Shown here: in pieces, positions 1 to 41,874 of the stretch
How positions within the stretch are numbered: position 1 is the stretch's first letter
Layout of the letters: every line of letters begins with the position of its first letter
DNA from: a virus
DNA: 41,874 nt
IMG/VR virus record: IMGVR_UViG_3300049478_000027
Location: 1-41,874 of that record
Reading direction: 5' to 3' (one strand)
The notes under the pieces: model-generated
Told to the model about the DNA's origin: nothing
Database searches by the model: none
What the model saw: the letters and a program-made list of their open reading frames with translations, nothing else
Position numbers and translations under genes: made by a program

Positions 1-312
1 CTCGTCAGTCTCCCGATCTCCGAGTGCGACAACGAGCCGGTGGATGGGCGCTGCGGTTGCCGGCGCTCATTCTGTGGTTTTCTCTCGCGGATGGCGACGA
101 CGACGGCCCGCGTCTCCGAGCTCGAGATCTCGCGTGAGGAGTTCATCGAATGCCACGCGCGATCGCTGGAGGCTGGCGGATGGCTCCGCTATCTCAAAGC
201 GGAGGACGTGCGCGCCGAGGCTGAGGAGATCCTTCGGATCGCTTCTCTCTACGAAGCGGGCGATATCCTCGAGCGGCGCGGGAACAAGATCTACGCGCGA
301 GGGCCACAATGA
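1..312 (+). CDS. Small Cys-rich protein (DUF7715-like), 3' part; gene continues from right end
   Basis: This frame is open from base 1 without a start. The ATG at 41794 leaves the window in the same frame, so both pieces are one gene of about 128-130 residues cut by the linearisation point. The piece shows a Cys-rich stretch (DGRCGCRRSF) followed by MATTTARV. I recall this signature from small bacterial proteins labelled DUF7715, whose function is unknown. The C-terminal half is helical and charged. The stop overlaps the next ATG (ATGA). If the window were not circular, an ATG at 91 could be a start, but that would cut through the conserved part. Family assignment is from memory; the joining is seen directly. 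Confidence 0.75.
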   Translation, partial: LVSLPISECDNEPVDGRCGCRRSFCGFLSRMATTTARVSELEISREEFIECHARSLEAGGWLRYLKAEDVRAEAEEILRIASLYEAGDILERRGNKIYARGPQ

Positions 313-566
313 GCGTGAAACTGAAACTCAAGGCAGAGATCGAGCGAACGCTCGGCCTCCCCGAAGGCTCAATGGAGATCCGCGATCACGAGGGCCGCGC
401 GATGGTCTGTTATCGGCCCACGCCGACGCTCCCATCGCTGATCGAGATCGAGATCTATCGCTCCGTTCTCGACGAGGGAGCGTGGCAAGTGGCAGCAATC
501 CGCGATTCGATCTCTAATCACTATTGGGAAGATCTCAAAGTGCTCAGGGTGAAGGAGGAAGAATGA
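309..566 (+). CDS. Hypothetical early protein, 85 aa
   Basis: I do not recognise this protein. It is soluble and mixed alpha/beta, with an acidic C-terminus ending in KEEE and no membrane segment or cysteine cluster. The ATG overlaps the stop of the DUF7715-like gene (ATGA), and its own stop overlaps the next ATG, so it is translationally coupled in the first early operon. Codon use, rich in GATC-containing codon pairs, matches its neighbours. Confidence 0.7.
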   Translation: MSVKLKLKAEIERTLGLPEGSMEIRDHEGRAMVCYRPTPTLPSLIEIEIYRSVLDEGAWQVAAIRDSISNHYWEDLKVLRVKEEE

Positions 567-862
567 GTGCTCAAAAAATGTTCTGCGATTACGGCCACGA
601 ATGTTTGAGGGCCGTGCGGCTTATTCTCCCAGATATTATCAACGCTCCGGGGGTCTTCGTTGAAACTCTCTGCGCCTATCATTGGGGCTCTGAGATGATC
701 TTCCGCCGCGCGATCAATCGCCGAGCGATCGAGATCGAAAAGGCGGATCCTCGGAGGCAAAGAAAGGAGCTTCCGATCCTCTCTTTTCGCGAGGAAGCGA
801 AACTTCAAAGAGTTTGGCTCGCCAAAGATCGGCGTTGGAAGGGCGAACGGGGGGAATTGTGA
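563..862 (+). CDS. Hypothetical basic early protein, 99 aa
   Basis: The start is the ATG at 563, which overlaps the previous stop as ATGA and follows GGAGGAAG. The frame stays open further upstream to 524, but that extension would lie inside the previous gene. The protein has Cys-His residues near the N-terminus (MFCDYGHECL) and a strongly basic C-terminal half, suggesting nucleic-acid or protein binding. No family was recognised. The frame after its stop (GTG at 859) is open for 38 codons, but I do not support it as a gene. Confidence 0.65.
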   Translation: MSAQKMFCDYGHECLRAVRLILPDIINAPGVFVETLCAYHWGSEMIFRRAINRRAIEIEKADPRRQRKELPILSFREEAKLQRVWLAKDRRWKGERGEL

Positions 863-941
863 GACACGGCACGCAGAAGGCGGGGGGCGCGGGGGCGCTC
901 CTCGTAATGCGGCTCAAGTGGATCCTAAGTTCCGCTACCGT

Positions 942-960
942 AAATTTATCTAAAAGGAGG
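942..960 (+). promoter_or_regulatory. AAATTTATCT leader motif with strong Shine-Dalgarno
   Basis: AAATTTATCT (942-951), three bases, then AGGAGG (955-960), TTTTTCT and the ATG at 968. The same arrangement with the same spacing recurs at 9528-9546 before the holin-like gene. It may be a repeated 5' leader that enhances translation or is bound by a regulator. Confidence 0.4.
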
Positions 961-967
961 TTTTTCT

Positions 968-2119
968 ATGTCTGATTTGAGATTGGCGAATCGCGTGGAG
1001 GAGGCCATCGTGCGCGCTGAGCCCGCGCCAAGATTCACGAAATCCTGGCATCCTTTCTCGCACGCCCAAGTTCTCGACGCCATGGGCGAAGCCGTCACCG
1101 AGCGGAAACTGGAGATCGTGAAGAAGGAGTACTCGCTCCAGACGAACGCCGAACGAGTCGGGCGGATGATCGCTTGCTGGGAGATCGCTGGCCCCGAGGG
1201 CAGAGGCTACAATCACGGGATCTCGATCCTAAACGCCACCGACATGACTTCGGCGGTCGTGCTGGGCGCCTACGAGAAGATCTTCATCTGCTCGAATTTC
1301 TGTTTCCGCATGGCCACGGAGAAAGTGGACTTCCGCCGGCACTCCGGGGGGCTCACTTACGAGGAACTTCTCTATCTCTCGCGGGAATCGCTGGCGCTCC
1401 TCATGCCGAAATTCGAGCGTCTCTCCGCGTGGCACGCGAGGATGCGCGAGATCCGGCTCTCCGGCGCTCAGGCGGCGCTCCTCACGGTGGCGGCCATGAA
1501 GCGCTCGCTCATCCCGCCAGCTCGCTTTCCCGCCTTCTTTGATGCGCTCGGCGGGATGGCTTCGGAGAAGTACGGCGATGATCGTGGGACACTCTGGGGC
1601 TGGCACGCCGCCGCGACTGAGATCATGAACGAGAACTCAATCCTCACGATCCTCTGGAAACAGGATCAACTCAACTACTTCATGGACGAGGAGGCTCCGA
1701 CTCTGCTCGCCCGCGGATCCGACGCCGGCTTCGCGCTCACGGACGGCTCGCTCAAAACGATCGAGAAGGAAGGTTTCGCAACCTACAACGCGAAACGGCA
1801 ACAGGAGCGGATCGAACTTTCCGCGGCCAGCGCGGAGATCAAGAAATCCTACGAGGAGCAGAAAGCGGCCAAGGCCAAGGAAGAGAAGGCCAAGGCCACG
1901 AAGAAGGCCCAGAAGAAGGCCGCTCGGATCGAGGCGAAGAAAATCAAGGAAGAGCGGAAGGCGGAGATCGAGGCTCCGAAGAAAATGCAGAAAGAGTTCC
2001 GCAAGAGAAAGAGGGAGATCTCGAAACGCGTCGCCGCCAAGGCCGCGGCGGAAGGCGCGAAGATCCCGGCCTCGCTGAAGGTCGAGCCGAGGCCCATCGA
2101 GCCGCTCGAAGAAGACTGA
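968..2119 (+). CDS. DUF932 phage/plasmid-like protein, 383 aa
   Basis: Residues about 15-260 fit the phage/plasmid DUF932 family, usually found in early regions of phages and on plasmids, with no settled biochemical role. Visible hallmarks are the NAERVGRMIACWEI segment, the GYNHGISILNATD strand-turn, and the helical part with HARMREIRLSGAQAALL. The last 90 residues (about 290-383) are an Ala/Lys/Glu-rich charged helix or coiled coil ending in an acidic tail. The start has an excellent Shine-Dalgarno (AAAAGGAGG). It is the last gene of the first early operon: a terminator follows within 20 bases. It is longer than a plain DUF932 domain because of the coiled tail. Confidence 0.75.
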   Translation: MSDLRLANRVEEAIVRAEPAPRFTKSWHPFSHAQVLDAMGEAVTERKLEIVKKEYSLQTNAERVGRMIACWEIAGPEGRGYNHGISILNATDMTSAVVLGAYEKIFICSNFCFRMATEKVDFRRHSGGLTYEELLYLSRESLALLMPKFERLSAWHARMREIRLSGAQAALLTVAAMKRSLIPPARFPAFFDALGGMASEKYGDDRGTLWGWHAAATEIMNENSILTILWKQDQLNYFMDEEAPTLLARGSDAGFALTDGSLKTIEKEGFATYNAKRQQERIELSAASAEIKKSYEEQKAAKAKEEKAKATKKAQKKAARIEAKKIKEERKAEIEAPKKMQKEFRKRKREISKRVAAKAAAEGAKIPASLKVEPRPIEPLEED

Positions 2120-2136
2120 ATCAGGCCTCAAAAGGA

Positions 2137-2169
2137 GCGGGCGTCGCCTTTGGGCGCCCGCTTTATTTT
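2137..2169 (+). terminator. Rho-independent terminator after the DUF932 gene
   Basis: GCGGGCG (2137-2143) pairs perfectly with CGCCCGC (2155-2161) and is followed by TTTATTTT. It closes the operon that begins at the 41056 promoter and separates it from the HTH-led operon. Confidence 0.8.
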
Positions 2170-2215
2170 GTTAATCCGATGCTGGAATCTTTCTCACTAT
2201 TTTTGAAAAAAGTGC

Positions 2216-2244
2216 TTGCTTTTTCCTTTTTGAGCCTTTATCAT
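2216..2244 (+). promoter_or_regulatory. Sigma-70-like promoter of the HTH regulator operon
   Basis: TTGCTT (2216-2221), a 17-base spacer, then TATCAT (2239-2244). It lies in AT-rich DNA just after a terminator and just before the HTH gene. A second possible -10 (TATACT, 2262-2267) lacks a good -35. The promoter at 41056 has the same TTGCT start and the same spacer length. Confidence 0.55.
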
Positions 2245-2282
2245 CCCTGATAGAGAGACGCTATACTATCCGATATATATCG
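2239..2282. promoter_or_regulatory. Two operator-like palindromes upstream of the HTH gene
   Basis: TATCA-TCCC-TGATA (2239-2252) overlaps the -10 box. CGATATATATCG (2271-2282) is a perfect 12-base palindrome touching the Shine-Dalgarno. This is the layout expected of an autoregulated repressor; the obvious candidate binder is the HTH protein encoded at 2296. Binding is inferred. Confidence 0.45.
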
Positions 2283-2295
2283 AAAGGAGGCCCAG

Positions 2296-2601
2296 ATGCC
2301 ACGATCTCATAAACCGCGACCATTGGACTTAGAGATTGTCCGATCGGCCCTCTACGGCGATAATTTGAAGAAACTCCTTCGGCGGCGAGGAGTCACGAAA
2401 TATCGCGTGATGAAAGACTGCCATATCGCCTACTCGACACTCTGCGAGTGGGAGGCCGGCCGCCGGCGTCCGAGCGAGGAGCTCGCTCTCCGCGTGGGCC
2501 GATATCTAGGGTTGATCGGGAAGAATGAGCTCGATATCATTGAGCTTCGATTCCAACTCTCTGATATCCGGGGCCGGCTCAAACGGCTCGGCGTTCGTTA
2601 G
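2296..2601 (+). CDS. HTH transcriptional regulator (XRE/Cro-like), 101 aa
   Basis: Residues 20-75 form an XRE/Cro-type helix-turn-helix: DNLKKLLRRRGVTKYRVM, then CHIAYSTLCEWEAGRRRPS as turn and recognition helix, with the ALRVGRYLGL helix after it. A short charged helical tail follows (residues 79-101), too short for a CI-type cleavage or oligomerisation domain, so Cro-like or a small regulator. The start has AAAGGAGG at good spacing. It is the first gene of its operon and sits directly behind two palindromes, so it probably controls its own promoter. Nothing else in the window shows lysogeny, so it need not be a prophage repressor. Confidence 0.75.
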   Translation: MPRSHKPRPLDLEIVRSALYGDNLKKLLRRRGVTKYRVMKDCHIAYSTLCEWEAGRRRPSEELALRVGRYLGLIGKNELDIIELRFQLSDIRGRLKRLGVR

Positions 2602-2632
2602 TCAACAAATTCTATCAAATAGGAGGTGCCTA

Positions 2633-2884
2633 ATGGCGCTCAAGAAATCGGATCTCGAAGGGATCCGTGAGATCGTTGAGATCTCGAAACTCATCGGGGA
2701 GGTGCAGAAGACTATTACGATCAAGGTCAATCCCTCTTACGATGTGGAGAAAGTGCTTGATTTGATCACGGGACTCTTCAAAGGCCTCCTCAAGCCGGAG
2801 TTTATCACGGCGCTGGCCGAGGAGAAGAAGGAAGAGGCGTTGGCGGCCGCGACAGAGGCGAAGGAGGGCTCTAAACTATGGTAG
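2633..2884 (+). CDS. Hypothetical early protein, 83 aa
   Basis: The start is the ATG at 2633 behind AGGAGG (TAGGAGGTGCCTA); the longer frame from 2525 would overlap the HTH gene. The protein is small, helical, with a short amphipathic middle (VLDLITGLFKGLL) and an Ala/Glu/Lys-rich C-terminus. No family recognised. It overlaps the start of the recombination gene by seven bases, so it is likely coupled to it, perhaps as an accessory factor. Confidence 0.65.
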   Translation: MALKKSDLEGIREIVEISKLIGEVQKTITIKVNPSYDVEKVLDLITGLFKGLLKPEFITALAEEKKEEALAAATEAKEGSKLW

Positions 2885-3849
2885 GCCCATCCGAAGCCAA
2901 GACGCCCAACGTGAGCGAAACCGTGGCTGGCGAGCGGGCCATCACGGAGACGCTCCCAGCGGCCGAGCTGGATCTGATCTCGATCCCCGAACGGGAGAGG
3001 GATATCGAGAAGGCGATCGAGGCCGTGGAGAAGCAAGTCGCTTTTTTCAAGAAGATCCGGCTCATCTCGCTTAAACTCACGAATCCAAAGGACTGGATCG
3101 TCCATCGGCGGGAGGGCGATGCGGAGGGATCTCCGTTTCTCATGGATCGCGGCGCCGAGCTGATCCGCCTCGCTTGGGGGATCGACGTGAGCGGCCTCCA
3201 GCTCTCGATCGAATGGGCCGAGGATCCGCTCGGAAAGTACTTCACTTATGTGGCCACCGGCAAGGCCTACTCGAAGAAACTCAACGCCTATCTGGAGGAT
3301 ATCGGCACGTGCTCTCAGCGCGATCAATTCTTCGGGAAGGTGGCCGGAAAGTGGAGACAAATCGAGGAGGTGGACATGACGGATATCCGTAAGAAAGCCG
3401 TCACGAATCTCTACAATCGCCTTATCAAGAGGATGGCTGGTCTCCTCAACATCACGCTCGATGACCTTCATACGGCCGGATTTAAAATCGAGGATCTCCC
3501 AGTCGCCGAATTCCGCCGCGGCGGCCAGAAGCGCGATGTTGCTCCAACCGAGCGGACAGAGAAGGCGAAGGATCTCGAGAAGGAGATCACGGAGATCGCG
3601 GCGATCCTCTCCGACGGAGATCCTGAACTCGCCGCTGGAGCAATCAAACAGTCGAGCTCGTTCGTGGGCACCGACAAGAAAGAGCGATACGCGAGGGCCG
3701 CGAAGGATATCACCTCAGAGCGATGGCTCAACACCACCTACGGGCGGATCAAGGATATGCTCGCCTCTGTCTATCCCGAAGAGTTCAAGAAGCGCTATCC
3801 TGGGGAGCCGTTGCCGAAGACGCGGGCCAATAACGGAGGCCAGAAATGA
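2878..3849 (+). CDS. Putative Rad52-like single-strand annealing protein, 323 aa
   Basis: Assigned by pattern and context. After a charged helix (about 40-65) comes a compact domain (about 68-200) with FLMDRGAELIRLAWGI, a strand ending YFTYVATGKAYS, the segment EDIGTCSQRDQFF, and DMTDIRKKAVTNLYNRLIKR. This order (helix with catalytic-like GAE, beta hairpins, Cys-Ser-Arg-Asp turn, then a helix ending in N-R-x-K-R) is what I know from phage Rad52/Sak-like annealing proteins. The rest is linker and charged helices. The next gene is a Cas4-like exonuclease, the usual partner. Alternative: another phage DNA-binding family. Overlaps both neighbours. Confidence 0.5.
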   Translation: MVGPSEAKTPNVSETVAGERAITETLPAAELDLISIPERERDIEKAIEAVEKQVAFFKKIRLISLKLTNPKDWIVHRREGDAEGSPFLMDRGAELIRLAWGIDVSGLQLSIEWAEDPLGKYFTYVATGKAYSKKLNAYLEDIGTCSQRDQFFGKVAGKWRQIEEVDMTDIRKKAVTNLYNRLIKRMAGLLNITLDDLHTAGFKIEDLPVAEFRRGGQKRDVAPTERTEKAKDLEKEITEIAAILSDGDPELAAGAIKQSSSFVGTDKKERYARAAKDITSERWLNTTYGRIKDMLASVYPEEFKKRYPGEPLPKTRANNGGQK

Positions 3850-4847
3850 TGCCCTCCGAATATCTGGAAATCGAATCAGATCTCAAAGGAGCGCTCGATA
3901 ACCATATCCTCTCCGAGAGGAAGGAGTTCGGCCGCTGGTCGAATTGGGCCGGGGATCTGGGCTTCGCGTGCGATCGCTACCAAGTGCTCTCGCGCCTCCA
4001 CCCGGAGCTCAAGCCGCTTCCCGATCTTGGACTCCTCAAAATCTTCCGTGTCTCCAGTCTCATGGAGGATCCGAATCTCGAGCTCATGAAGAAGGCTGGG
4101 ATCAAGGTGGTGGAGCAGCAGCGCTCCTATGCTTGGCGCGAGAAAGAGATCTCGGGGAGGATCGACGCCCGGGTGGATATCGAGCGTCTCGCCGGCCGCG
4201 TACCGCTCGAGCATAAGGCGCTCTCGCCGAATCTCTTCCGAACGGTACTCAAACATAAGGAGGAGGGGATACCGCTCACGAAATCGAAACTCTCCTATCT
4301 GAGGAAATATCCGGGCCAGCTCTCGGCCTACGCGTTGATGGATGGATCGGAGCATGGCGTTTGGTTCTATTTCGAGAAATCGAGCGGCGATTATTTCTTT
4401 TGGATCCTCCCGCTCGATCTCTGCTACGCTGAGGAGCTCGTCCAGCGTGCCGAGCGCACGAATGCCTCGGTACGATCTGGAGAGATCCCCGCGGCGGCCC
4501 GGATAGATCTCTGCGAGCGCTGCGAATTCTCGAAAACTTCCTGCTTCACGGGTCTAGCTGGAGGCGAGGGATTCGAGATTATCCTCGACGATGCGGATCT
4601 CGAGGAGGCGCTCCGCCGGCGGGCGGATCTCGAGGCCTCGGCTCATGAGTTCAAAGAGCTAGACGAGGATATCAAACAGCGCTTCCGAGGCAAGGAGGCG
4701 ATCGTTGGGGCCGATCCAGGTTGGATGATCCGCTCCAAACCCTACGAAACATCCAAAATCGTGCTACCTACGCCGGAGCTCAAGGCCGCGTATTCGGTTA
4801 AATACACGGCCTATCGGGCGACAATCGAAAGGCTCGAAAAGAAATGA
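3846..4847 (+). CDS. Cas4/RecB-type PD-(D/E)XK exonuclease with Fe-S cluster, 333 aa
   Basis: Nuclease core: D107 in GRID, then E122 and K124 in LEHK (the D...ExK metal site), and Q158/Y162 in QLSAY (the Q-x3-Y motif of RecB-family nucleases). Four cysteines flank it: C42 (GFACDRYQ) before the core and C223, C226, C233 (CERCEFSKTSC) after it. This is the Cas4/AddB-type 4Fe-4S arrangement with a Cx2Cx6C tail. It likely makes 3' single-stranded ends for the upstream annealing protein. No CRISPR genes are present, so this is a recombination nuclease rather than an adaptation one. The last 90 residues are acidic and helical. Overlaps upstream gene by ATGA. Confidence 0.85.
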   Translation: MMPSEYLEIESDLKGALDNHILSERKEFGRWSNWAGDLGFACDRYQVLSRLHPELKPLPDLGLLKIFRVSSLMEDPNLELMKKAGIKVVEQQRSYAWREKEISGRIDARVDIERLAGRVPLEHKALSPNLFRTVLKHKEEGIPLTKSKLSYLRKYPGQLSAYALMDGSEHGVWFYFEKSSGDYFFWILPLDLCYAEELVQRAERTNASVRSGEIPAAARIDLCERCEFSKTSCFTGLAGGEGFEIILDDADLEEALRRRADLEASAHEFKELDEDIKQRFRGKEAIVGADPGWMIRSKPYETSKIVLPTPELKAAYSVKYTAYRATIERLEKK

Positions 4848-4891
4848 TTCTGAGCGGAAGCGGAGCGGCGGGAGGATCAAAAAAACCCTGC

Positions 4892-4900
4892 TTATCCACT
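4892..4900 (+). promoter_or_regulatory. DnaA-box-like nonamer
   Basis: TTATCCACT matches the DnaA box TTATCCACA at eight of nine bases. It lies in the 105-base gap (4848-4952) just upstream of the replication gene. One near-match could be chance; it is reported because of its position. The rest of the gap is pyrimidine-rich and has a small CGCTC/GAGCG hairpin next to the start codon. Confidence 0.3.
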
Positions 4901-4952
4901 TGTGTCCCTCTTTTCTTCTCGCCCTCCGCGCCCCCGCTCGAGGATAAGAGCG

Positions 4953-5714
4953 ATGAAACGCGGGAAAAAAATCGATACGTGGTATCCGTTTTTTATCGAC
5001 AAATGGCTCTTCGGCTCAACTCGGCATGAGCTCATTGTGAGAAAGGAGGATGGCCAGATTATAGATCTCCGGGGAATTTGGATGGATCTCCTCACGCTAT
5101 CGAAGAAGGATGGCGGCTGGATCCGGGCCAATGAGACAACGCCGTATCCTCTGGAGCAACTCGCTGGAATGTTTTACGTTCCGATCGAGCTTCTAAAAAT
5201 GACGATCACTATAGTTAAGAAAAAAAATAAGATTTCAGAGCCTTCTCCCGGGATCTTTTTTGTGCTGAGCGAAGGGAGCGGAGCCTATTCGATCACGGAT
5301 CGCTGGAAGCGTGAAAAAGAAAAGGGCTTTGGGCAGAGTTCCCTATTTGCGGAACAGACTTCCGAAAGTCCGGAAGCAATATTAAAAGAAACAAAAGGAA
5401 ATAAAAGTAAAGAAAATATTAAGAGTTATCCCTCTCCTCTCTCTGAAGAAGCGATCGATTTCCAATTCAAATCGTTCTGGGCCGCCTATCCGAGAGAGGG
5501 AAGGGAGGCCAAAGTCGAATCTCGGAAAAAATTCGGCGCTCGCCTCAAGGAGGGGAATCTCGCGGGAATCATCAAGGCCGTGAACAACTATAACGATTTC
5601 CTCCGCTATGAAAAGAATGAGCGGAATTTCAACCGCCGCGCCATGGGCGCCAAGGTCTTCCTCGGCGATCGCTGGAAGGAGTTCGTAGATCTCAAAGTGG
5701 AGAAACCGCTATGA
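4953..5714 (+). CDS. Phage replication initiation protein (lambda O / DnaD-like), 253 aa
   Basis: The N-terminal domain (about 5-95) is a winged-helix of the phage replisome-organiser type: WYPFFIDKWLFGSTRHEL, then GIWMDLLTLSKKDGGWIRAN and a PLEQLAGMF recognition helix. A Lys/Asn-rich linker (about 140-160) leads to a C-terminal domain beginning DFQFKSFWAAYPREGREAK (170-188) and ending with FLGDRWKEF. This F-W-x-A-Y-P module is standard at the C-terminus of phage initiators and helicase-recruiting proteins. I chose the ATG at 4953; a GTG at 4902 in frame would add 17 Arg/Pro-rich residues. No helicase gene was seen, so the host helicase is probably recruited. Confidence 0.75.
   Translation: MKRGKKIDTWYPFFIDKWLFGSTRHELIVRKEDGQIIDLRGIWMDLLTLSKKDGGWIRANETTPYPLEQLAGMFYVPIELLKMTITIVKKKNKISEPSPGIFFVLSEGSGAYSITDRWKREKEKGFGQSSLFAEQTSESPEAILKETKGNKSKENIKSYPSPLSEEAIDFQFKSFWAAYPREGREAKVESRKKFGARLKEGNLAGIIKAVNNYNDFLRYEKNERNFNRRAMGAKVFLGDRWKEFVDLKVEKPL
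5378..5431. other. AT-rich purine-strand segment inside the replication gene (candidate origin)
   Basis: About 54 bases with roughly 18% G+C, almost all A on the + strand, in a genome that is otherwise G+C-rich. It encodes the Lys/Asn linker of the replication protein. Lambda-like phages carry their origin inside the initiator gene, next to an AT-rich unwinding element. I see no clear iterons beside it. Confidence 0.35.
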
Positions 5715-5809
5715 GCGAAGCAGAGGCCGTTCTTCTCGGAGGAATACTGGGATTAATTATTTCTATGTTGGGCCAAATTTTTGTCTATCTAATCAGAAGG
5801 AAGAGATGA
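5711..5809 (+). CDS. Tiny single-span membrane protein, 32 aa
   Basis: The ATG overlaps the replication gene's stop (ATGAG), and its own stop overlaps the next start (ATGA). The product is a hydrophobic span (about residues 7-27, with GGILGLIISMLGQIFVYLI) followed by RRKR, a cytoplasmic anchor by the positive-inside rule. No function can be given. Its survival between two overlaps supports it being real. Confidence 0.5.
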   Translation: MSEAEAVLLGGILGLIISMLGQIFVYLIRRKR

Positions 5810-6186
5810 TCGAATTCTCTATCCTCTCCCCGATCCGATCGCTCAATGAACTTGAGCGAGGAAGATCCTCCCGTATCGCGTGGGCTGTTCGCCGGAATCT
5901 CGAGTATGCCTACCAATGGGCGATTATTGCGGCGATAGGCCGGCCGGAGATCCCTTGTCGCTGCCATTGCCAGCTCGAGATCCTCTCCCGACGAGCTCGA
6001 CTTCTGGATCCCGATAATCTCCGAGGAGGAGCAAAGCGCCTCGTGGATGCGCTCCGCCATCTGGGCTGGATCTGGCGCGATTCTCCACGCTGGCTTGATC
6101 TCTCCGTGGAACAGATGGTGGATCGAAAAAATCAACGAACAGAGATCAAGATCACCTATGAGGATCCCGAGAAGGCCGCGCGATGA
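5806..6186 (+). CDS. RusA-like Holliday junction resolvase, 126 aa
   Basis: Matches the RusA endonuclease pattern: DPDN (D68, D70, N71), K77, then LVDALRHLGWI with D81, D92 as a third acidic position, and a closing VDRKNQRTEIKI strand where RusA proteins carry Q-R/K-x-E. RusA dimers cut four-way junctions, which fits a role after annealing-type recombination and before packaging. Length (126) is normal for the family. The acidic pair that usually reads DD near the end of the active site appears as RD here (R91-D92), so activity is probable but not certain. Confidence 0.75.
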   Translation: MIEFSILSPIRSLNELERGRSSRIAWAVRRNLEYAYQWAIIAAIGRPEIPCRCHCQLEILSRRARLLDPDNLRGGAKRLVDALRHLGWIWRDSPRWLDLSVEQMVDRKNQRTEIKITYEDPEKAAR

Positions 6187-6401
6187 TAAGCGAAAAGGAG
6201 AAAAAAGAGATCGACGAATTGGCCAGATTCATGGATCTCTTCGCCCTAGCCTCCGCTGATTCCGCGGAAAAAATAGCTATCGTCTATAGGGAATTTGAGC
6301 GGCTTCTCAGAGATTCGATTCACGCATGGCTGGAAGTCAAGATGGAGAAACTCCGGCTCGAGATCTATCGACAAGAGATCCAAGGATTATGGCTTATATG
6401 A
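6183..6401 (+). CDS. Hypothetical helical protein, 72 aa
   Basis: Almost entirely helical and charged (EKEKKEIDELARF, then EKIAIVYREFERLL). No motif or membrane segment. Coupled by ATGA to the resolvase gene and overlapping the next small gene by 13 bases. Function unknown; helical early proteins of this size often act by protein binding, which is only a guess here. Confidence 0.6.
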   Translation: MISEKEKKEIDELARFMDLFALASADSAEKIAIVYREFERLLRDSIHAWLEVKMEKLRLEIYRQEIQGLWLI

Positions 6402-6520
6402 GAAGCGGCGGGCTATGGCCGAGTGAGTTGAGATTTGCCCGATCGGTCGGCCTCCTCGTCGGTTTCTACGCTGGCCGGGACTCGGAACGGATGAGGCTAA
6501 AAAAAGGAGGGGCATCGTGA
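6389..6520 (+). CDS. Small protein with GFYAGRDSER segment, 43 aa
   Basis: Start chosen at the ATG at 6389, behind AAGGA. A weakly hydrophobic middle (SVGLLVGFYAGRDSER) is followed by a basic tail. The stretch LLVGFYAGRDSER recurs exactly in the 54-residue protein at 8441, with 36 of 39 identical bases, and a second short block upstream is also shared. The two are probably products of one duplication; this copy has lost most of the membrane span. Confidence 0.5.
   Translation: MAYMRSGGLWPSELRFARSVGLLVGFYAGRDSERMRLKKGGAS
6396..6490 (+). repeat. Diverged repeat, copy 1 (partner at 8333-8533)
   Basis: Two blocks match downstream DNA in the same order: 6396-6420 against 8333-8357 (about 21 of 25 bases) and 6452-6490 against 8495-8533 (36 of 39). 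The spacing differs: about 31 bases between blocks here, about 137 in the other copy. Confidence 0.6.
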
Positions 6521-6723
6521 GTGATTTTATTATGGAGATCGGGAAACGAGAGGATCTCTTGAAGAAGATCCAAGCGCTGATTGAGGATCCCGAGAAAGTC
6601 CTAGAGGTGAGGATGGCGCGCGAGACGATAGAGATCTTCGATGGGCTGAGGCTTATAGAGACAGCGCCAACGGGGCGCGTGCGGATCGAGCTGATCGTGC
6701 AAGATAAAAGGAAAGGATCGTAG
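6517..6723 (+). CDS. Hypothetical protein, 68 aa
   Basis: GTG start overlapping the previous stop (GTGA) behind a strong AAAAAAGGAGGGG. The protein looks alpha-beta: a helix with KREDLLKKIQALIEDPEKV, then strands ending VRIELIVQD. No family recognised. Probably soluble. Confidence 0.65.
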   Translation: MSDFIMEIGKREDLLKKIQALIEDPEKVLEVRMARETIEIFDGLRLIETAPTGRVRIELIVQDKRKGS

Positions 6724-6725
6724 AG

Positions 6726-6962
6726 ATGCCGAAAAAACTCTATCGAATGAGTGAGGCCGAGCTGGCCGAAATGACGAAAATCGCCCAGATGCCGGTGATG
6801 TATCTCGGCGGCGGAACGCCGATTTTCGATCATCAGGAGGCGGCGAATACTTTCTGGAAGAAGCTCGCCAAACTCTACGGCTTCCTCTGGCATTCCGTAG
6901 AGCCGGCGCCCGGGGCGGATCTCCGCTCCTTTCTTGCCGAGCCGATCGAGCCGGGGAAATGA
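6726..6962 (+). CDS. Hypothetical protein, 78 aa
   Basis: Unrecognised soluble protein with a short N-terminal helix (MSEAELAEMTKIAQM), a glycine turn (YLGGGTP) and a helix containing FWKKLAKLYGFLW. Its stop overlaps the next ATG (ATGA). The Shine-Dalgarno is weaker than most here (GGATCGTAGAG). Confidence 0.6.
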   Translation: MPKKLYRMSEAELAEMTKIAQMPVMYLGGGTPIFDHQEAANTFWKKLAKLYGFLWHSVEPAPGADLRSFLAEPIEPGK

Positions 6963-7375
6963 ACGGGAGGGCTCCTCATATCCAGAAGATCAAGGAAAGA
7001 TATGCGGATAAATTCGAAGGGAAAAGGAGCCTGCCGATGAGTGAATATCCAACTAATGATGAACTGAAGTTTATTCGGGAATTTAAGGCCCTCGATCGTC
7101 CTGTTATTGAGCTTGTCGAGTTCATCGAGAAAATCTGGCACTGGCCGGATTGGGGATTTAAGTTGCTCAAGGAAGGCCAGACTGATGTTTTGGACAAACC
7201 GACCTGGAGGCTTGAGCTTCATACGGGAGGCTGGTCTGGAAACGAGTCTATCATGGACGCGTTAATGCAAACTGATTGGTGGGCATTTTGCTGGGAAAAG
7301 CAAGCGCGTGGGGGACATTATCTTATAGAAATCCCCAAATGGTTAAGGGCAGTAAAGAGAGGAGGCCGCCGATGA
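6959..7375 (+). CDS. Conserved phage hypothetical protein, 138 aa
   Basis: The C-terminal half (LHTGGWSGNESIMDAL, then WWAFCWEKQARGGHYLIEI) belongs to a small protein type I have seen repeatedly in phage early regions, of unknown function. Two starts are possible: the ATG at 6959 that overlaps the previous stop, or the ATG at 7037 behind AAAAGGAG, which gives 112 residues beginning MSEYPTNDELKF. The second fits the family length better; the first fits the overlap habit of this genome. Confidence 0.65.
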   Translation: MNGRAPHIQKIKERYADKFEGKRSLPMSEYPTNDELKFIREFKALDRPVIELVEFIEKIWHWPDWGFKLLKEGQTDVLDKPTWRLELHTGGWSGNESIMDALMQTDWWAFCWEKQARGGHYLIEIPKWLRAVKRGGRR

Positions 7376-7638
7376 TTTATTCAGTTGAAGAAATCGGCAT
7401 GGGTGAAATTGAGATAAACAACAAAATTTTATCTCGACAAACAGATGGGGAAAAAGACTTAGATGATTTAATTTCATCTATCAAAAAAACTGGCCTCTTA
7501 CAACCGATATCAGTTTATCCGATAGCATACAAGAAGTATGTTTTGATAGCCGGATTGAGGAGATATTTGGCCTATAAAAAGATGGGGGAGAAAAAGATTA
7601 TGGCTGCGATTCATATTTGCAAAGGGGGCCGCCGATGA
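7372..7638 (+). CDS. ParB/Srx N-terminal-domain protein, 88 aa
   Basis: Start at the ATG at 7372 behind GAGAGGAGG, overlapping the previous stop. Residues 20-80 follow the ParB N-terminal fold: DLDDLISSIKKTGLLQPISV, then YVLIAGLRRYLAYKKMG. The G-x-R-R at the nucleotide-binding box is present (AGLRRYLA). There is no HTH or dimer domain, so it is not a partition protein; stand-alone ParB-like domains in phages can bind nucleotides or act as nucleases. Base composition is more AT-rich than its neighbours, suggesting a later arrival. Confidence 0.7.
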   Translation: MIYSVEEIGMGEIEINNKILSRQTDGEKDLDDLISSIKKTGLLQPISVYPIAYKKYVLIAGLRRYLAYKKMGEKKIMAAIHICKGGRR

Positions 7639-7967
7639 GTAAGGTGAATGATCCGAGCGAGAAGGAAATGCTCCGATTATTTGGCTGCATGGAGGGTGTC
7701 CTGCGAACGGTTTGCTTACACAAGGGTTCGCCCATGAAGGGGGTTTGGGAAAAGCCTTGTCCATTTACGCTTGAATGTTCCGATGTAGTTAGTGCCATCC
7801 GCCGCCTCATTGTGGAACATGGGCGGCTGAAGAAGGCGGTGGGGGAGTGGCAAAGGTTGGAAGAAATAATTGGCAGAGAATATCACATAGCTGAGTTGCC
7901 GGATAGGGTTAATGAGCTTTTCAAATCCGTACGCGACTTCAAACTCGGTGGGGATAAGTTCAACTAG
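7635..7967 (+). CDS. Hypothetical protein, 110 aa
   Basis: ATG at 7635 behind GGGGG, overlapping the previous stop. It is helical with several cysteines in the first half (positions about 18, 27, 42 and 48). They are not spaced like a classical zinc ribbon, though metal binding is possible. The second half reads like a helical hairpin (RRLIVEHGRLKKAVGEWQRL). No family recognised. Confidence 0.6.
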   Translation: MSKVNDPSEKEMLRLFGCMEGVLRTVCLHKGSPMKGVWEKPCPFTLECSDVVSAIRRLIVEHGRLKKAVGEWQRLEEIIGREYHIAELPDRVNELFKSVRDFKLGGDKFN

Positions 7968-7982
7968 AAAAGGAGGCCCAAG

Positions 7983-8168
7983 ATGGAGAATTATTGGAGG
8001 AAAATGTACGGCCCGCGGAGCGAGGAGTTCATCGATGGCGTGATCGCTGGCGTCACGACGTTTGCCGTCTGGAAGGACGGCCAGCAACTCGTGGGGATCA
8101 TGCAGCGTCCGCTCGAAGAGGAGATCACGGAGATCCGCGATGGGCTTGGAGGAGGCGCCAAGAAATGA
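7983..8168 (+). CDS. Hypothetical protein, 61 aa
   Basis: Behind an excellent AAAAGGAGG. A short soluble protein with a predicted strand pair (FAVWKDGQQLVGIM) and a helix (LEEEITEIRDGL). Not recognised. Stop overlaps the next ATG (ATGA). Confidence 0.6.
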   Translation: MENYWRKMYGPRSEEFIDGVIAGVTTFAVWKDGQQLVGIMQRPLEEEITEIRDGLGGGAKK

Positions 8169-8326
8169 ATCACTACGTTTCCGACTGTTGTGGTGCATCG
8201 GTTTACTATAACGAAAATGATACCCTGCACTGCCAAGCCTGTGGGGAGGAGTGCGCGAAGATGAAGGCACCGCCGACCAAGGAGGAGATTGCTATCAGGA
8301 AGGCGGAGCAGAGGGCGGATAGGTGA
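8165..8326 (+). CDS. Zinc-ribbon-like small protein, 53 aa
   Basis: ATG at 8165 overlaps the previous stop. Cysteines at 8, 9, 23, 26 and 30 (SDCCGA...HCQACGEEC) form a plausible zinc ribbon or knuckle of the type with CC-x(13)-CxxC. A charged helical tail (TKEEIAIRKAEQRADR) follows. Small zinc proteins of this look are common among phage early genes; no specific role is known. Confidence 0.65.
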   Translation: MNHYVSDCCGASVYYNENDTLHCQACGEECAKMKAPPTKEEIAIRKAEQRADR

Positions 8327-8440
8327 ATATAAATATGAGAGGCGGCGGGCCGTGGTCGGCATAAATCCGGCTGGTGAGGAGGGCTTTAACTCCTTTCTTC
8401 CTTCCTCGCCCCGCCGTTCTCGCTTTATAGGAGGTTAAAG
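8327..8440. other. Non-coding gap with repeat remnant and hairpins
   Basis: No supported gene. An ATG at 8337 opens nine codons (MRGGGPWSA) matching the MRSGGLWPS start of the protein at 6389, then stops, so it looks like a decayed copy. The arms GAGA-GGCGGG (near 8337-8350) and CCCGCCG-TTCTC (near 8411-8422) could pair, and AGGAG/CTCCT forms a small inner hairpin. The gap ends in a strong Shine-Dalgarno for the next gene. Confidence 0.4.
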
Positions 8441-8533
8441 ATGGTGTTTAAAATTCTTTTCGGGATCTCGATCGTGCTCAACATCGTGCTCATGCTCCTC
8501 GTCGGCTTCTACGCTGGCCGGGACTCCGAGCGG
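8333..8533 (+). repeat. Diverged repeat, copy 2 (partner at 6396-6490)
   Basis: Contains the two blocks shared with 6396-6490. Here the second block lies inside the gene at 8441 and the first lies in non-coding DNA, implying a duplication followed by deletion or insertion in one copy. Confidence 0.6.
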
Positions 8534-8605
8534 GACAAAAGGGAGACGGAGAAATGGCCGGAATCAACTCTCCGTGATGCGAAAGAAGTATTCAAGGGGA
8601 AATAA
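8441..8605 (+). CDS. Single-span membrane protein with GFYAGRDSER segment, 54 aa
   Basis: An N-terminal hydrophobic span (residues about 4-25, ILFGISIVLNIVLMLLVGF) is followed by AGRDSERDKRETE and a charged tail. Strong TAGGAGG upstream. The stop overlaps the next start (TAATG). It shares the GFYAGRDSER segment with the protein at 6389. It begins a run of four small genes, three of them membrane proteins, so a role at the host envelope is plausible. Function unknown. Confidence 0.65.
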   Translation: MVFKILFGISIVLNIVLMLLVGFYAGRDSERDKRETEKWPESTLRDAKEVFKGK

Positions 8606-8904
8606 TGAACAAAAACAGAGATTTCTTTTGGTACGCGATCACGCTTCTCTTCGCCTTCGCCCTGGGGATTCTCGCTGGCGGTATCGTCGGAGTGAGCGTC
8701 GGCACTCACAACGTCCGCTCCTTCGAGGTGGCGCCACTCCAAGCCCAGCTCGAGATCGTGTTTGATAGGCTCGCGGAATCTTCGCCGCTTTTTGTCGAGA
8801 TCTGCGATAAACTTGATGCTATCATCCAAGCCGTAGAGCGCGAGGCTGGCCATCATGTCGAGGCCGTCCGCGTGCGCATCGGAGGAAAGGAGGCGCGGAA
8901 ATGA
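8605..8904 (+). CDS. Membrane-anchored helical protein, 99 aa
   Basis: One N-terminal membrane span (about 11-33: ITLLFAFALGILAGGIVGV) followed by a long helical soluble part (about 45-99) with basic end. The form, a short inside end, one span and a helical outer domain, resembles inner-membrane spanins and other phage envelope proteins, but no family match is visible. Coupled to both neighbours by overlaps (TAATG and ATGA). Confidence 0.65.
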   Translation: MNKNRDFFWYAITLLFAFALGILAGGIVGVSVGTHNVRSFEVAPLQAQLEIVFDRLAESSPLFVEICDKLDAIIQAVEREAGHHVEAVRVRIGGKEARK

Positions 8905-9029
8905 ATACTTTTCTCATCTGGGCCGGAGTCTGGATTCTCCTCTCGAGTGCCTTTGTTCTCCTTTTGATTATTCTCATGGCGCTTGACAAGAGGAGGAGGA
9001 ACAATGATTATTCAAAATGGAGTTCGTGA
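8901..9029 (+). CDS. Small membrane protein, 42 aa
   Basis: ATG overlaps the previous stop. A single hydrophobic span (about 4-27, with WILLSSAFVLLLIILMAL) followed by DKRRRNN, which keeps the C-terminus inside. Not recognised. Too short for database-style family calls. Confidence 0.5.
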   Translation: MNTFLIWAGVWILLSSAFVLLLIILMALDKRRRNNDYSKWSS

Positions 9030-9072
9030 TCTCCTCGATCGCGATGCCCCAGAGGATGCCGAGTCAATTTAG
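9004..9072 (+). CDS. Possible 22-aa peptide
   Basis: ATG at 9004 directly behind GAGGAGGAGG, nested in another frame of the preceding gene's end, running past it to a TAG at 9070. The Shine-Dalgarno is very strong, but the peptide is tiny, acidic and featureless. It could be a leader or simply chance. Confidence 0.3.
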   Translation: MIIQNGVRDLLDRDAPEDAESI

Positions 9073-9087
9073 CGTTTAGGAGGCAAA

Positions 9088-9504
9088 ATGAAAACTTGGA
9101 TGAAGATCGTCCTCGGGATTCTTCTCGTGGTGGCCATAGGTGTGGTCGGTTATTTTATAGGCCAGACGCCGCCGGCCATCGTCAAAACGACGACGGTGAC
9201 GCTCGACGTGCGACCTTCGCCGACTTTCACGCTGGCCGTGACCCCGGCCACTATCATCACTTATCCGAACCGCACCGTAGCGTTCGATGCGCTCTGCACG
9301 GGAGTCAATAATTTTGCCGGCGTGGTCACGCTGACGATATCGGATCTCCCAGCGGGCGCGACGGCACAATTCCTTCCTTCGGCCACATTCACGCTTGGAA
9401 CAGAGCCACTGGGGGCACAGATTAACATTACATTGCCTGATAATCAGGCGCTTGTAGGACTCCACACGCTCACGATTACCGCCACCTCTACGAGCTATAA
9501 TTGA
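9088..9504 (+). CDS. Membrane-anchored Ig-like domain protein, 138 aa
   Basis: An N-terminal membrane span or uncleaved signal (about 5-25: MKIVLGILLVVAIGVVGYF) is followed by one beta-sandwich (about 45-138) of the bacterial Ig-like type: FTLAVTPATI, then VVTLTISDLPAGATAQF, and HTLTITATS at the end. This G-x-V-T-L-x-x-x-x-L-P-A-G-A motif is typical of extracellular bacterial repeat proteins. Phage Ig-like domains usually decorate virions, but the membrane anchor and early position suggest a host-surface protein, perhaps in superinfection exclusion (inference). Confidence 0.65.
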   Translation: MKTWMKIVLGILLVVAIGVVGYFIGQTPPAIVKTTTVTLDVRPSPTFTLAVTPATIITYPNRTVAFDALCTGVNNFAGVVTLTISDLPAGATAQFLPSATFTLGTEPLGAQINITLPDNQALVGLHTLTITATSTSYN

Positions 9505-9527
9505 GTCGGTAGCTCAAGGAGTGGTGG

Positions 9528-9546
9528 AAATTTATCTTTTAGGAGG
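9528..9546 (+). promoter_or_regulatory. Second copy of AAATTTATCT leader motif
   Basis: AAATTTATCT (9528-9537), three bases, AGGAGG (9541-9546), then TTCTCT and the ATG at 9553. Nearly the same as the leader at 942-960. A weaker relative (AAATTTCTAAC then AGGAG) precedes the gene at 20278. Confidence 0.4.
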
Positions 9547-9552
9547 TTCTCT

Positions 9553-9831
9553 ATGGAAATCGTTGCTCTGGCGGCCTCGGCCGCGGTGATCATTCAGTTT
9601 ATCAAAACGAAGATCCTCGTGGCGATCTGGGACAAACTCGGCGGAGCGGTTAAGTTCGGGATCTCGGTGCTCGTTTGCGCGGGCGTCGTGGTCTATAAGG
9701 CTATCGCTCTCAGCGTCTCATTTAATCTCAACCTCATCTGGATCCTCGTTGAGGTGGTGATCGCCGTGACGGGCGCCTACAAACTGGCCTCTGCTTTCTG
9801 GCCCGGACTCAAAGCACCCGTTTCCAAATGA
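9553..9831 (+). CDS. Holin-like membrane protein, 92 aa
   Basis: Three hydrophobic segments (about 3-17, 32-52 and 60-83) with short polar turns; the last turn carries Lys and Pro. Size and topology fit class I holins, but holins share little sequence and the lysis enzyme lies 1.6 kb downstream, so another small membrane role is possible. Strong TAGGAGG start with the AAATTTATCT leader. Confidence 0.45.
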   Translation: MEIVALAASAAVIIQFIKTKILVAIWDKLGGAVKFGISVLVCAGVVVYKAIALSVSFNLNLIWILVEVVIAVTGAYKLASAFWPGLKAPVSK

Positions 9832-9846
9832 TTGGATGAGGTTCTT

Positions 9847-9985
9847 CGCGGAGGCGGATCTGGCTCCCGCGCTCGAGGCTCGCCCCGGCTAACGTCCGCG
9901 TGGCGCGCTCGCTCACCATCGGGGGGCGATGGTGACTTCGAGTACTTGAATTCTCTTCCAAGGCTAGGCGCCAACCGCCTCCGCG
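9847..9985 (+). ncRNA. Candidate structured RNA in a 169-base gene-free gap
   Basis: In the gap 9832-10000, CGCGGAGGCGG (9847-9857) is perfectly complementary to CCGCCTCCGCG (9975-9985), an 11-bp closing stem. Just inside, TGGC (9861-9864) can pair with GCCA (9970-9973), separated by only 3 and 1 unpaired bases. Further in are CGCGC/GCGCG (9868-9872 with 9903-9907) and a hairpin TCACCATCG-GGGG-like loop-CGATGGTGA (9913-9935, 9-bp stem, 5-base loop). Nested helices of this kind suggest a folded RNA or a leader element for the nuclease gene starting at 10001. No promoter or U-tract is obvious. Strand assumed from neighbours. Confidence 0.5.
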
Positions 9986-10000
9986 GCCTCTCTTGAGAAA

Positions 10001-10561
10001 ATGAAACCATCATCAAACGAAGCACGCTCAGAATGGTATTCTTTCGGCGAGAAGAAGGAAATCGAATTTGTGAACATAATCCAACCTTGGGCTGGCCTCT
10101 CAGCGTGGCGATTTTCTATAAATCCTCGGAAGCGTTACGTCAAGTGGGCGCTTGATATTGTTGACAAACTCGGCCATGAGTACGATTTAAAATATCAGAA
10201 TCGGCCCTTCTTTAAGGCTGGAGTTCTCTTCGGAATTCATCCACAATTCGCCTTTGCCTTCAATGAGAAGGATTATATCAGATATCAAGAAGAGGCTCCG
10301 AATTGCCGGATTATCGCATGGCTCGAATGGCCAGCGTCTGTCTTGGAAGATTCGCTCGAATTCGGCCAAGAATTAATTTACCCGATGCGAGGAGTCTGGA
10401 TCCTCGAGTTTAAGGAGATTGCTTTCTCTATCAAATCGGGCGGCGCGCCGAGGCATGAGTATAAAAATCGGATAAATGATAAGATAGGAAACGCGAAATC
10501 GAGTTTCATTCTTGATCTGAGGACGCTCGCTTGGGTGAAAAAAGAAATACGATTTCTATAG
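10001..10561 (+). CDS. PD-(D/E)XK-like phage nuclease, 186 aa
   Basis: A core (about 18-80) reads EKKEIEF...WALDIVDKLGHEYDLKYQNRPFFKAG: an E20, D52, then D62-x-K64 with Q66. This E...D...DxK pattern, followed by the N-x-P-F-F and GIHPQFAFAFNEKDYIRY segment, is what I recall from a phage nuclease-like family near replication genes. The remainder is beta-rich. The start has a poor Shine-Dalgarno and lies 16 bases after the structured-RNA stem, so translation may be controlled by that element. The gene is more AT-rich than its neighbours. Nuclease activity is inferred from spacing of acidic residues only. Confidence 0.5.
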   Translation: MKPSSNEARSEWYSFGEKKEIEFVNIIQPWAGLSAWRFSINPRKRYVKWALDIVDKLGHEYDLKYQNRPFFKAGVLFGIHPQFAFAFNEKDYIRYQEEAPNCRIIAWLEWPASVLEDSLEFGQELIYPMRGVWILEFKEIAFSIKSGGAPRHEYKNRINDKIGNAKSSFILDLRTLAWVKKEIRFL

Positions 10562-10570
10562 GAGGCTGAT

Positions 10571-10927
10571 ATGCCACTCGTTATCGTTCTCTCCTCTCCG
10601 GCGATGGAGATCTACGCGAAGGACTCCACGCTCGGGCTCAAGAAGGAAGGATGCTCTCCAGGCGCGGCGAGGCGAGCAATCGCGCGGGCGCTCAGGCGAG
10701 GTGATCGTTTCATCGTCGGTGAGAGCCACTACGGTGGGCCTCTTGCGATCGCTCGCGATCGTATCGCGTTTGTCGAGTACGTGACGGAGCAGAAACTCCG
10801 CGAGACGATCGAGAAGAGGAAGGCTAAGGAGGCTGCACTCTCAGGATCGGCCGGAGGCCCGACGAGGCCGCCTGGGCCTAATCTCACCATCGCGCGCGGC
10901 CTCGTCAGAGGGATCAAGCCGGCTTGA
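10571..10927 (+). CDS. Hypothetical basic protein, 118 aa
   Basis: Good start (ATAGGAGG). A small domain (about 1-75) with GAARRAIARALRRGDRF, then a charged helix and a Gly/Pro-rich tail. Not recognised. The stop overlaps the TTG start of the methyltransferase remnant (TTGA). Confidence 0.6.
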   Translation: MPLVIVLSSPAMEIYAKDSTLGLKKEGCSPGAARRAIARALRRGDRFIVGESHYGGPLAIARDRIAFVEYVTEQKLRETIEKRKAKEAALSGSAGGPTRPPGPNLTIARGLVRGIKPA

Positions 10928-11448
10928 ATCGAATCATCTGTGGTGATGCCTTGACGGAACTCCGAAAGTTGCCGGATGAGTCCGTCAATTGTTGCGTCAC
11001 CTCCCCGCCGGAGTTGCCGGAGAGGTGCATCAAGGCGGGGACGAGCGAGAAGGGAGTCTGCCCAAAGTGCGGAAGTCCGTGGGTGAGAATCGTAGAAAGG
11101 CCGAATATGGTAAGGGTTGAGGGAAGTAAATTAGATAGGTTTGGAAATGGCACTGTCGGAGTTCACAGAAAGGTCGGCCAAAAGTATCAGGATTGGAGAG
11201 AAAATAATCCAGATAAGACGGTTGGTTGGAAGCAAAATTGTGAGTGCCAAACATCTTCGCCCATTCCCGCCATTGTCCTCGACCCCTTCTTTGGCGCTGG
11301 GACAGTCGGGGTAGTCGCCAAGGAGTTGGGGCGGGATTTCATTGGGATAGAGCTGAATCCGCTCTACGTGGCGACGGCAGAGGCCCGCGTCCGGGCCACG
11401 GGCTATCAGATGCCGATCGACGAGGCACTTGACAAACGCGCGGAATAG
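10924..11448 (+). CDS. DNA methyltransferase (N4/N6 type) with large internal deletion, 174 aa
   Basis: TTG start overlapping the previous stop as TTGA. It begins exactly like phage site-specific DNA methyltransferases (CGDALTELRKLPDESVNCCVTSPP) and ends like them (LDPFFGAGTVGVVAKELG, then DFIGIELNPLY). The catalytic motif should read SPPY followed by about 150 residues of fold. Here SPP is joined directly to ELPERCIKAGTSEKG, a segment that normally follows a second F-P-P near the C-terminal third and contains CPKCG. So an in-frame deletion between two Pro-Pro codon pairs looks likely. The tyrosine of SPPY is gone; the product is probably inactive as an enzyme, though SAM-binding and DNA-specificity parts remain. 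Confidence 0.7.
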   Translation: MNRIICGDALTELRKLPDESVNCCVTSPPELPERCIKAGTSEKGVCPKCGSPWVRIVERPNMVRVEGSKLDRFGNGTVGVHRKVGQKYQDWRENNPDKTVGWKQNCECQTSSPIPAIVLDPFFGAGTVGVVAKELGRDFIGIELNPLYVATAEARVRATGYQMPIDEALDKRAE

Positions 11449-11471
11449 ATTTAAATCTATCTCCGAACGCG

Positions 11472-11900
11472 ATGCCCGATCTAACAACAGACCGTGAGGT
11501 GGCCGTCTGGTATCTCTCTCGTTGGATCGGGCGTCCTTATCTCTGGGGCGGTGATGATCCTCTCGCTGGCTTCGATTGCTCAGGCCTCATTGTCACGATC
11601 CTCCGCGCCGTTGGGCTCCTCCATATTGCTGAAGATTTAACGGCCGATGGGCTCCTCAGTCGCTTTTTGAACCGGCCCGCGCGCGCCCTCCCGGGCGCCC
11701 TCGCCTTCTGGCGCGCTCCTTCCGGCAAGGCGCGACACGTGGAGATGCTCCTCACGTCGCGCTTTACGATCGGTGCCTCGGGTGGAGGGAGCACGGTACT
11801 CACGATCCAAGATGCGATTCGAGAAAATGCCTTTGTACAACTAAGGCCGCTGGCCACGAGGCCGGGATATATCCTCAGAGATCCTTTTGAGGAGGAATGA
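11472..11900 (+). CDS. NlpC/P60 peptidase, probable endolysin, 142 aa
   Basis: NlpC/P60 cysteine peptidase: YLWGGDDPLAGFDCSGL puts the nucleophile at C36, and H89 in KARHVEML is the catalytic histidine. These enzymes cut peptide cross-bridges or stem peptides of peptidoglycan. There is no signal peptide or cell-wall binding domain, so release would need a holin. Followed by three small genes with membrane features, it fits a lysis cassette. A tail-associated role is less likely because it lies far from the tail genes. Start ATG at 11472 has no strong Shine-Dalgarno. Confidence 0.8.
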   Translation: MPDLTTDREVAVWYLSRWIGRPYLWGGDDPLAGFDCSGLIVTILRAVGLLHIAEDLTADGLLSRFLNRPARALPGALAFWRAPSGKARHVEMLLTSRFTIGASGGGSTVLTIQDAIRENAFVQLRPLATRPGYILRDPFEEE

Positions 11901-11901
11901 G

Positions 11902-12105
11902 ATGGGAGGATTAGTTAAATTGATCGCTCAATTGCTCGGGATTCTCAAATCGATCATCGCGCCATCGGAGTACGAAAAGTGGTGCAAGGAATTCTGGAAG
12001 ATCAAGGAGGAGAATGATGCGAAGAAGAAGCGGATTGCGGAGGCGCTGGCGGCCGGTGACGTGGGCGCTCTTAATATTATTCTCTCTGACCTTTTGGAGC
12101 TGTAA
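11902..12105 (+). CDS. Small amphipathic protein in lysis region, 67 aa
   Basis: ATG at 11902 behind GAGGAGG. A moderately hydrophobic N-terminal helix (LVKLIAQLLGILKSII) is followed by a charged helix (EYEKWCKEFWKIKEEND). It overlaps the next gene by 92 bases in a different frame, a nesting typical of spanin gene pairs. It might be the membrane partner, but the span is short; this is a suggestion from layout. Confidence 0.5.
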   Translation: MGGLVKLIAQLLGILKSIIAPSEYEKWCKEFWKIKEENDAKKKRIAEALAAGDVGALNIILSDLLEL

Positions 12106-12316
12106 ACCGAGAGTCGAGACGATCCCCGTCCTCATCGGCGAGGCCCGGATCGTGGGGAAAATAGAGGCTGGCATTCTGGTCTGGGAACCGAAAGAATTGA
12201 CGACTCAATCTGCTTACGTCGTGACGTCTGGATTTGTAAAACTCTGTCTTGCTCTGGCGATCGAGAATACAGAACTCAAGGCTGAAATCAAAAAATTGCT
12301 GGCTAAGGAGAATTGA
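12014..12316 (+). CDS. Lipoprotein-like small protein (outer spanin candidate), 100 aa
   Basis: Starts inside the preceding gene in another frame, behind AAGGAGG (ATG at 12014; 12017 also possible). The N-terminus has an Arg-rich end, a hydrophobic core and LTFWSC, a lipobox-like site with C30 as lipid anchor. The rest is a small beta part and a C-terminal helix. Nested lipoprotein genes beside an endolysin are typical of Rz1-like outer spanins in phages of diderm hosts. The FWSC site is not a perfect lipobox. Confidence 0.45.
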   Translation: MMRRRSGLRRRWRPVTWALLILFSLTFWSCKPRVETIPVLIGEARIVGKIEAGILVWEPKELTTQSAYVVTSGFVKLCLALAIENTELKAEIKKLLAKEN

Positions 12317-12317
12317 T

Positions 12318-12650
12318 TTGATTCAAGAGCTCTCCAGCGGAGGTATTAAAATTGTAGAAATATCGGTCGGACTAGGTGCAGCGGCGATCATCATCGATAA
12401 AGTGCTCTCGTGGACGCTGAAATGGAAACAGAAGGAGAACGGAACGGGCCTCGCAAAGGCCGCCTTCGAGCGCCCTGAGTTCGTCAAACACGATCTCAAA
12501 GTGGATAAACTCTGTGAGGCTGTCACGAAACTCTGCAATAGCGATGTGATTAAAAGTCAGATCCTCTCCGATATCCTCTCCTCGAGCAAACGACAAGAGG
12601 AGATCCTCGGAGGGATAAGGGAGGATTTCAGAAACGGAGGCCAACGCTGA
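12318..12650 (+). CDS. Membrane protein in lysis region, 110 aa
   Basis: The best start is the TTG at 12318, seven bases after AAGGAG and just behind the previous stop. An N-terminal membrane segment (about 10-32, ISVGLGAAAIIIDKVLSWTL) is followed by a long helical, charged region with two cysteines. The layout resembles an inner-membrane spanin or a small holin. Its stop (TGA 12648-12650) overlaps the presumed CTG start of the next gene. Confidence 0.5.
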   Translation: MIQELSSGGIKIVEISVGLGAAAIIIDKVLSWTLKWKQKENGTGLAKAAFERPEFVKHDLKVDKLCEAVTKLCNSDVIKSQILSDILSSSKRQEEILGGIREDFRNGGQR

Positions 12651-15178
12651 GAGAGCCCGAGTTCCTCAAGGTTCCTTTCGGTGCGCTCCGGCCGTGGGAT
12701 AAAAACCCGCGCCTCGCGACGAAGGAGGACGTGGCGACGCTGGCTCGGCATATTTCCCGCGCCGGATTTATCCGCAACTTCGTGGTCTGGAGAGAAGACG
12801 GCGACGAGGAGGCTGGGCGCTTCACGATCGGCGGCGGGAATGTGCGTTATACCGCTTGCCGCGACGTGCTCCACGTGCCCTCGGATCGGGAGGTCTGGGT
12901 CGCCCTTTGTTTCCCTGAGAGCGAGGCCGAGAAGATCGAAATCTCGCTGCTCGATAACGTGCGCTCCGGCCGCTATGTCGATCAGGATCTCGCGGAGCTC
13001 GTGGCGCCCTACGCCGCGGAGATCGAGCTCTCGGACTACGGCGTGGATATTGCCGATCCCGTGAGGCTCTCCGATATCATGCAGTTCTTCGGCCCCGGCG
13101 GCGCCGATCCCTCCGCGATGGAGGTCGAGCCGATTAATCTGAGCGAAAAGTTCATCATGCCTCCTTTCTCCGTTCTCGACGCACGCCGCGGCTTCTGGCT
13201 CGAGCGGAAACGCCGCTGGATGGCGCTTGGGATCCGCTCGGAGCTCGGGAGAGGCGGAAATCTCCTCAATTTCTCGGATACGGTTCGTAGCGTGATGGCG
13301 AAAAAAGGCGCTATGTTTGAAGGAAATCAGGCGTTATTGTATCGAGAGAATATCCGAGGCAACAAAGAACCTCTTTTCATTAGATCCTCCCGCACAGTGC
13401 TCGCGTCTCAAGGCCGGAAAATGAAAGGAATCCTCGGGACAAGTCCTTCGGGAATGGTGCCCAATTATTACGCCCAGAAACGCGCTAAGGAGAAAGAGCT
13501 CGGGCGCCGTCTCTCTCCGGCCGAGTTCGAAACGAAATATCTTCGATTGCCAGAAAACGTCTCCTCGCTCTCTGGATCCGGCACATCCGTTTTCGATCCC
13601 GTTCTCTGCGAGCTCGTCTATCGGTGGTTCGCGCCCTCCTCCGGCTCCGTCCTCGATCCCTTCGCTGGCGGCTCCGTGCGCGGCCTCATCGCGGCGTTTT
13701 TGGGCTACCGATACACGGGGATCGAGCTCCGCGCCGAGCAGGTGGAGGCGAATCGAGTTCAGGCGTCAACCGTTCTATCGCGCCATGAGGCGCCACACGA
13801 GGCCGGCGTCGAAGGCGGGGACTTGGAGCCGACGCTCACGCCAATCGAGCGTGTCGGAGAGATGTGGCTCAAACGTGAGGATTCGTTCCGCTATGCCGGA
13901 GTCTGTGGCGGAAAGACGCGCGCGGCGCTCGCTCTGATCCGCTCTCGCGAGGCTGAGGCGCGCCGCGGGATCGTCACGGCCGGCTCTCGCTCTTCGCCGC
14001 AAGTGGCGACGGTGGCGGCGATCGGCCACCGCCTCGGCTTCCCAGTCCGCGCCCACGTTCCCTCTGGTCGCCTCTCGCTGGATCTCGAGCGAGCAAGAGA
14101 GGAGGGAGCAGAGATCGTGCAGCATCGCGCTGGACGCAACACTCTGATCAAGGCGCGCGCTCGCGAGGACGCGCTCAAGCATCAGCTCCTCGAGATCCCT
14201 TTCGGTATGGAGTGCGAGGAGGCCGTGGAGCTCACGGCCGCTCAAACGACGAATCTCCCATCTGAGGCAAAACGACTCGTCGTTCCCATCGGGTCAGGGC
14301 TCTCTCTCGCCGGCGTCCTCCGCGGCCTAGAGAGAGATAAAAATGAGATCTCCGTCGTCGGCGTCCGCGTCGGCGCCGATCCTCAAAGGATCCTAGATCG
14401 TTGGGCGCCAAAAGGATGGCGGAAACGCGTGAGAATCATCTCGGCTGGCGTTCCGTATGATGAGCACGTTGAGGCCGAGATCGGCGGGATCAGGCTCGAT
14501 CCCGTCTATGAAGCCAAATGCATGCGGTTTCTCCGCCCAGGAGATTGCCTCTGGATTGTAGGAATCCGTCGCTCCGCGCTAGAGGCTCCTCGAGCTCTGA
14601 GATTCCATCCTGAGCCGCGCTGGATCGTCGGTGACGCCTACGATGCGCCAGCGCTCGTTTCTGGGCCATTCGATCTCCTTTTCTCATGCCCGCCCTATTT
14701 CAACCTCGAGCACTACTCGGATCTCCCGGGGGAGCTCTCGGCGATTGCCTCCTACGAGGCCTTTCTGGTGCGATACGCTGAGATCATCGCACGCGCCGCC
14801 TCGCTCCTCTCCCCCGATCGTTTCGCCGTGTTCGTTGTCTCGGACGTCCGCGATCGCGCCTCGGGTTTCTATCACAATCTTGTGGCCGACACGATCTCTG
14901 CCTTTGAGCGCGCTGGCCTCCGCCTATATAACCACGCGATCCTCGTCCAGCCCGTCGGATCGCTCCCAATCCGCGTGATTAAGTGGTTCGAGAACAGTCG
15001 CAAACTTGGCAAGACTCATCAAAACGTATTGATCTTTTTCAAGGGCGATCCAGTCAAAATTCGGAAAATCTACGGCTCCGTCGAGATCACCCTCCCAGAC
15101 GAGGAGCCCGTGGATCTGGAGAAAGCACTTGGAGAGAGCGTTGAGTCAGAACCGCTCCCAGAGGCGTTAGATGAGTAA
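12647..15178 (+). CDS. ParB domain / DNA methyltransferase with inserted PLP-enzyme domain, 843 aa
   Basis: Three modules. Residues 5-110: a ParB-like domain starting FLKVPFGALRPWDKNPR. Residues about 320-365: methyltransferase motif I, LDPFAGGSVRG (D337), then GYRYTGIELRAEQVEAN. Residues about 395-645: an inserted fold-type-II PLP enzyme domain like tryptophan synthase beta or ACC deaminase, with TPIERVGEMWLKRED, the Schiff-base lysine K423 in GGKTRAA, and the phosphate loop PIGSGLSLAG (G549-G551). Residues 655-843: the rest of the methyltransferase with catalytic SCPPY (680-684) and KLGKTHQNVL. Conserved ParB residues start before any ATG/GTG/TTG; the only fitting initiator is CTG at 12647 behind GGAGG, overlapping the prior stop as CTGA. 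A GTG at 12731 would remove 28 conserved residues. Confidence 0.8.
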   Translation: MREPEFLKVPFGALRPWDKNPRLATKEDVATLARHISRAGFIRNFVVWREDGDEEAGRFTIGGGNVRYTACRDVLHVPSDREVWVALCFPESEAEKIEISLLDNVRSGRYVDQDLAELVAPYAAEIELSDYGVDIADPVRLSDIMQFFGPGGADPSAMEVEPINLSEKFIMPPFSVLDARRGFWLERKRRWMALGIRSELGRGGNLLNFSDTVRSVMAKKGAMFEGNQALLYRENIRGNKEPLFIRSSRTVLASQGRKMKGILGTSPSGMVPNYYAQKRAKEKELGRRLSPAEFETKYLRLPENVSSLSGSGTSVFDPVLCELVYRWFAPSSGSVLDPFAGGSVRGLIAAFLGYRYTGIELRAEQVEANRVQASTVLSRHEAPHEAGVEGGDLEPTLTPIERVGEMWLKREDSFRYAGVCGGKTRAALALIRSREAEARRGIVTAGSRSSPQVATVAAIGHRLGFPVRAHVPSGRLSLDLERAREEGAEIVQHRAGRNTLIKARAREDALKHQLLEIPFGMECEEAVELTAAQTTNLPSEAKRLVVPIGSGLSLAGVLRGLERDKNEISVVGVRVGADPQRILDRWAPKGWRKRVRIISAGVPYDEHVEAEIGGIRLDPVYEAKCMRFLRPGDCLWIVGIRRSALEAPRALRFHPEPRWIVGDAYDAPALVSGPFDLLFSCPPYFNLEHYSDLPGELSAIASYEAFLVRYAEIIARAASLLSPDRFAVFVVSDVRDRASGFYHNLVADTISAFERAGLRLYNHAILVQPVGSLPIRVIKWFENSRKLGKTHQNVLIFFKGDPVKIRKIYGSVEITLPDEEPVDLEKALGESVESEPLPEALDE

Positions 15179-15584
15179 ATCTCATGCTCGACCTGCTCCG
15201 AAAGGGAATCTTTATGCCTCGAAATATAAACCTGAATACGTACGCCAAGCCGAACGATTCGCTCAAGTGGGCCTCTCTCAAGGCGATATGGCCGCCCTCT
15301 GGGGCGTGGATCCAGATACGGTGACGAATTGGAAACAGACGTTCCCCGAGTTCTCGGAGGCGCTAAAAAGAGGCCAATCTGGGAGGAATCTATCGCTCTT
15401 ATCAGCGATGTATCACTCGGCGATCACGAAGAGGATGCCAGCGCTCATGATCTTTCTAGCTAAAAATTGGCTGGGGATGCGCGACGTCCAAGATATCGGG
15501 CTCGAGGGCTCGGCGCCTCTGAGGATCTCGATAGTTCCGGCCAAACCGAACGGCCGGCCAGAGGGAGCGAAGGAGAAGAAGTGA
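15171..15584 (+). CDS. terS: Terminase small subunit, 137 aa
   Basis: A DNA-binding helix-turn-helix (about 28-60: QVGLSQGDMAALWGVDPDTV then NWKQTFPEFSEAL) followed by helical oligomerisation region (about 65-110). This is the standard form of phage small terminase subunits, and the large subunit follows with a GTGA overlap. It would recognise the packaging site. It overlaps the methyltransferase fusion by eight bases, linking early and late regions with no gap. Confidence 0.8.
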   Translation: MSKSHARPAPKGNLYASKYKPEYVRQAERFAQVGLSQGDMAALWGVDPDTVTNWKQTFPEFSEALKRGQSGRNLSLLSAMYHSAITKRMPALMIFLAKNWLGMRDVQDIGLEGSAPLRISIVPAKPNGRPEGAKEKK

Positions 15585-16804
15585 GGTTGGAAGAGCGGAC
15601 GGAGGAATGGCCGGCAACACGCATTTTCTACGAGAATGCAGCGGCCAAGAAACCTCTCATCGTGAACATCGGCGGCGCCCGCTCCTCGAAGAGCTATTCG
15701 ATCGTGCAGCTCTTTATCACGAAGTTCTTTACGGAACGGAAAAAAACTTTCCTCACGACGCGGAAGACGCTACCGGCGCTTCGGCTCACGGCCTACAAAG
15801 TGGCCGTCGATCTCCTCCGCGAACGCGGACTCCTCAAATATCTCGACCATAACCGTTCAGAGAGAACGCTGAGAAATCCCTTTAACGGGAATTTCTGGGT
15901 CTTTCACTCGATCGACGATCCCGAGAAGATCAAATCGACGGAGTTTAATTATATCCACATGGAGGAGGCCAACGAGTTCTCCTATGATGATTTCATGATC
16001 CTCCGGCTCCGCCTCTCCGGCCCTCTGAGCTCGGGAGAGCGGAATCATCTCTATCTCTCGCTCAATCCCTCGGAGGAGCACGGGTGGATCCGGCTGAGAC
16101 TCCTTGAGAGTCCCGAGGCCGAGGTGATCCGATCGACGTATCTCGATAATCCCTTCCTGTCGGCCGAGTACGTACGCCAGATCGAGGCGCTCCGCGATCA
16201 GGACGAGAGCTATTGGAAGATTTACGGACTAGGGGAGTTCGCTCCCGTCCGTGAGCTAATCTTCGGTTCCCCGGAGATCGTTATCGAGATTCCAGAGAAG
16301 GGAGAGATCATCTACGGCCTCGATTTTGGTTATAATAATCCCTCCGTGCTGCTCGAGATCACGGTCGATGAGTGGTCGTTCTGGATGCGTGAGATCGTCC
16401 ATCGGAGCGGGCTCACGAACGGAGATCTCATCGGCCTTATGAATGAGGCGATCTCGCCTTTTGAGAAAAAGAGGCGCCCGGTCTATGCGGATCCCTCGGA
16501 GCCGGATCGGATCGAGGAGATCGCACGCGATGGATTTCTCGTCTACGGCGCCTCGAATGAGGTGCGGGCGGGGATCGTATTCCTTAAGCGCTTTCGGCGC
16601 TACTCGTTGGCCGAGAATGTGGCTACAAACCGTGAGTTCTCAAGTTATAAATGGCGGGTGGATCGGCTCGGCAACGTCACGGACGAACCGTTAAAATTCG
16701 ATGATCACGCGCCTTGTGCGGCTCGCTATGCGATTTATACGCATCTGGAGAGCCAGAGAGGTGAAGGGTATTTCTTTGCGCGCTCGAAGCACGATGTTTA
16801 CTGA
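15581..16804 (+). CDS. terL: Terminase large subunit, 407 aa
   Basis: GTG start at 15581 overlaps the small subunit stop; the longer frame upstream lies inside that gene. ATPase: Walker A-type GGARSSKSYSI (residues 31-41, K37), Walker B IHMEEAN (E128, E129), and coupling motif SLNP (160-163). Nuclease: D248 in YGLDFGYNNPS, D304 in VYADPSEPDRI, and D374/D375 in KFDDHAPCA. Order and length fit the PBSX/Terminase_3-like large subunits. It cuts and pumps DNA into the prohead through the portal encoded next. Confidence 0.9.
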   Translation: MRLEERTEEWPATRIFYENAAAKKPLIVNIGGARSSKSYSIVQLFITKFFTERKKTFLTTRKTLPALRLTAYKVAVDLLRERGLLKYLDHNRSERTLRNPFNGNFWVFHSIDDPEKIKSTEFNYIHMEEANEFSYDDFMILRLRLSGPLSSGERNHLYLSLNPSEEHGWIRLRLLESPEAEVIRSTYLDNPFLSAEYVRQIEALRDQDESYWKIYGLGEFAPVRELIFGSPEIVIEIPEKGEIIYGLDFGYNNPSVLLEITVDEWSFWMREIVHRSGLTNGDLIGLMNEAISPFEKKRRPVYADPSEPDRIEEIARDGFLVYGASNEVRAGIVFLKRFRRYSLAENVATNREFSSYKWRVDRLGNVTDEPLKFDDHAPCAARYAIYTHLESQRGEGYFFARSKHDVY

Positions 16805-16819
16805 GGAAGGAGGAAAGAG

Positions 16820-18220
16820 ATGGGCCTAGTTCAATATCTTCGCTCAATCCGCGAGGGCGCGGGGATCGCCGGGCAACTTGAGCAGAGAGAAAAAGAGATC
16901 CGCCGGCTCCTCGATGTGCAACTCTCCATGTCGAGGGATATCCTCTCGCTCTCTGAAGAAAGCAGAGTCTATCGAGGCAACACGTATCGCGACTACGCGG
17001 AGACTGTGCAGGAGATCGACAACAAATATAACGGCAAGGCCAACTGGGGCGTCTTCCTCACCGGGATCATCGTGGATCTCCGGGCTGTTTTCATCATGGG
17101 AGAGGGGATCAAGATCTACGCGCTGGAAGGGAAGGAGAAGGAGGCAAAGGCGGAGCTCGAATTCGCCAAATCGTTCCTCTCCTACAACGATCTCGACGCC
17201 GAGCTCGCTCAGGAGTGCGCCAAGGAGGCCGAGATTGAGGGAAAGATCCTCTTCAAACTCGCCTGGGAAAAGGACGATACGCAACTCTCGGCGCGCTATA
17301 TCTCGTGGCTCGAGAAGCGCTACAGGATTGAGACGCATCCACAGGATTATCTCTGGTACACGAAGGCGATCTGGACGCCCAAGGAGAAGCAGACGCCGGA
17401 GACGCTCGAGGAGCAGGAGTTCGTTTATAAAAAGTTCGGCGGGAGGCTCAACAATCCCGAATCGGCGATGCCTAAAGTAGGGCGCGTCCTCACTCAGGTG
17501 GAGAATCTCGATAAGGCGCTCAGAGATTTCCGCGAGATCAACCGCATCTTCGCCGCCCCGCTCTTTGTGGTGGAATTCCTGACAGTTGCGGCCGCGCGCC
17601 AAGGCCAAACGGATCTAGATTCGTTCAACTTCAAGATCAAAAAGGCACTCTCGACGACGGGGAAGGCATACTACGTGCAACCCGCCGCCCCGACGGCGCT
17701 CGTGGAGGAGATCGTGACGCTCACGAAAGTGATCTCGGGCGCCACGGGGATCCCGGTGCATTTCCTCGGCGCGCCGGATCTGCTATCGAATCGCGCGACG
17801 GCCTCGAACCTCATGGAGCTCATCGCCGCCGCCTCCTCGAAGGAGCGGAAAACGTGGGAGGGCGTCTATCGCGAGCTCCTCTCCAAAGCGATGCGGATCT
17901 ATAACGTGAAAATGGGCCTTGAGCAGAAACCATCGAAGAAACTTGATCCTCAGAAACTCGCCGTGGAGATCCCGCTGATTTCGCCCGAGACGTGGGCCGC
18001 CGTGGAAAAAGTGTTCGCGCCTCTCTCGATCTCCGGCAAGATCTCTGACGAGCTCCTGCTCTCGAAGATCCCGGGCGTCAACGTCACGGCCGAGATCGCG
18101 CGGAAGGAGGAGGAAAAGAAGGCCGAGCCCGCGCCGCTGGAGAAGGCGCCGCTCTTCCCGCCGCCGGCCGGGAAGGCTGGAGCCTCGCCGGCTGGAGAGG
18201 GCGTCGTGGAGGAGATTTGA
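16820..18220 (+). CDS. Portal protein (SPP1 gp6-like), 466 aa
   Basis: Position right after the large terminase and overall pattern identify it: an N-terminal helical region, KANWGVFLTGIIVDLRAVFIMGEG early, a stem/wing region, then KVISGATGIPVHFLGAPDLLSNRATASNLM, the usual conserved part of SPP1-like portals. The C-terminal 45 residues are a Pro/Ala/Lys-rich tail. Length is typical. The dodecameric ring at the capsid vertex is the expected role. Confidence 0.85.
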   Translation: MGLVQYLRSIREGAGIAGQLEQREKEIRRLLDVQLSMSRDILSLSEESRVYRGNTYRDYAETVQEIDNKYNGKANWGVFLTGIIVDLRAVFIMGEGIKIYALEGKEKEAKAELEFAKSFLSYNDLDAELAQECAKEAEIEGKILFKLAWEKDDTQLSARYISWLEKRYRIETHPQDYLWYTKAIWTPKEKQTPETLEEQEFVYKKFGGRLNNPESAMPKVGRVLTQVENLDKALRDFREINRIFAAPLFVVEFLTVAAARQGQTDLDSFNFKIKKALSTTGKAYYVQPAAPTALVEEIVTLTKVISGATGIPVHFLGAPDLLSNRATASNLMELIAAASSKERKTWEGVYRELLSKAMRIYNVKMGLEQKPSKKLDPQKLAVEIPLISPETWAAVEKVFAPLSISGKISDELLLSKIPGVNVTAEIARKEEEKKAEPAPLEKAPLFPPPAGKAGASPAGEGVVEEI

Positions 18221-18231
18221 AATAATCGTGC

Positions 18232-18260
18232 TTGACAAAGCGATTTATTTGACGGATATT
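18232..18260 (+). promoter_or_regulatory. Internal sigma-70-like promoter before the head genes
   Basis: TTGACA (18232-18237), a 17-base spacer, GATATT (18255-18260) in the only sizeable gap (18221-18276) of the packaging-head region. The -35 is perfect. It would give extra transcription of protease, scaffold and capsid genes. Confidence 0.5.
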
Positions 18261-18276
18261 CTCAAGGAGGGCCAAA

Positions 18277-18624
18277 ATGCCTTATCCGAATGAACACTCA
18301 TGTCGACTTCGTTCACCGGGCGATTTCCAGCCCGACTCCTTCCGGCGGATCTCGAGCGGGCGGCGCTCGATCATCGTTGGCCGGCTCAAGGGAGAGACAA
18401 CCACGACGGCTCAGGCCTACCGTTATCCTACGAGCGAGTACTCGGAGGCCGAGGCAAGGAAAGATTGCGAGGCCGCAAAGGGAAGTTTTGAGGCCGCCAA
18501 GAAGACGCAAGAAATGACGGAGAAGGAGCTACTCGATCCGCTCACGAATCCTTTTATCAAGACGGAAGGGAGCGAGCCAATCGAGGAAAAAGGAGCACCC
18601 GATGCGGATGATCATCATGAGTAG
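18277..18624 (+). CDS. Conserved head-module protein (MPYPNEH type), 115 aa
   Basis: Begins MPYPNEHSCRLRSPGDF, then a strand with IIVGRLKGETTTTAQAYRYP and ARKDCEAAKG. This N-terminal domain is a recurring small domain of phage head modules, sometimes fused to prohead protease or minor head proteins. Its exact role is not known to me. The last 40 residues are acidic and include LDPLTNPFIK, which resembles the end of the protease-scaffold protein (LDPKQNPFIPKS), so both may share a docking or processing tail. Start behind CAAGGAGGG. Confidence 0.7.
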   Translation: MPYPNEHSCRLRSPGDFQPDSFRRISSGRRSIIVGRLKGETTTTAQAYRYPTSEYSEAEARKDCEAAKGSFEAAKKTQEMTEKELLDPLTNPFIKTEGSEPIEEKGAPDADDHHE

Positions 18625-18889
18625 ATTGCCCGATCCTCTGGCTGTGGAGATACCCGAGTTGGCTCCGAAACTCAACAAGGAGGGCGAGCTCGATATCCCG
18701 TCGACGAAGAATCTTAAGCCGGAGGGGAGAACGCAGATCGCGCTTCCGCGGGCGAGGAAGAGAGCGGCTCAGAAGGTGTTCATCACGGCCGACACGGTGG
18801 AGGCTCTCGAGGTGAAGAAGCGCTCCGTGGCCGCTCTTGCCGTGGAGGCTGAGCGCAAGAAGGCCGGAGGGAAGAGAAAGCGTCCATGA
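18602..18889 (+). CDS. Hypothetical basic protein in head module, 95 aa
   Basis: ATG at 18602 behind AAAAAGGAG; later ATGs at 18608 and 18617 are also possible. A short N-terminal segment, then a Lys/Arg-rich helical part with KVFITADTVEALEVKKRSVA, ending KKAGGKRKRP. It could bind DNA or the portal; not recognised. Overlaps both neighbours. Confidence 0.6.
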   Translation: MRMIIMSRLPDPLAVEIPELAPKLNKEGELDIPSTKNLKPEGRTQIALPRARKRAAQKVFITADTVEALEVKKRSVAALAVEAERKKAGGKRKRP

Positions 18890-19059
18890 TGCTCTTTATG
18901 TTCGCTCTCCCAGGCGTCTATAACGGCCTGAATATCTTTGTCGTGCGGCGCGCTCGGAGCTCCGATGAGATCGTCGAACGGATCCTCTATCCGCGGCTGC
19001 CGACTCTCCCGAATTGTCGCTGCACGATCGTTGAGCCGAAAAAGGGGGACGAGAAATGA
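18886..19059 (+). CDS. Small protein ending like a minor head protein, 57 aa
   Basis: ATGA overlap at both ends. The middle is a hydrophobic/basic helix and the C-terminus reads LPTLPNCRCTIVEP, close to the H-P-N-C-R-C end of SPP1 gp7/Mu F-type minor head proteins. A full minor head protein with HPNCRH lies at 27791. This may be a shortened paralogue or a separate small protein that keeps that motif. Function unknown. Confidence 0.55.
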   Translation: MMLFMFALPGVYNGLNIFVVRRARSSDEIVERILYPRLPTLPNCRCTIVEPKKGDEK

Positions 19060-20228
19060 GATTCCTCGCTCAGATCCAGAACATGGCCGCGGCCGAGATC
19101 CTCTCGTTTATCCCACCCGAGGAATATAAGCGTATAAAGGCGGAGGATCCGGCTCCGATGTTCCGAGCTTATGTGATCGGCCACGAGGGTGTCTCAGAGG
19201 GCCGGCTCGTGGGCGGAGGCCGTTTGATAAAGCGCTGGTTCGCCTCCGCGATCAAGAAACTCTACGATCGGCTCCGCGCGGGGATCAAACTCTTCCTCGG
19301 CCACGCAGAGACGAACGAGCACGCTGGCCGCACGGAGATCGGCGAGATCGTCGGCCATGCGCTCAGGGACGTTGGGAATCGGCTCACGGCGATCGCCATC
19401 GCCTATATCAGACCTGAGTTTCGCTCGCTACCGCTCGACGTTGCCTCGATCGAGGCTGAGATCCGGCTCTCCGAGGGGAGGGATGGGATCTATGACGTCG
19501 ACGTAGGCGATATCACGGGGATTGCCCTCGGCAATTCCGCGTTCAATCAACCCGGCTTCGCCGGGGCGACGCTTCTCTCTCAGATCCAAGCGTTCGCCGC
19601 TGGCGATGCGCGTTTTACTCATGGAGGAGGTTCTACCATGGAGTTTTCGCTTGATGATATTCGGCGTGCCATCAAGGCGGAGAACCACAAGCCGTCTGAT
19701 CTCTTCGATCTGGAGGAGCTCACGGGAGATCCTATGGTGAAGGGATTTCTAGACGTGGCCAAAAAGAATCAATACGGGGCTGGCGCGGCCCATCTCCGAC
19801 GCACGGAGGAGGAGTTCGAGAAGCAGAAGAAGGAGTGGGAGACGAAGGAGAAGGGTTATCAAGAGCGCATCAAAAAATCTGAGGCTGTAATCGCCAAGGC
19901 GCGCATCCCCGAGTTGTTTGCCAAGGCCAAGATGGAGCGGAAGCTCGACGAGAAGCAGACAAAGTTCATCGAGCTCCGCCTCAAGCGCTTCACGCCCTCC
20001 GAGCCCGATAAGCTCGAGAAGGAGTTCTCCGCTCACCTCGACTCTGAGCTCGACGAGATGAAATCGCTCGCCGAGGCTCTGGGGATCAAGGCCGAGGGCG
20101 GGGACGGCGGCGACAAAGCGAAGGGCGAGGATAAGAAGGGCGGGGCGGAGCGAGGGAGCGATCGAAGCGGCTCGATCGAGGATAAATATCTCGATCCGAA
20201 GCAAAATCCTTTCATCCCGAAATCCTAA
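19056..20228 (+). CDS. Prohead protease-scaffold fusion, 390 aa
   Basis: Residues about 30-185 look like the phage prohead protease: a helix-strand region with LFLGHAETNEHAGRTEIGEI, then a conserved segment ending DITGIALGNSAFNQPGFAGA, which precedes the scaffold in many siphophages. Residues 195-320 are the scaffold: a charged coiled coil (EEEFEKQKKEWETKEKGYQE). The tail is Gly/Lys/Asp-rich and ends in NPFIPKS. The protease frees itself and removes scaffold during head maturation. A second, internal start gives scaffold alone (see 19638). The gene overlaps the previous stop by ATGA. Confidence 0.75.
   Translation: MRFLAQIQNMAAAEILSFIPPEEYKRIKAEDPAPMFRAYVIGHEGVSEGRLVGGGRLIKRWFASAIKKLYDRLRAGIKLFLGHAETNEHAGRTEIGEIVGHALRDVGNRLTAIAIAYIRPEFRSLPLDVASIEAEIRLSEGRDGIYDVDVGDITGIALGNSAFNQPGFAGATLLSQIQAFAAGDARFTHGGGSTMEFSLDDIRRAIKAENHKPSDLFDLEELTGDPMVKGFLDVAKKNQYGAGAAHLRRTEEEFEKQKKEWETKEKGYQERIKKSEAVIAKARIPELFAKAKMERKLDEKQTKFIELRLKRFTPSEPDKLEKEFSAHLDSELDEMKSLAEALGIKAEGGDGGDKAKGEDKKGGAERGSDRSGSIEDKYLDPKQNPFIPKS
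19623..19630 (+). promoter_or_regulatory. Internal Shine-Dalgarno for a separate scaffold protein
   Basis: GGAGGAGG (19623-19630) sits seven bases upstream of an in-frame ATG (19638) within the protease-scaffold gene, much stronger than chance codon choice requires. It would make scaffold without protease, as lambda Nu3 does within C. Confidence 0.65.
19638..20228 (+). CDS. Nested scaffold protein (internal start), 196 aa
   Basis: Product begins MEFSLDDIRRAIKAENHKPS and contains only the scaffold part: an N-terminal helical segment, a long charged coiled coil (about 55-105), and a flexible acidic/Gly-rich tail. It uses the same frame and stop as the full fusion. The upstream GGAGGAGG decides this start. 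Excess scaffold over protease is what assembly needs, so an independent start makes sense. Lambda Nu3 is the known precedent; here it is inferred from sequence. Confidence 0.6.
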   Translation: MEFSLDDIRRAIKAENHKPSDLFDLEELTGDPMVKGFLDVAKKNQYGAGAAHLRRTEEEFEKQKKEWETKEKGYQERIKKSEAVIAKARIPELFAKAKMERKLDEKQTKFIELRLKRFTPSEPDKLEKEFSAHLDSELDEMKSLAEALGIKAEGGDGGDKAKGEDKKGGAERGSDRSGSIEDKYLDPKQNPFIPKS

Positions 20229-20277
20229 GAGCGATCGCCAGCGATAGGGACGGAAATTTCTAACAGGAGAACTCTAA

Positions 20278-20715
20278 ATGCCTCAGTTCCTAAGAACCGC
20301 GACGCCTCCCGCGGATTGGCGTTCGTTTCGGTTCATCTGCACAGATAGCGCCGGCCTCGAGAACGGCACGCTCGCTCTGATCCAGGAGACGGTGGGCGTG
20401 ATCTTCGTCGGGGAGCCGGTGCTCGACAACCAAGGGTGCCGAGTCTATGATATCGGCGAGGATCTCGTTGAGTTCGGCGAGGAGGGCGTGCTGATCTATC
20501 ACGCGGAAAAGATCATCGTGCCCAAGATCGACGGCTCAGGAGAGGCCGCGCTCCCGGGCGATAAGGCCTACTGGAGCGGGGTCAACGGGACAGGCGTCTC
20601 CCCAAACTATACGTCGGGCTGGTACTGGATCGGGATCTTCACCGAGCCGGCGGCCGCCGACGATACGGAGGCGGAGATCGACCTTCTGGGCAACAAGGCC
20701 ACGCTGCTCGAGTAG
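20278..20715 (+). CDS. Capsid decoration protein (DUF2190-like candidate), 145 aa
   Basis: A beta-rich protein directly upstream of the major capsid gene. The segment GTLALIQETVGVIFVGEPV, then VLIYHAEKIIVPK and GDKAYWSGVNGTG fits the head decoration/stabilisation proteins of the DUF2190 group, which carry an A-P/E-A-G-D-x-V-Y/W element. Its position before the capsid gene matches. A 49-base leader with AAATTTCTAAC and AGGAG precedes it. Confidence 0.7.
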   Translation: MPQFLRTATPPADWRSFRFICTDSAGLENGTLALIQETVGVIFVGEPVLDNQGCRVYDIGEDLVEFGEEGVLIYHAEKIIVPKIDGSGEAALPGDKAYWSGVNGTGVSPNYTSGWYWIGIFTEPAAADDTEAEIDLLGNKATLLE

Positions 20716-20724
20716 GAGAAGAAG

Positions 20725-21804
20725 ATGCAAAGCAGAATATTCAACCTCAACTGGGAGAGCTTCAACTACCGAGATCCAGAGCAGCGGAAATGCCTCGGTG
20801 GGGCGCTTCAGTACTTCCTCGCGCTCCCGGATCTCTTCATCCCGAAGCAGTTCGCGGACATACAAGCCTTCTCTGAGACGAAGAGGGTGATCCGCGAGGC
20901 CGCTTTCAAGATCCAACAGTTCGCGGGGCCGTCGGATTTCCCCGCCTCGATCCTTCCGATCATCGAGAAATACCACATCATCCCGAGCTACGATAACGCC
21001 TACGAGCTGATCTTCCAGGTGAACGACTACACGGGATCGGGAAGAAACGGCTTCTCGGTCACGGACGTGCAGAGCGGGCTCTCTTTCCGGCGCCTCAAGA
21101 TCGGGGAAAAGGCCAAGGTCTACCAAATGAGCGGCGACCGGCACTTCTGTTACTTCGACTTCTATGCTGGCGCGCTCGGCTGGCACCGCTCGCTCTTCGA
21201 TGATGGCGAGTGGTGGACGATCGAGGATAACGCGATCGAGTTCCGCAACAAAGCCTACGCGGCCCGGGCCACTTCTTTCTACGCGCTGATCGAGGCGGCT
21301 GGCGACACGAAGAGCGCATGCATCGAGCTCGTGGATCCCGAGTGCACGAGTTGCGATGCGCTGGCCGTAGCGGATGCCAACGCGATCAACACGGCCGCCC
21401 AGACGATCGCGCTCGCCACGAGGGGCAAGGGCTATGGCGACGTCGTGAACGCCACCTATATCGTGCTCACGCCGCTCCAGCTCCGAGGCCGGATCCGGCG
21501 CGCGCTGGCCGTGAATCTTCAGGCCTTTGCCGGCTCCGAGAAGATCGTCGACTTCAACTTCCAGCAGATCACGAGTTCCATGCTCACGAACGCGAACCGC
21601 TACTACGTGATCCTTCCGAAGATCAAACTCAAGGGCGGATATCGGATGGATCTCTCCCTGTTCTCCGATTTCGATATCCTCTCCTACTCCGACGTTCAAG
21701 CTGGCTGGATGCGCTACGGCGCCTGCATCGGCGATCTGGATCAGATCGAGTGCATTGACGCCACGATTCCCTCCGGCGTTCCGGGCGGACGCGATCATCA
21801 ATAG
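20725..21804 (+). CDS. Major capsid protein, 359 aa
   Basis: Identified by order (decoration protein upstream, protease-scaffold before), length, and codon use: it has the most regular, ATC/CTC-rich codon use, as expected of a highly expressed gene. Predicted HK97-like fold: an N-terminal arm, a long central helix region (about 25-75) and beta segments including LIFQVNDYTGSGRNGFSV, with NRYYVILPKIKLKGGYRMDL near the end. A Cys-containing loop (ELVDPECTSCDAL) is unusual. No signature motif makes the assignment absolute. Followed by a UUCG hairpin. Confidence 0.75.
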   Translation: MQSRIFNLNWESFNYRDPEQRKCLGGALQYFLALPDLFIPKQFADIQAFSETKRVIREAAFKIQQFAGPSDFPASILPIIEKYHIIPSYDNAYELIFQVNDYTGSGRNGFSVTDVQSGLSFRRLKIGEKAKVYQMSGDRHFCYFDFYAGALGWHRSLFDDGEWWTIEDNAIEFRNKAYAARATSFYALIEAAGDTKSACIELVDPECTSCDALAVADANAINTAAQTIALATRGKGYGDVVNATYIVLTPLQLRGRIRRALAVNLQAFAGSEKIVDFNFQQITSSMLTNANRYYVILPKIKLKGGYRMDLSLFSDFDILSYSDVQAGWMRYGACIGDLDQIECIDATIPSGVPGGRDHQ

Positions 21805-21836
21805 AGGAGGGAAGAGAAAAGAGAAAGAGACTCAAG

Positions 21837-21862
21837 GGAGGGGGGGCTTCGGCCCTCCCTCC
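21837..21862 (+). terminator. UUCG-capped hairpin after the capsid gene
   Basis: An 11-bp stem (one G-T pair) with loop TTCG closed by C-G, the very stable tetraloop. No T-run follows, so rather than a full terminator it may protect the capsid messenger or partially attenuate the downstream sugar cassette. Confidence 0.55.
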
Positions 21863-21876
21863 GGCGAGATCCGCTC

Positions 21877-22659
21877 ATGGTAAGCCTCACAATGCGCTCT
21901 CGGGCTTTCGCCGTCGCTCAGGCGCGCCAACAGGAGCTCTCGAGGACTGGGCTCTGGAGATCTCCACAAGGAGCAAAGCGACCGCTCAGGGAGCGGATCT
22001 CCGACGGCGCTTGGGCTGGCTCTCGGGCCTTCCTGATCGGCGGCGGCCCTTCGCTTATCGGTTTTGATTTCGAACGGCTCCGCGGCGAGCACGTGATCGC
22101 GGTTAATAAATCGTTCCTCAGCACGCCTTGGGCCGAAATCATGTTCGCGATGGATAATAAACTCTACCGCTGGATCACGACCGGCTCTCTGGGGCTCGAG
22201 ACGAAGGAGGCTTTCTCGCGTTTCGCTGGCCTCAGAGTTTGGTTGGATCTCGGCAACTATGCGTTCGGCCCAGGCATCTACTATATCCGTGGGCTCAGAG
22301 TGCCGATCTGGCCGACGACGATCGAGCACGGATTCTTCAGCGGAACGAACTCAGGATACGGAGCGTTAATGCTGGCGGGTTGCCTCCGGGCCTCCCCGAT
22401 CTATCTCCTCGGATACGATCTTTCGCACGCAGGAGCTATCACGCATCATCACGGCGGATATCCAGGGAGACAGACTCAGCATCAATTAGACCGCTTTTTG
22501 AAACACTTCACGGAGCTCGCGCCTCGCCTCGCGGCGAGTGGGATTGATGTGGTGAATCTAAATCCCCAGAGCCGGCTCCGTTGTTTTCGATTCCAGCGTC
22601 CAGAGGAGGTTCTCGGTGCTCAGAATGGGATCTCCAGCGCCGCCCCAGCGGGAGCCTAA
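21877..22659 (+). CDS. DUF115-like / sugar-nucleotide-type protein, 260 aa
   Basis: A Rossmann-like core: AFLIGGGPSLIGFDFERLRG, IAVNKSFLSTPWAEIMFAMD, GTNSGYGALMLAGCL and PIYLLGYDLSH, then a His-rich HHHGGYPGRQ loop. G-x-G-P-S plus L-G-Y-D is the pattern of DUF115/MAF-like and related surface-sugar proteins, found in flagellin glycosylation loci and occasionally in phages. It begins the glycan cassette. The start at 21877 has little Shine-Dalgarno; the ATG at 21892 is an alternative. Precise reaction unknown. Confidence 0.6.
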   Translation: MVSLTMRSRAFAVAQARQQELSRTGLWRSPQGAKRPLRERISDGAWAGSRAFLIGGGPSLIGFDFERLRGEHVIAVNKSFLSTPWAEIMFAMDNKLYRWITTGSLGLETKEAFSRFAGLRVWLDLGNYAFGPGIYYIRGLRVPIWPTTIEHGFFSGTNSGYGALMLAGCLRASPIYLLGYDLSHAGAITHHHGGYPGRQTQHQLDRFLKHFTELAPRLAASGIDVVNLNPQSRLRCFRFQRPEEVLGAQNGISSAAPAGA

Positions 22660-22846
22660 AAGGAAACCCACGATTGAAGAACTCAAGACTAACTACGGCC
22701 TCGAGTTCCTCGAGAGTCCTTGCCCGAAGTGCGGCGCGCCTACGCGCTATAAAAAACGCGCACCGTGTTGGCTCAGAGCGAAACGCTTTGCTTTTGCGCT
22801 CCGTTGCCTCGCGTGCGGGAATCAGGAGGGCTATAGGGGTGCCTAA
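22616..22846 (+). CDS. Zinc-ribbon protein in the sugar cassette, 76 aa
   Basis: GTG at 22616 behind GAGGAGG, overlapping the previous gene by 44 bases. Cysteines at 36, 39 (CPKCGAP) and 64, 67 (CLACG) form a classical zinc ribbon, with an extra C51. The N-terminus is basic and Pro-rich. Role unknown; perhaps a partner of the adjoining transferases. Confidence 0.65.
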   Translation: MLRMGSPAPPQREPKRKPTIEELKTNYGLEFLESPCPKCGAPTRYKKRAPCWLRAKRFAFALRCLACGNQEGYRGA

Positions 22847-22847
22847 C

Positions 22848-23573
22848 ATGATAACGGCGATCACGCCCACGGGAGATCGGCCGCTCGCCCTCGCGCTCTG
22901 TCAGCGCTGGGTGAGCCAGCAGACGCGTCCTCCCGATCAGTGGCTCGTGATCGACGACGGCGTCTATCCCGCCGAGCCCTACGTCTCGATGGAGTACGTG
23001 CGACGAGAGCGCCGGCCCGAGGATCCTCCGCTCACGTTGATCGCTAATCTGAGGGCTGCGCTCCCGCTGATCCGCGGCGATATGATCGTGATCCTTGAGG
23101 ATGATGAGTACTACGCGCCGGGATATCTCGCGGCCTTCGCCGCTCAGCTCACCTCGCATGAGGTCGTGGGGATCCGGTGCTCGAAATACTATCACCTCCC
23201 GACAGGGCGGTGGGCGAATATCGGCAATCATAAGCACGCCTCGCTCGCCCAGACGGGCTTCCGCTCCTCCTTCCTCCCGAGCTTCGCGAAGGCGCTCGCT
23301 GGGGATACGTATCTTGATATCCGACTTTGGAGGGCGATCGGGAGCAGAGGGTTTCTCTTCGGCGACGAGAGAGGCTCTCTCTATCTCGGCATCAAGGGCC
23401 TTCCGGGCCGGCCGGGGATCGGGATGGGGCATAATCCGAAAATGTACCGCTGCACCGATCCTCATCGCTCGATCCTCCGCCAATATACGGGGGCCGACTC
23501 CCAGATTTATTTCGACATTCTGAGCGGCGCTCTCACGACGGAAAACTATAAGGCCTATTTCCGATGGGCATAG
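22848..23573 (+). CDS. Glycosyltransferase-like protein (GT-A, family 2 type), 241 aa
   Basis: GT-A fold pattern: N-terminal MITAITPTGDRPLALALC strand-helix, WLVIDDG, and the metal/nucleotide-sugar site VILEDDEYY (E84-D86). The C-terminal half is not strongly conserved. It likely transfers a sugar to a phage or host surface acceptor. I chose the ATG at 22848; the frame is open further upstream within other genes but has no start signal there. Confidence 0.65.
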   Translation: MITAITPTGDRPLALALCQRWVSQQTRPPDQWLVIDDGVYPAEPYVSMEYVRRERRPEDPPLTLIANLRAALPLIRGDMIVILEDDEYYAPGYLAAFAAQLTSHEVVGIRCSKYYHLPTGRWANIGNHKHASLAQTGFRSSFLPSFAKALAGDTYLDIRLWRAIGSRGFLFGDERGSLYLGIKGLPGRPGIGMGHNPKMYRCTDPHRSILRQYTGADSQIYFDILSGALTTENYKAYFRWA

Positions 23574-24283
23574 AAGAGATCACGGGGATAACGGTCTGTT
23601 CGAACACGCGGGCTCAGCTCGAGCGCTCCTTTGGGAGCGTGCGGCGCTTCCATTCGGATCTCGAAATCATCATCATAGACGGCTCGGATCCTCGGGATCC
23701 TTGCGCGATCTTCGCGAAGAGTTTGAGTTCGCCTCTCACGCGCGTCTTCTCGCTGGGCTACAACATCGGCCACGGGAGGGGAATGGACGCCGGGATCCAG
23801 AACACGAAAACGCGCTACGCGCTGATCTTCGACTCCGATATCGAGATGCTCAAGAGTCCCGTGCTCGCGATGCTCGCGATGATGGAGGAGGACACTTACG
23901 GCGTGGGATATATCGAGGAGAAGACGGGTTTCGACGGTTATGAGTGGGGCGCTCACGCGCACCACCGCCGAGAGGGCTGGATGAGATATCTTCATCCCTT
24001 CTTCCAACTCCTCCAGATCTCCGTTTATCGGCGCTATCATCCCTACGTGCACCACGGAGCTCCCTGCTATCTGGCGATGCTCGATCTCCACAAACGCGGC
24101 CTCTCGGGGCGCCTTTTGAAGCAATTCCCAGGCCTCGGCCATTCGAGCGGGAAGGGGTGGAATTGGGCCGGGATCCCGAGAGAGCATATAAGACACGACA
24201 CTAGAGGGACTCGCGACGTGCGCGTGAGGAAACATCAACCGGAGATTGAGGCTGGCTGGATCCTCAACAAAGGAAGGATATGA
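23564..24283 (+). CDS. Glycosyltransferase family 2 protein, 239 aa
   Basis: Clear GT2 pattern: ITGITVCSNTRAQLERSF, LEIIIIDGSDPRD, NIGHGRGMDAGI, and ALIFDSDIEML with the DxD at D90/D92. The conserved N-x-G-x-x-x-G-x-D stretch is typical. No membrane segment, so it works in the cytoplasm, on capsid protein or a soluble acceptor. Overlaps the previous gene by ten bases. Confidence 0.8.
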   Translation: MGIEEITGITVCSNTRAQLERSFGSVRRFHSDLEIIIIDGSDPRDPCAIFAKSLSSPLTRVFSLGYNIGHGRGMDAGIQNTKTRYALIFDSDIEMLKSPVLAMLAMMEEDTYGVGYIEEKTGFDGYEWGAHAHHRREGWMRYLHPFFQLLQISVYRRYHPYVHHGAPCYLAMLDLHKRGLSGRLLKQFPGLGHSSGKGWNWAGIPREHIRHDTRGTRDVRVRKHQPEIEAGWILNKGRI

Positions 24284-24858
24284 ACCTACTTAAATTCGAG
24301 GCGTTGATGCGCGAGAGTTCTGGCCGGCTGGGCCAGCAACCCGAGGAGTGGAGGGTTTTCCTGGAATTCGTCCATGGGTATTTCAAAATCCGCCGGATCG
24401 AGACGCCCGTCGTGGTGGAGATCGGCACGATGAACAACGTCCAAAAGGCCTTCTATCAGGAGATTCTCGGAGCTGAGCATATCGGGATAGATATCGCCGG
24501 GAATGCTGATATCGTGGGCCGCTCTCAGGATCTCGTCACTCGTGAGAAACTCCTAACGATGCTGCACGGACGTGAGATAGATCTCCTTTTCATTGACGGA
24601 GATCACATGTATCAAGGTGTCCGCACCGACTGTGAGCTCTACGTCCCGCTGACGAAACACATCGTAGCGCTTCATGATATTTCGCACCCTTACTCAAAAG
24701 CGATCCCCGAGGAAACGATGCGGCTCTGGGAGGAGATCGCCGCCGGAGATAAGAACTCGCTTTTGATGACGATCAAACGCTGGAATTCGGAAACGAGCGG
24801 CCTCTACGGTGGTCGGCAAATGGGGATTGGGCTGATTCTGAAGGGAGGCGGCGTTTGA
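24280..24858 (+). CDS. SAM-dependent methyltransferase (CmcI-like), copy 1, 192 aa
   Basis: Class I fold: motif I VVVEIGTMNNVQ (44-55), acidic GIDIAG (69-74), and DLLFIDGDHMYQGVRTD (101-117), a D-x-D-H motif as in cephalosporin hydroxylase-type and sugar O-methyltransferases. C-terminus beta-rich with MGIGLILKG. It is followed at once by a paralogue with the same plan. It probably methylates a sugar hydroxyl in the glycan made by the neighbouring enzymes (inference). Confidence 0.75.
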   Translation: MNLLKFEALMRESSGRLGQQPEEWRVFLEFVHGYFKIRRIETPVVVEIGTMNNVQKAFYQEILGAEHIGIDIAGNADIVGRSQDLVTREKLLTMLHGREIDLLFIDGDHMYQGVRTDCELYVPLTKHIVALHDISHPYSKAIPEETMRLWEEIAAGDKNSLLMTIKRWNSETSGLYGGRQMGIGLILKGGGV

Positions 24859-25436
24859 ACCTCGAGAAGTTCAATCTCCTCATGGGTGGCTTTCGACGGA
24901 AGGAGCTCGGCCAAGATCCGCTCGAGTGGCGGAATTTCCTCGGCTTCTGCTCGGATTATTTTACCTCCCGTGGGATCTTGAGGCCTCTCGTCGTGGAGAT
25001 CGGGATCTGGAACGGCCTCCAGAGACGCTTCTACGAGGCGCTTCTGGGGGCAGAGTATATCGGGATCGACAACGGCGTGCCATTCGCTCCAATCACGATC
25101 AAGGAGCCATGCGCCGTACCGGATATCCTCGGCGACTCGCACGATCCGGCAACGCTCGAAAAGCTCCTCCGGCGCCTTGCTGGCCGGCGCGTGGATCTGC
25201 TTTTTATCGACGGCGATCATTCCTATGCCTCCGTACGACAGGATTTCGAGCTCTATTCACCGTTAACTCAACATATTGTAGCGTTTCACGATATGATCGG
25301 CACCGAGGGTGTCGCGCGCTTTTGGGGCGAGCTCGTCGCCGCGGAGAAGAGCCGGCCGTTTGTGATTTTCCGCAAAGATTCCTCCGTAGATTGGGTTCTC
25401 CAGATGGGGATCGGCCTCTTGATAAAGGGAGAATGA
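24855..25436 (+). CDS. SAM-dependent methyltransferase (CmcI-like), copy 2, 193 aa
   Basis: TTG start overlapping the previous stop (TTGA) behind AGGGAGG. Same architecture as copy 1: LVVEIGIWNGLQRRFYEALLG, YIGIDNG, and DLLFIDGDHSYASVRQDF, ending MGIGLLIKG. Both also share MNL-KF at the N-terminus. A tandem duplication with later divergence, presumably for two methylation sites or two sugars. Confidence 0.75.
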   Translation: MNLEKFNLLMGGFRRKELGQDPLEWRNFLGFCSDYFTSRGILRPLVVEIGIWNGLQRRFYEALLGAEYIGIDNGVPFAPITIKEPCAVPDILGDSHDPATLEKLLRRLAGRRVDLLFIDGDHSYASVRQDFELYSPLTQHIVAFHDMIGTEGVARFWGELVAAEKSRPFVIFRKDSSVDWVLQMGIGLLIKGE

Positions 25437-26035
25437 CGATGCCTCTCGTGACGCTCCTCACGCGCTGCCATCCCGAGCGGCCAAAGATGCTTGAGCGCTG
25501 CATCGCCTCGGTGGCGTCCCAAACGGATCAGGATCTCCAACATCTCCTCCTCCGGCCGGAGATCGAGCCGCACGATATCATCAAAGTTGGGCCGCTGATT
25601 CATTATGCGGCGAGCCAGATCACGGGCGACTACGTGATGCAACTCCCCGACGATGATCGGCTCAGTTCGCCTCGCTTCGTGGCGGATCTCCGGGCCGTCG
25701 TCGCTGGCGGCGCCGTCGAGGCGGTCGTCTATCGCATGGAGTACGGCGACTCATGGGTCTGCCCGCCCGAAGATAAATGGCGTCTTCGTTGCGTGGAGTG
25801 CGGTTATATCGCTGGCCAGAATCTAATCGCACGGGCGGATATCTATCGGGCTGCTTCGGAGGAGTGGTTGCGTCCGATCTATGAGGCCGATTTCTACTAT
25901 CTCAGGAAGGCGCTCTCGATCGCGAAGAATGTGATCTGGTGGAATTATATCGGGATCGAAAGCCAAGGAAAGACAGGAAATAATCAGGGCCGGAGCGAGG
26001 CTCAGATCGCTCTCAAGCCCAAGGTGGGAGGCTAG
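25433..26035 (+). CDS. Glycosyltransferase family 2-like protein, 200 aa
   Basis: ATG at 25433 overlaps the previous stop; the ATG at 25439 is also possible. VTLLTRCHPERPKMLERCIASV is the start of the GT2 fold, and MQLPDDDRLSSP (D73-D75) the DxD metal site. Several cysteines lie in the C-terminal half (LRCVECGYIAG). Third transferase of the cassette. Shorter than typical GT2 enzymes (about 230-300), so possibly a minimal version. Confidence 0.7.
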   Translation: MTMPLVTLLTRCHPERPKMLERCIASVASQTDQDLQHLLLRPEIEPHDIIKVGPLIHYAASQITGDYVMQLPDDDRLSSPRFVADLRAVVAGGAVEAVVYRMEYGDSWVCPPEDKWRLRCVECGYIAGQNLIARADIYRAASEEWLRPIYEADFYYLRKALSIAKNVIWWNYIGIESQGKTGNNQGRSEAQIALKPKVGG

Positions 26036-26037
26036 AC

Positions 26038-27306
26038 GTGCATCTGATTCGACGCCAAACCTGTCGCGTTTGCGGCTCCTCTTCTCTCTCTCGCGTGATA
26101 GATCTCGGCGAGCAGTTCCTCCAGGGCTCCTTCGTCCGGCCCGGGCGGCCCTCGCCTTCGCTTCGCCGTCTCCCGACGGCGCTCGTGCGCTGCGATCCTC
26201 AGCGCGACGAGGACGCTTGCGGCCTCCTCCAGATGGAGTTCACCGTCCCGCCCGAGATCCTCTATTCGTCCTATTGGTATCGTTCCGGCACGAACGCGAC
26301 GATGCGCGAACACCTGAGAGAGATCGTCGCCGAGGCGATCCTCCTCCGCGGCTCCGAGGCGCCAGCTTCCGTGCTCGATATCGGTTGCAACGACGGAACG
26401 CTCCTCGAGCTCTATCCCTATGATTATCAGCGTTTTGGAATCGATCCTTGCGATATCGCGCGGGAGATCAAAGCGCCAATCCGCGTCATGAAGGATTTCT
26501 TTCCTTCTCGGGCGCTGGAGGCGCTGCTCGGCGGGAGGCGATTCGATATCATCACGTCGATCGCGATGTTCTACGATCTTGAGGATCCGCTCGATTTCTG
26601 TCGCGCCGCAAAGAGTCTCCTCGCTCCAGCAGGACTCTGGATCTTAGAGGTGGCCTATATGCCAGCGATGCTCGCCAACACGAGCTACGACACGATCTGC
26701 CACGAGCATATCGAGTACTACTCGCTCGCCGTGATCGAGGAGATCCTCAAGCGCTCGGGCCTCAAACTCGCTCTAGTCTCGAGAAACGACACGAATGGGG
26801 GCTCTCTCCGCTGCGCCGTCGTTCATGGCGATAATCCGACCTACGATCGTCCGGAGCTCCAGAGTTCGATCTCTGCTCTCCGACGCCTCGAGTTCGATCT
26901 GGAGCTCGATACCGATAGACCGTATCGCGCCTTCCAGAATCGCGTGGAGATACATCGCCAAGAGCTGAAAGAGCTCCTCGAGCGGCTCAAGGCGGAGGGG
27001 AAAAGTATCCATATCTACGGCGCCTCGACGAAGGGGAATACGATCCTTCAATGGTGCGGGATAGATGCGCGTCTCGTGGATTGCGCCGCCGATCGGAACC
27101 CGGAGAAGCATGGATGTTCGACCCTCGGGACGAGAATTCCGATCGTGAGCGAAGAGGAGAGTCGCGCCGCGAAGCCGGATTATTATCTCGTCCTTCCTTG
27201 GCATTTTAAACGCGAGTTTTTGGAGCGTGAGCGGAAAATGCTCGAGAGTGGTGTTGGGTTGATCTTCCCGCTTCCGCGGATCGAGATCGTGAGGAAGGAG
27301 GTTTAA
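26038..27306 (+). CDS. C-methyltransferase, TylCIII/NovU type, 422 aa
   Basis: Three-domain sugar C-methyltransferase: an N-terminal zinc-binding domain (C9, C12 in CRVCGS, C52 and C61), a SAM domain with VLDIGCNDGTLLELY (112-126), and a C-terminal domain with IHIYGASTKGNTIL and PDYYLVLPWHF. The TylCIII/NovU family adds methyl to C3 of dTDP-keto sugars in making branched deoxysugars. GTG start at 26038 behind GGGAGG. Its presence implies the phage handles an unusual sugar nucleotide, yet no sugar-nucleotide synthase is seen, so precursors come from the host. Confidence 0.85.
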   Translation: MHLIRRQTCRVCGSSSLSRVIDLGEQFLQGSFVRPGRPSPSLRRLPTALVRCDPQRDEDACGLLQMEFTVPPEILYSSYWYRSGTNATMREHLREIVAEAILLRGSEAPASVLDIGCNDGTLLELYPYDYQRFGIDPCDIAREIKAPIRVMKDFFPSRALEALLGGRRFDIITSIAMFYDLEDPLDFCRAAKSLLAPAGLWILEVAYMPAMLANTSYDTICHEHIEYYSLAVIEEILKRSGLKLALVSRNDTNGGSLRCAVVHGDNPTYDRPELQSSISALRRLEFDLELDTDRPYRAFQNRVEIHRQELKELLERLKAEGKSIHIYGASTKGNTILQWCGIDARLVDCAADRNPEKHGCSTLGTRIPIVSEEESRAAKPDYYLVLPWHFKREFLERERKMLESGVGLIFPLPRIEIVRKEV

Positions 27307-27307
27307 C

Positions 27308-27784
27308 ATGATCGGTTATTTCACGGATCTGGCGGAGGCCGACAGCTATTTCGAGGATGAACGTCTCGAGAGCGATTGCTGGGACGGGCTCTATCTACTC
27401 GACTCAAGCGGGCTCTATAACGGGAAGGCGCTCCTCCAGGGCTATAATCGGATCTTCTATCATCCAGACTACGCGCTCCCGGAGCCAGCTCTGGCCACGG
27501 TCGCGGAGCTCGTGATCCTCAAGAAGGCTCAGGCGGAGATGGCCTACTATCTCTGCGTTCATCTATCGGACGAGGATCGCCGGAAGGGGCTCCAGGCTCA
27601 GGCCGTCGTCAAGGCGGGAATTGTCAAGGAGGATTATCTCGATACGATGCTTCTCGATGTTCCGCTACCGCCACCCGTCGTTGCCTTCCTCGCGCCCTTC
27701 CTCGCGGCCTATCACGTTATCCTTCCTTCTGATATTGAGCGAGACGAGGATCAGAGCGCCAAGAAGAAGGTGCATCACTTCTAG
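27308..27784 (+). CDS. Head-tail connector (adaptor) protein, 158 aa
   Basis: Starts with MIGYFTDLAEADSYFEDERLES, the mark of the DnaT-like/adaptor family that docks under the portal in many siphophages. It is helical with an acidic end. It resumes the structural genes right after the sugar cassette, which interrupts the usual capsid-adaptor order. Length usual for the family. Confidence 0.7.
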   Translation: MIGYFTDLAEADSYFEDERLESDCWDGLYLLDSSGLYNGKALLQGYNRIFYHPDYALPEPALATVAELVILKKAQAEMAYYLCVHLSDEDRRKGLQAQAVVKAGIVKEDYLDTMLLDVPLPPPVVAFLAPFLAAYHVILPSDIERDEDQSAKKKVHHF

Positions 27785-27790
27785 GTTCCG

Positions 27791-28714
27791 ATGCCTAAAA
27801 CAACGCTACGCCCTATCCCAGCCCGTGAGCGCGAGGCGATCGCCGAGCTCGCGGGGATCTACGCCGAGGCGAAGCGTGGGATCCTCCGCGAGTTGATGGC
27901 GGTGTGGATCTCAGCGTATAAGGATATCGCCGCGCTCCGGGCCTCGGATCGGATCGGGCGCCTCGTGCGCGCCCTCGATGCGCGGAGCACGCGATGGGTG
28001 AGGAGACAGATGGTGGCTATTTATAAAGAACGCGCTACGGCGCTCCGTGTGCCATTTTCTCTCCTTGGGCTGAGGAGAAGGGCCAAGGCGGCCGGCCCGG
28101 GCGCGCCTAGCGCCTCGTCGCGCGTCGTGGAGGCTACGGAGCGGGACTTGCTGAGAGCGAACGCTTCAATTCTAAAATCGGCCTCGTTATTTCTCTACGC
28201 TACCCGCCGCGGCGCCGCCGCCGTTCAGAAGATCCAAGCGTTTGACGAGGACGATCTGGCTGAGATCCTTGAGGCCTTCGACGCCGAGCTCGAGGAGGGA
28301 TTGATTGCCGGTTGGAGCAGAGAGCGTCTCTCGAAGATCCTCGAGGCGAAACTCGAGGCGGAGCTCGGGGAGGAGGGACTCATCAATATCCGAGGCCGAA
28401 ACTATGCGCTCGATACCTACGCTGAGCTCGTCGCCCGAACGCGCCTCCGCGAGGAGCAGAGCAAGGCGACCATAGATCTGTGCGGCGAATATGAGTGCGA
28501 TCTCGTGGAGTTTTCCCAGCACGCCACCTCATGCGGCGAGTGCGCACCGTTCGAGGGCCAAGTCTATTCGATCTCTGGAGAGAGCGATCGCTTCCCGGCG
28601 CTCACGGACGCGGAGACTCCGCCGATTCACCCGAATTGCCGACACTCGATCACGCCGACGACGGAGATCGCAATCCGCTTCCGAGAGGAATATGCTGGAG
28701 GAGGGCCGCCATGA
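27791..28714 (+). CDS. Minor head protein (SPP1 gp7/Phage_min_cap2-like), 307 aa
   Basis: The C-terminal signature is clear: HATSCGECAPFEGQVYS, then PPIHPNCRHSITP, shared by Mu F, SPP1 gp7 and minor capsid protein 2 families, thought to sit inside the head near the portal. The N-terminal 200 residues are helical and basic. It usually lies next to the portal gene; here it lies after the capsid and sugar cassette. Start ATG at 27791 with weak Shine-Dalgarno. Confidence 0.8.
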   Translation: MPKTTLRPIPAREREAIAELAGIYAEAKRGILRELMAVWISAYKDIAALRASDRIGRLVRALDARSTRWVRRQMVAIYKERATALRVPFSLLGLRRRAKAAGPGAPSASSRVVEATERDLLRANASILKSASLFLYATRRGAAAVQKIQAFDEDDLAEILEAFDAELEEGLIAGWSRERLSKILEAKLEAELGEEGLINIRGRNYALDTYAELVARTRLREEQSKATIDLCGEYECDLVEFSQHATSCGECAPFEGQVYSISGESDRFPALTDAETPPIHPNCRHSITPTTEIAIRFREEYAGGGPP

Positions 28715-29001
28715 TTAGAGCCTATCTCACGGACGACATAACGATCATCCGCGAGGCTCATGACGAGCTGGGGAGGATCACGGGGACGGTGCTGATCCCG
28801 ATTCCGGCGCGGATAGATTATCGCGTGCGGCGGATCGTGAATTTCAAGGGCGAGGAGATCTCCTCCGATAAGATGGTCATGTTCCCGCGGCGCGAATTCT
28901 ACGAAAGCGACAAGATCAGGATCGATGGCGTGGATTACGCCGTCCAGAAGATCGTGGCTCCGAAGGATTTCTCTTGGGACTTCTTCGAGGTCTACCTATG
29001 A
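28711..29001 (+). CDS. Head closure / head-tail joining protein candidate, 96 aa
   Basis: ATG at 28711 overlaps the prior stop. Small beta-rich protein with RIDYRVRRIVNFKGEEISS and KIRIDGVDYAVQKIVA, as in phage head closure proteins (SPP1 gp16 / PF05521-type group). Assigned by size, beta pattern and position between adaptor and gp10-like gene. Confidence 0.65.
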   Translation: MIRAYLTDDITIIREAHDELGRITGTVLIPIPARIDYRVRRIVNFKGEEISSDKMVMFPRREFYESDKIRIDGVDYAVQKIVAPKDFSWDFFEVYL

Positions 29002-29426
29002 GCGGCTTTTTCATGGATTTGACGAACTTCCAAAGTGGGCTCGAGAAATTCGCCGGGACGGCCATGCCGGATCTCGTTCGGAAGGGCATTTTCGCAGCGA
29101 CGGCGGAGCTTATCCACGACGCCAACACGGTTCCTCCAAAGACGCCGCGAAGGGAGGGCCACCTCCGAGGGAGCTCGAGGCCCGGAGGAGGAGGGGATCC
29201 GATTATTAATAAGACGATTGCCGGCGAGGAGGTGATCTGTGGTTTCAATATCGAATACGCCTCCTTCGTGCATGAGATGGTTCGCGAGGAGAAGTGGGGA
29301 GAGAAGGGAATCCGCTGGACGGAGCCCGACTCTGGCGCTAAGTTCCTTGAGTCCAAACTCACGATGTTCGGAAACAAATATCTCAAACTGATCGCCGCCG
29401 TCGTGAGCGCTGGAGGTTTCCGATGA
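28998..29426 (+). CDS. HK97 gp10-like tail completion protein, 142 aa
   Basis: ATG at 28998, ATGA overlap. A helical start (NFQSGLEKFAGTAMPDLV) leads to a loop with TPRREGHLRGS, where gp10-like proteins usually have T-G-x-L-R-x-S, and then YASFVHEM, the Y-A-x-x-V/H-E pattern of this family. It acts at neck-tail joining. Confidence 0.75.
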   Translation: MSGFFMDLTNFQSGLEKFAGTAMPDLVRKGIFAATAELIHDANTVPPKTPRREGHLRGSSRPGGGGDPIINKTIAGEEVICGFNIEYASFVHEMVREEKWGEKGIRWTEPDSGAKFLESKLTMFGNKYLKLIAAVVSAGGFR

Positions 29427-29863
29427 TAAACGCGATCGGGAAATGGATCGTCGGTCATTCTGGCCTCCCTTGGATCCTCGGAGAAAACTTCTTCATCGGA
29501 TATCTCCCGCTCCGCACCGAGACGTTCGTGAAAGTGCCAGAGCGCGTCATGGCGGTGCTCGAACGCACGCCGGCGGCCGTGACGGGATATCTCCCTGATT
29601 TCGCCTCCAAGGCCGTGCAGATCTGGAACCGCTCCCGAACTTATCAGGAGGCAAAGGAGGATGCCGAGGAGATCTATCTAATCCTTCACGGCGCCGCCGG
29701 CTGGGAGCTCCCCGCCTACGAGAGCGGTGGGCCAGATTTCTACGCCATGGCGATCGACGCGATCGGGACGCCGGCGCCAATCGCTAATCCTAATGAGAAC
29801 GGATTATTTGAATTTTCTACAAACTATATTTTTCAGATAGAGGAAAATCCGACCGTCCCATGA
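29423..29863 (+). CDS. Tail terminator (minor capsid) protein candidate, 146 aa
   Basis: Fits the alpha-beta tail-completion fold: a helix with RTPAAVTGYLPDFA, QEAKEDAEEIYLILHGAAGW and a final strand LFEFSTNYIFQIEEN. Bacteriophage minor capsid/tail terminator proteins have this helix-strand pattern and sit just before the tail tube gene. ATGA overlap upstream. Confidence 0.65.
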   Translation: MINAIGKWIVGHSGLPWILGENFFIGYLPLRTETFVKVPERVMAVLERTPAAVTGYLPDFASKAVQIWNRSRTYQEAKEDAEEIYLILHGAAGWELPAYESGGPDFYAMAIDAIGTPAPIANPNENGLFEFSTNYIFQIEENPTVP

Positions 29864-29886
29864 GACGGCGAGATTAGGAGGTTTAT

Positions 29887-30414
29887 ATGCCGCGATATCC
29901 TTTCGGAGACATGGGGCCTGTGGAGATCGTCTGGGCCTACAACGAGAGCGACGAGCAAACGCTCTCGCCTTTCTTGGGCTCCGTCGCGCTGAGGCTGGAG
30001 GACTCGATCCAGAATATCGAGGAGGAAGGCTTCGGCGGAACGGCCGTGGACGCCGTGATCACGGGCTCTGAGGCGGAGCTCGAGGCGCCCATGACGAGGA
30101 ACACCCTCGCCCAACTCGCCGTGATCACGCACGGGGAGCTTGATGCGTTCGGGAATCTTCATGTTCCGGCCTTCATCGGTTGCTCGATGAGGGATCTGGC
30201 GCGCCCGATTCTCATCAAACCCGTGTGCAACAACGTGGTGGATCCAGATGAGCATCATTGGATCCTCATCTACGAGGCCTATCCTTATCGCTCTTTCTCG
30301 CTCGAATTCTCGCGCGATGCTCAGCGCGTCCATCTCGCCAAGTTCAAGGTCTTCGTCTCGCTCGATTCCGCCACCTACGGGGAGTTCTGGCAGTACGGCG
30401 CGGCCATCACATAA
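29887..30414 (+). CDS. Major tail (tube) protein, 175 aa
   Basis: Strong start (TAGGAGGTTTAT). Beta-rich protein with GPVEIVWAYNESDEQTL, a central helix and AKFKVFVSLDSATYGEF at the end. Position before the frameshifted chaperones and tape measure marks it as the tube subunit. Somewhat short compared with many tube proteins (often 180-250). Confidence 0.75.
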   Translation: MPRYPFGDMGPVEIVWAYNESDEQTLSPFLGSVALRLEDSIQNIEEEGFGGTAVDAVITGSEAELEAPMTRNTLAQLAVITHGELDAFGNLHVPAFIGCSMRDLARPILIKPVCNNVVDPDEHHWILIYEAYPYRSFSLEFSRDAQRVHLAKFKVFVSLDSATYGEFWQYGAAIT

Positions 30415-30423
30415 GGATTGGCC

Positions 30424-30759
30424 ATGGTCGAAAAGATCATTTTCAGCGCCTCTCTTTATCCTCAATACGAGGTGGAGATCCTCGGCCAGACTTTTGCGAT
30501 CCGGGCCGTGAATCGCGTCGTCTTCGAGATCCTCTCCGATATGGCCAAGAAAGCCAACGCTGGGGATCCCTCGGCGATCGCCGGGCTCTACGATCAAGTG
30601 GCTCAGGTGATCGACGCTCCTCTGGAGTTCATCAATGGACTCGATTTCCGTCTGATCCGCGATGTGGTGAAATTCATCAACGATAAACTCATTCGCGGCG
30701 CTATCGAGGAGGAGCAAAAAAACGGATCCGGGTCTGGGGGAGCACCGCCGCTCTCGTAG
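30424..30759 (+). CDS. Tail assembly chaperone (gpG-like), 111 aa
   Basis: ATG at 30424 behind AAGGA. A small helical protein upstream of the tape measure, matching the lambda gpG position. Near its end it carries A AAA AAC (30717-30723) in the correct frame for -1 slippage, then a short Gly/Ser/Pro tail to the zero-frame stop. Binds and protects the tape measure during tail assembly. Confidence 0.75.
   Translation: MVEKIIFSASLYPQYEVEILGQTFAIRAVNRVVFEILSDMAKKANAGDPSAIAGLYDQVAQVIDAPLEFINGLDFRLIRDVVKFINDKLIRGAIEEEQKNGSGSGGAPPLS
30717..30723 (+). promoter_or_regulatory. Programmed -1 frameshift slippery site
   Basis: Heptamer A AAA AAC with zero-frame codons CAA AAA AAC. After a -1 slip the frame is open for 84 codons. 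A small GC hairpin (CGGGA...TCCCG, about 30760-30772) lies about 40 bases downstream and covers the zero-frame stop. Confidence 0.75.
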
Positions 30760-30977
30760 CGGGAGTTTTCCCGGGCCTCTTTGACTACGGCGCGCTCCTC
30801 GCGCTCGATATCCGCGATTTTGCGTTCTGGGTGCGCGAGGCCAAGAAGAAGATCCTCCGCGATCGGATCGAGGCTATGGTGGTGGCCAGAATGGCAGAGG
30901 TGCGCGATCGTGATTTCCGCGACGAGATCTCTCGCCTCGAATGGAGCTATAAGGAGGTCGTGAAGGAGGAAGATTAG
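30723..30977 (+). CDS. Tail assembly chaperone extension (gpT part of gpGT), reached by -1 frameshift
   Basis: This frame is open from the slippery site to TAG at 30975 and ends just before the tape measure start. The joined product is about 184 residues (100 from G and 84 from T). The T part includes GLFDYGALLALDIRDFAFWV and a charged helix with REAKKKILRDRIEAMV, like gpT-type domains. It has no start signal of its own. This is the conserved G/GT arrangement of long-tailed phages. Confidence 0.75.
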   Translation, partial: RIRVWGSTAALVAGVFPGLFDYGALLALDIRDFAFWVREAKKKILRDRIEAMVVARMAEVRDRDFRDEISRLEWSYKEVVKEED

Positions 30978-30980
30978 AAA

Positions 30981-33821
30981 ATGGCTGCTGGTGGATCGTT
31001 CATCGTTGGCTCTATCGTAGCAAAACTCGTTCTTGATAAGAGCGGCTGGAATCAGTCTGTCTCCGGCGTCATGTCGGATGCCAAGAAAATGACCGGGATG
31101 AGCGCCTCAACTTCCCGCGCCTTCACGCAAGTCGGCTCCACGCTCGCTGTCATGGGTGGCGCGATCCTCGGTTTCTTCGGCGCTATGGTGGCCGCCTCCT
31201 CCCGCTCTCAGGCCTCGATCCGCCAGCTCGACGCCGTGCTGAAAAGCACCGGAGGGGCGGCTGGCGTGACGCGCGAACAGGCGATCGGACTCTCCGAGGA
31301 GATGCAGAAACTCACCACCTTCTCTCACGAAACTGTGCTCGAGGCCGAGAATCTCCTCCTCACGTTCACGAATATCGGGAAAGATATTTTCCCGGAAGCC
31401 ACGAAGGTCGTTCTCGACATGAGCACGGCGCTCGGTCAGGATCTCAAGGCCTCCTCAATCCAAGTCGGCAAGGCGCTCCAAGATCCGATTCTCGGCATGA
31501 CGGCCCTCCGGCGCGTCGGCGTCAATTTCACGAAAGAACAATCCGAGATGGTGAAGGTGCTCGTGAAAACGGGCCACTCGTTGGACGCGCAGAAATTCAT
31601 CCTCCGCGAGCTCGGCACGGAGTTCGGCGGCTCGTCGCTGGCGGCCGCGCAGGGATTCGGCGGCCAGATGAAGCAACTCAAGAACGAACTCGACGACGTA
31701 AAGGAGGAGATAGGAGTCGCCGTCGTCCCTATTTTCAAACAACTCGTGGCCCAAATTAAACCGATTGTCATCGGTATAAAGGATTGGATCGCGGCTCACC
31801 CAGCTCTTGTCGGCCAGATCGGGATGCTGCTCATCAAAATCGGTGGGATCATGCTCGTGTTGGGGCCGATCATGATCGCCATTCCGCGGCTCGTCCAGCT
31901 CTTCGGCCTCCTCAAACTGGCCGTTGCCGCTCTCACGGGGCCGTTCGGCATCGCCCTCGCTGGCCTCGCGGCCATCAGCGTAGCAATAAATAAGTTCATC
32001 AATGATCACAAGAAGGCTCTCGACGCGGAGATAGCCAAGGAAACCGAATACGGGAATAAGCTCGGAGAACTAAGCCGGCTCCGCTCCTCGGCGATCGAGA
32101 AGGGGATCATAAAACAAAGCGATTGGCAGACTCTTGTGAACCGCTTCGGGCGCGACTATATGAAGGTCTATCAGGCGATCGCGACGATGCCCGAGTATGC
32201 AAAACTCAAAGCCGTGATGGACGAGAATATCGCCAAGCAAGGCGAAATGGGACAGGCCATCAAGGCCGTCGGCGCCTCCGCCGGCGGAGCCAAGGATCCG
32301 ATTTTTGATCTCGCTGAGTCGATTTCCGCTGCTCAGAAGGCCGAGAAGGAATGGACTGAATATCTCAAATCGGCCGGGATCCTCACGATAAAAGAAAAAA
32401 GCGATAAGATCGCGGAGCTCCTAGGATACGAGGATCGCCTCGCTCAAATGCTGATTGATGGGAAGATCGACGTTCTGGAATATGGGAAGGCGGTCGCTGG
32501 GATAAACGAGGAGCTCGAGAAGTTCGGGGGAACGCTGATAACAAATACTCTCCCTCCGGCCGAGGATCTCTCTGATGTTCTCAAGCGAGCGGTGCCGGAG
32601 ATGCACGATGTGGCCTACGCCACGGCCGACTTCGAGGATCAACTCAAGGCGGCCGGCGATACGATGAGCGTGAGCGCCGCGACCGTGCTGAGGGAGCTCT
32701 ATAATATCCGTCGCGGATTCCTCCTGACGATGGGCATCATGATTCCCGAGTGGAAGGATTTTGAGGTAGCGGGGAAGGAGGCGGCCACGGAGACGGGCGG
32801 CGCGTTTGATGGCCTCTATAACGACGTGGCGCGCGGCTTCGGAGACATGATTCAGAGCGTCCTCTCCGGCTCCGTCTCGCTCAAGGACGGACTGAAGCGG
32901 CTCTGGGATGAAATCAAGGGCGCCTTCTTCACGATGGTGGGCGAGATGGCCTCCCGTTGGCTCCTCTCAATGATGAAGGATATCGTCGGCGGTGCCACCT
33001 CGGCGGCGGCGGGAGCGGGGACAGCTTTCTCGGGACTCGCCGCGACGGTCGGTTCGATTGCTGCCACGATCGGAACCGTTATCACGACGCTCGCCGCGGC
33101 CATCGGAACGGCCATCGGGGCTATCGCCGCCGGGATCGCAACGGCGATCGTGGCGGTTGCGACGGCGATCGCAACGGCGGCCACGATTTTGGCCGCGGCC
33201 ATCGTTCCATTGCTAACGGTAGGGGCGATGGCGCTCGCTCTCTACGTCGCCTTCATGCTGGCGAAGGGAATATTAGATAAACTCTTTGGCGGAGGCGGGG
33301 GAGACAAATCAACACAGATGGCTCAAGATTCGCGGAATTTCCTCGCTGAGATTCGGAACTGGCTTTTCAGCGCCGGCTCAGGCTTCGGTGGGGCGAGTTA
33401 TAGTTTCATCACGGCCCATATCGGCGACTGGCTCGGCTGGGTCAATAGTGCGGTGAACGATAGAGGAATAGCGATCAAAAGCGCGGTCGACCTCGCGAGA
33501 ACCGAGATTTGTAAACGCATCGACGCGACAAACAAAATGCTCTGGAAACTCGGAGGAGCGGCGGCTGGCGCGATCGTAGAGCAACCCGCCCTCATGAGCG
33601 TTGCCGAGCGCGAGCCAGAGGCGATCATCCCACTCTCGAAATTCCCCATGCTCGCACGGGCTGGAGGAGGTGGGACGGTGAATATAACGCTCAGGTTGGA
33701 GGGCCAGATCATCACAGATCGCGACTACGTGCGTCGGCGGATTCTTCCCGAGCTCATCGAGGCGCTCGATTCGAGCGTCCATAAAGTGCGGTTTCAACAG
33801 CGTCTGGGGGTGGCCTCATGA
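30981..33821 (+). CDS. Tape measure protein, 946 aa
   Basis: The longest gene of the window. The N-terminal 250 residues match tape measure proteins of the TP901/PhiE125 kind (SSRSQASIRQLDAVLKSTGG, VGKALQDPILGMTALRRVG). Hydrophobic stretches lie near 50-72, 285-335 and 665-760; the last is a long Ala/Ile/Thr segment. The C-terminus has PEAIIPLSKFP, common at the end of this family. Length sets the tail length; using about 1.5 angstroms per residue gives roughly 140 nm. Start four bases after the chaperone extension. Confidence 0.9.
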   Translation: MAAGGSFIVGSIVAKLVLDKSGWNQSVSGVMSDAKKMTGMSASTSRAFTQVGSTLAVMGGAILGFFGAMVAASSRSQASIRQLDAVLKSTGGAAGVTREQAIGLSEEMQKLTTFSHETVLEAENLLLTFTNIGKDIFPEATKVVLDMSTALGQDLKASSIQVGKALQDPILGMTALRRVGVNFTKEQSEMVKVLVKTGHSLDAQKFILRELGTEFGGSSLAAAQGFGGQMKQLKNELDDVKEEIGVAVVPIFKQLVAQIKPIVIGIKDWIAAHPALVGQIGMLLIKIGGIMLVLGPIMIAIPRLVQLFGLLKLAVAALTGPFGIALAGLAAISVAINKFINDHKKALDAEIAKETEYGNKLGELSRLRSSAIEKGIIKQSDWQTLVNRFGRDYMKVYQAIATMPEYAKLKAVMDENIAKQGEMGQAIKAVGASAGGAKDPIFDLAESISAAQKAEKEWTEYLKSAGILTIKEKSDKIAELLGYEDRLAQMLIDGKIDVLEYGKAVAGINEELEKFGGTLITNTLPPAEDLSDVLKRAVPEMHDVAYATADFEDQLKAAGDTMSVSAATVLRELYNIRRGFLLTMGIMIPEWKDFEVAGKEAATETGGAFDGLYNDVARGFGDMIQSVLSGSVSLKDGLKRLWDEIKGAFFTMVGEMASRWLLSMMKDIVGGATSAAAGAGTAFSGLAATVGSIAATIGTVITTLAAAIGTAIGAIAAGIATAIVAVATAIATAATILAAAIVPLLTVGAMALALYVAFMLAKGILDKLFGGGGGDKSTQMAQDSRNFLAEIRNWLFSAGSGFGGASYSFITAHIGDWLGWVNSAVNDRGIAIKSAVDLARTEICKRIDATNKMLWKLGGAAAGAIVEQPALMSVAEREPEAIIPLSKFPMLARAGGGGTVNITLRLEGQIITDRDYVRRRILPELIEALDSSVHKVRFQQRLGVAS

Positions 33822-34645
33822 TCTATTATGCGATCGAGAATTTTCTCGCTGGAGACGACGCCGCGATTTCCACAAGCTCGGAGGATACGCTCTATGTGAA
33901 AGAGAATCTCTACAACGTGCGACCCTCCAAACCGTTCCGCTTCACGGGCATCGGAGCGGCTGGCGCTCCCGAGTGGATCTGCGTCGAGTTCGATGCAGCA
34001 AAACGCGTGACGATCCTCGGGATATTTAATCACAATTTTGATCTCTCAGGAAGCGGATCGGAGCTCTCGATAAAGGGCTCCGATACGGGTTGCGATGAGA
34101 GCGTCACGGATTGGGATATTCCCGACTACGAACACGATATTTCAGATCGGATTACGGCGAATTGGAATGATCTCTACGAGAGGTTGGATCAGACGCGCCT
34201 CGCTTTCCGGGTCGACGTGATAGATCCGGCCAATGACGACAACGTGGAGATCGGCGAACTCTTTCTTGGGCTCGCCACGGAGCTCAACGCTGCGCATCTG
34301 GCGCCGGGGCGAGCAGAGAGCCCAGCTCTCTATCGTTCGTTCAATCAAACGTGGTACGGCCAACATTGGATCGAGGCACTCAGCGCCTCGCTCTCAATGG
34401 AGCTCAGGATCACAAATCAGAATGATCCGCGACAAGTGGATGCGCTCCGTATGATGGTGCTGGCGATCCACGCTGCTGGCTCAAAGTTCCTCGTGGTGCC
34501 GAATCATCTCCACCCGTTCGTCTATTATGTGGCGCTCGAGAATGGCGATCAATTCATGGCTCAGATCGCCCGCGGGATCGAGTGCGAGGAGAGCGAGTGG
34601 ACGCTCTCGCTCCGAACGCTCACGAAGGGAATTGCGCTCCTATGA
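33818..34645 (+). CDS. Distal tail-like / tail tip protein, 275 aa
   Basis: ATGA overlap with the tape measure gene, the usual place of the distal tail protein. Beta-rich throughout; the middle (RVTILGIFNHNFDLSGSGS, then AFRVDVIDPANDDNVEIGELFLG) resembles a discoidin/galactose-binding-like sandwich, and the C-terminal part (WTLSLRTLTKGIAL) closes a tail ring-like domain. Forms the base for fibre and hub. Confidence 0.65.
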   Translation: MIYYAIENFLAGDDAAISTSSEDTLYVKENLYNVRPSKPFRFTGIGAAGAPEWICVEFDAAKRVTILGIFNHNFDLSGSGSELSIKGSDTGCDESVTDWDIPDYEHDISDRITANWNDLYERLDQTRLAFRVDVIDPANDDNVEIGELFLGLATELNAAHLAPGRAESPALYRSFNQTWYGQHWIEALSASLSMELRITNQNDPRQVDALRMMVLAIHAAGSKFLVVPNHLHPFVYYVALENGDQFMAQIARGIECEESEWTLSLRTLTKGIALL

Positions 34646-35952
34646 ATCTTGCGATGATCGTCCAGAAACTCGCCTCCGACGTGGCAGAACTCACGCGCCT
34701 CGTTCTCGCTATCCGTGCTGGTGGCGTCGGCGAAACGAATACCGCCTCAAATCAAGGGGTGGGCGGAATCGGGCTTTATCATTCCAAAGTAGGCGTGGAT
34801 CTCCAATTTAAGAATATCAACGCCGGATCGACGAAGATCACCGTCGCGAACGATGCTCCGAACAAAGAGGTGGATATCGACGTCGTGCCCGCCAATATAG
34901 ATCATGGAGGGCTGGGAGGGCTCGGCGATGTGATCGACCACCTGGGTTATATAACCATTGACGGAACCCGGGAATTGACAGGGAGCTGGGACGCGGGATG
35001 CGTCGCCGGCCGCGTCGTCCGCTCGGGATATCTCATGGCCGGGGGTGCGGTGGCCGCGATGGTCGAGCGTCTCCAGAGCGAGGCGCGGCTGGCGCTCAAG
35101 GAGACGACCGACCCGGCGGCGACCGCCAACTACGGGAAGATATGGGCTTCGTCGGCCGACGGCCTTCTGTACTACATGGACGACGCGGGGAACATCTACG
35201 ATCTTACGGCGGCCGGAGGAGGATCGGGCGGCGCGACTATAGATGCTCATAGCCCGATCCACCTGACGGGGGGTGGAGATCTGACCTATGGGTTGCCTTA
35301 CAAAGAGCCGACCGATGCGCCAGACGACGATTTCACGGATGCCGCGCTCGATGTGAAATGGACGGTTGTCGACGGCGCGGCCGGAACGGTCAACCTCTTG
35401 GGCGCGGCGGGGAATATCTATGATTTGGGAACGCGCGTGAGTTTCCTCCTCGTCCAGGCGATCAACGGGGACGAGTTCCAGATACGCCAGGACTATACGT
35501 TGCCAGACGGATACAGTCTGATCCTCGCTATCAATCCGAGCGTCTCGATGGACGGCGCGCCGACGATAACGAACAACGAAATCTGGGCGGGATTCTCGCT
35601 CAACAACAACGATGGGGCCTTCAACGCCGGCACATATCAGGCCGTGATGTTCGACACGGATACGAATAACGTCCGGATCATCCATTGGGACGGGACGGTG
35701 CTGGGATCGACTCCGCAATCTCTGACTATCGGTCATAAATGTTTCCTCCGCATCGCCCGCTCCTCGCTCACGTACTACGCCTTTCTCAGTCGGGACGGCG
35801 AGACGTGGATTCCTTTGGCCTCCAAGACCGTCGCGGCGGAGCACAATAATTTGTGGCTCTTTGTCGATTGTCAGGCGGCCGTGAGCACGCCCGTCCCGAT
35901 TCAGGCGTTCGACTACATTCTGCTCGGATCAAACGGGCTCGTCCCATGGTGA
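34642..35952 (+). CDS. Tail fibre / receptor-binding protein, 436 aa
   Basis: ATG at 34642 overlaps the previous stop. A helical N-terminal anchor (about 1-30) is followed by the beta-stranded LQFKNINAGSTKITVAND motif common in tail fibres, a Gly-rich hinge (GGLGGLGDVIDHLGYI), and a C-terminal lectin-like jelly roll (about 230-430) with WIPLASKTVAAEHNNLWLF. From about 34,860 on, base use shifts: GATC becomes scarce and CTG/GGG codons increase. This points to an exchanged, host-specific part. Confidence 0.7.
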   Translation: MNLAMIVQKLASDVAELTRLVLAIRAGGVGETNTASNQGVGGIGLYHSKVGVDLQFKNINAGSTKITVANDAPNKEVDIDVVPANIDHGGLGGLGDVIDHLGYITIDGTRELTGSWDAGCVAGRVVRSGYLMAGGAVAAMVERLQSEARLALKETTDPAATANYGKIWASSADGLLYYMDDAGNIYDLTAAGGGSGGATIDAHSPIHLTGGGDLTYGLPYKEPTDAPDDDFTDAALDVKWTVVDGAAGTVNLLGAAGNIYDLGTRVSFLLVQAINGDEFQIRQDYTLPDGYSLILAINPSVSMDGAPTITNNEIWAGFSLNNNDGAFNAGTYQAVMFDTDTNNVRIIHWDGTVLGSTPQSLTIGHKCFLRIARSSLTYYAFLSRDGETWIPLASKTVAAEHNNLWLFVDCQAAVSTPVPIQAFDYILLGSNGLVPW

Positions 35953-35960
35953 GATAAACG

Positions 35961-38726
35961 ATGCCTGTTCCGCATAGGATATTTACTGAGTTTCATCATA
36001 TCTCCGCGCACGGGTACGACGTGACCGGGGGGGCGAATTTCGCCGTCGCCGCGGACTGGCTGAACGATCACGTTGAGACGCCCATTCTCGGCTGGAAAAG
36101 GGTCACGGCGGGAATCTGGGAGCGGTACGACCTGTTCTACAAGGGGACGGTGGCCCAGGGTTGGGGAGAGATATCCGGCGCCGACAAGGTGATGAGCCTC
36201 GTCCTCACGTTCACCGCCCTTCCGCCCTATTACAACGTGAAACCGATAACAAAAATAGACTGGAACCGCGGAACGCTCCGGGTCGCCGGAGACGAGTGGG
36301 ACGTCGAGTTTGGAACCGGAAAATACGTGGACGGCGTGGCCGATGAATACTCCAACTACCCGCACATGTTCCACGCCGGATGCACCACGCAAATCGTCAA
36401 CTACTCCAACATCGACGTCCCGACCGTGCCGACGTTGATGAACGTCTGGCACGAGGCCTGGTGCCCGGCCTCGAGCAACGCGCTGAGCTATTCTCATTCG
36501 ACGCATATCCTGACGCGCGGGATGGTGCTGGAGCATAATCAGTACGTGCCCTCGACCGCCTTCTGGGGAGTCGGCGACGGGATCTTCATGAACGTGGCGC
36601 TCCAGCACGTGAGGATGAAGTACTTCAATCCCGTCTGCAATTCGCTCTCGCGCTATATCGGGCCGACCGCCGGAGGGTTCGAGCTGAAATTCTACGGGCT
36701 CGGCTTCCACAACGCCGAGGCGGAAATCGACGAGGGCGGCTCCTCGCGGTTCGCGGACGTGGGGACGAATTGGGATGATTTTCTTGATTATATCTATATA
36801 GAAGATTTAGACGGGAACGTAGTCTCGACGCTCGAGAGAGATATATTCGGATGGCCCGGATCCAGGGATTTCTCGGTTGACTCAAATGGACAGGTGACGC
36901 TCCGCTCCTTCCCGGCGCTCCCGGCTGGCATCTACCAATTCCGCCTGAAAAAATTGATGTCGCTCGTCGGGAATCCCCCCGCCGAAGGCTACGCCGGAGA
37001 CTGGCGAGCCGATGCGGCTGGCCGGATGATTGAAGGCGAGCGCCTATATATCGTGATCGGAGATGAGGAAAAAGTTGACGTTCCGCTCTCGCGTTGGCGC
37101 TGGAAGAAGGGAACAAATTATCTTTATCGCTATGTGGCTCCCATCGATGTGCGATCCACGTTAGTTTTTTATGACGGGTTCCTGCTCTCCATGAGTTCCT
37201 TTACGCGCGGGACGAATGATCGGAACGGCCTCCCGCTCTTCCCAGATCTCGAGGTGGAGCTCGATAATTCCACGCGGGAATATTCCGAGCTCCTCGCCGA
37301 GTATTGGTGTAAGAATCAGCCCGTGGAGATCTATACGTGTTATAACGCTCCGGCGGAGATTTTCAAAGAAATTCGCTTCCGCGGGATCGTGGTTGATTAC
37401 GATAAGCCCGGGGCGACGTGGAGAGTTAGGCTTCGTGATATTTTAGCAAAATATTTTGAACTCCGCCTTCCTCAATATCGCTGCACAGTCGAGGAATATC
37501 CCTCTATCCATCCAAATTTCATTGGTCGGGAGATGCCCGAGGCCATAGGCCTTTGCGAATATACGGAAGGAACGACACCGGGAGCGGTGGAGGCGATCTA
37601 CGTCGATACGACAATCTTCAAATATCTGGCTCTCCGCGGCCCAGGCCGCTCGATCCTCGCCGTCTATTCCGATGGCGCTCTTGTGGCTCCGGCTGATTAT
37701 TCGATCCTCTACGCCGATGGAGGCCGCACTTATATCGTTTTCGACGCCGATCAGGAGGAGGCAAAGATCACTTTTGATTGTGAAGGTTATTCCTACGTTG
37801 ACTGGGATTGGGGAGGATCCCCGGGAGGATATGTGCGAAATCCGGCCTACGTGATCCTCTTTGTTTTGGCCTTCTTCTTTGGGATCCCGGAGGATGATAT
37901 TGATATAGATTCTTTTGACCTGCTGGCGGCCGATTACGAGGCGCTCGGGGAGGACGATTCAGGTTATCTCGTTATTCAGGACGAGAAGGAGGCGACTCAG
38001 CTCCTCCAGGAGCTCCTCTTCACCTATGGCGCCAAAATGTGGGTGGCGGCCGACGGGCGGATCACAGTCGGCCGAAAGGACGTGAGTGAGCTCACGCCCG
38101 ATGCCTATCTCTTCCAACAAATCGACGCGATCGAGGAGGCCCAGAAGCCGAGCGGCTTCTCCGAGGCGTGCAATTATGCTCCCGTGCGGTGGCGCCACTA
38201 TCCGACCGCGAATCTCTTCGTAGGCTCCAAAGTGGCCCAACGGCTCAGCTCGATCTCTGCTTTCGAGGCGGAGATAATGCCCTCTCAGGCCTTCGATTTT
38301 CCGTGGACGGACTCCGAGACGCTGGCCGATTTCCGGGCCGAGGAGGAGCTCCTAAAGCTCGGATTCGGGGATCAGCGCCTCCAACTCAAGATCTCGACGG
38401 AGCATATAGACGAGCTCGATATCCTTTCCACTTTCCGGTTCCAAGATCCGTGGGGGATCTCCCTCACGGGTGGTGGCGACGTGGGCCGATATTTTTACGT
38501 CGAGAAGATCACCTACAATTTGATGGACAACACGATGGAGATCGAGGCGATAGATCTCGAGTGGCTCCTCCGCGAATATATGATCCTTGGCGACGAGGAT
38601 GAGATCGCGGATAATTGGAGCTCGGCCTCTGAGGCGGATCGAATGTGGGCCTATCTCTGCGATGAGCTCACTTGGGAGTTTGCCGATGCTGAGCCGGGCA
38701 AGATAATGATGGACGAGAACGCTTAA
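35961..38726 (+). CDS. Tail hub / tail-tip protein with mosaic N-terminus, 921 aa
   Basis: Residues about 1-340 are beta-rich and include an IPT/TIG-like Ig segment (IGPTAGGFELKFYGLGF). From about 350 a tail-hub-like region begins: DVPLSRWRWKKGTNYLYRY, PLFPDLEVELDNSTREYSEL, then VWAADGRITVGRKDVS and a C-terminal part containing FRFQDPWGISLTGGGD. The hub anchors fibres and closes the tail. The foreign base composition of the fibre gene continues through the first ~270 residues and ends near 36.8 kb, so a recombination joint probably lies within this gene. Confidence 0.65.
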   Translation: MPVPHRIFTEFHHISAHGYDVTGGANFAVAADWLNDHVETPILGWKRVTAGIWERYDLFYKGTVAQGWGEISGADKVMSLVLTFTALPPYYNVKPITKIDWNRGTLRVAGDEWDVEFGTGKYVDGVADEYSNYPHMFHAGCTTQIVNYSNIDVPTVPTLMNVWHEAWCPASSNALSYSHSTHILTRGMVLEHNQYVPSTAFWGVGDGIFMNVALQHVRMKYFNPVCNSLSRYIGPTAGGFELKFYGLGFHNAEAEIDEGGSSRFADVGTNWDDFLDYIYIEDLDGNVVSTLERDIFGWPGSRDFSVDSNGQVTLRSFPALPAGIYQFRLKKLMSLVGNPPAEGYAGDWRADAAGRMIEGERLYIVIGDEEKVDVPLSRWRWKKGTNYLYRYVAPIDVRSTLVFYDGFLLSMSSFTRGTNDRNGLPLFPDLEVELDNSTREYSELLAEYWCKNQPVEIYTCYNAPAEIFKEIRFRGIVVDYDKPGATWRVRLRDILAKYFELRLPQYRCTVEEYPSIHPNFIGREMPEAIGLCEYTEGTTPGAVEAIYVDTTIFKYLALRGPGRSILAVYSDGALVAPADYSILYADGGRTYIVFDADQEEAKITFDCEGYSYVDWDWGGSPGGYVRNPAYVILFVLAFFFGIPEDDIDIDSFDLLAADYEALGEDDSGYLVIQDEKEATQLLQELLFTYGAKMWVAADGRITVGRKDVSELTPDAYLFQQIDAIEEAQKPSGFSEACNYAPVRWRHYPTANLFVGSKVAQRLSSISAFEAEIMPSQAFDFPWTDSETLADFRAEEELLKLGFGDQRLQLKISTEHIDELDILSTFRFQDPWGISLTGGGDVGRYFYVEKITYNLMDNTMEIEAIDLEWLLREYMILGDEDEIADNWSSASEADRMWAYLCDELTWEFADAEPGKIMMDENA

Positions 38727-38736
38727 GGAGGAAATC

Positions 38737-39150
38737 ATGGCTCTCTCAAATGGCGACGAAGCAGTTTCCGGCGATCGCTTCGCTTTCCAACAGTATAATA
38801 GGCTCAAGGACAATTGGCGCGGCCCGACGCTCCCGACGAATGCCCAGCCCGGAATGATCTTCTCCGATAGCGACGATGATAAACTCTGGCACGTGCTGGG
38901 GAGTGGAGAGGACGAGATCCTGCAAGAAACGCAGAGCGCCGACGCGCGTCCGATTTTTGATAATCTCTACCTCGATGTGGACGCCTCCGACGTGGCGGAT
39001 CCTCCGACGCACGCGCAACTTGATGTGCTTTTCCCGGGCGTCACGGACGGTTTCATCGGCCTTGTGCAGGATACGACTTCGGCTGGCTCTCTCTGGCTCG
39101 TGATCTATAATTCCGGGTGGTGGTATGTTGAGTTCTCTTTAGCCATTTAA
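38737..39150 (+). CDS. Small tail-tip/fibre-associated protein, 137 aa
   Basis: Strong AAGGAGG start. Acidic protein with GMIFSDSDDDKLWHVLG, the G-x-x-F-x-D-S-D-x-x-K-L pattern often seen in phage tail fibre trunks and neck appendage proteins, followed by a beta C-terminus (LWLVIYNSGWWYVEFSL). Likely a component or accessory of the fibre. No enzymatic motif. Confidence 0.6.
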   Translation: MALSNGDEAVSGDRFAFQQYNRLKDNWRGPTLPTNAQPGMIFSDSDDDKLWHVLGSGEDEILQETQSADARPIFDNLYLDVDASDVADPPTHAQLDVLFPGVTDGFIGLVQDTTSAGSLWLVIYNSGWWYVEFSLAI

Positions 39151-39160
39151 CGGAGAGAAA

Positions 39161-39721
39161 ATGGAAGAGACGTTGCGTGATAGAGAGGCCGTCTTCGAAC
39201 GCATGATCACGGAGCACGGGGCGCGGATCCGCGCTGGCGTCTATTCGCTTATTCATAATCGTGAGGATGCAGAGGATATAATCGCCGAAATAAATCTGGC
39301 TCTCTGGATCTCGCTCCCCAAATTCAACGGCCGCTCCTCGCTCCGAACTTTCATCTACGCCGTGAGCCTCCACAAGATAAAAGACTATCTTCGACGTAAA
39401 TATCGCGAACCTGATATCCTTCGGATCGCCATGGACAGAACCGGAGAAGAGGCCAAAAATGCCATATCTGAATTGGAGATCAAGGTCAGGTTTCTGACGC
39501 GAGCGGAGATCGTGATTCTGGGTTTCATCGCCAGAGGATTTTCAAACGAAAGAATCGCTCGGACACTATTCAAATCCATCAACACCGTGAGGACGCACAT
39601 AAAACACATAAACTCCAAACTCGGCACAATAAATCGTGTGGAGAGTGCCTTCATTTTCAACCGATGCGCGGAAAAACAAAGGGAAGGAGAGGGGAACGGC
39701 AAAGAGAAGAATCTGCTATAG
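39161..39721 (+). CDS. ECF-like sigma factor with LuxR-type HTH, 186 aa
   Basis: Residues about 10-80 are sigma region 2: NREDAEDIIAEINLALW, then FNGRSSLRTFIYAVSLHKI and KDYLRRK, the strand-melting helix. In place of a normal sigma region 4, residues 112-163 form a LuxR/GerE-type HTH: LTRAEIVILGFIARGFSNE and SINTVRTHIKHINSKLG. The tail is charged. It could redirect host RNA polymerase to phage promoters. Its place at the end of the tail operon is odd for a late-gene activator, and may serve a next stage or carry over in circular reading into the early region downstream. Confidence 0.8.
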   Translation: MEETLRDREAVFERMITEHGARIRAGVYSLIHNREDAEDIIAEINLALWISLPKFNGRSSLRTFIYAVSLHKIKDYLRRKYREPDILRIAMDRTGEEAKNAISELEIKVRFLTRAEIVILGFIARGFSNERIARTLFKSINTVRTHIKHINSKLGTINRVESAFIFNRCAEKQREGEGNGKEKNLL

Positions 39722-39731
39722 TGAACTCTGC

Positions 39732-40970
39732 ATGCTGGGCGACCCGCGCTTCGTCGCCCGCAAGGAGGGGGTCTGGACGCTTGATGAAATCGCGGTAAAT
39801 GTCTTGTATTGTGCCGTCGCCAACGCCGGTGGGGATAGCCAGCGCCTCATGCCCTGGGCGCCGTACTATCCTCATCCCGAGGGAATCAAAAGCCAATTTG
39901 CTTCCTATATCCTGATCGGCGACAAGTTCGAGCTCAAACAATTCAATGACTATTATTTCCCCATCGTTAAAAAAATCATCAAGATCGCCAAATCGTATAA
40001 CATCAAAACTTGGTGGTGCCTAGGAGACGGCTGCCAATTCCACGGGGCTTATAAAAAGTGGTCGCCCTGGGTGACGAACGTGAACGGAGTATCTACCATC
40101 TATGAGGCTCTGGCCTATCCATATTTCAAGACGTCGATAGAGAAATACCTAGTCGAGTTCGCCGATCTCGGCGTTGGCTACTGCTGGTTCAATGAAGGGA
40201 ACAACCCCGCCTTCCGCGCACTTGCCAAGGCGGTCATCTTCCCGTTCATCGCGTCCGGCAAACTCGCGCCCTCAAACTGTACCTACGGTGCAACGATGCA
40301 AGACGCGCCCTATGTCAATGGCGAATATACGGGCGATGCCGGAGTGCTCGATCAGGTGAAAAAAGACGTGGGCCTGGAGTTTGGTGATCCTACGAAACTG
40401 GCAATCTGGAAGGAAGTCCACGGGTGCGGGAAGGGTGGGCTCAATGCCCTCGTTCCGCCTAATCGAATCGACCAAGCATTAAGTTGGTGGGCTAGGCGGT
40501 TACGCTCAAGGAGATTTATTGAGCGAATCAGGGCGTTGGTTGATCGGATAAAGAGCGCCATCAGTCGCGGAAAAAGTCTGATAAGGATATGGCTATCTGA
40601 CGACGGCGTTAAGGATGGTACAAGTATCTGTGATGTGGCAGAGGATGGGGCCAGGACGTCGGCCGAGATGTGGGAGAAGATCGTCAAACTGGCCATCGGG
40701 TTCGGCAATGATTTTGTCTTTGAGCACGTGCCTCAGAGCGCAAACCTTATTTGTCAAGCCAAAACGCTCAAGAGTATCTATCGTACAATCCACGGCGTTG
40801 ACCCGGAGGAAAAGTGGCACTATGAGCCGCCGGCGCCCCCGGAGCCTGAACCTCCAACGCCTCCATCGCCTCCGCCTATGCCGAAATCCTGTTATGAGAA
40901 ATATATCAAGAACCGGCCAATCTCCAAATGGCAGGTCGGCGCTTTCCTCCGTTGTCTTTTCGGAGGCTGA
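39732..40970 (+). CDS. Glycoside-hydrolase-like (TIM-barrel type) protein, 412 aa
   Basis: ATG at 39732; a GTG at 39636 would overlap the sigma gene. The pattern resembles a TIM-barrel glycosidase: VKKIIKIAKSYNIKTWWCLGDG, then GVGYCWFNEGNNP and AIWKEVHGCG, with glutamates placed like acid/base and nucleophile of GH5-type enzymes. I cannot name a family. Residues about 374-392 are a Pro-rich linker and the last 22 residues a small Cys-containing end (KSCYEKYIKNRPISKWQV). Base composition is poorer in GATC than the genome average. Perhaps a virion-associated glycan-degrading enzyme. Confidence 0.45.
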   Translation: MLGDPRFVARKEGVWTLDEIAVNVLYCAVANAGGDSQRLMPWAPYYPHPEGIKSQFASYILIGDKFELKQFNDYYFPIVKKIIKIAKSYNIKTWWCLGDGCQFHGAYKKWSPWVTNVNGVSTIYEALAYPYFKTSIEKYLVEFADLGVGYCWFNEGNNPAFRALAKAVIFPFIASGKLAPSNCTYGATMQDAPYVNGEYTGDAGVLDQVKKDVGLEFGDPTKLAIWKEVHGCGKGGLNALVPPNRIDQALSWWARRLRSRRFIERIRALVDRIKSAISRGKSLIRIWLSDDGVKDGTSICDVAEDGARTSAEMWEKIVKLAIGFGNDFVFEHVPQSANLICQAKTLKSIYRTIHGVDPEEKWHYEPPAPPEPEPPTPPSPPPMPKSCYEKYIKNRPISKWQVGAFLRCLFGG

Positions 40971-41055
40971 TCTCTCCGCCACTCCACGTTAGCAAGATTC
41001 GGGCCAACATCTCTAACCGAGGTCTGATTTATTCTCGATTAAAAAAATAAATACC
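40971..41055. other. Gene-free gap before the early promoter
   Basis: I see no open frame with a start here and no convincing terminator. The last 20 bases are strongly A/T (AAAAAAATAAAT) and lead into the promoter at 41056, possibly acting as an upstream promoter element. Confidence 0.4.
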
Positions 41056-41084
41056 TTGCTATTCGGGATATATAGCGCTATATA
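41056..41084 (+). promoter_or_regulatory. Sigma-70-like early promoter
   Basis: TTGCTA (41056-41061), a 17-base spacer, TATATA (41079-41084), directly before the first early gene. Shares TTGCT and spacer length with the promoter at 2216. Confidence 0.6.
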
Positions 41085-41085
41085 T
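41068..41085. promoter_or_regulatory. Perfect 18-base palindrome overlapping the early promoter
   Basis: ATATATAGCGCTATATAT reads the same on both strands and covers the -10 box, so a bound dimer would block transcription. The HTH protein at 2296 is one candidate binder; its own operators (2239-2282) differ in centre, so another regulator is possible. Confidence 0.55.
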
Positions 41086-41103
41086 TAGATGAGGAGAAAA
41101 AAA

Positions 41104-41316
41104 ATGAAACAAAGAAAAGAGACAGAAAAATGGAGCGGTGATCGCTGGGCGGCCTTTTTCTTCAAGGGCGAGCGGATAATCCGTACGCTTTTTTTCGCCT
41201 CCATCATCGAGGCCGAGAAAGCGATCCTCAGCTCCTATGACAGAGATTGGGATTCGGCCCGGATCACCTATACGCTGGAGGGCTGGTATCGATTCGACAA
41301 TAAGAGGGCAAAATGA
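41104..41316 (+). CDS. First early protein, 70 aa
   Basis: The ATG at 41104 follows GAGGAG by eight A's; an ATG at 41089 lies before the Shine-Dalgarno. Basic N-terminus, then WAAFFFKGERIIRTLFFAS and a helical part. Aromatic-rich, no known motif. Being first behind a regulated promoter suggests a host-takeover role, not shown. Confidence 0.65.
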   Translation: MKQRKETEKWSGDRWAAFFFKGERIIRTLFFASIIEAEKAILSSYDRDWDSARITYTLEGWYRFDNKRAK

Positions 41317-41462
41317 CCGAACGAGAAAAGCGCGCTCTTCGGATCATGCTCAATGAGCAGAGACGGATCTGGGCGCGCCGCAATTCTGAGAGGCGGATCG
41401 CGGATCCAAAACATAAACCGGAAATCGAGATCCATTTCCCGTTTAAAAAAGGCGAGAAATGA
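41313..41462 (+). CDS. Small basic early protein, 49 aa
   Basis: ATGA overlap at both ends. Very basic helical peptide (EKRALRIMLNEQRRIWARRN) and a short end with EIEIHFPFKKGEK. Not recognised. Confidence 0.55.
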   Translation: MTEREKRALRIMLNEQRRIWARRNSERRIADPKHKPEIEIHFPFKKGEK

Positions 41463-41797
41463 ACGGCAAAATCTACGAGGCCTATAGGCCTCGCCCGAGC
41501 CTGAGCGCTGAGCCAGAAAAGCGGAGCGGCGGCGGCGCCGCTTGCCGGGGAGGCAAAGGAGGCAATCCTATGGGTGCGGTGATGCTCTGGAACAAAGATC
41601 GGGAGGAGAGCGTGATGAGCACGAAACTCCGCTCGATCGGGATTTATTTCTCGGGATCCGGCTCTCACGGATGCTACTCCGTGCGGGGATGGTTCAACGC
41701 GAACGAGAGTTTCTATTTCGGCGCGTTCGACTCCAAGTCCGAGGCCGAGGTTTTCGTCGAGGCGCTCCACGCCCAAATTGAGAGGAGGACGAGATGA
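41459..41797 (+). CDS. Hypothetical early protein, 112 aa (start uncertain)
   Basis: Three in-frame starts each have support: 41459 overlaps the previous stop; 41570 has AAAGGAGG seven bases before it; 41615 has GGGAGGAG at good spacing and gives a compact 60-residue domain (GIYFSGSGSHGCYSVRGWF, then FDSKSEAEVFVEALHAQI). The first 50 residues are low-complexity and Gly/Arg-rich, so the short form may be the true product. Function unknown. Confidence 0.55.
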   Translation: MNGKIYEAYRPRPSLSAEPEKRSGGGAACRGGKGGNPMGAVMLWNKDREESVMSTKLRSIGIYFSGSGSHGCYSVRGWFNANESFYFGAFDSKSEAEVFVEALHAQIERRTR

Positions 41798-41874
41798 AAG
41801 TTCTCGTGGCAACGAAAAACGGACAAGGGATGCGGCCCAACGATTTCTGCCATGCCACGGAGGACGAGCTCGTC
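41794..41874 (+). CDS. Small Cys-rich protein (DUF7715-like), 5' part; continues at base 1
   Basis: ATG at 41794 overlaps the previous stop (ATGA) and runs 27 codons to the window end without a stop: MKVLVATKNGQGMRPNDF and CHATEDELV. The frame continues in phase at base 1. The final CTCGTC equals the first six bases; collapsing this repeat gives ELV-SLPISECD, closer to the family spacing I recall than an uncollapsed join. Confidence 0.75.
   Translation, partial: MKVLVATKNGQGMRPNDFCHATEDELV

Follow-up and report, generated by a model that had tools for sequence, protein, structure and literature searches.

In phage thymidine hypermodification, a PLP enzyme modifies an amino-acid group borne by the base. 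In M6 and ViI this pathway also includes a 5-hmU kinase, aGPT-PPlase and rSAM, and its enzymes are separate proteins without a methyltransferase (MTase) core. The use of a PLP enzyme in DNA hypermodification has been described for M6-like phages (PMC9476957). In the CmoA/CmoX/CmoY 5-carboxymethylcytosine system, which often lies close to ParBc proteins, a DNA MTase fold installs a handle that a second enzyme elaborates (PMC12783734). These two cases indicate that a general logic of two-step DNA decoration exists. Phage ParB-MTases, such as those of phrog_498 and phrog_12517 (Listeria B054 gp77, Enterococcus phiFL3A gp36), join a ParB domain to the two halves of a permuted MTase carrying the motifs DPFAGGSVRG and SCPPY. 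The protein analyzed here is encoded by IMG/VR record IMGVR_UViG_3300049478_000027, of which the whole stretch of 41,874 nucleotides is called the window. It has a ParB-like domain and the same permuted halves and motifs, but it contains a PLP module where the phage ParB-MTases have a linker of only 10 to 23 residues. As in thymidine hypermodification, a PLP enzyme would take part in phage DNA decoration, although here in a single fusion. The repurposed-MTase logic is shared with the CmoA/CmoX/CmoY system; however, CmoX is a C5-cytosine MTase that works with carboxy-SAM and an amide ligase, whereas the window protein combines a CPPY amino-MTase fold and PLP in one chain. The preliminary description had cited thymine hypermodification as a precedent, but nothing tied the window to the 5-hmU/aGPT-PPlase pathway: no hydroxymethylase, kinase or aGPT-PPlase was found among the 21 proteins scanned from this possibly incomplete record, and the one point of contact was a distant PLP relative in Glutamicibacter phage Montesquieu that sits within a thymine-hypermodification operon. 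Likewise, no C5-MTase or CmoA match was found among the window proteins scanned.

The gene occupies positions 12647-15178 of the plus strand (as do all features below) as a stop-free frame of 843 codons. None of the ATG, GTG or TTG codons in this frame would cover the N-terminal ParB strand. The CTG at 12647 is the likely start, as it stands 6 nt past a Shine-Dalgarno-like GGAGG (12636-12640) and overlaps the upstream stop codon. From this probable start the product would be an 843-aa fusion in the order ParB, amino-MTase, PLP, MTase. Directly 3', with an 8-nt overlap, lies the terminase small subunit gene (15171-15584, phrog_309), followed by that of the terminase large subunit (15467-16804, phrog_3717 and phrog_2). 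The small-subunit neighbourhood recurs in many relatives, and the MTase gene adjoins terminase genes in the window as well as in many of them. Residues 1 to about 150 (12647-13096) probably form a ParB-like domain, with matches to PHROG 723, 8071 and 620, the modelled strands and helices covering residues 5-148. The ParB families of PHROGs matched residues 5-125 with an E value of 3.5e-10, while Pfam ParB_N gave no match.

Phage MTase families of PHROGs flank the central insert on both sides. The first MTase half, delimited by sequence comparison at residues 164-379 (13136-13783), includes a conserved PPFS.LD..G.W segment, motif I (DPFAGGSVRG, residues 337-346, 13655-13684) and motif II (IELRAEQVEAN, 13721-13753). 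The second half (residues 656-815, 14612-15091) was placed by conservation and by Pfam N6_N4_Mtase (PF01555), which matches residues 676-803 with 31.6 bits against a cut-off of 26.7; it holds motif III (GDA, 14630-14638), motif IV (SCPPY, residues 680-684, 14684-14698) and the conserved residues E688, Y690, R735 and H791. Each half matches DNA amino-MTases (2zie, for example), but their order is swapped, which makes the MTase a circularly permuted member of the beta class. Compared with the beta-class N4/N6 amino-MTases TTHA0409 (2zie), M.PvuII and CcrM, the halves and the PPY loop correspond, but the halves are permuted and Cys replaces D/N/S in motif IV. The claim that the catalytic SCPPY is intact stands as far as its presence is concerned, although CPPY departs from the usual D/N/S-PPY: 312 of the 315 readable family members have CPPY and so lie outside the [DNS]PP[YFW] consensus. 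When the MTase was modelled alone, its closest folds were the ordinary nucleic-acid N-methyltransferases TrmN, Trm14 and aTrm11.

Between the two halves lies a fold-type-II PLP module of subtype A, at residues 398-646 (13838-14584), identified by PF00291, by a profile against the PDB, by AlphaFold and by Foldseek. It is entered through a linker of residues 380-397 (13784-13837) and left through one of residues 647-655 (14585-14611), both defined from linker comparison and the AlphaFold model. In the model, the insertion follows helix B of the MTase (363-379) and precedes the strand that leads to motif III (658-661). With two exceptions among 81 readable cases, the linker of insert-free relatives has 10 to 23 residues from the conserved N369 to the W659 strand. 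The loop that received the module is where the old MTase chain ends would meet. By Rossmann topology, the loop from helix B to strand 3 should point away from the SAM/base site, which makes two separately working sites likelier than one.

The preliminary description had predicted a PLP module of about 250 residues between motif I and SCPPY, and Pfam, PDB profiles, AlphaFold and Foldseek agree on it. Pfam PALP (PF00291) matched residues 405-576 of the inserted segment with an E value of 1.5e-13 and 51.2 bits against a cut-off of 35. AlphaFold modelled the module with a pLDDT of 93-98, and Foldseek ranked D-cysteine desulfhydrase first (4d8t, E 9.9e-12, TM 0.65 by target). When a profile of 30 relatives was compared with the PDB, the solved sequences closest to it were those of an ACC deaminase homologue and of D-cysteine desulfhydrase. 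The NCBIfam cut-offs of this family were missed by a wide distance (TIGR01275, 20 bits vs 289; TIGR01274, 13 vs 392). The module shares with ACC deaminase the fold, the lysine, the phosphate loop and the Tyr-Glu pair, but it is about 250 aa long instead of the 320-340 aa of ACC deaminase and D-cysteine desulfhydrase, has a changed carboxylate loop and is tied to DNA enzymes. That the module might be intein-like or self-excising was considered and rejected.

Conservation was read in about 93 modules belonging to two divergent subtypes, A and B. The Schiff-base lysine K423 (13913-13915), which aligns with the lysine region of ACC deaminase and D-cysteine desulfhydrase, is invariant in 91 of 91 readable relatives, and G549 of the phosphate loop GSGLSLAG (residues 549-556, 14291-14314), located by the PDB profile and by conservation, in 93 of 93; both features had been correctly placed beforehand. 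R410, D412 and K624 are invariant in both subtypes, Y621 is present in 93/93 relatives, and residue 622 is acidic in the same 93/93, being Glu in all 57 of subtype A and either Asp or Glu in those of subtype B. By analogy with ACC deaminase, Tyr621-Glu622 (14507-14512) are predicted to serve as C-alpha base and pyridine-N1 partner. In a Salmonella enzyme the Tyr matching Y621 abstracts the C-alpha proton, and at the following position ACC deaminases have a Glu bonded to the pyridine N1 while desulfhydrases have Thr (PMC3344862). Since the module has Glu there, it should form a strong electron sink of the ACC-deaminase kind. The substrate-carboxylate loop, SNH or SNQ in the known family, is replaced by SPQ in type A and by GGA in type B, so the substrate is not readable from sequence and is probably other than an ordinary free amino acid. 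The PLP part is under purifying selection, with dN/dS as low as in the MTase (about 0.03-0.18 in most pairs and 0.37 in one, some synonymous rates being near saturation). On these comparisons and the model, the insert is confirmed as a predicted complete fold-type-II PLP enzyme module with its catalytic residues.

The module might be retained without catalytic activity, as a scaffold or cofactor sensor that helps the MTase to fold or dimerise. This would agree with an insertion in a surface loop and with the MTases that function elsewhere without the module. We regard this explanation as very unlikely, because the Lys, the phosphate loop, the catalytic Tyr and the acidic N1 partner are invariant in two divergent subtypes and the module also occurs as a free gene.

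The same PLP insertion was found in Pseudanabaena phage Pam4, in Erythrobacter phages R6L and ZS04 and in about 40 viral contigs, with the same junction. Elsewhere the MTase and PLP genes are overlapping neighbours, as in Microcystis phage Mae-JY30 and mycobacteriophages Vincenzo and AlanGrant. Among the first 183 loci to be classified, a set that contains duplicates and was enriched by the query, there were 43 inserted modules, 55 separate genes and 9 other or truncated fusions, the last including five C-terminal and one N-terminal PLP-MTase fusion. When 120 viral contigs were picked solely by the MTase motif DNA, 33 had PLP (30 separate, 3 inserted) and 87 had neither arrangement; Listeria B054, phiFL3A and HCTV-2 are PLP-free as whole records. 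Insertion is a minority arrangement, and the PLP-MTase pair mostly consists of two adjacent genes. In 39 of 46 same-order cases the separate PLP domain starts between -27 and +60 nt from the MTase end. Conversely, about 10 of 50,697 phage records had a relative of the PLP module, and in most of these a ParB-MTase family member adjoined it. Repeated independent pairing was evident in a quick MTase tree of 149 rows, in which PLP absence was judged from partial contigs: strongly supported (starred) branches carried at least nine gains or losses of PLP and at least six changes of the type-A insertion.

The rarity of the insertion in the family (3/120) might suggest a chance fusion or an assembly error with no joint function. 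This is extremely improbable given that isolated phages and more than 40 contigs share one junction, that dN/dS is low and that many pairings are independent; an assembly artefact in particular was rejected on the same domain order in three isolated phages and those contigs, together with the low dN/dS. We also rejected the idea that the PLP module alters the MTase active site, the MTase catalytic residues being identical in PLP-linked and PLP-free members. From this identity the core step is probably shared, the PLP module adding a further one.

Repeated pairing in inserted, fused and separate forms makes a joint role in DNA modification the best reading. The role proposed in the preliminary description thus finds comparative support, although one shared active site is less likely because the insertion loop faces away from the SAM/base pocket. 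We give about an even chance to the window protein being a two-enzyme DNA-hypermodification protein, whose core adds a SAM-derived group and whose PLP module carries out carbanion chemistry on a moiety of the amino-acid type. The ParB-like domain would deliver the protein to DNA, and the permuted CPPY core would put a SAM-derived group on a flipped-out base, most likely on its exocyclic amino group to judge from fold and motifs. An alpha-amino acid would then be bound as an aldimine by the PLP module; it would be the group that the core has just put on the base or an amino acid destined for addition to it. Tyr621 would take the C-alpha proton and Glu622 would provide the acid-backed electron sink in the manner of ACC deaminase, the outcome being elimination, deamination, isomerisation or addition. 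The two sites would work in turn on the same DNA and not as one pocket. As PLP requires a primary amine, the core would have to install a group that bears one, most simply the aminocarboxypropyl arm of SAM, unless the PLP module instead activates an amino acid that is to be added to the base. DNA as the substrate on the PLP side, and with it the product, are what we infer.

Several results count against this hypermodification reading. PLP was absent nearby in 87 of 120 family loci, and the closest MTase folds are plain N-methyltransferases. Since the MTase residues are unchanged by PLP, the core may merely methylate, and a methyl group gives PLP no amine. The core would then act only as a methylase, with the PLP module acting on a small amino acid in free form, such as D-cysteine, D-serine or some toxic analogue, in a co-expressed metabolic or counter-defence role. 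Besides the unchanged MTase residues, the closest PLP folds being free-amino-acid enzymes and the lack of PLP in most family members agree with such an arrangement. Even so, we consider it rather unlikely: fusions of PLP to this MTase recur at three different sites, the genes overlap, hydroxylase genes are found between those for MTase and PLP, and the SNH/SNQ loop for free-amino-acid carboxylates has been lost.

PLP is one of several partner enzymes of the ParB-MTase family, and most of these partners act on alpha-amino acids or carboxylates. The hydroxylase, PP-loop ATPase and AdoMet decarboxylase partners, as amino-acid-acting enzymes, were counted in support of two-enzyme hypermodification. 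The first is a 2-oxoglutarate hydroxylase of the PF05118 type, a proline/aspartate-hydroxylase relative with L-proline cis-4-hydroxylase as its nearest solved relative. Its gene lies, with overlaps, between the MTase and PLP genes in L217, L223 and L282, occurs also in L143, L144 and L161, and is fused to the MTase in L220. It was present in 7 of the 120 contigs picked by the MTase, five of them with PLP, an enrichment with PLP (Fisher p 0.017). A PP-loop ATPase gene adjoins the MTase-PLP pair in L174 and in Staphylococcus phage Alsa_1; in L171 and L211 its neighbour is an MTase gene alone, and a PAPS-reductase-like gene stands a few genes away from the PLP-MTase fusion in R6L and ZS04. These genes, and D-cysteine desulfhydrase as the nearest fold, would fit a PLP module that releases sulfur or ammonia from an amino acid for a PP-loop ATPase to put on DNA by thiolation or amidation, as with DndA/DndC or MnmA. 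We think this distinctly unlikely, as PP-loop partners are rare (adjacent in 1/120 sampled contigs), none was found near the window gene, and Glu622 agrees with ACC deaminase and not with the Thr of desulfhydrases.

The third partner is AdoMet decarboxylase, whose gene in Croceibacter phage P2559S and relatives of this phage overlaps that of the MTase. A search of 43 whole records gave one case, to which the close relatives L188-L190 are added, so that it was rejected as a general partner. In motif I, R345 is an invariant Arg except in this clade, where it is Phe. The change, a single evolutionary event, is consistent with loss of the SAM carboxylate, and it is a pointer to a broader proposal: that the whole ParB-MTase family moves the 3-amino-3-carboxypropyl arm of SAM, and not a methyl group, onto a DNA base, and that exchangeable partners then edit the product. 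We advance it tentatively and hold it rather unlikely. Under such a transfer PLP would edit the amine or alpha-carbon and the hydroxylase the beta-carbon of the base-borne amino acid, while the carboxylate would be handled by the AdoMet decarboxylase, acting on SAM beforehand, and by PP-loop and amidoligase-like domains. We take the tails of two PLP modules (L025 and L169) to be amidoligase-like from a reading of motifs by eye; they gave no Pfam identification and no PDB relative.

The recurrence of the PLP-MTase pair suggests that phage DNA carries an amino-acid-type decoration not described so far. In the open-licence literature, no paper turned up that links a ParB-MTase with PLP, which is weak evidence of novelty. 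If the two-enzyme reading is correct, one permuted MTase core would underlie a modular, mix-and-match decoration of phage DNA, PLP chemistry would take place on a chain tethered to a DNA-modifying enzyme and not in a stand-alone enzyme, and a class of amino-acid-type bases would be added to the few known, with new tools against restriction enzymes. The pair is available in the isolated phages Pam4, R6L, ZS04, Mae-JY30, Vincenzo and AlanGrant.

A Cys-rich domain, with a weak DUF3109 match only, was also seen at several positions of the family. It is inserted in the same MTase linker in L154 and, there following PLP, in L011, L126 and L128; it stands between the MTase and a C-terminal PLP in L018, L020 and L138, is fused at the MTase C-terminus in L077 and is separate in L135 and L017. 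Locus L129 carries a real intein, located elsewhere than the PLP module.

The Cys-rich domain is a third cassette of the ParB-methyltransferase family, and its insertion site in the methyltransferase is the one used by the PLP module. It shows the pattern CxxxCC ... DKPxxCxxYPL, gave a faint match to DUF3109, and was found as a linker insert in locus L154 (residues 225-420), after the PLP module in L011, L126 and L128, between the methyltransferase and a C-terminal PLP module in L018, L020 and L138, at the methyltransferase C-terminus in L077 and separately in L135 (6872-7714). A domain of about 300 aa also follows the PLP module in L169 (4857-5744) and L025 (8362-9282); a Pfam search with it returned no match, and by eye it looks amidoligase-like.

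The methyltransferase itself was interrupted in the L129 ORF (8503-11403) by an intein with a LAGLIDADG homing domain (residues ~459-825; PF14890 and PF14528 matches). Since the intein lies immediately ahead of the catalytic Cys of the CPPY motif, this Cys is the intein +1 residue. In the second N6/N4 methyltransferase gene of the window (10924-11448), of only 174 codons, TSPP runs straight into the C-terminal Cys-rich part and motif I, and the middle seems to have been lost by deletion. The motif I Arg is otherwise invariant and is replaced by Phe only in the clade whose ParB-methyltransferase gene overlaps an AdoMet decarboxylase gene (gp66-gp67 of Croceibacter phage P2559S, L181:5359-7000; also L188-L190).

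A distant PLP-module relative in Glutamicibacter phage Montesquieu, annotated as ACC deaminase, belongs to a thymine-hypermodification operon and overlaps an aGPT-PPlase gene (L186:7018-8954). By model comparison, A0A1J0MFX9, an uncharacterised 241-residue protein of Serratia phage vB_Sru_IME250 and a viral Foldseek match, shares the PLP-type fold of the window module. The Twort-like Staphylococcus phage Alsa_1 (L198:3834-6594) has a PLP relative and a PP-loop relative closely grouped with a permuted methyltransferase that lacks ParB and carries the motif TSPPY.
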